Assembly (NCBI GenBank): GCA_030431755.1
Contig: JAUIIK010000018.1
Coordinates: 1 to 56,302 of the forward strand
Origin: Chloroflexia bacterium
GTDB lineage: Bacteria > Chloroflexota > Chloroflexia > Thermomicrobiales > CFX8
Direction of reading: 5' to 3'
Length of the DNA: 56,302 nucleotides
The notes below the pieces were generated by a model. It made no database searches, was not told where the DNA came from, and worked only from the letters and a program-made list of their open reading frames with translations. Both the position numbers and the translations under genes were made by a program. This document shows, piece after piece, positions 1 through 56,302 of the stretch (within the stretch, counting starts at the first letter, position 1; the number at the start of each line of letters is the position of its first letter).

Positions 1-16
1 ATATAGTTTGCGATGT

Positions 17-874
17 CTACTGACCGGCGGCGGCTTCCTCGATCATCTGGAAGAGTTCGTCGTAGGTCTCGATGCCGGTGACGAGCTCGCCGTTGAGCAG
101 GATCGACGGGGTGCCGGAGACACCGATCGCGCTGGCCTGCTGGCGGGACTCGACGACGGCGGCCTGATGGGTGTGGTTGTCCATGCAGCTGCCGAAGGCG
201 TCCATATCCAGCTCCAGGTAGCGCGCGAAGAGGTCGAACGAGATCCGCTCCAGCCCCGCTAGCTGCGGGTTGTCGACGTTGTAGAAGATCAGATCGTGAT
301 ATTCCCAGAACATGCCCTGGTCGGCGGCGCAACGGGCAGCCTCGGCCGCCAGCACCGAGCCGTCGCTGAGGAAGGCGTAGTCGCGGTACTCGAAGGTCGC
401 GATCCCGGTTTCGACAAAGGTCTCTTCAATAACTGGTTCGACCACACGGGCGAACTGACGGCAGCCTGGTCACTGGAAATCCCCGTATTCGACGATCTCG
501 ACCGCTGCGTTCGGGTCGCCGAGCACGCGGCCGTTCTGCGGGACCTCCGGGTTACGTGCAGGCGGCACGACCACCGCTGATAGCGGGATGCCCTCTGCGC
601 CGCCCTCCGGTGTCGCCGAAGCCGTCGCGGTCGGAATCACCTCGCCACTGGTGGCTTCATCGCGGCTTGCTTCCGTCGGTGTTGCCGCGGCTTCTTCGGT
701 ATCGGACTCAGATTCCGTCGAGCCGGCGTCACTTTGCGCGGTCGTTGGTGTGGCCGCTGCGCCATCGGTGTCGTCGTCATCATCGTCGCCGCCACAGGCC
801 ACGACGACGAGCGATGCCAGCGCCACGACCAACAGCATGAGTGCCAGCCGGCGGATTGTCTGCGCTCCAGTCAA
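17..874 (-). CDS. DsbA-like thioredoxin-fold lipoprotein with in-frame TGA at the first active-site Cys
   Basis: Read through one in-frame TGA, this is a 285-residue secreted thiol oxidoreductase. The N-terminus (TTG start at 874, GAGG upstream) has a hydrophobic segment ending in a lipobox (VVAC, then GG and an Asp run), so it is probably a lipoprotein. A long Asp/Thr/Ser/Ala-rich linker follows to about residue 100. The DsbA fold then begins with VEYGDFQ, codon 135 is TGA, and the same frame continues PGCRQFARVVEP to a TAG at 17-19, with the cis-Pro loop seen as SGTPSILLNG. The family motif here is DFQCPxC, so TGA replaces the nucleophilic Cys of CxxC. The gene lies 15 nt after the FAD oxidoreductase gene and is probably cotranscribed. 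Either a selenoprotein (UxxC), a fresh nonsense mutation, or a base error; family call firm, status open. Confidence 0.8.
470..472 (-). other. In-frame TGA, candidate selenocysteine codon
   Basis: On the minus strand the codons read GAT TTC CAG TGA CCA GGC TGC CGT CAG. The frame is unbroken on both sides, so this is not a frameshift. TGA differs from the expected TGC or TGT by one base and sits exactly at the redox Cys. Downstream mRNA could pair GACCA (starting within the TGA) with UGGUC 22 nt later, or form a small UGGU-CGA-ACCA hairpin whose loop starts about 30 nt after the TGA. Neither is a clear bacterial SECIS by eye. Confidence 0.45.
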
Positions 875-889
875 TGTGCCTCGTCCTGC

Positions 890-2071
890 CTATCGTGAGA
901 TCGTGCGCCCACGGCGCCCGTAGTTCGAATCTGCCATCCAGGGATTGTCGCCGTCGAAGCGGCTGAGCGAGAAGGGCGCGAGATCGGCTGTCTGCGGCTC
1001 GCCGTGGACGACCCACTCAGCCAGACACTTGCCGATGGCCGGGGCCGTCTTGAAGGAACTGCCCGAGTCGCCGGCCATGATGTAAAGCCCGGCGACGCTC
1101 TCCGGTTGGTCGATGATCGGGCGGTGATCGGGACTCATCATGTAGAGCCCGGCCCAGCCGCCGCGCATGATCGCGGCCCGGTAAATCGGGAAACGTGCTG
1201 AGAGCACCCGTCGTGCGTGGTTGACGTAATCGTTGTCGATAGTCTGGTCGAAGTCGTTGGGGTCGCCGCGCAACGAGCCGGATTCGGCCCCGATCAGCGT
1301 CAGGCCGCCGGTATCGGCGCGCAGCCAGGCGTCATTGATCGCGTCGATGACCACCGGCTGACTGCCCTTGAAACCGAGCGGCCGGCGGTAAAGCGCGACC
1401 TTTGTCCGCTGGACATAAAGGCCGGGGTCGAGGCCCAGCGGGTCGAGCAGCTGCCCTGCGCCGATGCCCGGCGCGGCGACGACCGTGTCGGTGTCGATCC
1501 GTCCATCGGTCGTCTGGACGCCGGTGACTTTGCCGTCCTGGGTGAGAATCGAGATAACCTCGCAACGCGTCATAATCTCGACGCCGTGCGCCAGCGCGGC
1601 TTCGGCGAACGCCTGGGTCGTCGCGTTCGGATCGGCCCAGCCGCTCTCCGGTTCGTAAGCCGCCGCTCCGATATCGTCCACGAACATCTCCGGGAACAAT
1701 TCAGAGAGTTCAGCGGTCGTTACGATGCTGGTGTTGATCCCGATTTCCTGCTGGTCACGGACATTGGCGGCCAGCTCGTCTTCATGACCTGGCGCGACGA
1801 CCTCGACGAAGCCGGGCTGCTCCCAGCCGCAGTCGCCGCCGATCTCCTCGGCCCAGTTCTGGAAGATCTTCAGGCTCTCATAGGCCAGCTTGGACTCGTA
1901 GGGATTGGTGTAGTGCATTCTGACCAGCGCGCCCGATTTGCCGGACGCGCCGGAGCCGAGCTCGCCGCGCTCGACGAGGACGACCTGCCCCGCCCCGAGC
2001 TTCGCGAGGTTGAACGCCGTGCTGACTCCGTTGACTCCGCCGCCGATAACGACAACGTCTGCTGTCTTCAT
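890..2071 (-). CDS. FAD-dependent oxidoreductase, sarcosine oxidase beta/DAO family
   Basis: A 393-residue flavoprotein of the D-amino-acid oxidase/sarcosine oxidase beta superfamily, expected to oxidise a secondary or N-methylated amine to an imine in the cytoplasm. The dinucleotide-binding motif GGGVNG is at residues 10-15 followed by the ribose-binding acid (VERGELGSG), then SGKSGALVR near residue 50 and the C-terminal FAD contact GDSGSSFKTAPAIGK. Length is normal for the family. The next gene starts 15 nt after its stop. A second flavoprotein of monomeric sarcosine oxidase type lies at 52.1 kb, but the two are not close relatives. Substrate cannot be told from sequence. Confidence 0.85.
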   Translation of the reverse strand: MKTADVVVIGGGVNGVSTAFNLAKLGAGQVVLVERGELGSGASGKSGALVRMHYTNPYESKLAYESLKIFQNWAEEIGGDCGWEQPGFVEVVAPGHEDELAANVRDQQEIGINTSIVTTAELSELFPEMFVDDIGAAAYEPESGWADPNATTQAFAEAALAHGVEIMTRCEVISILTQDGKVTGVQTTDGRIDTDTVVAAPGIGAGQLLDPLGLDPGLYVQRTKVALYRRPLGFKGSQPVVIDAINDAWLRADTGGLTLIGAESGSLRGDPNDFDQTIDNDYVNHARRVLSARFPIYRAAIMRGGWAGLYMMSPDHRPIIDQPESVAGLYIMAGDSGSSFKTAPAIGKCLAEWVVHGEPQTADLAPFSLSRFDGDNPWMADSNYGRRGRTISR

Positions 2072-2136
2072 CCGTCCTCCTCAATGTTCGTCGCATCTTA
2101 CCCAAGCCTCGCCAGTACCCCAAACGGGTTGAAACG

Positions 2137-2178
2137 CCGAAGCGCCGGCGGCCCTGAGGGCACGACCCGGCGCTTCGG
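2137..2178 (-). terminator. Hairpin terminator after the Rieske gene
   Basis: Perfect 12-bp inverted repeat CCGAAGCGCCGG / CCGGCGCTTCGG around an 18-nt loop, followed on the minus strand by CGTTTCAACCCGTTT. It lies 50 nt beyond the stop of the Rieske gene and before the FAD oxidoreductase gene, so the two are probably separate transcription units. Confidence 0.55.
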
Positions 2179-2226
2179 GAAGGGGGAAGGGGTGTATGGG
2201 AGAGATATGCTGTGGTGTCCGGCGGC

Positions 2227-4026
2227 TCAGTCAGCCGCCATCGCCGCGCTGTCTTCCTCCGATTCGTAGATGTTGTCGCCACGGTGGAGCCGGATCGCCG
2301 TCTTCGCCGTCTGGAGCATCGCTCGCGACGTCGGCGCTTTGGCCGCCAGATAGCGTGCCATGGCGACCATGACGCGGTTGGCTGCCTCCGGTTGAAAGTC
2401 GCGCAGCTCGTTGAAGAGCTGGGTGCCGGCCTCGAGCATCTGGTAGGAGTGGAACTCGCCATCCTCGCGCAGCAGCACATGGCCGAGCGTTGCGATCAGG
2501 GGTTTCGGGTCGTGCCCCTGGGTCAGGTAACGCCAGACGACCATGGCCGACTCATCGACGCGCTGTTCGATGTCGGTCAGCTCCAGCAGCTTCGCCAGCA
2601 ATGCGTCAGCGTCGGTCGGCTCGCGGTCGAGGTTGCGGTTCTCCGGCAGGCGGGCCGCAGGCATGTTCAGGAAACGGTCCAGATAGATGCTCATCGCGCC
2701 ATGGTAGATCCCGCGCACGAGCTCCTGAGACGGCGACCGCTGCATCATCTGGTGAACGGCGTTGTTATAGGTAAAGGTGTGGAGCACCGTGATCCAGTCG
2801 GCGAACTCGTTCGACGTGTGGAAACGCGCGATACGGAGCGCCGAAGCGTAGCTGAGCGTCAGCGTTAGGTCGGTCAGCGGCGCGCCGTCGGCCAACGCGG
2901 CGCTGACGGCCTCGACGCTGGCTTGCGGGTCATCCCCGAGCAGGACATCGGCGAGCGCCTGCATATCGTCGAACCAGTCATCCCGGCGCGGCGCATCGAG
3001 CGCTTCGTCGAGGTCCTCCAGCGCATGCTCGACCAGCTCGATCAAATCGATCGGGTAGCGCCAGGAGTTGAGCTCTTCCGAGCGATTGGCGTTGGTCAAC
3101 GAAGGAATCAGGCTCGGCAGGACTTCGTCGGCCTGGTCCCAGCCAATCGAATCGAGGACCTCGCAGGCTTTGTTGACGAAGTCGAAGCTGTGGCCGCCAT
3201 CGAGGAAGTAGTGGTCGGTCGCGGCGGCGGCCAGCATGTCGGCGATCTGCTCCGGCTCCAGCCCGGCATTAATTGCCGTCAACAGGGCGCGCTCGGCCCC
3301 GTCGCGGTCGCGCACTTCGACGAAGTAGCGGAACCAGGTCTTGAGCCGTGCGGGCGGCACGCCCTCGGTCGGCAGCTCATCAAGCTTGAAATGGGGCGGC
3401 ATCCCGTCACAATCGCGGGCGACGTTGACCATACCGTGGTAGAGCGCCAGTACCTGGTCATCGGATTTGAGATGCGGCAGCATGTTGTTCATCGCCGAGA
3501 GGATCGTCAGCCCAGCCTGCCAGCCGGATTCGCGGTAGCGCGCGCCGAACTTCGCGCCGACGCCGACGATCTCCTTCGCATCGACGCCGTTCTCATGCAG
3601 CGCCAGGACGGACTTGACCGACAGCAGATTGAGGTTCTGCTCCAGTCCGTCGCTTAGCCGGTTCAACCAGCGTGCCTTCCAGTCCGTCGACGGCGGAATG
3701 ATGTTGACGTAGACGATGCCGTCTTCGATCTTTGTGCCGTAAACCTGCACATCGTCGGCGAAGGGGTCAAAGGTCCCGCCGCTTTCCAGGTCGAAGCGGG
3801 CGTGATGCCAGTGACAGGTCAGGATGCCGTCGCGAACCGTGCCGCGAGCGAGCGGAAACCCCATGTGCGGGCAGCGGTTATCAACGGCGTAGGGTTCGCC
3901 GTCACTGATGAAGACCGCGATGCCATGCCTCCCGCCGGAGACGATCGTCGGATTCTTCAAGCCTTCCAGTGGACCCACCTCGACGAATTTCTCGCACGCA
4001 CTGCTCTCTGCCCGGGTGGCGCTCAT
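2227..4026 (-). CDS. Rieske [2Fe-2S] protein with large helical C-terminal domain
   Basis: 599 residues. The first 110 form a Rieske ferredoxin-type domain with both cluster motifs intact: CPH at 52-54 and CHWH at 71-74, followed by the usual FDLESGGTF turn. The remaining roughly 480 residues are rich in Leu, Ala and acidic residues and look entirely alpha-helical; a His-rich stretch (DHYFLDGGHS, residues 271-280) stands out. I do not recognise a catalytic domain in it, and it is not the alpha subunit of a ring-hydroxylating oxygenase, which would carry a mononuclear-iron DxxHxxxxH motif after the Rieske part. No signal peptide. Function unknown beyond electron transfer by the cluster. Confidence 0.8.
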   Translation of the reverse strand: MSATRAESSACEKFVEVGPLEGLKNPTIVSGGRHGIAVFISDGEPYAVDNRCPHMGFPLARGTVRDGILTCHWHHARFDLESGGTFDPFADDVQVYGTKIEDGIVYVNIIPPSTDWKARWLNRLSDGLEQNLNLLSVKSVLALHENGVDAKEIVGVGAKFGARYRESGWQAGLTILSAMNNMLPHLKSDDQVLALYHGMVNVARDCDGMPPHFKLDELPTEGVPPARLKTWFRYFVEVRDRDGAERALLTAINAGLEPEQIADMLAAAATDHYFLDGGHSFDFVNKACEVLDSIGWDQADEVLPSLIPSLTNANRSEELNSWRYPIDLIELVEHALEDLDEALDAPRRDDWFDDMQALADVLLGDDPQASVEAVSAALADGAPLTDLTLTLSYASALRIARFHTSNEFADWITVLHTFTYNNAVHQMMQRSPSQELVRGIYHGAMSIYLDRFLNMPAARLPENRNLDREPTDADALLAKLLELTDIEQRVDESAMVVWRYLTQGHDPKPLIATLGHVLLREDGEFHSYQMLEAGTQLFNELRDFQPEAANRVMVAMARYLAAKAPTSRAMLQTAKTAIRLHRGDNIYESEEDSAAMAAD

Positions 4027-4134
4027 CGGTCGGCTCCTTCACCTTTCTCTGCATGTTGCTAGCGTCCGACACTTTCATCGTAGGAGGCGCGCTCACGGGC
4101 GCATATCGGAAGAATGTCGTAAACGGGCGGGGAA

Positions 4135-4267
4135 GCTCCCTCCCCTGTCCCCTCCCTCGAAACCAAGGGAGGGGGATCTATGCGACAGTGACAAGTTTCA
4201 TGGGCAACTCAATCTGCATCCCTAAACCCCCTCCCTCGACATCGAGGGCGGGGACAGGGGAGGGAGC
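4135..4267. repeat. Intergenic inverted-repeat element, poly-purine arms
   Basis: Most of the 307-nt gap 4027-4333 is this element. The 25-nt arms at 4135-4159 and 4243-4267 match at 24 positions as reverse complements (core CTCCCCTGTCCCC). Each side also holds an inner CCCTCCCTCG...GGGAGGGG hairpin. Similar in plan to the GTAGGG elements elsewhere in the window but different in sequence. The rest of the gap shows nothing I can name. Confidence 0.75.
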
Positions 4268-4333
4268 CGCTCCATGTCCCGCCTACACTAGAATCAACCC
4301 ACTAACGCTCGAATTACTGACAATGGAGCCAAG

Positions 4334-5146
4334 ATGACAACAATGATGACGACGGAGGTCGAAGAGCGGCTCGGCGGCGATATCTTGTTTCAGCGGGATG
4401 GCAGCGTCGCCTGGCTTACCTTCAACCGTCCGGATGCCCGCAACGCGCTGACCTTCGATATGTGGGAAGAGCTGGCGCGGGTCTGTGACGAGCTTGCCGA
4501 CGACGATGAGTTCCGGGTGCTGGTGCTGACCGGCGCCGGGGATCGGGCCTTCGTCGCGGGGACGGACATCAATCAGTTCAAGGAGTTCACCGACCCGCAG
4601 CACGCGATCGAGTACGAGCAGCGCATCAGCATGGTGACGGAGAAGCTGGAGCGCTTTCCGCGGCCGACGATCGCGGCGATCCGTGGCTACGCCGTTGGAG
4701 GCGGGGCGTCGATTGCGCTGGCCTGCGACCTGCGCGTCTGTACTCCGGACGCGAAGTTCGGCGTGCCAATCTCCCGGACGCTTGGCAACACGCTGGCGGC
4801 CGGCACGGTGGCCCGGATGATCGACCTGCTCGGCCCGGCGCGCGCCAAGGAAATCATCTTCACAGCGCGCATGGTCGACGCTGAGACTGCGCACGGCGCG
4901 GGGCTCGTCAACGATATCTTCGAGCCCGATACCTTCCACGAGAGCGTCCACGAGCTGGCTCAGACGATCGCCGGTCACGCCCCGCTGACGATCCAGACCT
5001 TCAAGGAGACGGTGCGCCGTATCCTCGACGAACGCGGCCCGGAGCGCTACGAGGATCTGATTCTCAAGGCCTACATGAGCGAGGACTTCATGGAGGGTGT
5101 TCACTCCTTCCTCGAGAAGCGCACGCCGGAATGGAAGGGCCGCTAA
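4334..5146 (+). CDS. Enoyl-CoA hydratase/isomerase family protein
   Basis: 270 residues with the crotonase fold: AGTDINQF forms the first oxyanion-hole strand and the GYAVGGGASIALACD block the second. The start at 4334 follows GGAG by 6 nt; in-frame Met codons at 4346 and 4349 are alternatives. The segment that in enoyl-CoA hydratases reads FGxPE carries FGVPIS instead, so one of the usual catalytic glutamates is not where expected; hydratase activity should not be assumed and an isomerase, hydrolase or racemase-type crotonase is possible. It lies in the same direction as a CoA-transferase 750 nt downstream, which fits acyl-CoA metabolism. Confidence 0.88.
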   Translation: MTTMMTTEVEERLGGDILFQRDGSVAWLTFNRPDARNALTFDMWEELARVCDELADDDEFRVLVLTGAGDRAFVAGTDINQFKEFTDPQHAIEYEQRISMVTEKLERFPRPTIAAIRGYAVGGGASIALACDLRVCTPDAKFGVPISRTLGNTLAAGTVARMIDLLGPARAKEIIFTARMVDAETAHGAGLVNDIFEPDTFHESVHELAQTIAGHAPLTIQTFKETVRRILDERGPERYEDLILKAYMSEDFMEGVHSFLEKRTPEWKGR

Positions 5147-5202
5147 GCGATTGGTACGATTTGCTTAGCATCCGAATTCGACAACCATGCGGAGGCACAT
5201 CC

Positions 5203-5442
5203 ATGACTACCACCGTAAAAGTCAGTAGTCGCAACCAGATCGTGATTCCGGCCGAAGCGCGACGAGCGCTCGGAATCGAACCGGGCGATCAGTTGATCGT
5301 GTCCGTGCGGGACGGGTTGCTCGTTATGATTCCAAAGCCTGATGACATTCTCGCTCAACTGCGCGGCCTCCACAAAGAGGTCTGGGCGGATGTCGACGTG
5401 GAGGATTACATCAATGAGGAACGTGATGCGTGGCAGGACTAG
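5203..5442 (+). CDS. vapB: AbrB/MazE-type antitoxin of a VapBC module
   Basis: 79-residue protein with a SpoVT-AbrB swapped-hairpin DNA-binding domain: KVSSRNQIVIPAEARRALGI followed by GDQLIVSVRDGLLVMIPKP. The C-terminal acidic half (DVDVEDYINEERDAWQD) is the expected toxin-binding tail. The start at 5203 is set by GGAGG at 5191-5195; an upstream in-frame start at 5131 would lie inside the hydratase gene and is unlikely. It overlaps the PIN toxin start by 13 nt. It should bind and silence the toxin and repress its own operon. Confidence 0.88.
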   Translation: MTTTVKVSSRNQIVIPAEARRALGIEPGDQLIVSVRDGLLVMIPKPDDILAQLRGLHKEVWADVDVEDYINEERDAWQD

Positions 5443-5873
5443 ATCATGCGCTGAGCCCGTACTCGGTTCTGGGGTTGGATACGTCGCTGTTCATCTACTT
5501 CGTCGAAGATCATCCACAATTTGGCGAGGTATCCGAAACGGTCTTTCAGCGACTTGGAGGTGGCGCCCAAGGAGTGACATCCGTCATCACTCTGATGGAG
5601 ATATCCGTGAAACCAATTCGCGAGCAACTGACCGACGTCGCCTATCTGTACTCTGGATTTCTCGAGTCAATTGAGAACTTGGCGATCATCCCGATCCACG
5701 CTGACGATGCCTGGCTCGCTGGTTCACTTCGAGCAATCAACACACTGCGGCCAGCGGACGCGCTGCAGGTCGCGGCGTGTATTGGGGCAGGTGCGGATGT
5801 CTTCGTGACGAACGACCGTCGACTTCGCCGGATAAGTGAGATCGACGTACTCTGTCTTGCCGACTATGTGTAG
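5430..5873 (+). CDS. vapC: PIN-domain toxin of a VapBC module
   Basis: 147-residue PIN-domain RNase. The acidic residues of the metal site can be seen at D17 (LGLDTSLFIYF), E57 (TLMEIS), D110 (RPADALQ) and D129 (VTNDRRL), so the enzyme should be active. GTG start at 5430 overlaps the end of the antitoxin gene, giving translational coupling. The pair has slightly lower GC than its neighbours and sits between two acyl-CoA genes, so it may be an insertion into an older operon. Confidence 0.87.
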   Translation: MAGLDHALSPYSVLGLDTSLFIYFVEDHPQFGEVSETVFQRLGGGAQGVTSVITLMEISVKPIREQLTDVAYLYSGFLESIENLAIIPIHADDAWLAGSLRAINTLRPADALQVAACIGAGADVFVTNDRRLRRISEIDVLCLADYV

Positions 5874-5894
5874 AACGTATGATTGGAGCGATCC

Positions 5895-7130
5895 GTGTCA
5901 GAAGCGACTGCCAATGCAACGACGCCGCTTGCAGGTATTCGCGTGCTCGATCTGGGCCGGCATCTGGCCGGGCCGACGGCCGCGATGTGGCTCGGGGATC
6001 TCGGGGCCGACATCATCAAGGTCGAGTGGCCGCCGCACGGCGACCACGGCCGCGGCGCAGGGCCGCCCTTCTTCAATGACGAGAGCGCCTTCTTCCTCTC
6101 GGCCAATCGCAACAAACGCTCGGTCGTCATCGACTGCAAGGTGCCGGAGGGCCAGGAGCTCTTCCGCAAGCTGGCGGCCGACGCCGACATCGTCATCGAG
6201 AACTTCCGGCCGGGCGTCATGGAAGCGCTCAACATCGGCTATGACCGCATCTCGGAGACCAACCCCGGCATCATCTACCTCTCGATCTCCGGCTTCGGCG
6301 CGGACGGCCCGGTAGCCGACCGCCCCGGCCTCGACCAGATCATCCAGGGCTTCTCGGGGCTGATGAGCATCACCGGTTTCGAGGACGGCCCGCCGGTGAG
6401 GGTCGGCATCCCGATCGCCGATCTGCTGACCGGGCTCTTTGGCGCTTATGGTGCGCTTGCAGCCCTGCAGGCCCGCGAGCGCACCGGCAAGGGGCAGCGG
6501 GTCGAGACGTCGCTGCTGGAGAGCATGGTTGGGATGCTGGCATTTCAGGCCACCCGCTATCTCAACGGCGCTGGAGTGCCCCCGCCAGCCGGAAATCACC
6601 ACCCGATCAACTCGCCGTACGGTGTCTTCCGGGCCAGCGATGGCTACATCACGCTCGGCGCGGCCGGGGCAAAACGCTGGCCGCAGATGTGCGAGATTAT
6701 CGACGCGCCGGAGCTGCTGGAGGACGAACGCTTCCAGGACAACGGCGGGCGCTACGAGCACCGCGAGGCGCTGGCAGACCTCATCAGCGCGAAGCTGCAA
6801 ACGAAGACTGTCGATGAGTGGGTCGAGATATTCAACCGTGCGGGGCTGCCCTCCGGCCCGATCTACGACATCGAGCAGGCGTTGGAGCACCCACAGATCA
6901 AGCACCGCGAGATGGTCGTCGATGTCGAGCATCCGACGATGGGCGTTGCCCGGCTGCTTGGCCTGCCCGTGAAATTCTCGGACACCCCTGGCCAGATGCT
7001 GGCCCCGCCGCTTCTCGGCCAGCACACCGCCGACGTGCTCGGGAACCTTGGCGTCGACGAGGCGGAGATGGAGCGTCTCGAAGCAGCCAGCATCATCATG
7101 CGCGCGGACGTGATCCCGCAATTAACCTGA
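5895..7130 (+). CDS. CaiB/BaiF family CoA-transferase
   Basis: About 411 residues, a class III CoA-transferase (formyl-CoA transferase, carnitine CoA-transferase, succinyl-CoA:acid transferase type). Family landmarks: GIRVLDLGRHLAGP at the N-terminus, ADIVIENFRPGVME, SISGFGADGP, and the catalytic Asp in PIADLLTGLFGAYG (about residue 176). I prefer GTG 5895, preceded by GGAG at 5885, over TTG 5883. Acyl donor and acceptor cannot be predicted. A decayed copy of its last 30 codons lies at 10017, on the far side of a three-gene cassette. Confidence 0.92.
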   Translation: MSEATANATTPLAGIRVLDLGRHLAGPTAAMWLGDLGADIIKVEWPPHGDHGRGAGPPFFNDESAFFLSANRNKRSVVIDCKVPEGQELFRKLAADADIVIENFRPGVMEALNIGYDRISETNPGIIYLSISGFGADGPVADRPGLDQIIQGFSGLMSITGFEDGPPVRVGIPIADLLTGLFGAYGALAALQARERTGKGQRVETSLLESMVGMLAFQATRYLNGAGVPPPAGNHHPINSPYGVFRASDGYITLGAAGAKRWPQMCEIIDAPELLEDERFQDNGGRYEHREALADLISAKLQTKTVDEWVEIFNRAGLPSGPIYDIEQALEHPQIKHREMVVDVEHPTMGVARLLGLPVKFSDTPGQMLAPPLLGQHTADVLGNLGVDEAEMERLEAASIIMRADVIPQLT

Positions 7131-7222
7131 TCCACCATGCGGTGGTTCGGACAATGAGCACTCATCCGCAGCGTAATGCTGGTGGGGCACCCGGTTCGAC
7201 AGCAAGAGGTACGGTGTCGTTG

Positions 7223-7711
7223 ATGTCCGGAGTGACGCTACAGCCTGTTACCCGTGCGAACTGGCGTCAAACACTCACGCTCACGGTTCACCCGCATCAG
7301 CAGCATTTTGTTGCTGGCACGTCACCACCCGCCGCAGTGGCACTTGCTAAGGCCTACATTCAGCCGCAGGGACTGCCGACCAGACCTTATGCCATCTATG
7401 CCGATGACGTGATGGTCGGCTACTTCAATCTCGTATTTGATCCCGATAGCAGCGAAATCTACTGGCTCTACCACTTCTTCATTGATCACCGTTATCAGGG
7501 ACGGGGGTATGGCCAGCTGGCACTGGATGCTATCCAGACGCTATTGCGTGACCAATTTCCCCGGTGTCGAAGCGTGTCACTCACGGTGCACCCGGAGAAT
7601 GTCGCAGCACAACGGCTCTACACGCGCGCAGGGTTTCGTCCCACCGGTCGATTCCATGAGACCGAAGGTGGGGAACCAATCTACCGATTGCGTCTCGATC
7701 CTTGTCCCTAA
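7223..7711 (+). CDS. GNAT N-acetyltransferase, polyamine acetyltransferase-like
   Basis: About 162 residues of GNAT fold. The acetyl-CoA loop is seen as YQGRGYGQLALDA and the C-terminal NVAAQRLYTRAGF motif is present. The order TRANWRQTL..V...Q..FV..., YADDVMVGYF and IYWLYHFFIDHRYQG resembles spermine/spermidine acetyltransferases of the BltD type, though substrate is an inference. Start is uncertain: ATG 7223, GTG 7214 (after AGAGGT) and ATG 7154 are all in frame; the domain itself begins at 7223. Confidence 0.85.
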   Translation: MSGVTLQPVTRANWRQTLTLTVHPHQQHFVAGTSPPAAVALAKAYIQPQGLPTRPYAIYADDVMVGYFNLVFDPDSSEIYWLYHFFIDHRYQGRGYGQLALDAIQTLLRDQFPRCRSVSLTVHPENVAAQRLYTRAGFRPTGRFHETEGGEPIYRLRLDPCP

Positions 7712-7963
7712 AGCAAGGTTGTGAGACGTAGATTGTGAAAGGGGTCTTGGAACACCCAAACCCGCGCGAATCCATGGAACGACCGAAGCCTCGAAAGAGT
7801 CCCAGAAGCGACGGTTCTTGAGACGAGCGAGTTTCGGTATCTGGGTTGACGAGAACTTCAGGCCGAACCCGTTCCGGCGTTCGCTCTGGATCACCGTGGC
7901 GCTCTTCATTAGCTCACGTCACCTTTTGCTCCCACCGCGTTGGGGCATACCTTTCCACTCCGA
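7712..7963. other. Intergenic stretch without a supported gene
   Basis: Part of the 332-nt gap before the PadR gene. A minus-strand frame is open across 7577-7909 but overlaps the acetyltransferase gene and has no recognisable domain or ribosome site. I see no repeat or RNA here; the promoter described next occupies the right end. Confidence 0.5.
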
Positions 7964-7992
7964 TTGACAGTGCCGCATACGATATGTATCGT
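7964..7992 (+). promoter_or_regulatory. Promoter with palindromic operator for padR-MFS
   Basis: Consensus -35 TTGACA (7964-7969), 17-nt spacer, -10 TATCGT (7987-7992). The palindrome ACGATA-TG-TATCGT (7979-7992) covers the -10, and further ATATATC/ACGATATAT half-sites follow to 8016. PadR regulators usually bind such AT-rich dyads in their own promoter, so autoregulation is likely. Confidence 0.6.
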
Positions 7993-8043
7993 GATGATAT
8001 ATCTATACGATATATTAGCGACGTTGAAGAATCGGAGTGACCG

Positions 8044-8697
8044 GTGACCGTATCCGCTGACCATGTCATCCTGGGCATCATCAGCCTCTACCCTTGCTCG
8101 GGTTATGACATCAAAGAAGAAGTCGAAACAGGCGGTGCCGGACTGTTCTCCGGATTGAGTTTCGGCAGTATCTATCCACGCCTGCGGGAGCTTGAGCGCC
8201 AGGGGCTGATCGAGTCCCAACAAGCGAACACCGGAGCACGCAAACGCAAGCTCCACGATCTGACAGCCGCCGGATGGGAGGCGCTCTCGGAGTGGCTCGG
8301 CACGCATTCCGCCTACCCGATTCCCACCCAGGATGAGCTGCTCTTGAAGATGGGCTTCTGGGGATCTGCGATGCCTGAAGACCGAGCAACCCTTATCGAC
8401 CACCTCGAGCTGCGGCGGGAGCAATCACTCGAGCTCGTGGACCGTCTAGAGAAGTGGCCGACAAACGGCGTCTCGAGTATCAGCGAATACGGCATGCTGC
8501 TTCTGAAGTACATGCAGGCACGGCTTGAAGCCGAACTCGGTTGGCTCGATATGGCAATCGCACAGTTGGCGCAGCCGCCACGGCCTCCGGTACAGGATCC
8601 CCGCGACCTCATTCCCGCCCAGCGACAACGGCGCGCCAAGGCTCTGGAGCGGGCCGAATCGGCAGAGAAAGCGCCAGCGTCAGACCACTCCCATTGA
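8044..8697 (+). CDS. PadR-family transcriptional regulator
   Basis: 217 residues. The N-terminal winged helix is typical of PadR: ILGIISLYPCSGYDI, then FGSIYPRLRELERQGLIES and a wing with RKRKLHDLTAAGWEAL. The longer C-terminal half (residues 95-180) is the helical Vir-type dimerisation domain; the last 30 residues are a charged, poorly ordered tail. GTG start after CGGAG. It overlaps the following MFS gene by 4 nt, so it most likely senses the compound that transporter exports and represses the promoter at 7964. Confidence 0.9.
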   Translation: MTVSADHVILGIISLYPCSGYDIKEEVETGGAGLFSGLSFGSIYPRLRELERQGLIESQQANTGARKRKLHDLTAAGWEALSEWLGTHSAYPIPTQDELLLKMGFWGSAMPEDRATLIDHLELRREQSLELVDRLEKWPTNGVSSISEYGMLLLKYMQARLEAELGWLDMAIAQLAQPPRPPVQDPRDLIPAQRQRRAKALERAESAEKAPASDHSH

Positions 8698-9947
8698 GTG
8701 TCCGATCACGCGACCGCGTCCCGCTCTTCGCGCTTCTGAGTGCGAACGCTGTCTCGATGGTTGGGAATGTCTTCTCGAACATCGCTATCCCCTGGTTCGT
8801 CTTGGAAACAACCGGTAGCGCTGCCAAAACCGGCCTCGCCGCCTTCTTCACGTTGCTTCCCGCGATTCTCGCGAGCTTCTTTGGCGGCGCACTCGTCGAT
8901 CGCGTCGGTTTCAAACGCATGAGCATCCTCTCTGATCTTGCCAGTAGCCTCGCGGTTGCAGCCATTCCGCTGCTCTACACGTTGGATCGCCTCGATTTCT
9001 GGTATCTACTCATGTTGGTCTTTCTCGGCGCATTGCTAGATGCCCCGGGAACCACGGCGCGCTCCGCGCTCGTGCCCGATGTCGCTCAGCATGCAGATAT
9101 GCAGCTCGAACGGGCAACGTCGCTGATGCAGGCGATTCAGCGAGGATCGACCTTTGTCGGCGCACCATTGGCAGGCGTGATTGTGGCCATCTGGAGCACG
9201 GAGAGCGCACTCTGGCTGAATGCTCTCAGCTTCGTGCTCTCGGCTGCCATCATCGCTGTGGGCGTACCGCGTCAGACGTCAGGCGAAGAGCCGGACGCCG
9301 ATGTCGCTCCGCAGGCGTATCTGAAAGAACTTCTCGACGGCTGGCGCTTTATCGCGAGTGATCCACTGGTGCGAGCGATAGTATTGACCGTCATGATTAC
9401 GAATTTCCTCGATGCGCCAATCTTTGCGGTTGTCCTCCCCGTTTATGCCAGTGACATTCTCGGGAGCGCATTCGCCCTTGGATTGATGATTGCTGCATTT
9501 GGTGGAGGTGCACTGGTGGGAGCGCTCCTCTTCGGGGCGATTGGTCATAAGCTGTCGCGCCGACTCACGTTTATCGGATCATTCATCGTCGTGGGAGTAC
9601 CCTTCTGGATCCTCGCAGCGGCGCCGAGCCTCCCCATAGCGGTAACCGCGCTCACCGTCGGTGGCATCGCCGCCGGACCCCTTAACCCGCTCATGCAGAC
9701 CATTGGGTATGAGCGAATCCCGGCAGGCATGCGCGGCCGCGTCTTCGGGACGATCACTGCTGGCGCGTACATTGCGATGCCGCTGGGCGTATTGCTTGCC
9801 GGATATGCGCTGGAGTGGTTGGAACTCCGCATCACGCTCTTGATCATCGCGACGTGCTATCTAGTGACGACAGTGAGCTTGCTTTTCAATCCCGGCATTC
9901 GCGAAATGGGCATGGCACCGAGTGGCGAGGATGTCACCGACCGATAG
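8694..9947 (+). CDS. MFS efflux transporter
   Basis: About 417 residues, about 12 membrane segments, of the MefA/EntS-like efflux branch of the major facilitator superfamily (ANAVSMVGNVFSNIAIPWFV at the start, GGALVDRVGFKRMSIL as the loop 2-3 motif). I place the start at TTG 8694, whose TTGA overlaps the PadR stop; longer in-frame starts would run back through the PadR gene. Probable drug or toxic-metabolite exporter controlled by PadR. A paralog of similar length lies at 23.4 kb. Somewhat lower GC than the housekeeping neighbours, consistent with a transferred cassette. Confidence 0.85.
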   Translation: MSVRSRDRVPLFALLSANAVSMVGNVFSNIAIPWFVLETTGSAAKTGLAAFFTLLPAILASFFGGALVDRVGFKRMSILSDLASSLAVAAIPLLYTLDRLDFWYLLMLVFLGALLDAPGTTARSALVPDVAQHADMQLERATSLMQAIQRGSTFVGAPLAGVIVAIWSTESALWLNALSFVLSAAIIAVGVPRQTSGEEPDADVAPQAYLKELLDGWRFIASDPLVRAIVLTVMITNFLDAPIFAVVLPVYASDILGSAFALGLMIAAFGGGALVGALLFGAIGHKLSRRLTFIGSFIVVGVPFWILAAAPSLPIAVTALTVGGIAAGPLNPLMQTIGYERIPAGMRGRVFGTITAGAYIAMPLGVLLAGYALEWLELRITLLIIATCYLVTTVSLLFNPGIREMGMAPSGEDVTDR

Positions 9948-10016
9948 AGTGCGACCAGGCTGTCTTAGAAGCCAGGGTTCTTGGGGATAACTGTTCAGAT
10001 ATCGTTGCACCTTGAT

Positions 10017-10214
10017 CAGCACACCGCCGATGTCCTTGGCGAGCTTGGCGTCGACGAGTCGGAGATGGAACGTCTCGAAGCGGCGGGAGTGTTTGTGCGA
10101 ACAGAAGCCTCTGCCAGCCAGCCTGACTCAGCAAGCGGCGATATGGCGGGGCCCTCCAGGGGAGGGACCGCCCCTTCCCGGAAAGATCCGCTAGTCGCGT
10201 TGCACATGGGCTGA
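10017..10214 (+). pseudogene. Remnant of a CaiB-type CoA-transferase 3' end
   Basis: The frame reads QHTADVLGELGVDESEMERL, nearly the same as QHTADVLGNLGVDEAEMERL at the end of the intact CoA-transferase. The DNA from 10017 matches that from 7020 at roughly nine of ten positions over about 70 nt, then diverges into a short tail ending at 10214. There is no upstream part of the gene. It is a leftover of a duplicated or replaced transferase gene. Confidence 0.7.
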
Positions 10215-10234
10215 CGAGCGCGTTGAGTTGAGCG

Positions 10235-10597
10235 TCAACTCGAGGGCAGAGACGCACGGGCGGCGCGGGTCAGTCCAGCGACGACCAGGTCGTACGAGTC
10301 TTGGATCAGGTCGGCTAGAAGCGCGTCTGGCACGGTATCGTCGAGGAGCACCGTGATCCAGTGCCGTTTATTGAGGTGGTAACCGGGGGTGATGGCTTTC
10401 CACGTCTCGCGTAGTGCCTCGCCCTCCAATGGATCGACCTTGAGCGATACCGTGGCGGATTCCGGTTCGGCGGACAAGAGCGCATACATCTTCCCCGTGA
10501 CCTTGAAGACACGAGTATCGGGCCCGAACGGCGCTTCCTCGACGGTGCCGGGCATGCTCTTAAGGAGTTCTTCTACCTGTCGATATATCGTTGCCAT
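10235..10597 (-). CDS. MmcQ/YjbR-family protein
   Basis: 120 residues with the MmcQ/YjbR (CyaY-like) fold: ELLKSMPGTVEEAPFGPDTRVFKV, LLSAEPESATVSLKV and HLNKRHWITVLLDD are the family's conserved blocks. Often annotated as a DNA-binding protein; the cellular role is not established. Start is either ATG 10597 or ATG 10627; neither has a strong ribosome site and the domain starts at the former. Confidence 0.82.
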   Translation of the reverse strand: MATIYRQVEELLKSMPGTVEEAPFGPDTRVFKVTGKMYALLSAEPESATVSLKVDPLEGEALRETWKAITPGYHLNKRHWITVLLDDTVPDALLADLIQDSYDLVVAGLTRAARASLPSS

Positions 10598-10698
10598 CCG
10601 AGTATGCCCGCCTTCGTTGCAATGCATGTCCGCCGTTTCAGAACGGCTCTTTACACGTTCACATAACGTTGCTTGGTTTATTGGGGTTCAAGCGCGGT

Positions 10699-11178
10699 CT
10701 ACAGGATGCCCGTGAAATGTTCCCACTCCTGCGGGTCGTAGTCGCCGCGTAGCTCCACCCCCAGTCGAACCAGGATGTGGCGCAGATCGCTGCGGTGGAT
10801 CGCGTTGTGGTAGCAAACCTGCGGAATGGTCGCGCCGAAGGACTGGACGATGTCGTAGTGGTCGACAAATGTCTCATCCAGCCGGTCCTCATCGACGAGG
10901 CGGCGCGCTAGCTGCTCGAAGCGGTCGTAGTTGCGCTCGTGCCGTTCCGCCAAACCGTCCAGGGACAGATCGTCGCGCGGGGCTGCGTGGGGCTCGCCTT
11001 CCATCAGACGGCACCAGAAGCCGACGACATAGGTCATGTGGTCGAGCGTTTCCCGGATCGTCTTGTGCCCAATGTCGAACTCATGATCGAGCTGCTCGTC
11101 GGGCATCTCGCGGCAGATAGCAATGAACTCCGCTGTCGCCCAGCGGTCGTGTTTCAACATTCGGTCGAGCAGATCCAT
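10699..11178 (-). CDS. DinB-family protein
   Basis: 159-residue four-helix-bundle protein of the DinB/YfiT family. Likely metal ligands are H47 (ETLDHMTYV) and the pair H124/H128 (YHNAIHRSD). Many members are damage-inducible or act as thiol-dependent S-transferases; substrate here is unknown. A near-perfect Gram-positive-type LexA site lies 70 nt before its start codon, which supports DNA-damage induction of this copy. A second family member at 12.95 kb shares only the general pattern and has no such site. Confidence 0.85.
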   Translation of the reverse strand: MDLLDRMLKHDRWATAEFIAICREMPDEQLDHEFDIGHKTIRETLDHMTYVVGFWCRLMEGEPHAAPRDDLSLDGLAERHERNYDRFEQLARRLVDEDRLDETFVDHYDIVQSFGATIPQVCYHNAIHRSDLRHILVRLGVELRGDYDPQEWEHFTGIL

Positions 11179-11247
11179 ATGTTTGTTCCTAACTATTCGC
11201 CGAAGAGGCGACAGACTACGCCCAGCCTCGGCATAGTGTACGTGCGC

Positions 11248-11261
11248 CGAACATGTGTTCG
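11248..11261. promoter_or_regulatory. LexA-type SOS box (CGAAC-N4-GTTCG)
   Basis: CGAACATGTGTTCG matches the Gram-positive/actinobacterial LexA (Cheo box) consensus CGAACN4GTTCG exactly, and the arms extend by one more pair (CCGAACA/TGTTCGG). It lies in the 210-nt space between the divergent dinB-family gene and the membrane-protein gene at 11389, closer to the former. Confidence 0.7.
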
Positions 11262-11388
11262 GATAGAGTCTAGCGTAGCGCTAGCCGCGTGCCAAATTGT
11301 CACTTCCGGTTGGAGCCTAGCGTTACAGAACTGCGGATCATCCGTTAGGTTTAGTAGAGACAGTGTATTCAGGCGGAGGAGGCCGGTG

Positions 11389-11757
11389 ATGTTGCAGCTA
11401 CTGCGCTATGTGGCGGTCGGGGTGGGCCTGACGCTCACTACGTTGATCATCGCGCTCGTAGTCAACGCGGCCGTCGGTGGCGACCGGCTGGTGATCGCGG
11501 CAGTTGCACTTGTCGTAGTAGGCGGGCTTGCCCTGGCGCTGACATTCACCCCTGCCCCGAACGCGAGCGAATCGGGTTCATGGTCGGAGTTCGCCGGCGT
11601 TCGGGGCGATGGCTTCAACACCGTCGGCGGCGGGTTCTTCGGCGGCCGGGCCAGCGCCGGGCCGCAGTCGTCGGACTGGAACATCCAGGCCGTCGTCAAC
11701 AGCACGCTGCCGCTGCTTGTAGCTCTCGGGATCCTTGCCTATCTGTACATCGGCTGA
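11389..11757 (+). CDS. Small membrane protein of unknown function
   Basis: 122 residues. Two adjacent membrane segments fill residues 5-55, a polar, Gly-rich stretch with GFNTVGGGFFGG follows, and a third membrane segment (LPLLVALGILAYLYIG) ends the protein. ATG 11389 follows a strong AGGCGGAGGAGG purine site at 11371-11382; GTG 11386 is a neighbouring alternative. No family recognised. It shares its upstream region with the SOS-type box but lies 128 nt from it. Confidence 0.7.
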   Translation: MLQLLRYVAVGVGLTLTTLIIALVVNAAVGGDRLVIAAVALVVVGGLALALTFTPAPNASESGSWSEFAGVRGDGFNTVGGGFFGGRASAGPQSSDWNIQAVVNSTLPLLVALGILAYLYIG

Positions 11758-11846
11758 CGATCCATCGCGTCACGCTCGAACGCACGTCCGACACGGAATG
11801 CTATATACTCCCAACAGCCACTTCGAACAATGACTGAGAGCTGTGC

Positions 11847-12350
11847 ATGGCTCCTCCGACGCCAGACATCTTCTTTGACTATGAGCACTTCACTCTCATG
11901 TCGCTCGAGCGAATCGTACCTGTCGGCGAGACTGAATACATCGGAGAAATGAAAGCCACACTGCTGTCTATCGAGTGCTATGCAAAGGGCTTCGTGGCAG
12001 TGATGTTGATTGAGTCGCCCTGGCAACGGCCTGATTCGACAGTCTCGCGAACTAACTGGGAGCCGCCTCCATTGCTTCGTGGCGGTTTGACCATTGGCGT
12101 CCTGGTCGACGACCGAGGCAATCGCTACTCGGGCCGACAGCGAGCAGGTTCTGGTGGTGGGCAGGGAGACGGAGCGATCGCGCTTCGGAATGTCTACTGC
12201 TTTGCTCCCGCGCTGGCTCCCGACGCCCGTTCGCTGACATTCACCTTCGCCCTCCTGAATGACGTTGCCTATGATCGTCAGGGGGCGCCTGTCTGGAATA
12301 GCGAGCAGGTACTCGGCGGTCCGTCGACAGCGCAGTACTCATTGGCATAG
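11847..12350 (+). CDS. Hypothetical protein, first of a related pair
   Basis: 167 residues, soluble, mostly beta-strand-like. No known family recognised. It shares an ordered set of short motifs with the next gene: IVPV near the start, a strand ending in Y-A-K-GFVAV, a Gly-rich GSGGGQGDG segment, and FAPALAPDARSLTF. The matching parts in the neighbour are VIPV, YSTGFVV, GGSGGGEKP and WPAVSPEATALTL. Only 15 nt separate the genes. Coding strand GC is a little lower than that of the metabolic genes. Confidence 0.7.
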   Translation: MAPPTPDIFFDYEHFTLMSLERIVPVGETEYIGEMKATLLSIECYAKGFVAVMLIESPWQRPDSTVSRTNWEPPPLLRGGLTIGVLVDDRGNRYSGRQRAGSGGGQGDGAIALRNVYCFAPALAPDARSLTFTFALLNDVAYDRQGAPVWNSEQVLGGPSTAQYSLA

Positions 12351-12365
12351 GGCAGGAGGATCGTC

Positions 12366-12914
12366 GTGAGCACAGTGGATCCCGAGCCGCTTGCCGCTGC
12401 AACACTTCAGGAAGTCATCCCGGTAGTTGAACAGCTGCAATGCCAAGATGTGGCCGTTTCAGTCATGACGCTCGAGCGTTACAGCACTGGCTTTGTGGTC
12501 AACATCCGGGTTGACTGGCGTGGCCCGACGGGCCCAATGCCGCATCTACGATGGCGCGTGTCAGACGGTCATGCAACTACCTTCATCGGCGGGGGATGCG
12601 GTGGCAGTGGCGGCGGAGAAAAGCCCAATATCCGCCCCATGCTTCTTGCTCGCGGTGTTCCTATCGTGGGACGCTGGCTGGCACGCAAACTCGAAGCACG
12701 TCCACGCGGTCACTCCTGGCGCATGCACTGCAGTTTTTGGCCCGCAGTGTCGCCCGAAGCAACCGCGCTGACGCTGGAACTCACGTCAACCGGCCTGTCG
12801 CGGCCCATACTCTCAGAGACCGAGCCGGACACCCTTTATCATTGGGAATCCGAGCGCACACTTTCAAATATGGGTGAGATCACTATCCCGCTCCGGCCGG
12901 CATCTCAACGTTGA
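12366..12914 (+). CDS. Hypothetical protein, second of a related pair
   Basis: 182 residues; GTG start at 12366 with AGGAGG just upstream. It is a distant relative of the preceding gene by motif order (see there) and carries an insert around residues 90-115 (RGVPIVGRWLARKLEARPRG) that the first lacks. No signal peptide or membrane segment. The close spacing suggests a two-subunit complex or two related binding proteins made together; this is inference only. Confidence 0.7.
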   Translation: MSTVDPEPLAAATLQEVIPVVEQLQCQDVAVSVMTLERYSTGFVVNIRVDWRGPTGPMPHLRWRVSDGHATTFIGGGCGGSGGGEKPNIRPMLLARGVPIVGRWLARKLEARPRGHSWRMHCSFWPAVSPEATALTLELTSTGLSRPILSETEPDTLYHWESERTLSNMGEITIPLRPASQR

Positions 12915-12949
12915 CGTGCTCTCATGGACTAGTCAGTAGTCACCGCAAC

Positions 12950-13468
12950 TTACACCTCATGGCGCGGCGCGCGGTTCGTGACCTCGGCGTAGTCCCAGAG
13001 GCCCATGTTGCTGCCGTAGTCGGGCGTCTCGACGCCGATCGCTGTCAGGATCGTGCAGATCTGCGAGCGATGCTCGATAGCGTGCTGCAGCGCCTGCATG
13101 AGAATCACCCCGGCCGGCACGTCACGGGGTATGCCGTCGTGCCAGGTGATCAGGAATGTCCGCTCGGCGTCGAATGGCGTCGCCAGAAAGCGCTCCCAGC
13201 GCGCATCCAGCTCGTCGACGCGCGCCGCGAGCGTTGCCAGATCGGGCTCGTCGCCAGCCAGGTGATCCCAGCTTGGCTCATCGCCCATGAGCCGGGCCTG
13301 ATAGCCGGCCTCTGAGGCGATGTAGTGTCGCAAGGTGCCGAGGGTGCTGCCGTAGGCGCCGGTCTCGGTCGCGTCGAGCTGCTCTTTCGTCAGGCCCTTG
13401 CATACCGCGATGATCTCGCGGGTGGCCCAGGTGTTGTATCGAAAGCCGTCGATGAGTCCATCGTTCAT
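12950..13468 (-). CDS. DinB-family protein
   Basis: 172 residues, DinB/YfiT-type helical bundle: FRYNTWATREIIAVCKGL at the N-terminus, metal-ligand His in TLRHYIASE and a His pair in QALQHAIEHRSQI. Function within the family unknown (putative metal-dependent thiol S-transferase or stress protein). Divergent from the MBL-hydrolase gene at 13.7 kb. I found no LexA-type box in front of this copy. Confidence 0.85.
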   Translation of the reverse strand: MNDGLIDGFRYNTWATREIIAVCKGLTKEQLDATETGAYGSTLGTLRHYIASEAGYQARLMGDEPSWDHLAGDEPDLATLAARVDELDARWERFLATPFDAERTFLITWHDGIPRDVPAGVILMQALQHAIEHRSQICTILTAIGVETPDYGSNMGLWDYAEVTNRAPRHEV

Positions 13469-13698
13469 GATTGTTCAGCCTTTCAGGCGCGGGCAACCTG
13501 CCATGCAGAAGATACCCGCCTGGAATGTTCCTCAGGTTACGTTCGGTTGCGTTGTGGACGGTCTACTAGGAAACCGGCGTAACCGGAGTCGGCTGGATCA
13601 TGTCGTACTATTTCTCTTTACTCAGCGGCCAGTAGATTGCACGGCTGATCATACCCGCTGCCAGTTTATACCGCTATCAGCTCCCCGGGGAGTAGCCA

Positions 13699-14646
13699 TT
13701 GAGCGCCGACACGGACGACTTCACTTCCACTCGCCGAATCGGAAACGTGACGGTTTCGCTGGAGCTCGAGATGTCGGGACCGTCCACCATCGATCTCAAC
13801 GTCGACGAGACAACCTGGCGTAAGGCGCTACCCGAGCTGGCAGACGCCGAATGGGTGCCATTCAGCATGTCTTCCGCAGTCATCCAGTCCGGCCAAGCCA
13901 CATTAGTTATCGACCCGCTTATCGACGAACCCGGCTCGCGCCTGCGCAACGAGGTTGAGGACGACTACCGGCACTGGTCGAGCAGCCCGGGTCTGCGGGC
14001 AGGGCTCGAACGCCTTGGAGTCGCAAACGACGCGGTCACACACGTCGTCATCACCCATGCCCACTTCGATCACTGTCTCGGGCTAACGATCGAGCAGCAT
14101 GGCGAGTACAGACCGCGCTTCCCGAATGCCCGGCACTATCTCGGAGCCGCCGACTGGCTGGAGCCCGAAGAGCGTCCGGCAGTCCCGCCACCCGATGCCG
14201 ATACGGTCTTCTTTCGCTGGACCTTCGAGGAGATGTGGCCGCGCCTGGACGAGATCCAGAGGGCTGGCCTGCTCGAACTTATTGAAGGACCGACGGCGAT
14301 TGCTCCTGGCATAACACTGCTTCCGGCCCCCGGGGAGTCGCCCGGGCACCACATCGTCAGGGGCGAGTCAGACGGAGAATCCATCTATCACCTCGGTGAT
14401 CTCGTCCACTACTGGTTCGAGTTAGCCCACATGGGTTGGATCATCTCGGAGTCAGAAGGACGCGATCTACAAGCCATGATCGCCAGCCGTCGGGATCTGC
14501 TGCCCCGCATCGCCGCCGAGCAAGCAATCGTCACCTTCAGTCACGCCGAGTTCCCCGGCTGGGGCCGGATTGTGGAGGACGGCGACTGGGTGCGGTGGGA
14601 GAGGATCCCTCTATTGCAGATCGATGATCTCGAACGAAACGGGTGA
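13699..14646 (+). CDS. MBL-fold metallo-hydrolase
   Basis: 315 residues. The metal motif is intact: H120-A-H122-F-D124-H125, with later ligands in ESPGHHIV, YHLGDLVH and TFSHAEFPG, so two metal ions should bind. The general form resembles quorum-quenching lactonases and related hydrolases of the beta-lactamase superfamily; substrate unknown. TTG start at 13699 after GGGGAG. The first 60 residues precede the fold and are not conserved in any way I recognise. Confidence 0.85.
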   Translation: MSADTDDFTSTRRIGNVTVSLELEMSGPSTIDLNVDETTWRKALPELADAEWVPFSMSSAVIQSGQATLVIDPLIDEPGSRLRNEVEDDYRHWSSSPGLRAGLERLGVANDAVTHVVITHAHFDHCLGLTIEQHGEYRPRFPNARHYLGAADWLEPEERPAVPPPDADTVFFRWTFEEMWPRLDEIQRAGLLELIEGPTAIAPGITLLPAPGESPGHHIVRGESDGESIYHLGDLVHYWFELAHMGWIISESEGRDLQAMIASRRDLLPRIAAEQAIVTFSHAEFPGWGRIVEDGDWVRWERIPLLQIDDLERNG

Positions 14647-14662
14647 GATCGACCTGACGAAG

Positions 14663-14736
14663 GTAGGGGTGGAGTTCATCTCCACCCGGTTCTGGATTCG
14701 ATGGCGTTCGCGGGTGGAGATGAACTCCGCCTCTAC
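14663..14736. repeat. GTAGGG-type inverted-repeat element
   Basis: Arms at 14663-14688 and 14711-14736 match at 24 of 26 positions as reverse complements. Each arm is itself palindromic (GGGTGGAG...CTCCACCC). It sits between two convergent genes and may also act as a transcription stop. Confidence 0.75.
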
Positions 14737-14795
14737 GGAAATACCACGTCGCGATTGCCCGGAACACAGGACGGGTAGCGGCCAAGAAGCAGGAG

Positions 14796-15800
14796 CTACG
14801 TAAAGCGCTCAAGGTCGGCGTCGACCATTGTTGTGATGAGGTCGGTAAAGGATGTGCGCGGCTCCCAGCCGAGGTCGCGCTTGGCGGCGCTGTAGTCTCC
14901 CTTGAGCGCGCCAATCTCCGTCGGGCGGTGGAAGCGCTCAGCGGACTCGACGTACTCACGCCAGTCCAGCCCAACATGTCCGAAGGCGATCTCGCAGACC
15001 TCGCGCACGGTGTGCGAGGTGTTCGTCGCGATGACGTAGTCCTGCGGCTTCTCCTGCTGGAGCATCAGCCACATCGCCTCGACATACTCCTGGGCGTAGC
15101 CCCAGTCGCGCTCGGCCTCCAGCCAACCGAGGGCCAGCATATGGTCGGCGCTGATGATCGGCTCGCCGAGCTCGTTGACCGGCAGCTGTTTGACCTGGTT
15201 CTTGATGCAGGCGACCGCCGCCGTGATCTTGCGGGTCACGAAGTGCAGCGAGCGGCGCGGGCTCTCGTGGTTGAAGAGGATCCCGCCGCAGGCGTGCATC
15301 CCGTAGGACTCGCGGTAGCACTGGACCATCATGTGGGCGTAGGCCTTAGCGATGCCATAGGGGTTGTTGGCGTTGATCGGCGTCGCTTCGTTGGCGCTGT
15401 CGCCGTCGACGCCGCCCCAGATCTCGCGGCTGGTCGCCTGGTAAACGCGCGCATCGGGAGCGTGGACGCGGGCGGACTCGAGCACCCGGACGACGCCAAC
15501 ACCGGTGATGTCGGCGGTCTGGTAGGGGTGGCCCCAGCTGTCGGCTGGGACAGATTGCGCGGCGATGTTGTAGATCTCGTTCGGCTGCGACTCGCGGATG
15601 ACTCTGGAGATGCTCTCGACATCGCCGAGTTCAGCCGCTTCAATCTGGATCTCCCCGACAAGATGGGCGATGTTCTCGCGGGTGTGGCTCGTGCTGCGCC
15701 GGATTGTCCCAACGACGTTGTAGCCCTTGCTCAACAGCAGATCGGCCAGGTACGAGCCGTCCTGGGAAGAGACACCGATAATCACCGCGGTCTTACTCAT
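14796..15800 (-). CDS. gmd: GDP-mannose 4,6-dehydratase
   Basis: 334 residues, extended SDR fold. It should convert GDP-mannose to GDP-4-keto-6-deoxymannose, the entry to deoxyhexose sugars of cell-surface glycans. Landmarks: N-terminal nucleotide site GVSSQDGSYLADLLL (family form GxTGQDG, so one Gly is Ser here), active-site TSREIWG, Y148-G-I-A-K152, and the family signature FNHESPRR followed by FVTRKIT. No other sugar-nucleotide gene is adjacent, so the reductase or epimerase partner must be elsewhere. Confidence 0.92.
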   Translation of the reverse strand: MSKTAVIIGVSSQDGSYLADLLLSKGYNVVGTIRRSTSHTRENIAHLVGEIQIEAAELGDVESISRVIRESQPNEIYNIAAQSVPADSWGHPYQTADITGVGVVRVLESARVHAPDARVYQATSREIWGGVDGDSANEATPINANNPYGIAKAYAHMMVQCYRESYGMHACGGILFNHESPRRSLHFVTRKITAAVACIKNQVKQLPVNELGEPIISADHMLALGWLEAERDWGYAQEYVEAMWLMLQQEKPQDYVIATNTSHTVREVCEIAFGHVGLDWREYVESAERFHRPTEIGALKGDYSAAKRDLGWEPRTSFTDLITTMVDADLERFT

Positions 15801-15986
15801 AGACTCGATTCCTACACACTCAAAAGCAGCCCAATGCGCCTGCGCGACGCTGTCAGATTATGGCATGGCTCCTAACTCGGGGTTCCGGCCCGGTCCGGCT
15901 AGACGCTAGCGTGACCTGTGAGCGTTCTGATACGATGCCCGTCGGTCGTATCCGCTGCATTCAGCCACAGATAGATGGAGAGACGC

Positions 15987-16091
15987 ATGCGCCAGACGTT
16001 GAAGAACGCAAGCTACGAACACTTCTTCAACGAAAGTTACGCGCATGTCGATCCTCAACATCGGAATTCTCGCCCACGTAGACGCCGGTAA
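15987..16091 (+). CDS. Possible 34-residue leader peptide upstream of the ribosomal-protection gene
   Basis: ATG 15987 has a better ribosome site (GGAG, 6 nt upstream) than the GTPase gene that follows. The frame (MRQTLKNASYEHFFNESYAH..., Arg-rich end) runs 16 codons into the next gene in a different frame and stops at 16089. It spans a 9-bp inverted repeat. Tet(M)-type genes often have leader peptides controlling expression; here that is inference. Confidence 0.35.
   Translation: MRQTLKNASYEHFFNESYAHVDPQHRNSRPRRRR
15998..16031 (+). promoter_or_regulatory. Stem-loop just before the GTPase ribosome site
   Basis: Perfect 9-bp inverted repeat GTTGAAGAA (15998-16006) and TTCTTCAAC (16023-16031) with a 16-nt loop. 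The weak GAAAG ribosome site begins at 16032, directly against the stem, and the start codon is at 16045, so ribosomes on the upstream frame would open or close access. Confidence 0.5.
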
Positions 16092-18021
16092 GACCAGCCT
16101 CACCGAACGTATCCTCAACGCGACCGGCGTCATCGAAAGCGTCGGCAGCGTCGATAAAGGCACCACCCAAACGGACACCATGGAGCTTGAGCGTGCGCGC
16201 GGGATTACGATCAAGTCTGCGGTCGTCTCCTTCCAGCTTGGCGAGCTCAAGGTCAACCTGATCGACACGCCCGGCCACGGCGACTTCGTGGCCGAGGTCG
16301 AGCGCTCGTTGCGGGTGCTCGATGCCGTCGTTCTGGTCGTCTCGGCCGTCGAGGGCGTCCAGTCACAGACGCGGCGGCTGGCGCGGGCGATCAGGGCGGC
16401 CGGGCTGCCGCTGCTCATCTTCGTTAACAAGATCGACCGCGTTGGCGCGCGTAGTGACGCCATCCTCGCCGATATCCGCGAGAAGCTCGGCCTGAATGTC
16501 GTCCAGATGAACGCCGCGGCCGGACTCGGCGACCGCAGCGCCAGCGTTGTGCGTTGGAGTCGCGACAAACCTATCTGGCAAGAACCGGCGGTTGAGGCGC
16601 TGGCCGAGTCGAGCGAACGCGTCATTGCCGAGTTCGACCGCACCGACGGACAGCCGGGGCGGGCATTCCTGGAGCAGGAGCTACGGCGGCAGGTTGCGAC
16701 CGGCGACGCGGTGCCCGCTTATTTCGGCTCGGCGATGACCGGCGTCGGGATCGATGAGGTACTTGCCGGTATCGAGGCCTGGCTACCCCTGGCGGATGAC
16801 CCGCGCGACGCTCCGGCGGCGGCGTCGGTTTTCAAGATCGAACGCCAGCCGGGCGGCGAAAAGCTCGTCTACGTGCGTGTCTTCGGCGGGCGCTTCGAGG
16901 TGCGACAGCAGGTGCAAGTCCAACGCCGCAACCGCTACGACGAGATCGAGATGGTCGAGGAGCGCATCACGGCAGTCGATGCGTTCGAGTCCGGCTCGGT
17001 CGCGCAGGCTGACGCCGTCCATGCCGGCGACATCGCGGCGCTGCACGGGCTGCGCTCGGCGCGTATCGGCGACGTCATCGGCGAGGAGGAGCTCGAGCCA
17101 CGCCGCTTCGAGGCGGCCTTCCCTGCGCCGGCGCTCGAGAGCGTCATTCAGGCGGTCGACGCCGGCCAGGTGATGCAGCTACGCAACGCCCTGGAAGAGC
17201 TGTCTGAGCAAGACCCGCTGATCTCGCTCCGGCAGCGCAACGAGGCCGGCGAGATCTCGGTACGGCTCTTCGGCGAGGTCCAGAAGGAGGTCATCGAGGA
17301 GACGTTGCGCGCCGACTACGGCGTCGCCGTCACCTTTGGGCCGAGCCAGACGATCTGCATCGAACGGCCCACCGGCAGCGGTGAGCATCTGGAGCTGATG
17401 GGCGAGAACGACAACCCGATCATGGCGACCATCGGCGTCCGGCTCGAACCAGGACCGGCCGGGAGCGGTATCGGCTACAGCGTGCGCGAGATGGGCTCGA
17501 TGCCCCCGGCCCACTACCGGGCGGTCGAGGAGACCGTCTACGAGGCGTTGACCCAGGGCGTCCGCGGCTGGGAGGTGACCGACTGTTTCGTGACGCTCAC
17601 TGAAGCTCGGACAGTCCAGTACTCCTCGCCGACGAGCACAGCTGGGGATTTCCGGAAGTTGACGCCGCTGGTCGTGTTGCAGGCGCTGGCAGCGGCCGGG
17701 ACCGAGGTCTGCGAGCCGGTTGAGCGGCTTGAGCTCGACGTGCCGGAGGATACAGTTGGCGCGGTCTGCGGGGCGCTTATCAAGAGTCGCGGCGTGATCC
17801 AGGACACCTTCGCCGACGGGCCCTTCCACCGGATCATCTGCGAGATCCCGACGGCCGAGCTGCCGGCCATCGAGCAGCAACTCCCGCGACTATCGCGCGG
17901 CGAGGGCAGCTGGGAGTCCAGCTTCCTCCGCTACACGCCGATCCACGACGATCCTCCCGAGCGGCCTCGCACCGGCCCGAACCCGCTCAACCGGACGCAG
18001 TACTTCCTGGAAGTCGGATAG
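16045..18021 (+). CDS. Ribosomal-protection-type translational GTPase (Tet(M)/OtrA-like)
   Basis: 658 residues, close to the 640 of Tet(M). The GTPase motifs are complete: AHVDAGKTS, RGITIKSA (switch I), DTPGHGDF and NKID. Domains II-V follow, and the domain IV loop that displaces tetracycline is seen as YSSPTSTAGDFR, matching the family's S-P-x-S-T pattern. It resembles EF-G but is shorter and has this loop. Members free ribosomes of tetracyclines; chromosomal homologs of soil bacteria may have other roles, so resistance is a prediction. The short frame and stem-loop upstream may regulate it. Confidence 0.87.
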   Translation: MSILNIGILAHVDAGKTSLTERILNATGVIESVGSVDKGTTQTDTMELERARGITIKSAVVSFQLGELKVNLIDTPGHGDFVAEVERSLRVLDAVVLVVSAVEGVQSQTRRLARAIRAAGLPLLIFVNKIDRVGARSDAILADIREKLGLNVVQMNAAAGLGDRSASVVRWSRDKPIWQEPAVEALAESSERVIAEFDRTDGQPGRAFLEQELRRQVATGDAVPAYFGSAMTGVGIDEVLAGIEAWLPLADDPRDAPAAASVFKIERQPGGEKLVYVRVFGGRFEVRQQVQVQRRNRYDEIEMVEERITAVDAFESGSVAQADAVHAGDIAALHGLRSARIGDVIGEEELEPRRFEAAFPAPALESVIQAVDAGQVMQLRNALEELSEQDPLISLRQRNEAGEISVRLFGEVQKEVIEETLRADYGVAVTFGPSQTICIERPTGSGEHLELMGENDNPIMATIGVRLEPGPAGSGIGYSVREMGSMPPAHYRAVEETVYEALTQGVRGWEVTDCFVTLTEARTVQYSSPTSTAGDFRKLTPLVVLQALAAAGTEVCEPVERLELDVPEDTVGAVCGALIKSRGVIQDTFADGPFHRIICEIPTAELPAIEQQLPRLSRGEGSWESSFLRYTPIHDDPPERPRTGPNPLNRTQYFLEVG

Positions 18022-18140
18022 CTCGCGACCTGAGCGCGTCGGCGCCTGACGGCCAGATGCGTACGAATTGCCCTTGTAGTCATCAAGGCTGTACGCTGAG
18101 AATTCCGTGCAACGGTGCAGCTCTCGCGAAGGGCACCAAC

Positions 18141-18416
18141 ATGAGATTTCGCAGGAAAGCGCGACAGCAGCCCGAGGCTCCGCCGGCGAAGCCCGGCAAG
18201 CGCACGTCGCAGACGCTCGCCGATGCGAGCTTGTTGGATTTGCTGGACCCGATGGCGCTGGTATTTCTCCCCGCAACCGCGTTTCTACTCTGGCGCACGG
18301 TTGGGCCTGGCAAACGGAAGCTCCAGCGAGATCGCCAGGAACAAGCCGAACGGAAAGCTGCTCGCAACGCCAGAATCAGGAGCTTCCTCGGCCTGCGGAA
18401 GACGACTGACACGTAG
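18141..18416 (+). CDS. Small basic membrane protein, first of a related pair
   Basis: 91 residues. A basic N-terminus (MRFRRKARQQP) precedes a short hydrophobic segment (MALVFLPATAFLLW), then WRTVGPGKRKLQRDRQ and a basic tail. The W-R-x-x-GPG-[KR]-RKLQR motif recurs in the next gene. No known family. ATG 18141 follows GAAGGG. Confidence 0.6.
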   Translation: MRFRRKARQQPEAPPAKPGKRTSQTLADASLLDLLDPMALVFLPATAFLLWRTVGPGKRKLQRDRQEQAERKAARNARIRSFLGLRKTTDT

Positions 18417-18454
18417 GCATGTCGGGCGAATACAGGCAGGGGAGGTATTGAACC

Positions 18455-18685
18455 ATGGGACTACGTGAGATCATCAGCGGCGCGACGAACGCCGAAGGCA
18501 AGTACGACGATGTCTACCTGCCCAAGAAGGCCGGGCTGTTCGGCACGCCGGCGACCGAGCCGACGCTCGAGCGCTATCTGGGCGCGGCGCTCGTTGTCTC
18601 CGCTGGCGCCCTGGCGTTTCGGCTCTGGCGCTCGAAAGGACCGGGCCGCCGCAAGCTCCAACGCGCACGGGATAACGACTCGTAG
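18455..18685 (+). CDS. Small membrane protein, second of a related pair
   Basis: 76 residues with one membrane segment (YLGAALVVSAGALAF) followed by LWRSKGPGRRKLQRARD, the same juxtamembrane motif as in the gene before it. Strong GGGGAGG ribosome site. Unknown function; orientation with basic residues after the segment suggests the C-terminus is cytoplasmic. Confidence 0.65.
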   Translation: MGLREIISGATNAEGKYDDVYLPKKAGLFGTPATEPTLERYLGAALVVSAGALAFRLWRSKGPGRRKLQRARDNDS

Positions 18686-18793
18686 CGGGGTCGCCCGGCG
18701 TGCCGTTTCGGGGCGATTCGTGATTGATCGGGTGGTATCCTTCGCGGTTGGTGTCGGGGCGTTGCCCGGTACGGCCCGGCGCTCCGCAAACCG

Positions 18794-19813
18794 ATGTCGT
18801 TCGAACCCCGTGGAGTGATCATCCCCATGCGCTCATGGCGCGTCTGGCTCGGGCTCGTTATCAGCATCTTCTTTATCTTCCTGGCGCTGCGGGGCCAGGA
18901 CTTCGGGCTGATCTGGGAATCGATCAAGTCGGCCGACTACATCTGGCTGCTGCCGGCCATCGGGCTCTATTTCCTCGGTGTCGGCGTGCGTGCGGCGCGT
19001 TGGGATTACCTGCTGCGCGGTGTCGCGAAGATCAGCCCTGCGCAGCTTTTCCCAGTCGTGACTATCGGCTACATGGCCAACAACATCCTGCCGCTGCGAG
19101 CCGGCGAACTGGTGCGTTCCTACGCCCTGTCGACCCGGCACGGCGTCCGCAAGAGCGCGTCGCTGGCGACGATCGCCGTTGAGCGCATCTTTGACGGCCT
19201 GACGATGCTGCTCTTCTTCACCGTCGCCTCGCTCTCGATTGCACTCAACAGCGACCTCCGGACCGTCTTCAACCTGGCTGTCGCGCTCTTCACGATCATC
19301 ACTGCCGGGGTGCTGGTCTTCGTCTTCGCGCCGGGCACCCGCGACCGGATCATCGGGGCCGTGCTGGATCGGCTGCCGGAGCGTGTCGGCGAGCGGGTCG
19401 GCCCGATGGCCCAGGCTTTCATCGACGGCCTGAGCATCCTGCGACGGCGCAACGAGGTGCTCGGCGTGGCGCTGGCATCGGTCTGCGCCTGGTCGCTGGA
19501 GGCATCGATGTACCTGCTGGTTGCCGAAGCCTTCGGGATGGATATCTCGCCGCTCGGCATCCTCATGGTCACCGCCGTCGCGAACCTGGCGACACTGATT
19601 CCCTCGTCGCCGGGCTATGTCGGGGCGTTCGAATATGGCGTGATCCTGGTCGTCGCCGGGCCGCTCGGGTTCCCGCGTGAGCTGGCGCTCTCCTATGCCG
19701 TCGTCGTCCACGCGGCGCTCTACCTGCCGGTGACTGTGCTGGGCTTCATCTTCTGGTGGCGCGAGAGTCTCTCCTGGGGCGCTGTGCGCGAGGTTGAAAA
19801 GGTGGCAGGCTAA
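18794..19813 (+). CDS. YbhN/UPF0104-type integral membrane protein (LPG synthase TM-like)
   Basis: 339 residues, about 8 membrane segments, of the lysylphosphatidylglycerol-synthase TM-domain superfamily without the synthase domain. The conserved NNILPLRAGELVRSYAL and LIPSSPGYVGAFEYG segments are both present. Members are thought to move lipids or lipid-linked groups across the membrane. In-frame ATG 18827 is another possible start. The undecaprenyl-diphosphatase gene starts 2 nt after its stop, so the two form an operon and a role in lipid carriers of the envelope is likely. Confidence 0.87.
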   Translation: MSFEPRGVIIPMRSWRVWLGLVISIFFIFLALRGQDFGLIWESIKSADYIWLLPAIGLYFLGVGVRAARWDYLLRGVAKISPAQLFPVVTIGYMANNILPLRAGELVRSYALSTRHGVRKSASLATIAVERIFDGLTMLLFFTVASLSIALNSDLRTVFNLAVALFTIITAGVLVFVFAPGTRDRIIGAVLDRLPERVGERVGPMAQAFIDGLSILRRRNEVLGVALASVCAWSLEASMYLLVAEAFGMDISPLGILMVTAVANLATLIPSSPGYVGAFEYGVILVVAGPLGFPRELALSYAVVVHAALYLPVTVLGFIFWWRESLSWGAVREVEKVAG

Positions 19814-19815
19814 CT

Positions 19816-20670
19816 GTGGATATCCTCAGGGCGGTCCTGCTCGGGGTCGTTCAGGGGCTCACCGAATTCCTGCCGATATCGTCGTCAGCCCATCTGATCA
19901 TCATCCCCTGGCTCTTTGGCTGGGAGCCGTTCGGGCTCGCCTTCGATGTCGCCCTGCACCTTGGGACGCTGGCTGCAATCCTGATCTACTTCCGCCACGA
20001 ATTGATCGCCATACCGACCGGACTATTGCGAGAACGGAACACGCTACGCAGCGGCAGATTGCCGGATGACCCGATGGCCCGGCTGGGGCTCTTCATCGTC
20101 GCGGCCACCGTGCCGGCGGCGCTGGCCGGGCTGCTGGCCGAGAATGCCATCGACCGCGCCTTCCATGGCAACCCCGTTTCCCAGGCCGCCATCGTGGCCA
20201 TAGCCATCGTCTTGATCGTCGTTGGCCTGGTGTTGGAACTTGCCGACCGGCGCGGCGGCGGACCGGCGCTCGGTGAAAGCCGCATCAGCTTCCGGCAGGC
20301 CATGACGATTGGTGTTGCCCAGACGCTGGCGCTGATTCCCGGCGCGTCGCGCTCCGGCACGACGATCACGGCCGGGTTGTTCGTCGGCCTCAACCGCGCC
20401 GACGCCGCGCGCTTCTCCTTCCTGCTCGGTGTCCCGCTGATCGCCGGGGCGGGATTGAAGCAGATGGCCGAGCTGGCTGTTGACGGCCTCGGCGACGTGA
20501 GCCTCGCCGTTTTCATCGTTGGGATCGTGACAGCCGCCGTGACCGGCTACGCGGCCATTGCCGGGCTGCTCCGTTTTCTCCAACGCCGCCCGGTTACCGT
20601 CTTCGTCGTCTACCGCGTCGCCCTCGGCCTGAGCCTGTTGGCACTCGTCGCGGCGGGGTTCGACGGCTAG
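19816..20670 (+). CDS. uppP: Undecaprenyl-diphosphatase (UppP/BacA)
   Basis: 284 residues, 8 membrane segments. Recycles undecaprenyl diphosphate to the monophosphate carrier for peptidoglycan and other wall polymers; extra copies give bacitracin resistance. Both catalytic segments are seen: GLTEFLPISSSAHL near residue 15 and ALIPGASRSGTTITAGL near residue 175. GTG start, 2 nt behind the YbhN-like gene. Length and topology normal. Confidence 0.95.
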   Translation: MDILRAVLLGVVQGLTEFLPISSSAHLIIIPWLFGWEPFGLAFDVALHLGTLAAILIYFRHELIAIPTGLLRERNTLRSGRLPDDPMARLGLFIVAATVPAALAGLLAENAIDRAFHGNPVSQAAIVAIAIVLIVVGLVLELADRRGGGPALGESRISFRQAMTIGVAQTLALIPGASRSGTTITAGLFVGLNRADAARFSFLLGVPLIAGAGLKQMAELAVDGLGDVSLAVFIVGIVTAAVTGYAAIAGLLRFLQRRPVTVFVVYRVALGLSLLALVAAGFDG

Positions 20671-20770
20671 CGCGACCAATTGCAGGCTGCCGTGTTAAGT
20701 TCCTGCTCTTAACCCGCCGACCCACTCCCTCTCCACTTCACATACCAGGAGGTTCCACACCACGCCCAGC

Positions 20771-20843
20771 GTAGGGCTGGTGCTCGTCCCCAGCCACTGT
20801 TTGAGAGCCATGTCTACCGGCTGGGGACAAGCCCCAGCCCTAC
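20771..20843. repeat. GTAGGG-type inverted-repeat element
   Basis: Arms 20771-20795 and 20819-20843 match at 23 of 25 positions. Core GGGGCTTGTCCCC; nearly the same sequence recurs at 46282-46356. It occupies the first half of the 494-nt gap between uppP and the MMPL gene. Confidence 0.8.
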
Positions 20844-20998
20844 GAAGTCGAGTGAGTCCTACAGCGCCGTTAATCGCAATAGCACGCACGACACCGAGGG
20901 CGTGGTGGGGTTAGCCCCACCTTTGATTTTGAAGCCTTCCCGGTCGTTTCAAGCCGCCTGCGCGAATATCCTCAGAACATCAGTTGAGCGCGTCGCGA

Positions 20999-21137
20999 GC
21001 CGGTGCAATGGGGCAACGGCGGCGGCAACGAAGCCGCAGACGCGCTTCAACATCTCCTCCCGTAGCAATGGGGCTACGGGTAAGCCCGGCGCTGGAGCCG
21101 AAACGACCGCCATCGGGGGCGGTTGCCCAACGCCGGG
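20999..21137 (+). promoter_or_regulatory. Structured leader of the MMPL gene with repeated hairpins
   Basis: Four hairpins lie in a row: 20999-21020 (GCCGGTGC, loop AATGGG), 21022-21037 (GCGGC, loop AACGAA), 21059-21080 (CCCGTAGC, loop AATGGG) and 21106-21123 (ACCGCC, loop ATCGGG), the last enclosed by CCCGGCG/CGCCGGG at 21085 and 21131. Stem sequences differ while three loops stay nearly the same, as in a repeated RNA module. I cannot match it to a riboswitch class I know. The start codon is 28 nt downstream. Confidence 0.45.
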
Positions 21138-21164
21138 ACACAGGGGTACGAAGGGGTATTCACC

Positions 21165-23348
21165 ATGTTCCAACACCTTGCGCGATTTTGCTATCGCCGC
21201 CGCTGGCTCGTCGTCGCCGGTTGGCTGGCCTTGCTCGTCTCTTTGGGCGCGCTCGGGGTCCTGTTCGGCGGCGAGTTCCGCACCGAGGCGGCGCTGCCCG
21301 GCTCGGAGAGCCAACGCGCTTTCGACCTGCTCGAAGAGCACGGCTTCGACGACCGGGCCGGCGAGGAGGGGCAGATCGTCTTCGAGGCTGACCAGGGCGT
21401 CCTCGATCCGTCCGTCCGCGCGCCGATGGAGGCCTACTTTACAGCCATCACGAGCAGCGATCTCGACCTCATACTCGTCTCGCCCTACGAGGACGCTGGG
21501 GCGGGTCAGATATCGGAGGATGGGCAGGTTGCCTACGCGACGCTCATGTTCGCCGACCGCCCGGTTGAGGAGTACGACCATGCCGCGACCGAGATCGTGG
21601 CGCTTGGCAACGCTGCCGGGGTAGACGGTCTACGAATCGAGTACGGCGGCTGGATCTTCGCCGACGAGTCGGAGCCCTTCTCAGAATTCATCGGACTGAT
21701 CGGCGCGGCAGTCATCCTGCTGATCGCCTTCGGTTCGTTGCTGGCGATGGGCGTGCCGATTCTGACGGCGCTCTTCGGCATCGGCACCGGCGCGAGCCTG
21801 GCGATGCTCGGGACAAACCTGATCGGGATGCCCGACTTCGCGCTCGCCGTGGCGATGATGATCGGCATCGGCGTCGGGATCGACTACGCCCTCTTCATCC
21901 TCACCCGCTACCGAACCGCGCTGCACGATGGCTATGATCCGGAGAGCGCGACGGTGCTAGCGCTCGACACCTCAGGCCGGGCCGTCTTCTTCGCCGGGTT
22001 GACCGTCATGCTGGCGGCGCTCGGGCTGATCACGATGAACCTCGACTTCATCAGCGGCATCGGCCTCGCCATCGCCGGCGCGGTACTGATGACGATGCTG
22101 GCCGCGCTGACGCTTCTACCGGCCTTGCTCGGTTTCATCCGCGAACGTATCGACCGCTTCGGCCTGCCGCATCGCAAGCGCGTGGAAGCCGGCAGCGAGG
22201 GCCGCTTCTGGCAGCGCTGGAGCGGCCTGATCCAGCGCCGGCCACTGGCCGCGCTGATTGCCGGCGGCGCATTCCTGCTCATCCTGACAATCCCGTTGTT
22301 CGGCATCCAGCTAGGCTTCAGCGATGCCGGCACCCGGCCGGAGGAGGACACGACCCGGCAGGCCTACGATCTCCTGGCCGACGGGTTTGGTCCCGGCTTC
22401 AACGGGCCGCTGCTGCTCGTCTCCGAACTGCCCGGCGGCGAGGCTGATGTCGCGGCTCTCGACGCCCTGACGACTGAACTGCGCGCGACCGACGGCGTGG
22501 CAGCCGTCAGCCCGGTCACTGTTAGCCCGGACGGCGAGCTTGCCATCATCCAGCTCGTCCCGACGACCGCGCCGCAGGACAAGGAAACGGCCGAGCTCGT
22601 CTACCATCTGCGCGATGATGTTCTGCCCGACGCCGGGACATCGAGCGCTGTGCTCGTCTCCGGCATGAAGGCGCTGGAGATCGACTTCTCGGACTACTTC
22701 ATCGAACGGACGCCGCTCTTCTTCGGCGTCGTCCTCGGTGTCTCGTTCTTGTTGCTGCTGGTCGTCTTCCGTAGCATCCTCGTGCCGCTCAAGGCCGTCG
22801 TCATGAACATGGTCTCGATCGGCGCGACCTTCGGGATTCTCGTGGCGGTCTTCCAGTGGGGCTGGCTCGGTGGTTGGGTCGGCATCGACTCGGTTGGTCC
22901 AACCGAAGCCTGGGCCCCGATGATGCTCTTCCCGATCATCTTCGGCCTCTCGATGGACTACGAGGTCTTCCTGCTCTCGCGCATTCGCGAGGAATACGAC
23001 CGCAGCGGCGACAACGCCAGCGCGGTTGCGCAGGGGCTGGCCGGGACTGCGCGGGTGATTACCGCGGCGGCGGCGATTATGGTTGTCGTCTTCACCGCTC
23101 TGGCGCTCTCGCCCGACCGCTCGATCCAGCTGCTCGGCGCGGGCCTGGCGCTGGCGATCCTGATCGACGCGACCGTCGTTCGGCTGGTGCTTGTCCCGGC
23201 GACGATGGAGCTGCTCGGCGACCGCAACTGGTGGATGCCGGCCTGGCTCGAACGCCTCGTGCCGGTCGTCCACGTCGAGTCGGAGCGGGCAGTCGCGGAA
23301 GCCGCCCCACGGCGTTTGCCGACGCCGGCTGAAGTCGTCGCGGACTGA
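21165..23348 (+). CDS. MMPL-family RND transporter
   Basis: 727 residues with the two-fold RND layout: a first membrane segment, an outer domain (about residues 45-190), five segments around GIGVGIDYALFILTRYR, a second outer domain, and a second block with LSMDYEVFLLSRIREEY. The two Asp-Tyr motifs are the proton-relay sites of the MmpL group. Such proteins export lipids, lipopeptides or drugs. ATG 21165 follows AAGGGG. Single gene, bounded by a structured leader and a strong bidirectional terminator. Confidence 0.92.
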   Translation: MFQHLARFCYRRRWLVVAGWLALLVSLGALGVLFGGEFRTEAALPGSESQRAFDLLEEHGFDDRAGEEGQIVFEADQGVLDPSVRAPMEAYFTAITSSDLDLILVSPYEDAGAGQISEDGQVAYATLMFADRPVEEYDHAATEIVALGNAAGVDGLRIEYGGWIFADESEPFSEFIGLIGAAVILLIAFGSLLAMGVPILTALFGIGTGASLAMLGTNLIGMPDFALAVAMMIGIGVGIDYALFILTRYRTALHDGYDPESATVLALDTSGRAVFFAGLTVMLAALGLITMNLDFISGIGLAIAGAVLMTMLAALTLLPALLGFIRERIDRFGLPHRKRVEAGSEGRFWQRWSGLIQRRPLAALIAGGAFLLILTIPLFGIQLGFSDAGTRPEEDTTRQAYDLLADGFGPGFNGPLLLVSELPGGEADVAALDALTTELRATDGVAAVSPVTVSPDGELAIIQLVPTTAPQDKETAELVYHLRDDVLPDAGTSSAVLVSGMKALEIDFSDYFIERTPLFFGVVLGVSFLLLLVVFRSILVPLKAVVMNMVSIGATFGILVAVFQWGWLGGWVGIDSVGPTEAWAPMMLFPIIFGLSMDYEVFLLSRIREEYDRSGDNASAVAQGLAGTARVITAAAAIMVVVFTALALSPDRSIQLLGAGLALAILIDATVVRLVLVPATMELLGDRNWWMPAWLERLVPVVHVESERAVAEAAPRRLPTPAEVVAD

Positions 23349-23353
23349 GCGAT

Positions 23354-23403
23354 GCAACGCGGACCCGGGCACGGCTAAGTCACGCCGTGCCCGGGTCCGT
23401 TGC
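23354..23403. terminator. Bidirectional terminator hairpin
   Basis: Perfect 16-bp stem CGGACCCGGGCACGGC / GCCGTGCCCGGGTCCG (23360-23375, 23384-23399), 8-nt loop, extended by GCAA/TTGC. It lies between convergent genes 64 nt apart and can serve both. Confidence 0.8.
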
Positions 23404-23411
23404 TATATGGC

Positions 23412-24641
23412 TTACCGCGTCTGAACTGACAGGCCGTGCCGCAAGCTGCGGACCGCGACGACAGCGAACGGGATGGGCAAGGCCACGAGGCCGAGCAGCA
23501 GCAAGGCGGTCTCGAGCGACAGGCGCTCAACCATGAAGCCGAAGCCGATGCGGCCAACGGGCACGCTGAGCCAGCCGATCGCGCCGGTGATGCCCAGCAA
23601 GCGGGCGCGCATTGAGCCGGGGATACGCTCGAAATAGACGGCGTACTCGACCATGTTCGTCAGGCTCAACCCCAGCCCGATCAAAGCCAGAACCGGCAGC
23701 ACGACCGCCAGTGGCGGCAACGGTGACAGGATCAGCAAGCCGAGCGGCACAGGCAGGAAGCCGCAGAGCAGGACTTCGCGGCGCGGCAGCCGGTGGCCGA
23801 TCCAGCCGGCGAGCAGCGTTCCCGCCAGCGATCCGGCGGCAAGGGTCGCGGCCATGCTACCGAACGCCACCGCCGAGTCAAATACTTCGGCGGCGTAGAC
23901 CGGCAGCAGCAATGTCTCGACCGGGCCGATCACCAGATTCATCGCCGCCAGGAAGATGATCAGTGGAAAGAGCACCGGCTCGCGCCGCACGAAGCGCAAT
24001 CCCTCGCTGAGGGAGCGCAATACCCCGCTCTTGACCGTGTCGTCATCTTCCTGGAGGAGGTCGCCGGGAACTCGCGTGGCGACCAGCGCTGCCGAGATCA
24101 GAAAGGTCGCCACGTCGAGCCAGAGGACATTGGCAGCTCCGAAGCCCGCGATCAGTACGCCGGCCAGCGCCGGACCGAGCAGCGCGCCGCCGGTAATGCT
24201 GCCTTCAAGCCACGCATTGGCTCGTTCGAAGGGAATCCCGGCGCGTGTTGCGGCATCGGGCAGGACGCTGTACCGGGCAACCTGGGCCGGCAGATCGAGC
24301 AGCGTGCCGAGAAAGACAAGCCCGACGAGGACCGCGAAGGGCAGCCCCACCGTCAGATGCAGGAGCGCAATCAGCGCGACCGTCGCGCCACTTGCGAGAT
24401 CGCCGAGGATACTTGCCTTGCGGTAGCCGATGCGGTCGACGATGGCCCCGCCGAAGAAGAGCGAGATGACGACCGCGAGCGCCGCGGCGAAGACGGTAAC
24501 CCCGGTCCGGGCCGCGCTACCGGTCGTCTCCAGCACGAACCAGGGTATCGCTGTCAGCGTGATGATGTCGCCGAGGCGCGAGAGGGTGTCGGCGGCAATG
24601 ATGGTGGCGAGCGGCCCACGCGTTGTAGGTTGTGTTGGCAT
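23412..24641 (-). CDS. MFS efflux transporter
   Basis: 409 residues, 12 membrane segments, same subfamily as the transporter at 8.7 kb (shared ITLTAIPWFVLETTGSAART and FFGGAIVDRIGYRKASILGD). Probable proton-driven exporter of a small toxic compound. No linked regulator; the HAD phosphatase gene lies upstream in the same direction 38 nt away and may be cotranscribed. Confidence 0.87.
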   Translation of the reverse strand: MPTQPTTRGPLATIIAADTLSRLGDIITLTAIPWFVLETTGSAARTGVTVFAAALAVVISLFFGGAIVDRIGYRKASILGDLASGATVALIALLHLTVGLPFAVLVGLVFLGTLLDLPAQVARYSVLPDAATRAGIPFERANAWLEGSITGGALLGPALAGVLIAGFGAANVLWLDVATFLISAALVATRVPGDLLQEDDDTVKSGVLRSLSEGLRFVRREPVLFPLIIFLAAMNLVIGPVETLLLPVYAAEVFDSAVAFGSMAATLAAGSLAGTLLAGWIGHRLPRREVLLCGFLPVPLGLLILSPLPPLAVVLPVLALIGLGLSLTNMVEYAVYFERIPGSMRARLLGITGAIGWLSVPVGRIGFGFMVERLSLETALLLLGLVALPIPFAVVAVRSLRHGLSVQTR

Positions 24642-24679
24642 GGTGGTCTAGCGTGCCGCTGTGCCAGCGGCGTTGCCGC

Positions 24680-25384
24680 TCAACCGCCCGTCAGCCCCAG
24701 GAATGCCGGCAGTTCCTGGAGCGAATAGAGCGTCGCCACCGCTTGGTGGACTGCCGGCGGTTCTGCGCCGGTGCGGTTGAGCCAGAGGGCCTGCATCCCG
24801 GCCCGACGAGCCGGGCGGACATCGTTGGCCAGGCTGTCGCCGATGTGCATGATCTCGGCCGGTTCGTGACCGGATTGCTCGATGGCCAGATCGTAGAAGG
24901 CTCCATCGGGTTTCCAGACGCCGTGATCCTGGGCGACGACCGAGAAGTCGAAGCGCTCGCCGACGCCCTGGCGGTCCGGGAAGCTATTGCCGTTCGTCAG
25001 CAGGCCGAGCCGGAAATGCTCCTTCAGGAGGTCGAGCGCGGGAATCGCGTCGTCGAAGATACGCGCGTTTGCGAAACGCCGCTCAAGATACTCGCTGGTG
25101 AGCTTGCGGGCCAACGCCTCATCCCGGACACCGATCGCGTCAAGCGTGCGCATGAAGCCGGCGAAGCGCAGCCCTTCCATGGTCATGGCTTGCCCGCGAA
25201 AGGCGACCTCCGCCTCCTGCCGGTGGGACAACAGGTCGTCGACATCCAGACCGGCTGCCTCGTCGGAGAACGCGGCGCGCAGCTCCGCCAATGATGCCGC
25301 CAGCGCTTCGCGCATCGTCGTCTGGAAGTCCCAGATCGTTCCGTCGGCGTCGAACGTCAGAACCTTGATGCGGTGCGACGGCAT
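24680..25384 (-). CDS. HAD-superfamily hydrolase
   Basis: 234 residues, subfamily I HAD phosphatase. Motif I TFDADGTIWDF (Asp nucleophile at residue 11), motif II LLTNGNS, motif III Lys in VWKPDGAFYD, motif IV IGDSLANDVRPAR. The helical cap (residues 20-95) is of type C1. Substrate is probably a small phosphoester; not predictable. ATG start follows GGGAGAGGAA. Confidence 0.88.
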   Translation of the reverse strand: MPSHRIKVLTFDADGTIWDFQTTMREALAASLAELRAAFSDEAAGLDVDDLLSHRQEAEVAFRGQAMTMEGLRFAGFMRTLDAIGVRDEALARKLTSEYLERRFANARIFDDAIPALDLLKEHFRLGLLTNGNSFPDRQGVGERFDFSVVAQDHGVWKPDGAFYDLAIEQSGHEPAEIMHIGDSLANDVRPARRAGMQALWLNRTGAEPPAVHQAVATLYSLQELPAFLGLTGG

Positions 25385-25466
25385 CGAAACCCGTTCCTCT
25401 CCCTGTGTAACCCGGCGTAACTATACCGTCAGGCAATTGTCGAGCGTGGCAAAAGGGAGAAGCAAA

Positions 25467-25493
25467 ACAGGCCGCTCATGACGAGCGACCTGT
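25467..25493 (-). terminator. Rho-independent terminator of the ferritin-like gene
   Basis: Stem ACAGG-CGCTC / GAGCG-CCTGT with a single mismatch and a 5-nt loop. On the minus strand it is followed by TTTTGCTTCTCCCTTTT, a clear U-rich tail, 36 nt past the stop. Confidence 0.8.
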
Positions 25494-25529
25494 TGATCTG
25501 GCGCTTACGAACCGGGGCTGCCCCCGCTC

Positions 25530-25964
25530 TTAGGCGCGATTCTTGCCCAGCAGCTTGAGCGTCTCCTCGCGGTGGCCCGTCTCATCGCTGATGATGTCTT
25601 CGAGCCGCACCCGTAGCCCGACATCGCCAACGGCGTCCGCCTGTTCGAGGCGTTTGGTGTAGTTGGCGATGGCCCGCGTCTCGGCTTCGAGCACCTCTTC
25701 GAGCAGATCCTGGTTGGTCGCGCCGATCTCGACCGGGTCCGGCTTGGTCGTCGGGGTGCCGCCGAGCGCGGAGATCTTGTCCGCCAGGAACTGCGCATGG
25801 CCCAACTCGTCGGGCACTTCGGCCTGGAAGAACTCGACGAGCTGTGGCCGCTCGATACCACTGGCCACCGCCGAGTAGGTCGTGTACTGGATCACCGCGC
25901 CGAGCTCCCCGGCGAGATCCGCATTGAGGCCGTCGATAAGCTGTTTGACATTTTCATCTGCCAT
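25530..25964 (-). CDS. Ferritin-like di-iron protein
   Basis: 144 residues, four-helix ferritin-like bundle. Iron ligands are seen as E20 in AGELGAVIQY, E52/H55 in PDELGHAQ, E94 in EAETRAIANY and E127/H130 in DETGHREE. It resembles bacterioferritin- or Dps-related proteins but lacks the haem Met and the Dps N-terminal tail, so storage versus peroxide detoxification is open. AAAGGAG ribosome site; own terminator downstream, so monocistronic. Confidence 0.87.
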   Translation of the reverse strand: MADENVKQLIDGLNADLAGELGAVIQYTTYSAVASGIERPQLVEFFQAEVPDELGHAQFLADKISALGGTPTTKPDPVEIGATNQDLLEEVLEAETRAIANYTKRLEQADAVGDVGLRVRLEDIISDETGHREETLKLLGKNRA

Positions 25965-26141
25965 TGACGATCAGACTCCTTTCGTCGTCAGAAAGAGATA
26001 CACATCGAACGTGTTCAGGCACTGGCCCGACTGCTCTGTCGGGTGTGCTGGATTAATCTAAGCACGCGCTCCTTTGCCGGACATCAGCCGTCGATACAGG
26101 CCACGATAGAAACCTGGTTACAGCCTGCGGCGCGGATGACA

Positions 26142-26753
26142 CTATGCAGTCCGTGACGGGGCGGTTTGCTCCGCCTGCAAGCGGCCGATGATCTCGTTGA
26201 TGTCACAAGTTGCGCCACGGTTGTAGGGCAGCTTGCTCAGCAACGTGCCCATCGCGCAGCTGTCGGTGACGGCGGAGAAGGCCAGGCCTGCTCCGACTCC
26301 AACCGCGAGCACGCCGATCAGCGGGTGGACGAGCAATCCGCCAACTGCGCCGGCGAAGACCAATGTCCCGGCCACTCCGCGCACCTGCCGCTCCAGGCCC
26401 CACTTCTGCTGTGAGCCATGCTTGAGCTCTTTGCCGCGTGCCTGCCAGGCGACGATACCGCCATCGAGCACATGCAGGTGCGACATGCCCGATTGGCGCA
26501 AGACGGCCTCGGCCTGACGTGCGCGCGAGCCGCTACGGCAGACGAGGACTGCCGGGCCAGCGAGCGCGCCGCCGATGTCGCGCCGGTGTTCGGCGAGCGT
26601 GTCCAGCGGCACGTTGTAGCTGCCGGGGATATGGGCGCTCTCGAACTCCGCCGGGGTCCGGACATCGATCAGCCGCACCTCCGGTCGCGTCTGCAGCGTT
26701 GCGGCAACGAGCTCCGCGTCCATAACCGGTGGCAAGGTAAATGCTTCGCTCAC
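26142..26753 (-). CDS. Rhodanese with C-terminal membrane domain (DUF2892)
   Basis: 203 residues. The rhodanese domain (residues 10-110) has an intact persulfide Cys at 72 in the loop CRSGSR. After a basic linker come two membrane segments and DSCAMGTLLSKLPYNRG, the DUF2892 tail common in membrane rhodaneses of sulfide/sulfur gene groups. I take GTG 26753, which has GGGAGGAATC before it, over ATG 26771. It lies 106 nt behind the sigma-factor gene in the same direction and probably handles sulfane sulfur at the inner membrane face. Confidence 0.88.
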   Translation of the reverse strand: MSEAFTLPPVMDAELVAATLQTRPEVRLIDVRTPAEFESAHIPGSYNVPLDTLAEHRRDIGGALAGPAVLVCRSGSRARQAEAVLRQSGMSHLHVLDGGIVAWQARGKELKHGSQQKWGLERQVRGVAGTLVFAGAVGGLLVHPLIGVLAVGVGAGLAFSAVTDSCAMGTLLSKLPYNRGATCDINEIIGRLQAEQTAPSRTA

Positions 26754-26859
26754 GATTCCTCCCGTGTTCATGTGTGAATGTGTCGACGCAACGCGACCTG
26801 TCTCGCGGCGTCTCTGGGAGTTTGATGCGGCGCGGCGGCCGGAGGTTACATCGGGATGT

Positions 26860-27459
26860 CTACGAGGCCGGTTCGATGCGGTCCCGGAGCGCGGCGCGTG
26901 CGCGGTGGAGGCGCACCTTGACGGCCGATTCGCTGATCCCGAGAGCTTCGGCAGTCTCCCGCGTCGATAGTCCCTCGTGCTCGCGCAAGGTGAGCACGGT
27001 CCGCAGCGTTTCGGGCAGCTCCATGACCGCCCGATTCAGCTCGTCACGCAGCTCGCCGGTCAACACGTTGTCGAGCGGCTGGTCTGCGTTGTGGATCAGC
27101 AGGTCGGGCAGGTTGGCGTACTGCCGGTCAAGGTCCTCCGGCAGCCGCTCCGGGCGGCGTTTGCGGAGCCTGCCGAGCGAGGTGTTGACGACGATGCGGT
27201 GGAGCCAGGTACTGAGGGCGCTGTCGCCGCGGAAGGTATCCATCTTCGCGCAGGCTGAGATGAAGCTGTCCTGGACAACACCTTCGGCTTCGTCGGGGTC
27301 GCCAACCATCAGGAGTGCCAGGCGCGTCATGCCGGGGGCGTACCATTTCATGAAGCAGGTGCAGGCCATCGGGTCGCCCGTCCGCAGACCCTTGAGCAGT
27401 TCCTGATCATCGTCGTAGAGCGTGAGGTCGATGTCCCAGGGTTTGCCGACGTCCGTCAC
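26860..27459 (-). CDS. ECF-type RNA polymerase sigma factor
   Basis: 199 residues. Region 2 is seen as DPDEAEGVVQDSFISACAKM and STWLHRIVVNTSLGRLRKRR, region 4 as LPETLRTVLTLREHEGLSTR followed by ETAEALGISESAVKVRLHRA. No extra C-terminal domain. GTG 27459 has GAAGGG 5 nt upstream; a longer frame to 27630 is open but covers the promoter region. No anti-sigma gene is next to it. Its neighbours on both sides are sulfur-transfer genes, so it may respond to reactive sulfur or thiol stress; a Cys-x-Cys (ACTCFM) at its N-terminal part is a conceivable sensor. Confidence 0.87.
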   Translation of the reverse strand: MTDVGKPWDIDLTLYDDDQELLKGLRTGDPMACTCFMKWYAPGMTRLALLMVGDPDEAEGVVQDSFISACAKMDTFRGDSALSTWLHRIVVNTSLGRLRKRRPERLPEDLDRQYANLPDLLIHNADQPLDNVLTGELRDELNRAVMELPETLRTVLTLREHEGLSTRETAEALGISESAVKVRLHRARAALRDRIEPAS

Positions 27460-27487
27460 GTGTGCGCCCTTCAATGGATCACCATGC

Positions 27488-27554
27488 GCGCTGATGTAAC
27501 CATCTGCGCTGTCACCGCATCTACTATAGCGAAGGGCGCTGATGCGGCCATCTG
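27488..27554. repeat. Direct repeat in the divergent sigma/persulfide-dioxygenase promoter
   Basis: GCGCTGATG-NNN-CCATCTG occurs at 27488-27506 and again at 27536-27554, identical except for the three central bases and 48 nt apart. Both lie in the 235-nt space between divergent genes, so a regulator or the ECF factor itself may bind here. Confidence 0.5.
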
Positions 27555-27694
27555 ATTGACGCGACAGGCTGTCTGCGCCGACAATAGCAGGCAAGAACAT
27601 AATCCCGGCCGCTGCATCGCCCACTCGCATACGACGGGCGCTTCCGGTGAGCGCGGGTTAACGACAACGGACCAGAGATGAATGAGGAGGCACC

Positions 27695-29149
27695 GTGCTA
27701 CTACGCATGCTCTATGACGACAAACTCGCCCAGGCCAGCTACTTCGTCGGCTGTCAGGCAACCGGCGACGCGCTGGTGATCGATCCGGCCCGCAATCTCG
27801 ACCAGTACCTCGACCTTGCGGCGAAAGAAGGCATGCAGATCACCGCCGTCACCGAGACACACATCCACGCCGACTGCGCCTCCGGCTCGCGCGAGCTGGC
27901 CGCGAAAACCGGCGCGATGCTCTATCTCTCGGATGAGGGCGACGAGAACTGGAAGTACCAGTTCGCCGACGAAGCGGGCGCGACGCTGGTACACGACGGC
28001 GATGAGTTCCGGGTCGGCAACATCAAGCTCGTCGTGATGCATACGCCCGGCCACACGCCGGAGCACATCTCGTTCGTGCTGACCGACACCGCAGGCGCGG
28101 ACGAGCCGATGGGCATCTTCACCGGCGACTTCGTCTTCGTTGGCGACGTCGGGCGGCCGGACCTGCTCGAAACCGCCGCTGGCTTCGTCGGCACGATGGA
28201 AGCCGGAGCGCGGACGCTCTACAAGTCGCTGCAACGCTTCAAGGAGCTGCCCGATTACGTCCAGGTCTGGCCGGGTCACGGGGCCGGAAGCGCCTGTGGC
28301 AAGGCCCTCGGCGCTGTGCCGCAGTCGACGGTCGGTTACGAGAAGCTCTTCAACTGGGCACTGACGGCGACAACTGAAGATGAGTTTGTCGCCGGCGTGC
28401 TCGATGGCCAACCGGAGCCGCCCTTCTACTTCAAGGAGATGAAGCGCATCAACAAAGAGGGCCCGGCGCTCGTCGCCGACAAGCCCATGCCCGAGCGGCT
28501 CGATCTGGAAGCCCTCGACCGGTATCTCGCGAGCGACACGCCGGTCGTCGATATGCGTTCGCAGCTCGCCTTCGCCGGCGGGCACATCCCCGACACGCTC
28601 AACATTCCGTTCTCGAACTCCTACCTGACCTGGGCCGGCTGGCTGCTGCCATACGACCGGCCAATCACGCTGATCGTCGACGAGCGGGATGTCGAGTCGA
28701 CCATCCGTGACCTCCAGCGGATCGGTCTCGATGACGTCGCCGGCTACTGGACGCCGGATATCGTGCAAGCGTGGGCGAACGCCAAGGAAGAGCGCGCGCT
28801 GGAGTCCGTCACTCAGGTTTCGATTGACGATGTAGAGCAGGCGGTCGCCAATAGCTCCGCCAACGTGCTTGATGTGCGCGGCACGTCGGAGTACCTTGAA
28901 GGTCACATTCCTGGCGCGTTGAGCGTGCCGCTCGGATACATCCCTCGTGAGCTTGACAACATCCCGACGGACAAGCCGCTGGTCGTTCATTGCCAGACAG
29001 GCGTGCGCTCGTCGATTGCCGCGAGCTTGCTGCAGAAGCTTGGACGCACCAACGTCCTGAACTACATGGGCAGCTTCGCTGACTGGAGCGCCTCCGGCAA
29101 GCCCGTCGAGTCTGGCGCTGCCGAGCGGGAAGCCGTACCGGCCGACTAA
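27695..29149 (+). CDS. MBL-fold persulfide dioxygenase with two rhodanese domains (CstB-like)
   Basis: 484 residues in three parts. Residues 1-240: MBL domain of ETHE1/persulfide dioxygenase type with H56-x-H58-x-D60, HTPGHTPEH, FTGDFVFVGDVGRPD and WPGHGAGSACG; position 61 is Cys where ETHE1 has His. Residues 265-365: a degenerate rhodanese whose active Cys is replaced (LIVDERDVES). Residues 375-470: an active rhodanese with Cys near 433 (VVHCQTGVRSS). This MBL-pseudorhodanese-rhodanese order is that of CstB, which turns persulfides into thiosulfate. GTG start after GAGGAGG. Divergent from the ECF sigma and membrane rhodanese. Confidence 0.9.
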   Translation: MLLRMLYDDKLAQASYFVGCQATGDALVIDPARNLDQYLDLAAKEGMQITAVTETHIHADCASGSRELAAKTGAMLYLSDEGDENWKYQFADEAGATLVHDGDEFRVGNIKLVVMHTPGHTPEHISFVLTDTAGADEPMGIFTGDFVFVGDVGRPDLLETAAGFVGTMEAGARTLYKSLQRFKELPDYVQVWPGHGAGSACGKALGAVPQSTVGYEKLFNWALTATTEDEFVAGVLDGQPEPPFYFKEMKRINKEGPALVADKPMPERLDLEALDRYLASDTPVVDMRSQLAFAGGHIPDTLNIPFSNSYLTWAGWLLPYDRPITLIVDERDVESTIRDLQRIGLDDVAGYWTPDIVQAWANAKEERALESVTQVSIDDVEQAVANSSANVLDVRGTSEYLEGHIPGALSVPLGYIPRELDNIPTDKPLVVHCQTGVRSSIAASLLQKLGRTNVLNYMGSFADWSASGKPVESGAAEREAVPAD

Positions 29150-29286
29150 CCCTGACTGTGTACGGGAGGCGTGGCGGCGGCCCGCCTCCCGGCGCCCTCA
29201 CTCGACAACGAAATTCGTGGACCTGAACCGCGGCGAGCGGAGATTCTCGCCGTCGCTGGTTCGTCCTGACCTGGAACTGATGTGGC

Positions 29287-31050
29287 ATGGCGGAACAGCC
29301 GCTCGCAACAATCGAATCGAACCGCTTGACGCGCTATATCCCTGCACTGAGCTGGTTGCGTTCGTACCAGCGGGCCGACCTGAGCGGGGATCTCACCGCC
29401 GGCGTCATCGTGGCCGTGATGCTGATCCCGCAGGGCATGGCCTACGCCGCGCTGGCCGGGCTGCCGCCGGTCGTCGGGCTCTACGCCTCGACCGTCCCTC
29501 TGCTGCTCTACGCGCTCTTCGGCTCGTCCAGGCAGCTGGCGGTCGGGCCGGTGGCGATCGTTTCGCTCCTCACGCTTTCGGGTATTCAGCAGCTCGCCGA
29601 ACCAGGCTCGGCGGAGTTCGTCGGCTATGCGCTGTTGCTGGCGCTGCTCGTCGGCGTCGTCCAACTCGGGCTTGGCTTGATCCGGGGCGGCGCAGTTGTG
29701 AAATTTCTCTCCCACGCAGTGATCAGCGGCTTCACCTCGGCCGCCGCAATCATCATCGGGCTCAGCCAGATCAAGAACATCAGCGGTATAGAGATCGGGC
29801 GCCACGAGAACGCCTTCCTGCTGATCGCCGACGCCGTCTCGAATGCCGGAGAAACCCACGCGTTGACGCTCGCCATCGGCCTGATCAGCATCGTGGCACT
29901 CGTCGGCCTGCGGCGTGTCAGCCGAAGGTTGCCCGGCGCGCTCTTCGTCGTCGCGGCGGCCACCGCTGCTGTGTATTTCTTCGGGCTGAACGGCCACGGT
30001 GTCAGCATTGTCGGTGACGTGCCTTCCGGATTGCCCACGCCGACCGTGCCCGGGCTCGATGTCGACGCGCTGCGCGCGCTCGTGCCGGTTGCGCTGACCG
30101 TATCCTTCGTGGGCTACATGGAGTCCATCGCCGTCGCGCAGTCGATTGCCGCGCGAGAGAAGCAGCGGGTCGGTCCGAATCAGGAGATGCGGGCGCTCGG
30201 TATCGCGAACATCGGCGCGGCCTTCTTCGGCGGCTATCCGGTGACCGGCGGCTTCTCGCGCTCCGCCGTCAATTACCAGGCCGGCGCGCGTACCGGCCTC
30301 GCGTCGATCATCACTGCCGGGTTGATCATCGTGACGCTGCTGCTCTTTACCGACCTCTTCTACTACCTGCCGCGCGCGGTGCTCGGGGCTATCGTCGTCG
30401 TCGCCGTCGCCGGGCTGGTTGACTGGCAAGAGCTCGTCCACCTCTACCGCGTCCGGCGCACTGACGCAGCGACGCTGGTCATCACCTTCGCGGCGACGCT
30501 GACGCTCGGTGTCGAACGAGGCATCCTCGCCGGGATTGCCGTGTCACTGCTGATCTTCATCTGGCGCTCGGCGCACCCGCACACGGCCGAGATGGGCTAT
30601 CTGCCGGAGGAGAATGTCTTCCGCAACGTCCTGCGCTACCCGGACGCCCGGACCTATCCGCAAGCCGTCATCCTCCGCATTGATGAGTCGCTCTACTTCG
30701 CCAATAGCGGCTTCCTGGAAGATCGCATCCGTGAGGCGCTCCACAACCGGCCCGAGGCGCGCTGGGTCATCCTCGATTTCTGGGCGGTGAACGATGTCGA
30801 TGCGGTTGCGTTGGAGACGCTCGAAGAGCTGATGGCGCAGTACCGCCCGACGGGTCATCGCTTTCTCTTCGCCGGTGTCAAAGGGCCGGTGCGGGACCTG
30901 ATGCTACGGGCCGGCTGGGGCGACACCGTTGGCGCTGACATGTGGCACCTGTCTGTTCAGCACGCGCTGGCTGCCGCAGGCGTCGACGTCCGCGCCGGGC
31001 AGCCTGCTGCCCCGGCGCCTCGGGAGAGCGCCGAAGCGCTTGTGCCATAG
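29287..31050 (+). CDS. SulP-family anion transporter with STAS domain
   Basis: 587 residues. The membrane part (about residues 20-430) shows the SulP signature VAVMLIPQGMAYAALAGLPP and the later ASIITAGLIIVTLL region; the cytoplasmic STAS domain (residues 450-560, WVILDFWAVNDVDAVALETL) closes it. SulP proteins carry sulfate, bicarbonate or other anions. Position 137 nt after the persulfide dioxygenase suggests sulfate or thiosulfate, but this is context only. A paralog follows. Confidence 0.92.
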   Translation: MAEQPLATIESNRLTRYIPALSWLRSYQRADLSGDLTAGVIVAVMLIPQGMAYAALAGLPPVVGLYASTVPLLLYALFGSSRQLAVGPVAIVSLLTLSGIQQLAEPGSAEFVGYALLLALLVGVVQLGLGLIRGGAVVKFLSHAVISGFTSAAAIIIGLSQIKNISGIEIGRHENAFLLIADAVSNAGETHALTLAIGLISIVALVGLRRVSRRLPGALFVVAAATAAVYFFGLNGHGVSIVGDVPSGLPTPTVPGLDVDALRALVPVALTVSFVGYMESIAVAQSIAAREKQRVGPNQEMRALGIANIGAAFFGGYPVTGGFSRSAVNYQAGARTGLASIITAGLIIVTLLLFTDLFYYLPRAVLGAIVVVAVAGLVDWQELVHLYRVRRTDAATLVITFAATLTLGVERGILAGIAVSLLIFIWRSAHPHTAEMGYLPEENVFRNVLRYPDARTYPQAVILRIDESLYFANSGFLEDRIREALHNRPEARWVILDFWAVNDVDAVALETLEELMAQYRPTGHRFLFAGVKGPVRDLMLRAGWGDTVGADMWHLSVQHALAAAGVDVRAGQPAAPAPRESAEALVP

Positions 31051-31241
31051 GCGGATGCGCTGTCGAGGAGTACCCTGTAGGCGGGGTGTCCTGGCGCATT
31101 GTGAAGAGAGACGCGCGTACGGGTTGAGTAGATCAAGCAGATACCAGAGTGTGGTGACGCGGCAACGTCGGCCGCGAAGGGGCAGCCGGCAAGCGCCCGG
31201 CTGCATGATTGACAAGCCCGACATTGATCGGATCTTGCGCC

Positions 31242-33110
31242 GTGGCTGAGGACTCCGGCGCAACCAGCTTCAGCCCACCGCGCGCCTCCAGCCGCCTCGC
31301 CCGCTTCATTCCGGCAATCGACTGGCTCCCGAACTACCGCCGGGTCGACCTCGGGGCAGACCTCAGCGCCGGATTCCTCCTCACCGTCCTGTTAATCCCG
31401 CAGAGCATGGCCTTCGCGTTGCTCGCCGGATTGCCCGCCAGCAGCGGCCTCTATGCCGCAACGGTGCCGGCCATCGTCTACGCCTTCTTCGGATCGTCAC
31501 GCCATGTCAACGTCGGGCCGGCAGCGATCATTTCGTTACTGACCTTCTCCGGCGTCGCGGCGCTGGCAGACCCGGGCACCGGTGAGTACATCGGCCTGGC
31601 GATGCTCCTGATGCTGATGGCCGGGATCATCCAGCTCGGGCTGGGTCTGGTGCGAGCCGGGTTCATTGCGCGCTTCTTCTCCCAAGCTGTCCTCAGCGGT
31701 TTCACCTCCGCCGCTGCTATCGTCATCTCATTGACACAGATCGAGAATTTGCTCGGGCTGGATGTCGAGTCGGGCGGCTCGGCTATCGAGACGATGATCG
31801 CGGTTGTCCGCGAGCTCGGGAACATTCACTGGATCACGGCGTCTATCGGCATTGGGAGCCTGCTGGCGTTGCTGGCTTACCGCCGCTATGTGCCCCGCTT
31901 GCCGACCCACCTGTTGCTCATCGCGTCACGCTTTCCCGCGCCGCTCATCCTGGTAGCCGGCGGGTCACTGCTCGTCTGGGCGCTTGGCCTCGACAGCGAT
32001 GGCGTCAACGTCGTCGGGGACATCCCGCGCGGTCTGCCAACACCGGCGTTGCCGGAGCTAGGGCGGCAGGCTATCGTCGATCTCGTCCCGGCGGCGATTG
32101 CGATCACCTTCATCGGCTACGTCCAGTCGATCTCGATCGCCCGGACCATCGCCGCGCGCGAGAAGGTCGCCGTCGACGCGAACCAGGAGCTGCACGCGCT
32201 CGGGCTCTCGAACATCGCCGGGTCCTTCTTTGCAGGGTTCCCGGTGACCGGCAGCTTCGCGCGCACAGCCGTCAACTACCAGGCCGGCGCGCGCACCCAG
32301 GTATCGGGGTTGGTCGCCGCCGGTTTGATCATCCTGACACTGCTGGTGCTGACGCCGATCTTTTACTACCTGCCGAACGCGGTCCTCGCCGCGACGATCA
32401 TCGTCGCCGTCTCCGGGTTGATCAACGTGCGCGAGGCGTTGCATTACTTCGATGTGCGCCGGCTTGATGGCCTGACCGTCACGGCGACCTTCGTCGCGAC
32501 GCTCGCCATCGGCGTCGAGTGGGGCGTCATCGCCGGGCTGGCTTTTTCGTTGGTCGTCTTCATCTGGCGCAGCACCGACCCGCATGCGGTCGAGGTCGGC
32601 TACGACGAGCTCGAAGACCGCTTCCGCAGCCTCAGCGGCGACCCCGAGGCGGTGATCTTCCCGAACACGCTGATCCTCCAGATATCCGCGCCGCTGTACT
32701 TTGCGAATATCGAAGAGGTGGCGCGCCGCATCGAAGACGCCGTCGCCGACCGCGAAGACCTCGGCTGGGTCGTCCTCGACTTCAGCGGCGTGGCCGATAT
32801 CGACGCTGTCGCTGTCGACCTGCTCGAGGACATCCTGCGGAGCTACCGGGTTGCCGGGATTACGCTATTGCTGGCCGGTGTGCGCGGCCATGTGCTGGAT
32901 GTCTTCGAACGCGCCGGGTGGCGGGAGAAACACCCACGAGCATTGCACCATCCGACGGTGCGCCTGGCGCTGGAGTCGCTTGGCTTGCTGGACCGCTACA
33001 CCGGCGGCGGCAGGATTGGACTCTTTGGAGCGCTGCCGCAGGAGGAGATCGTGCCCGGCGTCGAAGCCGACGAGCCGTCGGTCAGGGAGCATAGATCCAC
33101 AGATCGTTGA
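31242..33110 (+). CDS. SulP-family anion transporter with STAS domain (paralog)
   Basis: About 622 residues, same plan as the gene before it: SulP signature FLLTVLLIPQSMAFALLAGL, NYQAGART loop, and a C-terminal STAS domain (WVVLDFSGVADIDAVAVDLL) plus an extra acidic tail. GTG 31242 is my choice; TTG 31209 is also open. The two arose by tandem duplication but have diverged well. Its last 29 nt overlap the end of the convergent kelch gene. Confidence 0.9.
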   Translation: MAEDSGATSFSPPRASSRLARFIPAIDWLPNYRRVDLGADLSAGFLLTVLLIPQSMAFALLAGLPASSGLYAATVPAIVYAFFGSSRHVNVGPAAIISLLTFSGVAALADPGTGEYIGLAMLLMLMAGIIQLGLGLVRAGFIARFFSQAVLSGFTSAAAIVISLTQIENLLGLDVESGGSAIETMIAVVRELGNIHWITASIGIGSLLALLAYRRYVPRLPTHLLLIASRFPAPLILVAGGSLLVWALGLDSDGVNVVGDIPRGLPTPALPELGRQAIVDLVPAAIAITFIGYVQSISIARTIAAREKVAVDANQELHALGLSNIAGSFFAGFPVTGSFARTAVNYQAGARTQVSGLVAAGLIILTLLVLTPIFYYLPNAVLAATIIVAVSGLINVREALHYFDVRRLDGLTVTATFVATLAIGVEWGVIAGLAFSLVVFIWRSTDPHAVEVGYDELEDRFRSLSGDPEAVIFPNTLILQISAPLYFANIEEVARRIEDAVADREDLGWVVLDFSGVADIDAVAVDLLEDILRSYRVAGITLLLAGVRGHVLDVFERAGWREKHPRALHHPTVRLALESLGLLDRYTGGGRIGLFGALPQEEIVPGVEADEPSVREHRSTDR

Positions 33111-34431
33111 GCATCCCGCTGTCGTCGCGCCCTCCGAACATCAGCATCACGCCCGCGTTCGCAAGCCAGACGGCGTCGTGGCTGTCGCGGGGCGGAATCA
33201 GCTCGCTCACGGTCGGGTCGATCACCTCGGCGCTCCAGGTGTCCTCCTCGATATCGAGGAACCAGATGTCGCCGCGCAGGCCGTCCGCTGACGCGCCGCC
33301 GAAGAGAATCAGTTCGCCGTTGACCGGGTTGCGGACCAGCGAGAAGAGGTTGCGGGCCGGCGGGTTGTTCGTCTCGATCTCTGTCCACGTGCTGTCCTCT
33401 GTGTCGAACGCCCAGAGGTCGCCGAGGAACGGCGCATCGTTCGATTGGCCGCCGAAAAGCAACAAGCGGTCCCGATCCGGGTCAGTCGCCATACGGGTCA
33501 GACAGCGCGGTTCGGGGCGGCCGCCTTCGGTGGGCGTCACATCGTCCCAGGCTCCGGTCTGGACATTGAAGAGCCAGGTATCGTCAAATCGGCCATCGCC
33601 GGTGAAGCCATGCGAGACGTACAACCCGCTGCCACCGGCGCGCACCGAGCCGGCCGCGCCGTAGCGTGGTTCCGGCGCAGAGCCGTCGCCGGCAGGGGCG
33701 ATCTCGGCCCATACATTGGCCACCGGGTCGAAGACCCAGACATCGTTGAAGAAATCGGAGCCCGCCTGGCCGCCGAAGATAACCAGCAGCTGCTGTGTCT
33801 CGTCGTAGATGGCGTTGTGGCCGAAGCGCGCGGCCGGCGCGTCGCCGTCAACGTCGAGCGCCTGCCACACGTTCGCGTTGACGTCGTACAGCCAGAGATC
33901 CGCCAGCGGCTCGGTGCCGGCCCGGCCGCCGAAGAGGAAGACGCGGTTGCCGGCCTGGTCCGCGACCAGCGCATGATCCCGGCGTCCGGCGGGCAGGCTG
34001 CCGTCCGGTTCGAGGCGCGTCCAGCCGGTCGTTGGCACGGCTGTCGGCGTTGGCGGCGCGGTGGCCGTCGCCGTCGGTTCCGGCGTTGCCGTGGGCGGTT
34101 CTGGCGTGGCTGTCGGTTCCTCCGTCGCGCTAGGCTCCAGCGTCGGCGTCTCGGTCGGGGCATCGGTCGCCGTCGGTAGCGGTGGCTCCGGGGTGTTGGT
34201 TGGCGGTAGGGTCGAAGTCGGTATCGGTGTCGGCTCCAGCGTTGCCGTTGCCAGGGCCCCATCGTCGTCCGAACCGTCGTCATCGTCGTCCAGGAGTAGG
34301 ATTGCGACAACGGCTGCCGCGGCAATGCCGACGACTCCGGCCGCGCCGGCAATGGCCGTCCGGCGGGAGATGCGGATGTCGTCGTCGCGACGGTCGTACC
34401 CGGAGTCCTGGCGCGGTCGGTTGCTGCTCAA
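33082..34431 (-). CDS. Kelch-repeat surface protein with Tat-like/membrane anchor
   Basis: About 449 residues. A twin-arginine-like signal or anchor (RISRRTAIAGAAG then a hydrophobic stretch) is followed by an Asp run, a long Pro/Thr/Glu linker (residues 55-135), and six kelch blades, each with FGG and an aromatic W..L..D pattern (RVFLFGGRAG, LLVIFGGQAG, LLLFGGQSN, LILFGGASA, LMFGGRDD). The beta-propeller should be outside the membrane and bind a protein or glycan. TTG 34431 with AAAGGG upstream is the likely start; an open frame continues to 34518 but overlaps the divergent gene. Confidence 0.85.
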   Translation of the reverse strand: MSSNRPRQDSGYDRRDDDIRISRRTAIAGAAGVVGIAAAAVVAILLLDDDDDGSDDDGALATATLEPTPIPTSTLPPTNTPEPPLPTATDAPTETPTLEPSATEEPTATPEPPTATPEPTATATAPPTPTAVPTTGWTRLEPDGSLPAGRRDHALVADQAGNRVFLFGGRAGTEPLADLWLYDVNANVWQALDVDGDAPAARFGHNAIYDETQQLLVIFGGQAGSDFFNDVWVFDPVANVWAEIAPAGDGSAPEPRYGAAGSVRAGGSGLYVSHGFTGDGRFDDTWLFNVQTGAWDDVTPTEGGRPEPRCLTRMATDPDRDRLLLFGGQSNDAPFLGDLWAFDTEDSTWTEIETNNPPARNLFSLVRNPVNGELILFGGASADGLRGDIWFLDIEEDTWSAEVIDPTVSELIPPRDSHDAVWLANAGVMLMFGGRDDSGMLNDLWIYAP

Positions 34432-34492
34432 CGGTTCATACCCTTTCGGTTCGGTCCCAACTGGCTGGATGATACGAGGAATACAGGCGGAG

Positions 34493-34966
34493 ATGCCCGA
34501 GACGCCCGAGATTGACAATGCAGAACCCTACCCCTGGGCACTCGCCGACCTGGCGGCTGCTATCGCCGTCTTCAGCCATGCCAATGTCCGCAGCACGCGC
34601 GGCGGCAAGGCGCTACGCGACTCGATGATGGCTTTGCTTCAGCCGTCGGACCTGACGACGCAAACGCTGAACCGGCTTGGCATCGCCGCCTACGAAGCTG
34701 ATGGGCGCTTGAAGCCTTTGGCCGAGCTTATCGACGAGCTCGAACGGACCAACCCGCCGCACGCCGACTACTGGCGCATCTTCGGCATCCAGGCGGGATC
34801 GACAATCAGCCAGCTCGCCCGCTACGGCTCAACCACACTGCGTAACCTGGCCGCCCAGGTGCCTGCCAGCGAAGATGCCGACCTGCTGCTGGCCGACACC
34901 CGTGAGTTGGTGGGCCGGCCCCCGCGCTACAATCGCCTGCGTCAATCACCGGATGAGGAAAGGTAA
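34493..34966 (+). CDS. Small helical protein of unknown function
   Basis: 157 residues, soluble and mostly helical; no family recognised. The middle has ALRDSMMALLQPSDLTTQTL and a regular Leu/Ala pattern. ATG 34493 follows GGCGGAG; ATG 34469 is an alternative. It is 8 nt before the RidA gene and reads in the same direction, so the two probably share a transcript. Confidence 0.65.
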   Translation: MPETPEIDNAEPYPWALADLAAAIAVFSHANVRSTRGGKALRDSMMALLQPSDLTTQTLNRLGIAAYEADGRLKPLAELIDELERTNPPHADYWRIFGIQAGSTISQLARYGSTTLRNLAAQVPASEDADLLLADTRELVGRPPRYNRLRQSPDEER

Positions 34967-34974
34967 CACCGGCC

Positions 34975-35370
34975 ATGGTAGAGACCCGCACAGAGCTGGA
35001 AGTCATCGAAACCGACAAGGCCGCCAAGCCCATCGGCCCCTACTCGCAGGCGATCCGCGCCAACGGCATGATTTACGTCGCCGGCGAAAAGGGCATCGAC
35101 CCGACGACCAACGAGATCGTCCCCGGCGGCATCGCCGCCGAAACCCGCCAGACGCTTGAGAATGTCAAGAACATCCTCGAAGCCGCCGGCTCCGGGATGA
35201 ATCGTGCCGTCGCCACCAGCGTCTACATGACCGATCTCAGCAAGTTCGGCGAGATGAACGAGGTCTACGCCGAATACTTCGTCGAGAACCCGCCCGGCCG
35301 CACCACCGTCGGCGTCACCTCCCTCCCGGCCGGCGCCCAGGTCGAGATCACCGTCACGGCGCTTGAGTAG
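34975..35370 (+). CDS. ridA: RidA-family reactive imine deaminase
   Basis: 131 residues, RidA/YjgF fold. It hydrolyses enamine/imine products of PLP enzymes to keto acids and ammonia. Family blocks are present: PIGPYSQAIRANGMIYVAGE, the conserved catalytic-pocket Arg in NPPGRTTVGV and the terminal QVEITVTAL. ATG start follows GAGGAAAGG. Likely a homotrimer in the cytoplasm. Confidence 0.93.
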   Translation: MVETRTELEVIETDKAAKPIGPYSQAIRANGMIYVAGEKGIDPTTNEIVPGGIAAETRQTLENVKNILEAAGSGMNRAVATSVYMTDLSKFGEMNEVYAEYFVENPPGRTTVGVTSLPAGAQVEITVTALE

Positions 35371-35525
35371 GGGTTAGGTGACAGGTTATAGGGGATAGCG
35401 GACAGGGCAGAGGGCAAGGCCAAAACGCCAAACCCCTGTACCCGCAATGCGATGCGTTGCTTTCTCCCAGCGCACCATGTCTCAGGTAAGCCATGACCAT
35501 TGAACACGTATGAAAGCTGGCTTCT

Positions 35526-36347
35526 ATGAGCGTCTCATTCGACTTCACTTGCCGGGCCGTCATCGTGACGGGCGCTGCCCGGGGCATCGGCCGGGTCATG
35601 GCGCGGCAGTTCGCAACGGCCGGAGCCAGCGTGTTGGCGGCAGATCGCGATGAGGATGGGCTGCGTGAGACCTGCCGTGACCTCGACCCCGAGCGGGTCG
35701 CGACGCTTGTCGCTGACGTCAGCACCGACGAGGGTGCGCAGAGCATCGTCGCCACGGCTGTCGAGCGCTTCGGGCAGCTCGATGTCTGCGTCAACAACGC
35801 CGCCGTCGCGCCGCACGCCTCGATCTTCGACGAACGCGCCGAGGTCTGGGACACGATCTACGCCGTCAACACGCGCGGCACATTCCTGATGACCCGCGCC
35901 GCCGGGCAAGCGATGATCGACGCCGGCAACGGCGGCCGGATCATCAACTTCTCCTCGGGCGTGACGACGCGCGGTTCCGCCGGCGCAGGGGCCTACGCCT
36001 CCAGCCGGGCCGCCACCGAGTCCTTCTCGCGGGTGGCCGCGATCGAGCTGTCGCCGCACAACATCCTGGTCAACGTCGTCAGCCCCGGCCTGATCGACAC
36101 CCAGCCAAAGCCGCTGCCGCCGCAGATGGCCGAAGGTCTCGGAAAACGCATCCCGGCGCTGCCGTTGGCGCGTCCCGGCGAACCCGAGGAAGTCTCGTCC
36201 GTCGTCATGTTCCTCGCCTCCGACGCCTCCGGCTACGTCACCGGGGCGGTCTGGAGCGTCGACGGCGGCGCTGGCATTGGCACGCGCCCGACTGGCCCGG
36301 TCATCGACGACGATCCCCGCTACGATTGGGTGACGGGCAGGGAGTAA
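35526..36347 (+). CDS. SDR-family oxidoreductase with Arg in place of the catalytic Lys
   Basis: 273 residues, classical short-chain dehydrogenase/reductase. TGAARGIG binds the cofactor, NNAA is at 90-93 and S143/S144 are in the strand before the active site. The active-site motif is Y157-A-S-S-R161: the usual YxxxK Lys is Arg (codon CGG), which in most SDRs removes or weakens catalysis. The rest (PGLIDTQ, G-x-V-x-VDGGAGIG) is normal. Either an SDR with altered chemistry or a non-catalytic member. It begins 155 nt after ridA, in a gap with only short GACAGG-type imperfect repeats. Confidence 0.87.
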   Translation: MSVSFDFTCRAVIVTGAARGIGRVMARQFATAGASVLAADRDEDGLRETCRDLDPERVATLVADVSTDEGAQSIVATAVERFGQLDVCVNNAAVAPHASIFDERAEVWDTIYAVNTRGTFLMTRAAGQAMIDAGNGGRIINFSSGVTTRGSAGAGAYASSRAATESFSRVAAIELSPHNILVNVVSPGLIDTQPKPLPPQMAEGLGKRIPALPLARPGEPEEVSSVVMFLASDASGYVTGAVWSVDGGAGIGTRPTGPVIDDDPRYDWVTGRE

Positions 36348-36378
36348 GCTCGCGCAAGGATCGAGGAAGCGGCCAGGT

Positions 36379-37332
36379 ATGAAGATCGTCATCGCTGGAG
36401 GCACGGGCCAGATCGGCCAGCTGCTGGTTCGCGCCTGGCAAGCCGCCGGCCACGAGCTGGTCGTGCTCTCGCGGGCAGGCATGTCGCAGGCCAGGATCGT
36501 GAGCTGGGATGGCGCGACGCTTGGGCCGTGGGCGCGGGAGCTCAATGGCGCGGATGTCGTCGTCAATCTGGCCGGGCGCAGCGTCAACTGCCGCTACACA
36601 CCCGACAACCTCATGGCGATGATGCGCTCGCGAGTTGAATCGACGGAGATCATCGGCGCAGCCATCGCCGTCTGCGAGCAACCCCCGGCGGTCTGGCTGC
36701 AGATGAGCACCGCCACGATCTACGCTCACACCTACGGCGCACCGCACGACGAGGAGACCGGCGAGATCGGCGGCCACGAGCCCGATGTGCCAGCCTACTG
36801 GAAGTACAGCATCGACATCGCCCGCGCCTGGGAGCACGCGCTGGATATGGCCAATACGCCGAACACCCGCAAGGTGGCGCTGCGCGCGGCAATGGTGATG
36901 AGCCCCGACCCTGGTGGCATCTTCGACACGCTCTACAAGCTAGCGCGGTTTCGTCTCGGCGGCGCCGCCGCCGGTGGCGAGCAGTACGTCTCCTGGGTCC
37001 ACGAGGCCGACTATGTCCGGGCGCTCGATTTCCTGATTGCCCGCGACGACCTCGCCGGCGTCGTCAACATCGCCGCGCCGAACCCGCTGCCCCAACGCGA
37101 TTTCATGGCCGGGATTCGCGACGCGGCCGGTATCGGACTCGGGCTCCCGGCGACGAAGTGGATGCTGGAGCTTGGCGCGTTCGCGATGCGCACCGACACC
37201 GAGCTGCTGCTCAAGAGCCGCCGCGTCGTCTCCGGCCGGCTGGCCGAGGCCGGCTTCACCTTCGACTACCCCACCTGGCCCGAGGCCGCCGCGGAATTGG
37301 TCCGCTGTGCAGATGCTCCAACCAACGACTGA
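36379..37332 (+). CDS. NAD-dependent epimerase/dehydratase, TIGR01777 type
   Basis: 317 residues, extended SDR fold of the TIGR01777/SulA-like group. GGTGQIG binds the dinucleotide, VVNLAGRSVNCRYT is a group signature, and the C-terminal DUF1731-type tail (LELGAFAMRTDTELLLKSRR) is complete. The YxxxK position is partly altered, as is common in this group. Substrate unknown. It starts 31 nt after the SDR gene. Confidence 0.88.
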   Translation: MKIVIAGGTGQIGQLLVRAWQAAGHELVVLSRAGMSQARIVSWDGATLGPWARELNGADVVVNLAGRSVNCRYTPDNLMAMMRSRVESTEIIGAAIAVCEQPPAVWLQMSTATIYAHTYGAPHDEETGEIGGHEPDVPAYWKYSIDIARAWEHALDMANTPNTRKVALRAAMVMSPDPGGIFDTLYKLARFRLGGAAAGGEQYVSWVHEADYVRALDFLIARDDLAGVVNIAAPNPLPQRDFMAGIRDAAGIGLGLPATKWMLELGAFAMRTDTELLLKSRRVVSGRLAEAGFTFDYPTWPEAAAELVRCADAPTND

Positions 37333-37401
37333 CCTGAATACGCCGTCCTATCGCATATACTGAGTATCTGTCTACCACGACGAGTGTGAGAGGATGGTGT
37401 C

Positions 37402-37920
37402 ATGCACGAGACTGCGTCGCCAACGACCACCACTACCCCGGTTCACCCTGCCGTGCGGCCCGGCCATATCCACCTGCGCGTGAGCGATCTGGAGCGCTCG
37501 ATGGCCTTCTATCGCGACGTGCTCGGCTTCGAGCTGATCCAGAACCCGCAGGGCACGGTCGCCTTCATGTCGGCCGGCGGCTACCATCACCACATCGCGC
37601 TCAACACCTGGGAAAGCCTCGGCGGACCGCCACCGGCCGCGGGACACGCCGGCATCCACCACATCGCCTTCACCTACCCGAGCCGCAGGGATCTGGCGAT
37701 TGCCTACAAGCGGCTGCTCGACCACGGTGTCACGATCACGTCGTTACTGGACCACGGCGTCACCGAGGCGATCTACTTCAAGGACCCTGACGGCATCGGC
37801 GTTGAGATCTCCTGGGATTGCCCCGAGGAGCGTTGGGACTACCTCGACGACGGGACTCTCAACGTCGCCCTCTCGATCCCCTTCGACGGCGCGAGCCTGC
37901 TGGCCGAGCTCGACGGCTGA
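37402..37920 (+). CDS. VOC-family (glyoxalase/extradiol dioxygenase-like) protein
   Basis: 172 residues with the vicinal-oxygen-chelate fold. Metal ligands are probably His in GHIHLRVSDLERS, His in AGIHHIAFTYP and Glu in GIGVEISWD. It resembles the N-terminal half of CatE-type catechol-2,3-dioxygenases but is a single VOC module. The first 18 residues are Thr/Pro-rich and outside the fold. GAGAGGA ribosome site. Confidence 0.87.
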   Translation: MHETASPTTTTTPVHPAVRPGHIHLRVSDLERSMAFYRDVLGFELIQNPQGTVAFMSAGGYHHHIALNTWESLGGPPPAAGHAGIHHIAFTYPSRRDLAIAYKRLLDHGVTITSLLDHGVTEAIYFKDPDGIGVEISWDCPEERWDYLDDGTLNVALSIPFDGASLLAELDG

Positions 37921-38067
37921 GCCCCACGCCGTGGCTGGTTGCCACTGTGCGCAAAGGCATCGGCATCGGCATCGGGGCAATGTGCTGTCAGGCTACATAG
38001 TGGGTTTATAGACTGCAACCGCCTCGCTAATGTCATGTCTAGCAGGGCGAGAAACCTCAGTCGAACG

Positions 38068-38289
38068 CTAGTGTTCTGTGACAGATGACTTGATCGACGA
38101 CCTGAGGCTTCTCGGATGACTTAACACACATTAAGCTTGTCACTTCGACCAGCGGGAGAAATCTCACTGCAACGCTTCACTGGTGTTCGACTGAGATTTC
38201 TCCCGCTGGTCGAAATGACAAGCTTCGTTACGGTTGAATTGCCTGGCGAGGTGGGACAGTCTCTTCACTTCGGAGTAACAGAACACTAG
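38068..38289. mobile_element. TA-flanked MITE (IS630/Tc1-like ends) with long internal palindrome
   Basis: This element fills the middle of the 495-nt gap 37921-38415. The ends CTAGTGTTCTGTGAC (38068-38082) and its counterpart at 38275-38289 match at 14 of 15 positions as inverted repeats and begin with TA inside CTAG, as expected for the TA target of IS630/Tc1-mariner elements. Inside lies a 34-nt inverted repeat with one mismatch (38133-38166, 38192-38225; core GACCAGCGGGAGAAATCTCA). No transposase. The flanking 37921-38067 holds a GGCATC triple repeat and nothing else; 38290-38415 shows nothing. Confidence 0.7.
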
Positions 38290-38415
38290 TGACGCGCTGC
38301 ACGGCGGTTTTTCCACTTCGGTCGTAATAACAGTCTCGGTGCTTCCCGAGCTTACGGAGGACTCAGGCGGGCCCGGCAGATCAGACCGCTGACCATCCGG
38401 GCAGCACTTCTTGAC

Positions 38416-39144
38416 CTACGGCGCGATTCGCAAACGCACTAGCAGATCACGTGGGTTCGTGAGCCGGTCAAATGGAGGGTCTTGAACCTCGGCGTGTTGT
38501 CGCCAGTCGTCGCCGGGGAAACCGTTCGGGCGGATGCCTGCGGGCCAGCGGTCGAGAAACCATGTGCACCAGTAGACATTCAGGCCGGCTTCCGCTGCGC
38601 CCCGGAGTTCGTTGCCACCGCCGTCACCGACGAAGATGGTCTCTTCCGGTTCAACGTCGAGCCGCTGGCAGGCGAGGTCGAAGATGCGCGGATCACGCTT
38701 GAGCATGCCCACCTGATGCGAGGCGATGAAGTCATCGAAGTAGTCTGACAGCTCGCAGCCCGGCCACGGCGCTGCATCGAGGTCGCCGGCATTGGTAATG
38801 ACGCCGAGCTTGAGCCCGGCCTGCCTGAGCCTGGCAAGCGTGTTGACGATCTCCGGTTCAATGCCGCCGTACGCTTGCCGTGTCATCTGATCATACTCGC
38901 GCGCCAACTCAGCAAACACATCGCACTGCGGCGTGCTGCCGGTCTCAGTGGAGAGACGTTCGAGCGCCTCGGTGTAGGTCTCGATCTCGCCGGCTTGCCA
39001 GCGCTGGTCGATACCGCTCCAGGCCGCGGCGTACACATCATCACCGATGCCCAGGCGCTCGGCAATCGTCCGGGACGGCGGCGACCAGTCGGGATCGAAG
39101 TGGGTGATCAGCGTCTCGAACAGGTCGAAGAAGACGGCTTGCAT
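38416..39144 (-). CDS. HAD-superfamily hydrolase
   Basis: 242 residues, HAD subfamily IA. Motif I is FFDLFETLI (nucleophile Asp8), motif II VITNAGD, motif III Lys in MLKRDPRIFD, motif IV FVGDGGGNELRGA. The cap domain is helical. ATG 39144 is the natural start with GTGGAG upstream; an open frame continues to 39312 but runs across the upstream gene's stop. It lies 19 nt behind the prolyl aminopeptidase gene in the same direction. Substrate unknown. Confidence 0.87.
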   Translation of the reverse strand: MQAVFFDLFETLITHFDPDWSPPSRTIAERLGIGDDVYAAAWSGIDQRWQAGEIETYTEALERLSTETGSTPQCDVFAELAREYDQMTRQAYGGIEPEIVNTLARLRQAGLKLGVITNAGDLDAAPWPGCELSDYFDDFIASHQVGMLKRDPRIFDLACQRLDVEPEETIFVGDGGGNELRGAAEAGLNVYWCTWFLDRWPAGIRPNGFPGDDWRQHAEVQDPPFDRLTNPRDLLVRLRIAP

Positions 39145-39163
39145 GGCGCTCCACTCGTGTCGA

Positions 39164-40123
39164 TTAGAGTTCCGCGAAGCGGTCCAGGGCGTCGCCGAGC
39201 ACGTCATAGAAAGTGTTGCCGCCGCCGTGGCCGGCGTCGTCGAGGATGTGGAGCTCGCTGGCGGGCCAGCGCTTGTGGAGCTGCCAGGCGGTGTAGAGCG
39301 GCCCGCTGACATCGTAGCGACCGTGGATCAGGACGGCCGGGATGTCGCCGAGCCTGCCGGCGTCGCGGATGAGCTGGTCATCATCCATGAAGGCGTGGTT
39401 GCTCCAGTAGTGGGTGACGAGCCGGGCAAAACGCAGCCGGAACTCCGGATCTTCATAGCGCAGGCTCGGGCCTGCGCCCGGCGTCAGCGACACGTGCGCA
39501 TCCTCCCAGGCGCACCACTCGAGCGCCGCCTGTTCATGCACCGCCGGGTCCGGATCGACGAGCATCCGGGCATAGGCGTCGATCGGGCGCAGATGGCCGA
39601 GCTCTGCCGGGATCGCGCCGACAAAGCGCTCCCACTCCTCCGGGAAGATGCGGCCAACGCCCTCGGTGATCCACTCGATCTCGCCCCGGGAGGTCGAGGT
39701 GACGAAGCCGAGGATCAGCGACTTGACCCGCTCGGTGTGCGCCTGGGCATAGGCTTGCGCCAGGGTGCAGCCCCAGGACAGACCGAGAATCGTCGTCCAG
39801 CTCTCGATGCCGAGATGTTCGCGCAAAAGCTCGATGTCGGCGATCAAGTGCTGGGTTGTGTTCAGGCTCAGGTCGGTGGCGGGCTCAGGCACAAGCGGCC
39901 GGCTGCGGCCCGAACCGCGCTGGTCGATCAGCACCGCCCGGTAGCGCTCGGGATCGAAGAAGCGGCGCTGGCCTGGAGACGAGCCCGAGCCCGGCCCGCC
40001 GTGGAGGTAGAGCGCCGGTTTGCCCTCCGGGTTGCCGCAGCACTCCCAGTACACCTGGTGGCCGTCGCCGACATCCAGCATGCCGCTCTCGTAGGGCTCG
40101 ATTTCCGGAAAACGTGCGGACAT
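39164..40123 (-). CDS. pip: Prolyl aminopeptidase
   Basis: 319 residues, alpha/beta hydrolase of peptidase family S33. It removes N-terminal Pro from peptides in the cytoplasm. Landmarks: oxyanion-hole segment YLHGGPGSGSS, nucleophile Ser in GLSWGCTLAQAYA, later Asp in HGRYDVSGP and His in DDAGHGGG, and the family DQRGSGRSRP motif. ATG 40123 after AAAGGATC is preferred over 40165. Normal length. Probably cotranscribed with the following HAD gene. Confidence 0.92.
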   Translation of the reverse strand: MSARFPEIEPYESGMLDVGDGHQVYWECCGNPEGKPALYLHGGPGSGSSPGQRRFFDPERYRAVLIDQRGSGRSRPLVPEPATDLSLNTTQHLIADIELLREHLGIESWTTILGLSWGCTLAQAYAQAHTERVKSLILGFVTSTSRGEIEWITEGVGRIFPEEWERFVGAIPAELGHLRPIDAYARMLVDPDPAVHEQAALEWCAWEDAHVSLTPGAGPSLRYEDPEFRLRFARLVTHYWSNHAFMDDDQLIRDAGRLGDIPAVLIHGRYDVSGPLYTAWQLHKRWPASELHILDDAGHGGGNTFYDVLGDALDRFAEL

Positions 40124-40202
40124 CGGTCGATCCTTTGCCTCCGTGCCGGCAAGTCGCCGGGACACTCTCCACTAACGCGACCTGGAATAGTACAGTAGCG
40201 GC

Positions 40203-40943
40203 ATGGTTGACCGGCACTTCGCAGAACAGAATCTCGCCGAGCTCTACGATCTGCTCGCGCCCTGGGGCGAGCCGGACGACGAGTTCTACTTCCCGCTGGT
40301 GATGGCGGCCGACGCTGTTCTCGACGTTGGCTGCGGAACCGGTATGTTGCTGCGCGAAGCCCGCCGGGCCGGTCATAGCGGGCGGCTGGTCGGCCTCGAC
40401 CCGGCAGCGGCGATGCTTACCGTTGGCCGCGCAGACCGGGCGGACATCGAGTGGGTGCGCGGCGACCTGACAACGGCTGCCTATGATGGCGAGTTCGACC
40501 TGATCGTCATGTCCGGTCACGCCTTTCAGGTATTCCTGACCGACGAGCAGCTCCGGACGAATCTCGCCGCTGCCCGGAGTGCCCTACGGGCCGGCGGCGT
40601 GTTCGCCTTTGAAACGCGCAACCCGGCGGCGCGCGCCTGGGAAGCCTGGCGGCCGGAGAACGTCAGGGAGCTCGTGGCAGCCGACGGCACGACCGTCTAC
40701 TACTCACATGCGAGCGCAGCGCAGTTCGACGGCGAGTTCGTCACGTTCACGTCGTCCTTCACCAGTCCCGCCTGGGACGCGCCCGAACTCAGCGAGAGCA
40801 CGCTGCGCTTTCTCGACGCCCCGGCGCTAGATGCCTATCTCACTGACGCCGGGTTCGAGATCGAGTCCCGCTACGGAGCCTGGGACAGTAGTCCCTTCAC
40901 CGCCAGTAGCCCGGAGATCATCACCCTCGCGCGCCCGGCCTGA
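40203..40943 (+). CDS. Class I SAM-dependent methyltransferase
   Basis: 246 residues. The SAM-binding glycine loop is DAVLDVGCGTGML (about residues 37-49), followed by the acidic residue in LVGLDPAAAM and DLTTA. The C-terminal half is the substrate-binding part and shows no specific signature. Divergent from the prolyl aminopeptidase gene. Acceptor unknown. Confidence 0.88.
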   Translation: MVDRHFAEQNLAELYDLLAPWGEPDDEFYFPLVMAADAVLDVGCGTGMLLREARRAGHSGRLVGLDPAAAMLTVGRADRADIEWVRGDLTTAAYDGEFDLIVMSGHAFQVFLTDEQLRTNLAAARSALRAGGVFAFETRNPAARAWEAWRPENVRELVAADGTTVYYSHASAAQFDGEFVTFTSSFTSPAWDAPELSESTLRFLDAPALDAYLTDAGFEIESRYGAWDSSPFTASSPEIITLARPA

Positions 40944-41018
40944 AGCCGCAACGGCATTGCGCCGCGCAAGACGCTGCACTAGACTGGCCCGGCATTCAGG
41001 TGACTGGGAGGGACGCGA

Positions 41019-42629
41019 GTGGCCATCACGGGCGGCCAGGCGATCATTGATACGTTGCGGGCCGCCGGCGTGACGACGGTCTTCGGCATCCCGGGCGTTC
41101 ACAACCTGTCGATGTACGACGCCCTCTATCGCGCCGACGACATCGAGCACATCGTCTGCCGCCATGAGCAGGGCGCGGGCTTCGCCGCCGACGGCTATGC
41201 CCGTGTCAGTGGCAAGACTGGCGTCTACATCACGACGACCGGGCCCGGCGCGACCAACGCCTTTACCGCCCTCGGCGAAGCCTGGACCGACAACTCGCCG
41301 GTGCTGCACCTGGCCTCGCAGCTCGACCGCAATCTCATCGACCGCAACCGTGGCGTTGTCCACGAGCTCGTCGACCAGCCGGGCACGTTCCGGCACATCA
41401 CCCGCATGGCCGAATCCGTCCGCAACATCCACCGAGTTTCACCAATGGTTGCCAGTGCGCTGGCCAGTACCCAGACGATGCGATCCCGCCCGGCCTACCT
41501 CGACTTCCCGGTCGACCTGCTGAACGAAGAGGCCGATCTGGAGATCCGGCAGCCCGAACCTGTTGGCCGGATTGCAGCCCGTGAGAGCGATGTTGCGCGG
41601 GCAGTCGACATGCTCAAACGGGCAACGAAGCCGGTCATCATCGCCGGCGGCAACGTCCACCGCTCCGGGGCCAGCGCCGAATTGCTGGAGCTGGCCGAGG
41701 CGCTGGATGCGCCGGTTTTCGAGACGGCCAACGGACGTGGTGCGATCCCAGCGAGTCACCGCCTGGCGGTGGGCGGCTGGTGGCATGGCGCATCGCCGCT
41801 GCATGAGCGCCTGGCTGAAGCCGATGCCACCCTCGTCGTCGGCAGCCGCCTCGGGCAGACCGACACGGGGAGTTGGACCGCGCCGCTCCAGCAGATCATC
41901 CACATCGACGCCGACGGCGAATGGCTCGGCCTGAACTACCCTGCCGAGGTCGGACTGGTCGGCCACGAACAGGTTGTGCTTGGGCAGTTGCTGGAGCATC
42001 TTGAGGGCACCGGGGCAGCAACCGGCTCCGGTTGGCCGGAGCGCGTGCGAGAGACCCAACAACAGGCCGAAGATGATCTGAGAAACGGGTATCCGGAGGA
42101 AATGGCGGTCATCGACGCACTGGCCGCCGGGGCCGGGCCGGATGCGATCTTCACCAACGACAGCCTGATCCAGTACTGGACCTCGCGCCACATGCCGGTC
42201 GAACGGCCGCGCTCCTACCTGTACCCTGCGGTCTACGGCACGCTCGGCAGCGCGCTGCCTTTCGCCATCGGCGCGGCGCTGGCTGCCCCGGAGCGGCCGG
42301 TCGTCTCGATCAGCGGTGACGGCGCGTTCATGTTCACCTGCCAGGAGCTGGCGACCGCCGTTCAGTACGGCGTCGACGTCACTTGTGTCATCTGTAACGA
42401 CCACGGCTACAACGCCATGCGCCGCTTCCAACGACTACGCTATGGCGACTACACCTACGCCACCGACCTTGCGACACCCGACTTTGCGTCACTGGCCCGC
42501 AGTTTCGGAGCGCGCGGGATGACGCTTGAATCAACCGACGAGCTTGAGCCGGCGCTACGCGAGGCGACGACCGCGGCCGGCCCGACCATCATCGACATGC
42601 CGCTGGCACTGGATGTGCCGTGGATGTAG
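41019..42629 (+). CDS. Thiamine-diphosphate enzyme, acetolactate-synthase-like
   Basis: 536 residues with the three-domain ThDP fold of the acetolactate synthase/benzoylformate decarboxylase family. The catalytic Glu is in CRHEQGAGFAADGYARV, the ThDP/Mg motif GDGAFMFTC...N runs from SGDGAF to CNDHGYNAM in the last third. It lacks an adjoining small regulatory subunit and ilv neighbours, so a decarboxylase, oxalyl-CoA-type or sulfo-compound enzyme is as likely as acetolactate synthase. GTG start after GGGAGG. Confidence 0.88.
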   Translation: MAITGGQAIIDTLRAAGVTTVFGIPGVHNLSMYDALYRADDIEHIVCRHEQGAGFAADGYARVSGKTGVYITTTGPGATNAFTALGEAWTDNSPVLHLASQLDRNLIDRNRGVVHELVDQPGTFRHITRMAESVRNIHRVSPMVASALASTQTMRSRPAYLDFPVDLLNEEADLEIRQPEPVGRIAARESDVARAVDMLKRATKPVIIAGGNVHRSGASAELLELAEALDAPVFETANGRGAIPASHRLAVGGWWHGASPLHERLAEADATLVVGSRLGQTDTGSWTAPLQQIIHIDADGEWLGLNYPAEVGLVGHEQVVLGQLLEHLEGTGAATGSGWPERVRETQQQAEDDLRNGYPEEMAVIDALAAGAGPDAIFTNDSLIQYWTSRHMPVERPRSYLYPAVYGTLGSALPFAIGAALAAPERPVVSISGDGAFMFTCQELATAVQYGVDVTCVICNDHGYNAMRRFQRLRYGDYTYATDLATPDFASLARSFGARGMTLESTDELEPALREATTAAGPTIIDMPLALDVPWM

Positions 42630-42666
42630 CTAGTAGGAGTGCTGAATACAAGATTCGTATGTAGAT

Positions 42667-42762
42667 GCAGGGGCGTGATTTGTCACGCCCGGCTACCGAT
42701 TGCGACAGCTATCCCAGAGGCGGGACGGCAGAAGAGACGGGCGTGATCAATCACGCCCCTAC
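42667..42762. repeat. GTAGGG-type inverted-repeat element
   Basis: Arms 42667-42690 and 42739-42762 match at 21 of 24 positions. Each arm is itself palindromic (GGGCGTGAT...ATCACGCCC). It lies just upstream of the hydroxyacid dehydrogenase gene, its right arm ending 20 nt before the start codon. Confidence 0.75.
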
Positions 42763-42781
42763 GTGGAGGGGTGAGACCCAA

Positions 42782-43810
42782 ATGGCCGAGAAGTTTGTCG
42801 TCGTGCGACCGTTCTTCCAGTATGTCGAGGGCGAGGACACGACCGCGCTCGAGCAGGAGCAGCTCGACGCCGCTAACGCCGAGCTGCGGGTGCTGCCGTT
42901 CGGCACCAACGAGGAACGCCAGGAGGCGCTGGCGGAGGCCGACGGCTTCCTGACCTCGAACCTCGTCACCGCCGAGATGATTCCCTGGATGCCGAAGGTC
43001 CGGGCGATCGTGACGACCAGCCACGGCTACAACGGCATCGACCTCGACGCCTGCACTGAGGCCGGCATTCCGGTCAGCAACTCGCGCTACAACGAGCGCG
43101 AGGTCGCGACCCATGCCATCGGCCTGATGCTGGCCGTTACCCGGAGGATCGCATCGCTCCACAGCGAGATGGCTGGAGGCACCTGGGGGCGCGGCTGGCA
43201 GGGCGCGATGCCGCCGCTCTACGGCGAGACGATGGGCATCCTCGGGCTTGGCAAGATCGGACGGCAGACGGCCAAGCGGGCCAAGGCTTTCGATCTCCAC
43301 GTCATCGCCCACGACCCCTACGTCGATCCCTCGATTGCTGATCTGCTGAACGTCGAGCTGGTGCCCTTCGACGAGCTCTTCGAGCGCAGCGATTACCTCT
43401 CAGTCCATGTGCCGCAGAACGAGGAGACGACGGCGATTGTCAACGAGCGGGCGCTCTCGCTGATGAAGCGCAACGCCATTCTGATCAACACCTGCCGCGG
43501 CCCGGTCGTCGACGAGGACTCGCTCTACAACGTCCTCTCGGCGGGACGGATTCGAGGCGCGGGACTCGACGTCTTCGAGGTCGAGCCGACGCCGAGCGAC
43601 AACCCGCTATTGCAGCTCGAGAACGTCGTCGCGACGCCGCACATCGCCGGCTTCTCGAACCAGTCGGTCATCACGGCCCGTCGTGGCGCATCGCAGAAGA
43701 TGGCGATGATGCTCAACGGCTACTACCCGATCCCGCTGCTCAACCCCGACGTCCGCGGCAACACCCGCGCCGAGTACAAGGACTTCCATAGCAACGCCTA
43801 TCGGGGCTAG
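42782..43810 (+). CDS. D-2-hydroxyacid dehydrogenase family protein
   Basis: 342 residues, two-domain NAD-dependent D-isomer hydroxyacid dehydrogenase. Cofactor motif GILGLGKIGRQTAKRA in the middle, catalytic Arg in INTCRGPVVDE, Glu in DVFEVEPTP and His in ATPHIAGFS, all in place. Start ATG 42782 after a GGAGGGGTGAG site; a longer frame to 42665 would translate the repeat element. It may reduce a keto acid made by the ThDP enzyme upstream, but this link is only positional. Confidence 0.92.
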   Translation: MAEKFVVVRPFFQYVEGEDTTALEQEQLDAANAELRVLPFGTNEERQEALAEADGFLTSNLVTAEMIPWMPKVRAIVTTSHGYNGIDLDACTEAGIPVSNSRYNEREVATHAIGLMLAVTRRIASLHSEMAGGTWGRGWQGAMPPLYGETMGILGLGKIGRQTAKRAKAFDLHVIAHDPYVDPSIADLLNVELVPFDELFERSDYLSVHVPQNEETTAIVNERALSLMKRNAILINTCRGPVVDEDSLYNVLSAGRIRGAGLDVFEVEPTPSDNPLLQLENVVATPHIAGFSNQSVITARRGASQKMAMMLNGYYPIPLLNPDVRGNTRAEYKDFHSNAYRG

Positions 43811-43825
43811 TCCCGAGTTCTACGA

Positions 43826-43860
43826 GGGCCGCTCTCACATCCGAGTGAGAGCGGCCCTTT
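43826..43860 (+). terminator. Rho-independent terminator
   Basis: Stem GGGCCGCTCTCAC / GTGAGAGCGGCCC, 13 bp perfect, 6-nt loop, then TTTGTCGTT. It ends the hydroxyacid dehydrogenase transcript 15 nt after the stop. Confidence 0.85.
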
Positions 43861-44022
43861 GTCGTTGGGATCATCAGTTAGCCCGGATAGATCACGGGTG
43901 AAGGAACGTGCGTAGAACTGCACCGGTTGTCGTCTCGGCGCAAGGCAGAGGCGTCAGGATGACGTGGTCAGTGTGTGAGACTTCGCGAAGTCGCTTGAGC
44001 TTGACGCCGGTTCTGTGCGTGA

Positions 44023-44640
44023 TCAATCCGGGTTGTGCGCCTCTGCCGCCAGGTAGCCACGGTACTCCTGCATCAGGCGCTGGCGGGAGGCGGCGTCGGA
44101 GACGCGGGCGTAGCCCACGTTGAGGCCGTGGGGTAGGAACCAGAGGTCCGCTTCTTCGGGCGGGCTGCCGGCGAGGCTGGGCGTGGCCAGAAACAGATAG
44201 GTCGCGCCGACGCGGAGCAAGATATCGTCCGAGATGAAGACCCAGAGATGGCGTTCGGGGTTGTAGCCGCCCCACTGTGTCAACAGAACCGACTCTCCGG
44301 GCTCGCCCTTGACGACATCCTCGACGGCAACGTCGAAGACGGTCCAGGCGTCGTCGACCGTATGCCGGGTGATGACGCGGTCGATGCCAACGACCGTACC
44401 GACAAAGATCGCCTCGGCGCGCCGTGCCTGCACCTCCGGGTTGTAGGCGTCGGCGTCAAGCTGCACCTGAATGTAGGCGCTCCGGGGCATGCGATCGAGC
44501 GGACTCGCGTAGTCGCGCAACGCCGCGAAGGTCGTGTTGCGTGGGCCGTCGTTGGGTTGCGGCTGGGATACCCGCGCCAGGCTACCAAGCGCAACGGTTA
44601 CGACGATGAGTGCAGTGAGGATGCTCAGCGAGCGCCGGAT
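44023..44640 (-). CDS. Secreted protein, likely TIMP/netrin-like, with apparent ATC start
   Basis: About 205 residues counted from 44640. A basic-hydrophobic signal peptide (RRSLSILTALIVVTVALGSLA) is encoded in frame, and a good AAAGGAG ribosome site lies 7 nt before codon ATC at 44640; no ATG, GTG or TTG exists between there and TTG 44520, which would cut off the signal peptide. The mature part has IFVGTVVGIDRV and a VFDVAVEDVVKGEPGES strand pair, the look of bacterial TIMP-like beta-barrel proteins. Function unknown. The start is odd: a rare ATC, a CTG at 44628, or a base error. Confidence 0.65.
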   Translation of the reverse strand: MRRSLSILTALIVVTVALGSLARVSQPQPNDGPRNTTFAALRDYASPLDRMPRSAYIQVQLDADAYNPEVQARRAEAIFVGTVVGIDRVITRHTVDDAWTVFDVAVEDVVKGEPGESVLLTQWGGYNPERHLWVFISDDILLRVGATYLFLATPSLAGSPPEEADLWFLPHGLNVGYARVSDAASRQRLMQEYRGYLAAEAHNPD

Positions 44641-44967
44641 GCCCGGACTCCTTTCAGTGATGCCTATTGCCTTGCAGACATTCTTGCAAGGCCGGACTAC
44701 TACCCCAGTTAACGGCGCTACAGTGCCTCCGGATTGAAACAGACTTGTAGCGCCGCTGAAGTGCTGCGGCGGGCTGGGCTGTGCCGCGAGCCAGGCCGGG
44801 GCAGAGCGGCCAGTACTGTCGTGTGTTACGGGCGAGCGCTGCGAGAAATCCGTATCCCGGTCTACGTAGGTTTCAGGATGCGCTGCGAGCGCGTGGCGGT
44901 CAGACTGTCTGTATGGTGCTTATCGAAGTTCGGTCCGCAGGTCGCGGGCCGGAGGAAGGAGTAGAGC
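44641..44967. other. Intergenic stretch with a 10-bp inverted repeat
   Basis: Divergent-promoter space of 327 nt. The only clear structure is CGGCGCTACA (44713-44722) with its reverse complement at 44746-44755, a 10-bp stem around 23 nt, which may be an operator or RNA hairpin. A 76-codon frame at 44734-44964 shows no coding signs. Confidence 0.45.
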
Positions 44968-45222
44968 ATGCCGCGCCACGATATCGCTGTGTTGGTCCGC
45001 AAGACCGAGGAGATCCAGAAGCTCCTCAATGAGGCGCAAGAGCTCGAGGAGCTTATTCCTATCTGGCGTGGGCCGGGTTGGACGACGCCGGCCGAGTTCA
45101 CGCTCGTCGAGGGGTTACTCGATTCGATGGTCGGTCTCTCCGGCCAGCTCGTCAAGATGAAGCGAGTTGTCCTGGAGGGCAGCCTGGCTGTCGGCGTCGA
45201 GCGCGAGGTAGCCGCCGACTAG
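44968..45222 (+). CDS. Small hypothetical helical protein
   Basis: 84 residues with a very strong ribosome site (GGAGGAAGGAG, 44950 onward). The N-terminal half is a charged helix likely to form a coiled coil (VLVRKTEEIQKLLNEAQELE) and the C-terminal half is another helix; no family recognised. A terminator follows 40 nt after its stop, so it is a single-gene unit that is probably well expressed. Confidence 0.65.
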   Translation: MPRHDIAVLVRKTEEIQKLLNEAQELEELIPIWRGPGWTTPAEFTLVEGLLDSMVGLSGQLVKMKRVVLEGSLAVGVEREVAAD

Positions 45223-45261
45223 CGGGTACCCTTTCGCTCCACCGTTCCAGGATAGAAACGC

Positions 45262-45291
45262 GAGGGCGAGCGACTACGGTTGCTCGCCCTC
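45262..45291 (+). terminator. Rho-independent terminator
   Basis: Perfect 10-bp stem GAGGGCGAGC / GCTCGCCCTC with a 10-nt loop, then TGTTGTTGG. Ends the small-protein transcript. Confidence 0.8.
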
Positions 45292-45389
45292 TGTTGTTGG
45301 CGGCAGCGGTTGGCATGTCCGCGCACCGACTGGAGCGTGCTATCGTCGCTTCGAACAGGAGCACGAGATCCAGAGAAACGGAGCCAGAT

Positions 45390-46268
45390 ATGCCACTCGT
45401 CATCGGCGCGGTCGCGCCTCACGGATTCCCGATCATCCCCGACATCAGCGAAGATGCGGACGGCGCGCTCGCGACGCGCGCAGCGATGCTCACGATGGGC
45501 GAGCGCTTCAAGGAGGCCGAGCTCGACGCCATCTTCATCACCGGCCCGCACGGTATCCGGGCCAATGGCGCGGTCTCGCTGGCCGATGTCGGCCGGGCGG
45601 CGGGAACGCTGCACTGGCAGGGCAAGTCCATCGAGATGAACTTCCCGGTCGATCTCGACCTGACCGACGCGATTTACAAGCAGGCGACGGCGAACGGGGT
45701 GCCGGTCGTCGGCGTCGGCTACGGCGGCTCGAACCGCAACGCCAGCGTCCTGCCGGCTGACTGGGGCATCATGACGCCACTCTGGTTCGCCGGGCACGAC
45801 ACCAACGTCGTTGGCGGCGGCTATGTCCTGGCCGGGCTGCTCGGTGGCGTGCCGGAGGAGCCAACCGGTCCGCCGGCGATCATCGCCAACCCCTCGCAGC
45901 AGATCCCGCGCCAGATGAACGTCGAGTTCGGCAAGGCTGTTGCTGAGGTTGCCCAGCAGAGCGACAAGCGCATCGGCTTCATCGCCAGCTGCGACTGGGC
46001 CCATCGCCATGACCCGGACGGCCCGAACGGCTTCCACGAGGACGCGCCGAAGATGGACGCCGAGGTCAGCGAGGCGATCAAGCGCAACGACATTCTCAGC
46101 CTGATCGACCTCGACGAGCAGTACATTCGCAACGCGGCCATCGACGGGCTCTGGCAGCTCCTGATACTCGGCGGAGCGCAGCAGGTCGTCCCGATGGACG
46201 TTGATTTCCTGAGCTACGAAGCGCCCAGCTACTACGGCATGATCGTCGCGACCTACAGCCCGTCATAG
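45390..46268 (+). CDS. Class III extradiol dioxygenase (LigB superfamily)
   Basis: 292 residues of the LigB/protocatechuate 4,5-dioxygenase beta fold. Metal-site regions are seen as VAPHGFPIIP, FITGPHGIRAN and FIASCDWAHRHDPDGPNGFH, with His residues in the expected order; the PHG and AHRH segments are the most convincing. No alpha subunit (LigA) gene is near, as in single-chain members. ATG 45390 is the first Met with the fold in full. Aromatic substrate unknown; Memo-like non-enzymatic function cannot be excluded. Confidence 0.8.
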   Translation: MPLVIGAVAPHGFPIIPDISEDADGALATRAAMLTMGERFKEAELDAIFITGPHGIRANGAVSLADVGRAAGTLHWQGKSIEMNFPVDLDLTDAIYKQATANGVPVVGVGYGGSNRNASVLPADWGIMTPLWFAGHDTNVVGGGYVLAGLLGGVPEEPTGPPAIIANPSQQIPRQMNVEFGKAVAEVAQQSDKRIGFIASCDWAHRHDPDGPNGFHEDAPKMDAEVSEAIKRNDILSLIDLDEQYIRNAAIDGLWQLLILGGAQQVVPMDVDFLSYEAPSYYGMIVATYSPS

Positions 46269-46281
46269 ACCGCTCGACATC

Positions 46282-46356
46282 GTAGGGCTGGGGCTTGTCC
46301 CCAGCCTGCGATGGACACTCGAACCAACACAGGCTGGGGACGAGCCCCAGCCCTAC
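46282..46356. repeat. GTAGGG-type inverted-repeat element
   Basis: Arms 46282-46306 and 46332-46356 match at 24 of 25 positions, with the same core (GGGGCTTGTCCCC) as the element at 20771. It starts 13 nt after the dioxygenase stop. Confidence 0.8.
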
Positions 46357-46499
46357 GATTGTGGTCGTTTCTAGCTTCCGGTTCACCCTTCGGGAACACC
46401 GCAGCGCCGAGTGACGTCATACCCCTATGGGAACCGGTATCGGCTGATACCGGCAGGCGTGTTGCGCGCCTGACGTTGCGCCTTGGAAGCGAGGGAGCC

Positions 46500-47900
46500 A
46501 TGCGGCAAGCACCATTGATCCAGCGGGCCGTGTCTACGAGTCGTCTGCTCATCGTTGTCATGTTGCTTGGTGGCCTGCTTGCCGTTGCCTGCGGGGACGC
46601 GGAGAATCCGGACGCGACTCCGACCAGCGGCGGCGGTCAAACCGTTGCTACCGCCACGCCGACGATGACCGCGCCCGCAGCGGACCCGACGCCGACCGAG
46701 ACAGGCGAGATCATCGGCGAGTTCGAGCGCACCGGTCCACCGGCGCTTTCGAACACCGAGGCGGACGCGTTCGTAGAAGGCATCAACGCCTTCGCCTTTG
46801 ACTTCTACCGGTTCGTCACGGAGCAGCACGACGGCAACCTGATCTACTCGCCGGCGAGCATCGAGCTGGCTTTCTCAATGGTCTACGCCGGAGCGCGCGG
46901 CGAGACCGAGACGCAGCTGGCCGACGTGCTTGGCCTGTTGCCGCAGGATGACCAGCACCTGGCCGCCAACGGTCTCGACGGCCATCTCGGGAAGCTCGAT
47001 GTTGGCGTGCGGGTCCCGGAGGAGGGCGAGCCGTTCGAGCTGTCCATCGCCAACGCCGTCTGGGGGCAGCGAGATTATCCCTTTGAAGCGGACTTCCTCC
47101 AGACGCTGGCCCAGCACTACGGCGCTGGTATGAACATCGTCGACTTCGAGCGCGAGGCCGAAGCTGCCCGGCAATTGATCAACGAGTGGATCGCTGACCG
47201 TACTCAGGGGCAGATCGAGGACATGATTCCCGAAGGCGCGCTCGATGGCATGACGCGGCTCGTGCTCGTCAATGCGATCTACTTCAAGGCCGGCTGGCTC
47301 TTTCCCTTCGATGCCAGCGCGACCGCAGATAGCGCCTTCACGCTGCTTGATGGCGCCGAGGTGACGGCGCCGATGATGCACCACCGGGCCGCGCGCGTGC
47401 CCTATGCTCAGCATGACGGCTACCAGGCTATCGCGCTGCCCTACACCGGTGAGACGGTCGAGATGGTCGTCGTCGTGCCGGATGCTGGGCAGTTCGAGGC
47501 AATCGAGAGCCAGTTGAGTCCGGAATTCCTCGCTGCGGCGCGTGCCGGAGCCGACACCTATGACGTCAATCTCCGCATGCCGAAGTTCGACTTCAAGAGC
47601 GATCTCGATCTCACGGCGATCCTGCCCGAGATGGGCATGCCCGTCCCGTTCGACTCGGCCCTTGCCGACGTTAGTGGCATCTCCGACACTGGACTCTTCA
47701 TCGACACAGCGCTCCACAGCGCGACCATCGCTGTCGACGAGCAGGGCACCGAGGCGACGGCGGCAACGGTGATCGCCATAGCCGAGAGCGCCATGCCGAC
47801 CGCTGAGGTCATGCTCGACCGGCCTTTCGTCTTCGCGATCACTGACGCCAGGACCGGCGCGATCCTCTTCATGGGCCGCGTGATGAACCCGGTCGGCTAG
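46500..47900 (+). CDS. Serpin lipoprotein (serine protease inhibitor)
   Basis: 466 residues. The signal peptide ends in a lipobox (LLAVACGD), a Thr/Pro linker follows to about residue 75, then a full serpin fold: NLIYSPASIELAFSMVYAGA, LVNAIYFKAGW, and the C-terminal DRPFVFAITDARTGAILFMG. The reactive loop begins at E414 with the hinge GTEATAAT (P15-P8), so it can insert and the protein should be inhibitory. Counting from P17 places P1-P1' at S430-A431, pointing to elastase- or subtilisin-like proteases. Start ATG 46500 follows GAGGGAG. Probably guards the cell surface against foreign or own proteases. Confidence 0.93.
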   Translation: MRQAPLIQRAVSTSRLLIVVMLLGGLLAVACGDAENPDATPTSGGGQTVATATPTMTAPAADPTPTETGEIIGEFERTGPPALSNTEADAFVEGINAFAFDFYRFVTEQHDGNLIYSPASIELAFSMVYAGARGETETQLADVLGLLPQDDQHLAANGLDGHLGKLDVGVRVPEEGEPFELSIANAVWGQRDYPFEADFLQTLAQHYGAGMNIVDFEREAEAARQLINEWIADRTQGQIEDMIPEGALDGMTRLVLVNAIYFKAGWLFPFDASATADSAFTLLDGAEVTAPMMHHRAARVPYAQHDGYQAIALPYTGETVEMVVVVPDAGQFEAIESQLSPEFLAAARAGADTYDVNLRMPKFDFKSDLDLTAILPEMGMPVPFDSALADVSGISDTGLFIDTALHSATIAVDEQGTEATAATVIAIAESAMPTAEVMLDRPFVFAITDARTGAILFMGRVMNPVG

Positions 47901-47994
47901 TTGGGGGTGTCTATTAGACAGCGTAGACAAACAACCAAGCTATCGAGCGTTGGTTGGTTGCTGGAATCCTCGGCCGCGCGCCAGGGGATGCATT

Positions 47995-48540
47995 CTAGCG
48001 GAAGATGTCGGTCAGCGGGAGGCTGAAGCCGGGTAGGACATCGCCGCCCGTCAGCGAATCGCCTTCGATCAGCATCCGCGCCGAGCGGTCTGAGGCGTAG
48101 GCTGTCACTCGCCGTCGGACGGGTTCGACAACCCACACGAGTTGCGCGCCTGCCTGGAGGTAGGCGTCGACCTTGTCGTTGACGTTGGACACTCTGTCAG
48201 ATGGCGAGACGACTTCTACCACGAGGTCTGGAACGATGGGAACGAATCCACGCCTGGCTTCGCGTGGCGGAATTCGTGCTGCTTCGACGAACGCGACATC
48301 GGGCGCGAGGACCGTGCGGTCTTCCGAACTGAGCACGAAGCCGGTTTCTGCCGCATAAACGCGCCCAAGAGCATGTTCGACGACGAAATTTCCGACGACT
48401 CTGGCAAGTTCCGCAGTGACCTCGCCCTGCTCGCCGCCTGCAAGCGGCATACATAACAACTCCCCTTGAAGCAGGTCATATTGCCCAGACTCGGAGATCG
48501 CGGCGAATTCCTCGATTAGCATCGTTTGAATGGTGGCCAT
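47995..48540 (-). CDS. Uma2-family (DUF820) restriction-endonuclease-like protein
   Basis: 181 residues with the Uma2/PD-(D/E)XK fold. The active-site acids are in LAPDVAFVEA and PDLVVEVVSPSD, and the downstream K/Y segment NDKVDAYLQAGAQLVWVVEP is the family's hallmark. Such genes occur in many copies in Chloroflexota and Cyanobacteria, in genomes rich in inverted repeats; a nuclease role is inferred, not shown. Confidence 0.9.
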   Translation of the reverse strand: MATIQTMLIEEFAAISESGQYDLLQGELLCMPLAGGEQGEVTAELARVVGNFVVEHALGRVYAAETGFVLSSEDRTVLAPDVAFVEAARIPPREARRGFVPIVPDLVVEVVSPSDRVSNVNDKVDAYLQAGAQLVWVVEPVRRRVTAYASDRSARMLIEGDSLTGGDVLPGFSLPLTDIFR

Positions 48541-48652
48541 GATTGCGTCTCTGACGATGCGTGATCTCGCTCCCGGAATGATGGGGCAGGCATGGGGACG
48601 CCCGCCCCCTCGTCCCCGGCTGGAGGCGAGGAGGCGGACATGCCCGTGGGTG

Positions 48653-49360
48653 CTACGGCACTGCTGCCGTGAGCTGCGTGATCGTGATTGTGGAGCCGGC
48701 GTTCAACAGCCCTGGTAGCGGCGCTGCTGCGGGAATTTCGACTTCGATGTCGATGACATCTCCTGCCGCGAGGTCCACCAGAACTGACCCGCTCAATTGC
48801 TCTTCAGCGCTGGCGATCACAGTGCTTGTGACGTAGCGGAACAATGGGCCGAACTGAGAGCCATTGATGAGGATGCGCGCGCCGGTTGCCGTTTGGAAGT
48901 CGCCCTGCAGGGTAAATTCGATACGATACAATCCCGCTTCCCCGACGGTAAACGACGATGGCGTCGATTGACTGATGTTGGTTCCGTACGCAGTGTAGAC
49001 AGTATCGAAAGGTACCAATGTTGTGGTTTCCGCAGCGAGCGGAATCAAGCTGCCTGCGTATCCGGCGAATATCGCAGCCTCGAGTCCTCCGGGAGGCCCC
49101 TGCGGGCCAGGCGGTCCTTGGGGTCCGGGCGGTCCCGTCGAGCCGAAGGAGATCGGAATCTCAGCCGAGGTGCATTCTCCTCCGCGCAACAGTACCCGGA
49201 AGTTCCCGGTATAGAGACTCACACACCCCGTATACGTCGGTGTCTGGGCGTCCGCGTCCGGTAGACCAAACGCTGCTACAAACCCGCCCGCCGCAACGAT
49301 CACTACCGCCATGAGCGAGAAGACGCGAACTCGCCACAGGCTCATCCATCCGGCACGCAT
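48653..49360 (-). CDS. Secreted protein with short collagen-like segment
   Basis: 235 residues. A signal peptide (FSLMAVVIVAAGGFVAAFG, cleavage near ADAQT) is followed by a Cys-containing segment (YTGCVSLYTGNFR), five Gly-x-Pro-type triplets (GPPGPQGPPGPQGPPGG) and a beta-rich C-terminal domain resembling the BclA/C1q-type trimeric heads of bacterial collagen-like proteins. It probably forms a trimer at the surface. ATG 49360 follows GAAAGGGGG; an open frame to 49522 adds no sensible residues. Confidence 0.75.
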   Translation of the reverse strand: MRAGWMSLWRVRVFSLMAVVIVAAGGFVAAFGLPDADAQTPTYTGCVSLYTGNFRVLLRGGECTSAEIPISFGSTGPPGPQGPPGPQGPPGGLEAAIFAGYAGSLIPLAAETTTLVPFDTVYTAYGTNISQSTPSSFTVGEAGLYRIEFTLQGDFQTATGARILINGSQFGPLFRYVTSTVIASAEEQLSGSVLVDLAAGDVIDIEVEIPAAAPLPGLLNAGSTITITQLTAAVP

Positions 49361-49583
49361 AGGCAGCCCCCTTTCACTCAGCTCGTCTGTGACGACTTGT
49401 CTCAGACCATGCCTTGCTGGTGGCAGGCTAGCATGAAGGCTAGAAATTGCGAAAGCCCGAAAGGGAAGCCCTGCTGAGAACATCGTATAAGCAAAGACGG
49501 TACACCAAGCCTGTTGCAACAAGTGGCATCATTGCAACAGGCGTCGTGCCCTTGACCATGCACTTATCCGCACAATCGAACCG

Positions 49584-49617
49584 TTCACGGCAGCCCTGAT
49601 CCCAGGGCTGCCGTGAA
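49584..49617 (-). terminator. Hairpin after the molybdenum hydroxylase gene
   Basis: Perfect 15-bp stem TTCACGGCAGCCCTG / CAGGGCTGCCGTGAA with a 4-nt loop, 9 nt past the stop. No U-tract follows, so it may stop transcription only partly or protect the 3' end. Confidence 0.5.
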
Positions 49618-49625
49618 ATAGGAGG

Positions 49626-51935
49626 CTAGCTGTTGAGTGCTTTCCAAACCTTCTGCGCGTTGAATGGCACATCGAGGTGGCTGATGCCGTGCGGGGCGAG
49701 GGCATCCAGCACCGCATTGGCGACGGCCGGCGTCGAGCCGATTGTCGCGGCCTCGCCGATGCCCTTCGCGCCGAGCGGGTTGAGCGGCGAGGTCGTCACC
49801 GTGCGGTCGAGCTCGAACATCGGGAAGAGGTCGGCCTTCGGGATGGCGTAGTCCATCAACGTCGCCGTGACGAGCTGGCCGCTCTCGTCGTAGACGGCCT
49901 CCTCGGTCAGCGCCTGGGCGATGCCTTGGGCGAGCCCGCCGTGGACCTGGCCTTCGAGCAGCATCGGACTGATGACGTTGCCGCAGTCGTCGATCGAGAC
50001 GTACTTGGTCAGCTGCACCCAGCCAGTGTCCGGGTCGATCTCGACAACCGCGATGTGGGTGCCGAAGGGGAAGGTCTCGTCCTCCGGGCTAAAGTAGTCG
50101 ACCGTCTCCAGGCCCGCTTCCATGCCGGCCGGGATGTTGCCGCTGTAGGCTGCCCCCGAAATCTCGGGCAGCGTCACGAAGGGTTCCGGCGCTCCGGCGA
50201 CGTGGTAGTGGCCGTCCTCCATGACGATCTCGTCGGCGTCGACCTCGAGCAGGTGGCCGGCGATGTCGTCGGCCTTGTCGCGGATCTTGTCCAGCGAGAG
50301 CATCAAGGCCCCGCCGCCGACAACCAGCCCGCGGCTGCCGCCGGTGCCGTTGCCCTGGGCGGTGTTGTCGGTATCGCCGTGGTGGACGACGACATCCTCG
50401 AAGTCCGCGCCGATGCGGTCGGCGACGATCTGGGCGAAGGTCGTCTCCTGGCCCTGGCCGTGCGGCGAGATGCCGGTGTAGACGCTGACCGCGCCGCTCG
50501 GCTCGACCTTGACGATGCTCGATTCCCACGGCCCGAAGCCGCAGATTTCAACGTAGCTGGCCATGCCGATACCGACGATGCGGCCTTCGGCGCGGGCTTG
50601 CTCCTGCATCGTCCGCAGATCGCTGTAGCTGGCGACCTCAAGGGCTTTGTCGAGCGATTTGGCGTACTCGCCGGTGTCGTACTTCTCGCCAGTCGCCGTC
50701 GTGACCGGGAAGGCGGCCGGGTCGATGAAGTTCTTGCGCCGCACGTCGGCCGGGTCCATGTCGAGCTTCTGGGCCAGGATATCGACCGCGCGTTCGATGT
50801 AATAGGCGGCCTCCGGCCGGCCCGCGCCGCGATATGCGCCAATCGGCGTCGTGTTGGTGTAGACGGCGCTGATGTCGAGGTCGACCGCCGGGATGTCATA
50901 GCAACCGACGGCCATCGTCGCCGTCAGGTAGGCCAGGTCCAGCCCCTTCGGATAGGAACCGGCGTCCTGGATGACCTTGAGCTTGAGGCCGGTGATCTTG
51001 CCGTCGTTGGTCGCGGCCAGCTCGATGTCGGCGATCTGGGCGCGGCCGTGGTTGGTGACGAGGAAGTTCTCCGAGCGGTCCTCGATCCAACGCACCGGGC
51101 GGCGCAGGTGCTTCGCCAGCGCGCAGACGGACAGTTCTTCGTGGTAGACGCCGAATTTGCTGCCGAAGCCGCCGCCGACCTCCGGGGCGATGACGCGCAT
51201 GTTGGCCTGGGTCAGCCCCAGCTTGGGCGCGGCCTCGTTGCGCCAGCCGTGGGGCGCCTGAGTCGAAACCCAGACGGTCAAACCACCGGTGAGCGGGTCG
51301 GGCGACGCGGTGCAGGCGCGGCCCTCCATCGCCAGTGGCACTAGCCGTTGGGAGAGGATGCGCTGCGCGATCGTCACGTCGGCATTGCCAAAGGCGCTAT
51401 CGACATCGCCCGCCGAACGCTGGTGGGCCATGCCGACGTTGTTGGCAACTTCGTCCCAGACGAGCGGCGCGCCGTCTTCGGTCGCCTGCTCGAAGTCGAC
51501 GACGGCGTCGAGCACCTCATAGTCCACGGCGATGGCTTCGGCGGCGTCGCGCCCCTGCCCCTCGGTGTCGGCCAGGACGACGGCGATGGGCTCGCCGACC
51601 CAGCGGACCTTGTCCTGGGCGAGCGTCTGGATCGCCGGGATCGGGATGCCGGCGTCGACCTCGATGTCAGCGTCGCCGCTCGAGCCGGTGCCGCCGAGCG
51701 GCTCGGCCAGGTTCTGCATCTGCTCGTTGGTGTAGATGCCGTGGACGCCCGGCATACTCTCGGCCGCCGAGGTGTCGATCGAGCGGATGCGGGCATGCGC
51801 GTGCGGCGAGCGCAGGAAGCTCGCATGCAGCATCCCGTTGAGAAAGAGGTCCGAGACGTACATCGAGCTACCGGTGATAAGCCGCGGGTCTTCCTTGCGC
51901 CGGATGCGCGCGCCCATCATCTGGCTGCGTACCAT
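49626..51935 (-). CDS. Molybdenum hydroxylase large subunit, xanthine dehydrogenase/form II CoxL-like
   Basis: 769 residues, molybdopterin-cytosine-dinucleotide-binding subunit of the xanthine dehydrogenase/aldehyde oxidase family. N-terminal RKEDPRLITGSSMYVSD and the MoCo contacts EVGGGFGSKFGVYHEE and GIGEAATIGSTPAV are seen. The active-site loop is AYRGAGR, which marks form II (CoxL-like) enzymes; true CO dehydrogenases have AYxCSFR. So an aldehyde, purine or N-heterocycle is a better guess than CO. The FAD (medium) and [2Fe-2S] (small) subunit genes are not next to it, which is unusual. Confidence 0.92.
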   Translation of the reverse strand: MVRSQMMGARIRRKEDPRLITGSSMYVSDLFLNGMLHASFLRSPHAHARIRSIDTSAAESMPGVHGIYTNEQMQNLAEPLGGTGSSGDADIEVDAGIPIPAIQTLAQDKVRWVGEPIAVVLADTEGQGRDAAEAIAVDYEVLDAVVDFEQATEDGAPLVWDEVANNVGMAHQRSAGDVDSAFGNADVTIAQRILSQRLVPLAMEGRACTASPDPLTGGLTVWVSTQAPHGWRNEAAPKLGLTQANMRVIAPEVGGGFGSKFGVYHEELSVCALAKHLRRPVRWIEDRSENFLVTNHGRAQIADIELAATNDGKITGLKLKVIQDAGSYPKGLDLAYLTATMAVGCYDIPAVDLDISAVYTNTTPIGAYRGAGRPEAAYYIERAVDILAQKLDMDPADVRRKNFIDPAAFPVTTATGEKYDTGEYAKSLDKALEVASYSDLRTMQEQARAEGRIVGIGMASYVEICGFGPWESSIVKVEPSGAVSVYTGISPHGQGQETTFAQIVADRIGADFEDVVVHHGDTDNTAQGNGTGGSRGLVVGGGALMLSLDKIRDKADDIAGHLLEVDADEIVMEDGHYHVAGAPEPFVTLPEISGAAYSGNIPAGMEAGLETVDYFSPEDETFPFGTHIAVVEIDPDTGWVQLTKYVSIDDCGNVISPMLLEGQVHGGLAQGIAQALTEEAVYDESGQLVTATLMDYAIPKADLFPMFELDRTVTTSPLNPLGAKGIGEAATIGSTPAVANAVLDALAPHGISHLDVPFNAQKVWKALNS

Positions 51936-52152
51936 GAGCCGTTCCTTCCTACATAGATGGATAGCCGGTCTAACCCGGCCTGCGACAGCCTAGCATCTCC
52001 GCCGATCCGGTGAAAGCATCTGACCATTGGAATCGACGCCGTCTCCGCGCGCTCATCGGTCTTGTTGCGCCCGCCTGCGATATACTCCCGCAACTTCGAA
52101 GTGAATCTGATCTTGTGTGCGGTGTCCTTTGGCTTGGGAAAGGTCGAGGCTG

Positions 52153-53346
52153 ATGGATCGCAAGAGCTACGCGGCCATTGTCGTTGGTTGTGGCGGGATC
52201 GGCAGCGCGGCGCTCTACTGGCTGTCGCGCGAGCTGGGCCCGGACGTCCTCGGGATTGAGCAGTTCCGGCTCGGCCACGTCAACGGTGGCTCGCAGGATC
52301 ACTCGCGGATCATCCGCCTCTCCTATCACGACCCCGCCTACGTCGATCTGGCGCGCTCGGCCTACGACTGCTGGCGGGAGGTCGAGGAGGAGTCGGGCGT
52401 TAAGCTGGTGACGATCACCGGCGGGCTGGATTTGCAGCCGGCCGGACTGGCAGGCATCAAGGACATTGACCACTGCTCGGCTTCGCTGACCGAATTCGGC
52501 ATCGCGCACGAGACGCTCGACGCTGCCGAGATCCGCGCGCGCTGGCCCCAGTGGGAGATCCCGGACACGATCCTCGGTATCTATCAGAGCGAGGGCGGGC
52601 TGGTCGACGCGGCCAAAGCCAACGCCACCCATATCGCGCTGGCCCGGGCACGCGGCGCGGCGGTCATCGACGCTGCGCCGGTTCAGAAGCTCGCGGTGGA
52701 TGGCGCGGGCGTCGAGGTCGTGACTGCGGCCGGGACCTTCCGAGCAGACCGCGTGGTCGTTGCGGCCGGGGCCTGGACGAACCGGCTGATCGAGCCGCTC
52801 GGCGTCAGCTGGCCGCTGACTGTGACACAGGAGCAGGTGACCTACTTCGCGACGCCGCACCTGCGCGAGTTCGTGCCCGAGCGCTTCCCGGTCTGGATCT
52901 GGCGGGCTGACGAGGAGTTCTACGGCTTCCCGGTCTATGGCGAGGTCGCGACGAAAGCCGGCCAGGACGCGGGTGGCGAGGAGGTCACCGCCGAGAGCCG
53001 CAGCTTCGAGCCGAATCCGCGCACGCACCGCAACCTGGTCGAGTTCCTGGAACGCTATCTGCCGCGCTCGCTGGGACCGGAGCTCTACACGAAGACCTGC
53101 CTCTACACGATGCCGCCGGACCGCGATTTCGTGCTCGGGCCGCTGCCGGGCTACGAGCAGGTCATCATGGCCGTTGGCGCAGGGCACGGCTTCAAGTTCG
53201 CCAGCGTCTTCGGCGACATTCTATCGGAGTTCGCCATCGCCGGGGCGACGGAGCACCGCGTCGACGCCTTCCGGCCCGACCGCCCGGCGCTGACCGACCC
53301 GAGCTTCGTGCCGCATTTCCGCAACGAGTATGTCGTCGTCGAGTAG
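52153..53346 (+). CDS. Monomeric sarcosine oxidase/N-methyl amino acid oxidase-like flavoprotein
   Basis: 397 residues, MSOX family. Oxidises sarcosine or a similar N-methyl amino acid to the amino acid, formaldehyde and H2O2. Landmarks: VVGCGGIGSAALYWLSREL (FAD site), NGGSQDHSRIIRLSY, the Cys in KTCLYTMPPDRDFVLG that carries covalent FAD in this family, and AVGAGHGFKF. ATG 52153 fits the fold start better than 52117. The homocysteine-methyltransferase-like gene starts 24 nt after its stop, giving a two-gene operon for methylated glycines. Confidence 0.9.
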   Translation: MDRKSYAAIVVGCGGIGSAALYWLSRELGPDVLGIEQFRLGHVNGGSQDHSRIIRLSYHDPAYVDLARSAYDCWREVEEESGVKLVTITGGLDLQPAGLAGIKDIDHCSASLTEFGIAHETLDAAEIRARWPQWEIPDTILGIYQSEGGLVDAAKANATHIALARARGAAVIDAAPVQKLAVDGAGVEVVTAAGTFRADRVVVAAGAWTNRLIEPLGVSWPLTVTQEQVTYFATPHLREFVPERFPVWIWRADEEFYGFPVYGEVATKAGQDAGGEEVTAESRSFEPNPRTHRNLVEFLERYLPRSLGPELYTKTCLYTMPPDRDFVLGPLPGYEQVIMAVGAGHGFKFASVFGDILSEFAIAGATEHRVDAFRPDRPALTDPSFVPHFRNEYVVVE

Positions 53347-53370
53347 CTTTTATTCGAGAGGGGTGAGACG

Positions 53371-54408
53371 ATGTCGGTTGGGTTGATCGAGCGGCTGGCC
53401 GCCGGGCCGGTGATCTGCGCCGAGGGCTATCTCTTCGAGTTCGAGCGTCGCGGCTACCTCCAGGCGGGCGCGTTCGTGCCCGAGGTGGTGCTGGAGCAGC
53501 CTGAGATGGTCGCCGGGCTCCACCGCGACTTTGTCCATGCCGGGTCGGACGTCGTTGAAGCTTTCACCTACTACGCCCACCGTGAGAAGCTGCGGCTAAT
53601 CGGCCGCGAGGATGACCTGGAGCCAATGAACCGGCAGGCGCTTGAGATCGCGCGCTCCGTCGCAAGCGATACCGGCGCGCTGCTGGCTGGGAACATCTGC
53701 AACACCAACATCTACGTTTCCGGCGATGCGGAGTCGGACGCTGCCGTGCGGGCGATCTTTGCGGAGCAGGTCGGCTGGGCCTCCGAAGCCGGGGTCGACT
53801 TCATCATCGCCGAGACAATCTCCTGGGGTGAGGAGGCGCTGCTCGCCCTCGACGCGATCAAGCAGGCCGGCCTGCCGGCCGTCGTCACGCTGGCGATTCA
53901 CCGCGAAGGCTTGACCCGCGAGGGCTGGACGCCGGCCGACACCTGCGCCCGGCTCGAACAGGCCGGGGCCGACGTCGTCGGGCTCAACTGTATCCGCGGT
54001 CCCTGGACGATGCTGCCGTTGCTGCCGGCGATCAGGGCTGCCGTCAGCTGCCCGGTCGCGGCCCTGCCGGTGCCCTACCGCACGACCGAGGCCGAGCCGA
54101 CCTTCCAGTCGCTGACCGACGGCGCGGCTTGTCCCGCCGACGCCGGGCAACCCTTCCCGACCGGGCTCGACCCCTTCGCCTGCACGCGCTATGAGATCGC
54201 CGAGTTCGGCCGTCAGGCGCGTGAGCTGGGCGTCGATTATCTGGGCGTCTGCTGCGGCGCTGGGCCGCATCACATCCGGGCGCTGGCCGAAGCGCTCGGC
54301 CGCACGCCGCCGGCCAGCCGCTTCTCGGCCGACATGTCCCGCCACGCCTTCTTCGGCACCGTCCCCGAGATCAGCCCGGATTACCAGGCCTACCGGGAAC
54401 GGCTCTGA
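53371..54408 (+). CDS. Homocysteine S-methyltransferase family protein, betaine-homocysteine methyltransferase-like
   Basis: 345 residues, Pfam S-methyl_trans barrel. The zinc ligands are Cys in GLNCIRGP and the Cys pair in YLGVCCGAGPHH. The first strand (ICAEGYLFEFERRGYLQAG) and GSDVVEAFTYYAHREKL match the betaine- or methylated-thiol-dependent branch. With the sarcosine oxidase in front, it may demethylate glycine betaine to dimethylglycine; no dimethylglycine dehydrogenase is in the window except perhaps the flavoprotein at 0.9 kb. A ribosome site (GAGAGGGGTGAG) lies right before the start. Confidence 0.9.
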   Translation: MSVGLIERLAAGPVICAEGYLFEFERRGYLQAGAFVPEVVLEQPEMVAGLHRDFVHAGSDVVEAFTYYAHREKLRLIGREDDLEPMNRQALEIARSVASDTGALLAGNICNTNIYVSGDAESDAAVRAIFAEQVGWASEAGVDFIIAETISWGEEALLALDAIKQAGLPAVVTLAIHREGLTREGWTPADTCARLEQAGADVVGLNCIRGPWTMLPLLPAIRAAVSCPVAALPVPYRTTEAEPTFQSLTDGAACPADAGQPFPTGLDPFACTRYEIAEFGRQARELGVDYLGVCCGAGPHHIRALAEALGRTPPASRFSADMSRHAFFGTVPEISPDYQAYRERL

Positions 54409-54439
54409 GCGCCGAACGTCGCAGGGAAATCGACAAACC

Positions 54440-54530
54440 AACGCCGTTGTAGGGGCGAACCTCGTGTTCGCCCGGTTCGGGGTCGGGTGCGTATCAGGGC
54501 GAACACGAGGTTCGCCCCTACAACGGCGTT
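54440..54530. repeat. GTAGGG-type inverted-repeat element, perfect arms
   Basis: Arms 54440-54473 and 54497-54530 are perfect 34-nt reverse complements. Each contains its own palindrome GGGCGAACctcgtGTTCGCCC. It starts 32 nt after the methyltransferase stop and ends 32 nt before the convergent YdeI gene's stop, so it may double as a terminator for both. Confidence 0.85.
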
Positions 54531-54561
54531 GCGCCTGCAATTCCGCCACCGTGAAACGCTA

Positions 54562-55143
54562 TCAGTACAGTTTCTCGCCCTCACTCAGCATCGTCATGAA
54601 CTGCTCCAGGCGCCGGGCACGGGTGTCGGACCGCTTGGCGTCGTGGAGGCGGTACAGGAAGGCGAAGCGGTTGCGGCTGTCGAGACTTTCGAAGAACTCG
54701 CTGGCTGCCGGGTGTTCGTTGAGCCGGGCTTGCAGGTCATCGGGCACTTCCATCTGACTCTGTGGTGGGTAGGCGTCTGCCCACCTGCCGTCGGCGACCG
54801 CGACATCGATCTGGGCCTGGCCGGCGGGTTGCATCCGGCCCTCGGCAATGAGGCGCTCTACGTGGTCGCGGTTGACCTGGGACCACCTGCTGCGCGACCG
54901 GCGCGGCGTGAAGCGCTGGAGGAAGTAGTCGTCATCGAAGCGACGCCGCTGGCCGTCAATCCAGCCGTAGCAGAGCGCGACATCGAGTGCCTCGTGGTAG
55001 GTGACCGATTTGATACCGCTGGCTTTCTTGGCGATCTTGAGCCAGATGCCGTGCGGCTCGTCGGCGTGGTCTGACAACCAGCCTTCGAACTCGGCTTCAG
55101 CGGCGAATGGGATAATCGGCAGCTCTGGCTTTGACGAGGTCAT
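54562..55143 (-). CDS. YdeI/OmpD-associated family protein
   Basis: 193 residues. The N-terminal half matches the YdeI/OmpD-associated family: GIWLKIAKKASGIKSVTYHE, ALDVALCYGWIDGQRRRFDD and YFLQRFTPRRSRSRWSQVN. The C-terminal helical half is also usual (HPAASEFFESLDSRNRFAFL). In some bacteria the family protects against bacteriocins or peptides, but its activity is not known. ATG 55143 after GAAGGG is preferred to 55167. Confidence 0.88.
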   Translation of the reverse strand: MTSSKPELPIIPFAAEAEFEGWLSDHADEPHGIWLKIAKKASGIKSVTYHEALDVALCYGWIDGQRRRFDDDYFLQRFTPRRSRSRWSQVNRDHVERLIAEGRMQPAGQAQIDVAVADGRWADAYPPQSQMEVPDDLQARLNEHPAASEFFESLDSRNRFAFLYRLHDAKRSDTRARRLEQFMTMLSEGEKLY

Positions 55144-55182
55144 GACACGGCCCTTCGCTGGTGTCATAGATCGTATGTTCTA

Positions 55183-56302
55183 TTACACCAGGCAGTCGCC
55201 TTCGCGCGCCACGATCCGGCCCTGCTTGACGACGAGCCAGCGCGGCGGGCGCTCGATGACCGCCTCGACATGGGTCTCGCCATCGACCAGCACGAAGTCG
55301 GCGGAGCAGCCTTGCTCCAGACCATAGCTCTCTGTGCCGATGACCTGGGCGCTGCCGCGGGTGGCGATGTCGAGGACCATCTCGATCTCGTCATCGCGGC
55401 GGAGGTTGTTGCGGTAGGCGATGATGAAGCTCCGCAGCAGCATATCGGGCATATTGAGCGGCCCCCAGGAGTCGCGGACGCCATCGTTGCCGGTACACAT
55501 CCGCACCCCGGCCTCGTAGAGCCGCTTGACCTCGGGCGCCGGCCGCAGGCCGCTCGGGCCGTGGCTCATGATCGCGATGTCGGCCTCCAGCAGGAGCTCG
55601 ATCAGCCGGCCGAGATAGCCGTCGTCAACCCCGCCGAGGCAGAGGGCGTGGCTGATGACGACCCGGCCTTGCCAGCCGAGCGCCTTCGTACGCTCGGCGA
55701 TCAGCTCGATTGAGAATGCGCCGAGTTCGCCCGGTTCGTGGAGGTGGATGTCGATGTCGGCGTCGTGGCGCTCGGCTAGCTCGAAGATCGTGTCAAGGTG
55801 GCCTTTCGGATCGCGGTCGATGGTCGAGGGATCGAGCCCGCCGATGACCTCCGCGCCGTTGAGCAGCGCTTCATCGAGCAGCTCGACCGTGCCGGGCCGG
55901 GCCAGCATGCCGCTTTGGGGGAAGGCGACGATCTGGAGATCGAGCGCCTCGCGCAACTCCTCGCGGGTTTGCAGCACGCCTTCGAAGCAGCGCAGTCCGA
56001 CGTCGGTGTCGATGTCGACGAAGCTACGCATGTGGGTCGTGCCGGCGGCGATGCTCCTGCGCGCCGAGCGGGCTGACTGCTGGTGGATGTCGATCTTCTG
56101 CTCGACGCGCATCCGGCGTTCGTTGTCGATCTTGTCGGTCAGCGATGGTCCGACCTCGTTGCGATACCAGTCCATCCCGAGCAGGCTCTTGTCGAGGTGG
56201 GCGTGGGCATCGACGAAGCCGGGGAAGAGTAGCCGCCCATCGCCGTCGATCACTTCTTCTAGATCTCCGGCCTCTAGACGGGGACCGATGTCGGCGATCT
56301 TG
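55183..56302 (-). CDS. Amidohydrolase, cytosine-deaminase-like (5' end outside the window)
   Basis: The frame is open to the right edge of the window, so the N-terminus is missing; 373 codons are visible. Metal-dependent hydrolase superfamily: GFVDAHAHLDKSLLG, DIDIHLHEPGELG, VVISHALCLGG and MCTGNDGVRDSWGP give the ligand His residues and the catalytic Asp. The DKS after HAHL and the ND-GV-DSWGP pattern are those of cytosine deaminase-type enzymes (CodA/AtzC-like). Substrate is probably a pyrimidine, triazine or related amide; not more precise. Confidence 0.88.
   Translation of the reverse strand, partial: KIADIGPRLEAGDLEEVIDGDGRLLFPGFVDAHAHLDKSLLGMDWYRNEVGPSLTDKIDNERRMRVEQKIDIHQQSARSARRSIAAGTTHMRSFVDIDTDVGLRCFEGVLQTREELREALDLQIVAFPQSGMLARPGTVELLDEALLNGAEVIGGLDPSTIDRDPKGHLDTIFELAERHDADIDIHLHEPGELGAFSIELIAERTKALGWQGRVVISHALCLGGVDDGYLGRLIELLLEADIAIMSHGPSGLRPAPEVKRLYEAGVRMCTGNDGVRDSWGPLNMPDMLLRSFIIAYRNNLRRDDEIEMVLDIATRGSAQVIGTESYGLEQGCSADFVLVDGETHVEAVIERPPRWLVVKQGRIVAREGDCLV

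Follow-up and report, generated by a model that had tools for sequence, protein, structure and literature searches.

The end of the contig analysed here carries a gene for a DsbA-like lipoprotein that is interrupted by one in-frame TGA, together with a SECIS-like hairpin and, upstream, genes for a DAO-family FAD oxidoreductase and a Rieske-domain protein. The window, that is, the whole stretch of DNA that was analysed, comprises 56,302 nucleotides of a contig from a Chloroflexia bacterium of the order Thermomicrobiales. Its relevant features are as follows.

17 to 874, minus strand: DsbA-like (Thioredoxin_4) lipoprotein gene; 285 residues with a single in-frame TGA, TTG start at 874 (alternatives possible), TAG stop at 19-17.
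470 to 472, minus strand: in-frame TGA, predicted selenocysteine (Sec) 135, nucleophile of a UPGC motif; TGA in both paralogues too, TGC or TGT in Cys relatives.
461 to 463, minus strand: TGC codon of the resolving Cys138 of UPGC, from sequence and alignment.
794 to 838, minus strand: hydrophobic signal segment and lipobox VVA-C, with the lipidated Cys27 at 796-794, by sequence inspection.
107 to 112, minus strand: Thr255-Pro256, the TP (cis-Pro) loop of DsbA-fold oxidoreductases, (nearly) invariant in alignments.
436 to 455, minus strand: SECIS-like hairpin GUUCGCC-CGUGU-GGUCGAAC, a stem of 5 bp and 2 bp, interrupted by a single bulged U, that closes the loop CGUGU (448-444) 21 nt past the UGA.
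890 to 2071, minus strand: upstream neighbour, an FAD-dependent oxidoreductase of the DAO family, separated by 15 nt and perhaps in the same operon.
2227 to 4026: Rieske-domain protein, further upstream, ending with UGA.

Read on the minus strand from 874 to 17, the gene forms a frame in which residue 135 (472-470) is the TGA, in the context EYGDFQ-U-PGCRQF. This agrees with the preliminary description, which had reported a frame continuous save for one TGA in place of the first CPxC cysteine (DFQ-U-PGC) and had left the strand unstated. Reading the plus strand of 17-874 yielded nothing. The TAG stop codon lies 17 nt from the edge of the contig, at its extreme end, and ordinary gene calling splits the gene into two. 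By inspection, the N-terminus of the product is a lipoprotein-like signal, MLLVVALASLVVVA-C27, and a low-complexity linker rich in Asp, Thr, Ser and Glu lies between this signal and the DsbA-type thioredoxin domain.

Two Pfam families matched the read-through product: Thioredoxin_4 (PF13462) at residues 114-279 (1.3e-30; 107.2 against a gathering threshold of 23.2) and DSBA (PF01323; 2.9e-12; 47.2 against 25.6). Because both matches run across the TGA, 17-874 is one gene. An AlphaFold model computed from an alignment of 24 homologues (pLDDT 96.4, pTM 0.91) places the Sec position immediately ahead of the first long helix, 37-55, and the features of membership in the Thioredoxin_4/DsbA superfamily, [CU]xxC at the start of helix 1 and the TP loop, are both present. 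One alignment row (L073) was out of frame, and no conclusion draws on it. With a TM of 0.83, BdbD (B. subtilis) and DsbA (C. diphtheriae) were the top solved structures in Foldseek, and a sequence search concurred, with BdbD and DsbA/TsdA of C. diphtheriae at E values of 4.6e-18 and 8.6e-20. These two proteins are thus the nearest solved sequences and folds; however, they are about 25-27% identical to the product and are Cys enzymes, unlike the Sec-coding gene described here. The best family match was NCBIfam NF041057, the Rcas_1661 family thioredoxin-like (seleno)lipoprotein, which aligned with residues 17-280 over profile positions 2-246 of 247 (1e-42) at 146.4 bits, short of the 190 bits that its curated cut-off requires. 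In the order, a single homologue exceeded that threshold, the copy in genome G001 (212.6 bits); every other one, the two paralogues included, stayed below it. NF041057, whose 'Rcas' we take to stand for Roseiflexus castenholzii, a Chloroflexota, shares with the protein a lipoprotein segment and Sec or Cys at the UxxC site, and is its nearest family although the score places the protein outside it. A 2026 review enters the same family as 'DsbG-like protein, UxxC' (PMC13188914).

The preliminary description had also proposed cotranscription with an amine oxidase. The neighbour is a DAO-family FAD oxidoreductase, near enough to that assignment, and cotranscription of the DsbA-like gene with 890-2071, 15 nt away, is plausible. 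A scan of the window for other coding frames interrupted by TGA left only a site at 23422 (+), with coding-like GC3 on both sides and no convincing gene; it looks more like the boundary of a gene than like a Sec codon.

The genome, a 97% complete draft of 5.15 Mb in 272 contigs of which the window is contig C179, contains the machinery for selenocysteine insertion, on other contigs of this draft assembly. SelA is encoded on C26 (506 bits; cut-off 268) and SelD on C13 (363 bits). SelB, on C202, is a protein of 632 aa with a GTPase domain, a beta-barrel and two winged-helix domains (SelB-wing_2 and wing_3), scoring 318 bits in the genome-wide search and 336 on the protein. A tRNA-Sec with a TCA anticodon lies on C206 (78 bits; gathering 47). 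Furthermore, the selD gene (L015:1501-2436, minus strand) has an in-frame TGA of its own, close to the N-terminus, where the catalytic Cys or Sec usually stands (STAG-U-ASK). All four genes proposed as a check, selA, selB, selC and selD, are therefore present in the same genome, and the refuting outcome, a genome without Sec machinery, was not found. Read-through in the DsbA-like gene, its two paralogues and selD could also be expected if UGA stood for Trp or Cys throughout the genome. However, UGA is not simply reassigned, because it ends the neighbouring Rieske-protein gene, and it also terminates the long ORFs 21123-23348 and 31209-33110; in-frame UGAs were found only at catalytic Cys sites, and the genome encodes SelA, SelB and a genuine tRNA-Sec. 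We regard reassignment as exceedingly improbable.

A genome search found three Thioredoxin_4 genes in total (on C179, C225 and C5), each with exactly one TGA, located at UPxC. The paralogue on C225 (L098) is followed directly by a VKOR homologue (5093-5710, plus strand), the only one in the genome, and then by a DtxR-type regulator. The paralogue on C5 (L097) has a CtaG-type cytochrome oxidase assembly gene (1121-2203) upstream of it, and may perhaps act in copper-centre maturation. Reading of 50 homologous sites from 61 genomes of the order showed TGA at 11, in 9 genomes, always at the same codon and as the sole stop in the domain; the rest carried TGC or TGT. Placement of the order as Thermomicrobiales follows from homologues in it whose compared region is identical to that of the named records Thermomicrobiales bacterium ACE_CHL14 and Thermomicrobium sp. 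SKW109. SelA was present in 9 of the 9 genomes with a TGA copy; in one of these (G041) its two pieces lie on separate contigs and each scores under the cut-off. Copies with TGA at this codon also occur outside the order, in Caldilineae, Ardenticatenaceae, Binatota and others. One such record (L193), titled as a Klebsiella pneumoniae MAG in GTDB, encodes a TGA-containing DsbA that closely resembles the Binatota one and is probably mislabelled. In Caldilineae, one frame (L143:2890-4050) contains tandem DsbA domains, the first with TGA (UPYC) and the second with Cys (CPFC).

This recurrence bears directly on whether the gene is an ordinary Cys DsbA whose catalytic codon became TGA through a nonsense mutation, which would make it a pseudogene, or through a sequencing error. 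The gene does border the contig end, and TGC and TGT each turn into TGA by one substitution. However, three paralogues and many relatives would need the identical error at the same codon, the remaining frame is intact with a normal GC3 of 0.79, and the Sec machinery is present. Only 8 of the 285 codons are TGA or one substitution away from it (the TGA at 135 included), and two paralogues and eight genes elsewhere in the order have TGA at that codon with no other stop in the domain, which upholds the earlier argument that a random nonsense hit there is improbable. Likewise, the proposed alignment with relatives revealed either Cys (TGC/TGT) or TGA at the codon 135 site and no random stops. An error or pseudogene thus appears already refuted in practice by recurrence, and we give it very little weight.

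Sec and Cys forms have also exchanged within the family. A tree of 65 domains requires no fewer than 12 changes between the Sec and Cys labels, at least 4 of which are forced by strongly supported branches. One switch falls inside a single genus, where one genome carries the Sec form (G016) and two carry the Cys form (G014 and G015). In one genus, a Sec copy (L047) has a SECIS-like hairpin that is absent in the Cys copies (L055 and L049), and all three genomes encode SelA.

In the window, the hairpin at 455-436 has the layout GUUCG-CC-[CGUGU]-GG-U-CGAAC. The published bSECIS model (PMC13188914) has a loop of 3-9 nt with a G in its first two positions and a stem of 4-16 bp, 16-37 nt after the UGA, with an MFE of at most -7.5. 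The CGUGU loop and the 21 nt spacing fit this model, as does the loop G at position 2 followed by U, whereas the stem length fits only if one bulge is allowed. For the bare 20-mer the folding energy is -5.9 to -6.6 kcal/mol; with more flanking sequence it reaches -7.6 to -9.1. When the UGA is part of the folded stretch, the MFE structure is a different one. A strict, bulge-free scan scored the window hairpin 0; it was seen by comparison with relatives and with one bulge allowed. Among the order-level Sec genes, 10 of 11 have a 5-nt loop starting 21 nt after the UGA with the sequence NGUNN (usually CGUGN), and the eleventh (L092) has the loop CGUGU at 17 nt after the UGA and a quite different stem sequence. 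Most relatives have an uninterrupted form of the hairpin, and that of the window copy is weaker than theirs.

The evidence for the hairpin rests on the family, because shuffling the synonymous codons of the window gene yields such a hairpin with a GU loop in 5% of cases; single-gene tests of this kind are weak, with p values of 0.01-0.06 each. A strict hairpin at or below -5 kcal/mol was found in 22 of 30 Sec genes compared to 1 of 67 Cys genes, a difference for which the Fisher value of 3.5e-14 overstates independence, these genes being mutually related. Covariation among 8 closely related hairpins was modest, with two pairs changed on both sides and 14 of 500 shuffles scoring as high, and clearly beat slid registers. 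Other SECIS-like hairpins, 20-40 nt past the TGA, were observed in L103, L104, L112, L176 and relatives, which belong to other lineages of this enzyme family, for example CGCCCUG[GGUC]CAGGGCG and GAGUGCA[GUC]UGCACUC. The preliminary description had noted that the downstream RNA can fold, which holds, and that no clear SECIS was visible; the hairpin with bSECIS features 21 nt after the UGA largely resolves that doubt. With one bulged U and middling stability, this hairpin is likely, and only likely, to be the SECIS of the window copy. Its weakness relative to those of relatives could fit a UGA acting mainly as a regulated stop, such that without selenium a short N-terminal lipopeptide is made and the enzyme arises only by infrequent readthrough. 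Termination does compete with Sec insertion in bacterial selenoprotein genes. However, both the sequence and the fold of the C-terminal domain are conserved, which indicates selection on the full-length product, and we consider a mainly regulatory stop unlikely.

Together, these data argue that the in-frame TGA of the DsbA-like lipoprotein gene is read as selenocysteine (probability about 95%), because the genome has the full Sec machinery and both paralogues, like numerous relatives, again carry TGA at that codon. The earlier proposal of a secreted selenoprotein DsbA is supported by the machinery, the recurrence of TGA and the SECIS-like hairpin, all at the level of sequence. The product would be an exported, lipid-anchored thiol:disulfide oxidoreductase of DsbA type with a Sec nucleophile. 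In the proposed mechanism, SelD would produce selenophosphate and SelA would turn Ser-tRNASec into Sec-tRNASec, which SelB would bring to the ribosome while binding the hairpin 21 nt past the UGA, such that the UGA at 472-470 would be decoded as Sec and not as a stop. Once exported, the lipoprotein would form a Sec135-Cys138 selenenylsulfide and hand it to substrate proteins, oxidizing or rearranging their thiols. Re-oxidation of Sec-DsbA would probably fall to the single VKOR homologue of the genome, a step proposed because VKOR adjoins one paralogue and is the only one present. We judge the chances of this VKOR partnership to be about even, and within the mechanism confidence is lowest for re-oxidation by VKOR and for the substrates; no work linking selenocysteine, VKOR and DsbA was found in the literature searched. 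That all DsbA-fold genes found are Sec forms is less usual, and is suggestive only, given 97% completeness and 272 contigs. More tentatively still, the organism may have no Cys-type DsbA at all, all three of its DsbA-fold oxidoreductases being Sec forms, in which case extracytoplasmic disulfide formation (via VKOR) would be wholly selenium-dependent; we lean against this possibility.

DsbA-like UxxC selenoproteins are not a new idea. They have been known since 2005-2006, first from the Sargasso Sea in 2005 (PMC1088965) and then in complete genomes in 2006 (PMC1794560); GOS data contained 'DsbA 1/2' selenoproteins (PMC2398784), and by 2016 a bacteria-wide survey counted 45 DsbA-like UxxC genes in 41 organisms (PMC5029168). 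The statement that such proteins had been proposed from metagenomes thus refers to a described family (PMC1088965, PMC2398784, PMC5029168, PMC13188914). With its known members the present gene shares the fold class, the UxxC position, a bacterial SECIS-like element right after the UGA and frequent Cys homologues. However, those members were mostly defined on PF01323/COG2761, whereas PF13462 scores best here.

No description of DsbA selenoproteins in Thermomicrobiales was found in the literature searched, and this lineage thereby gains a well-supported selenoprotein that is predicted to be exported. The gene also exposes an annotation problem, in that ordinary gene calling cuts it in two. Moreover, the family offers a natural experiment, in which the Sec and Cys forms of one enzyme interchange repeatedly, and the SECIS-like hairpin is for the most part found in Sec copies and missing from Cys copies.
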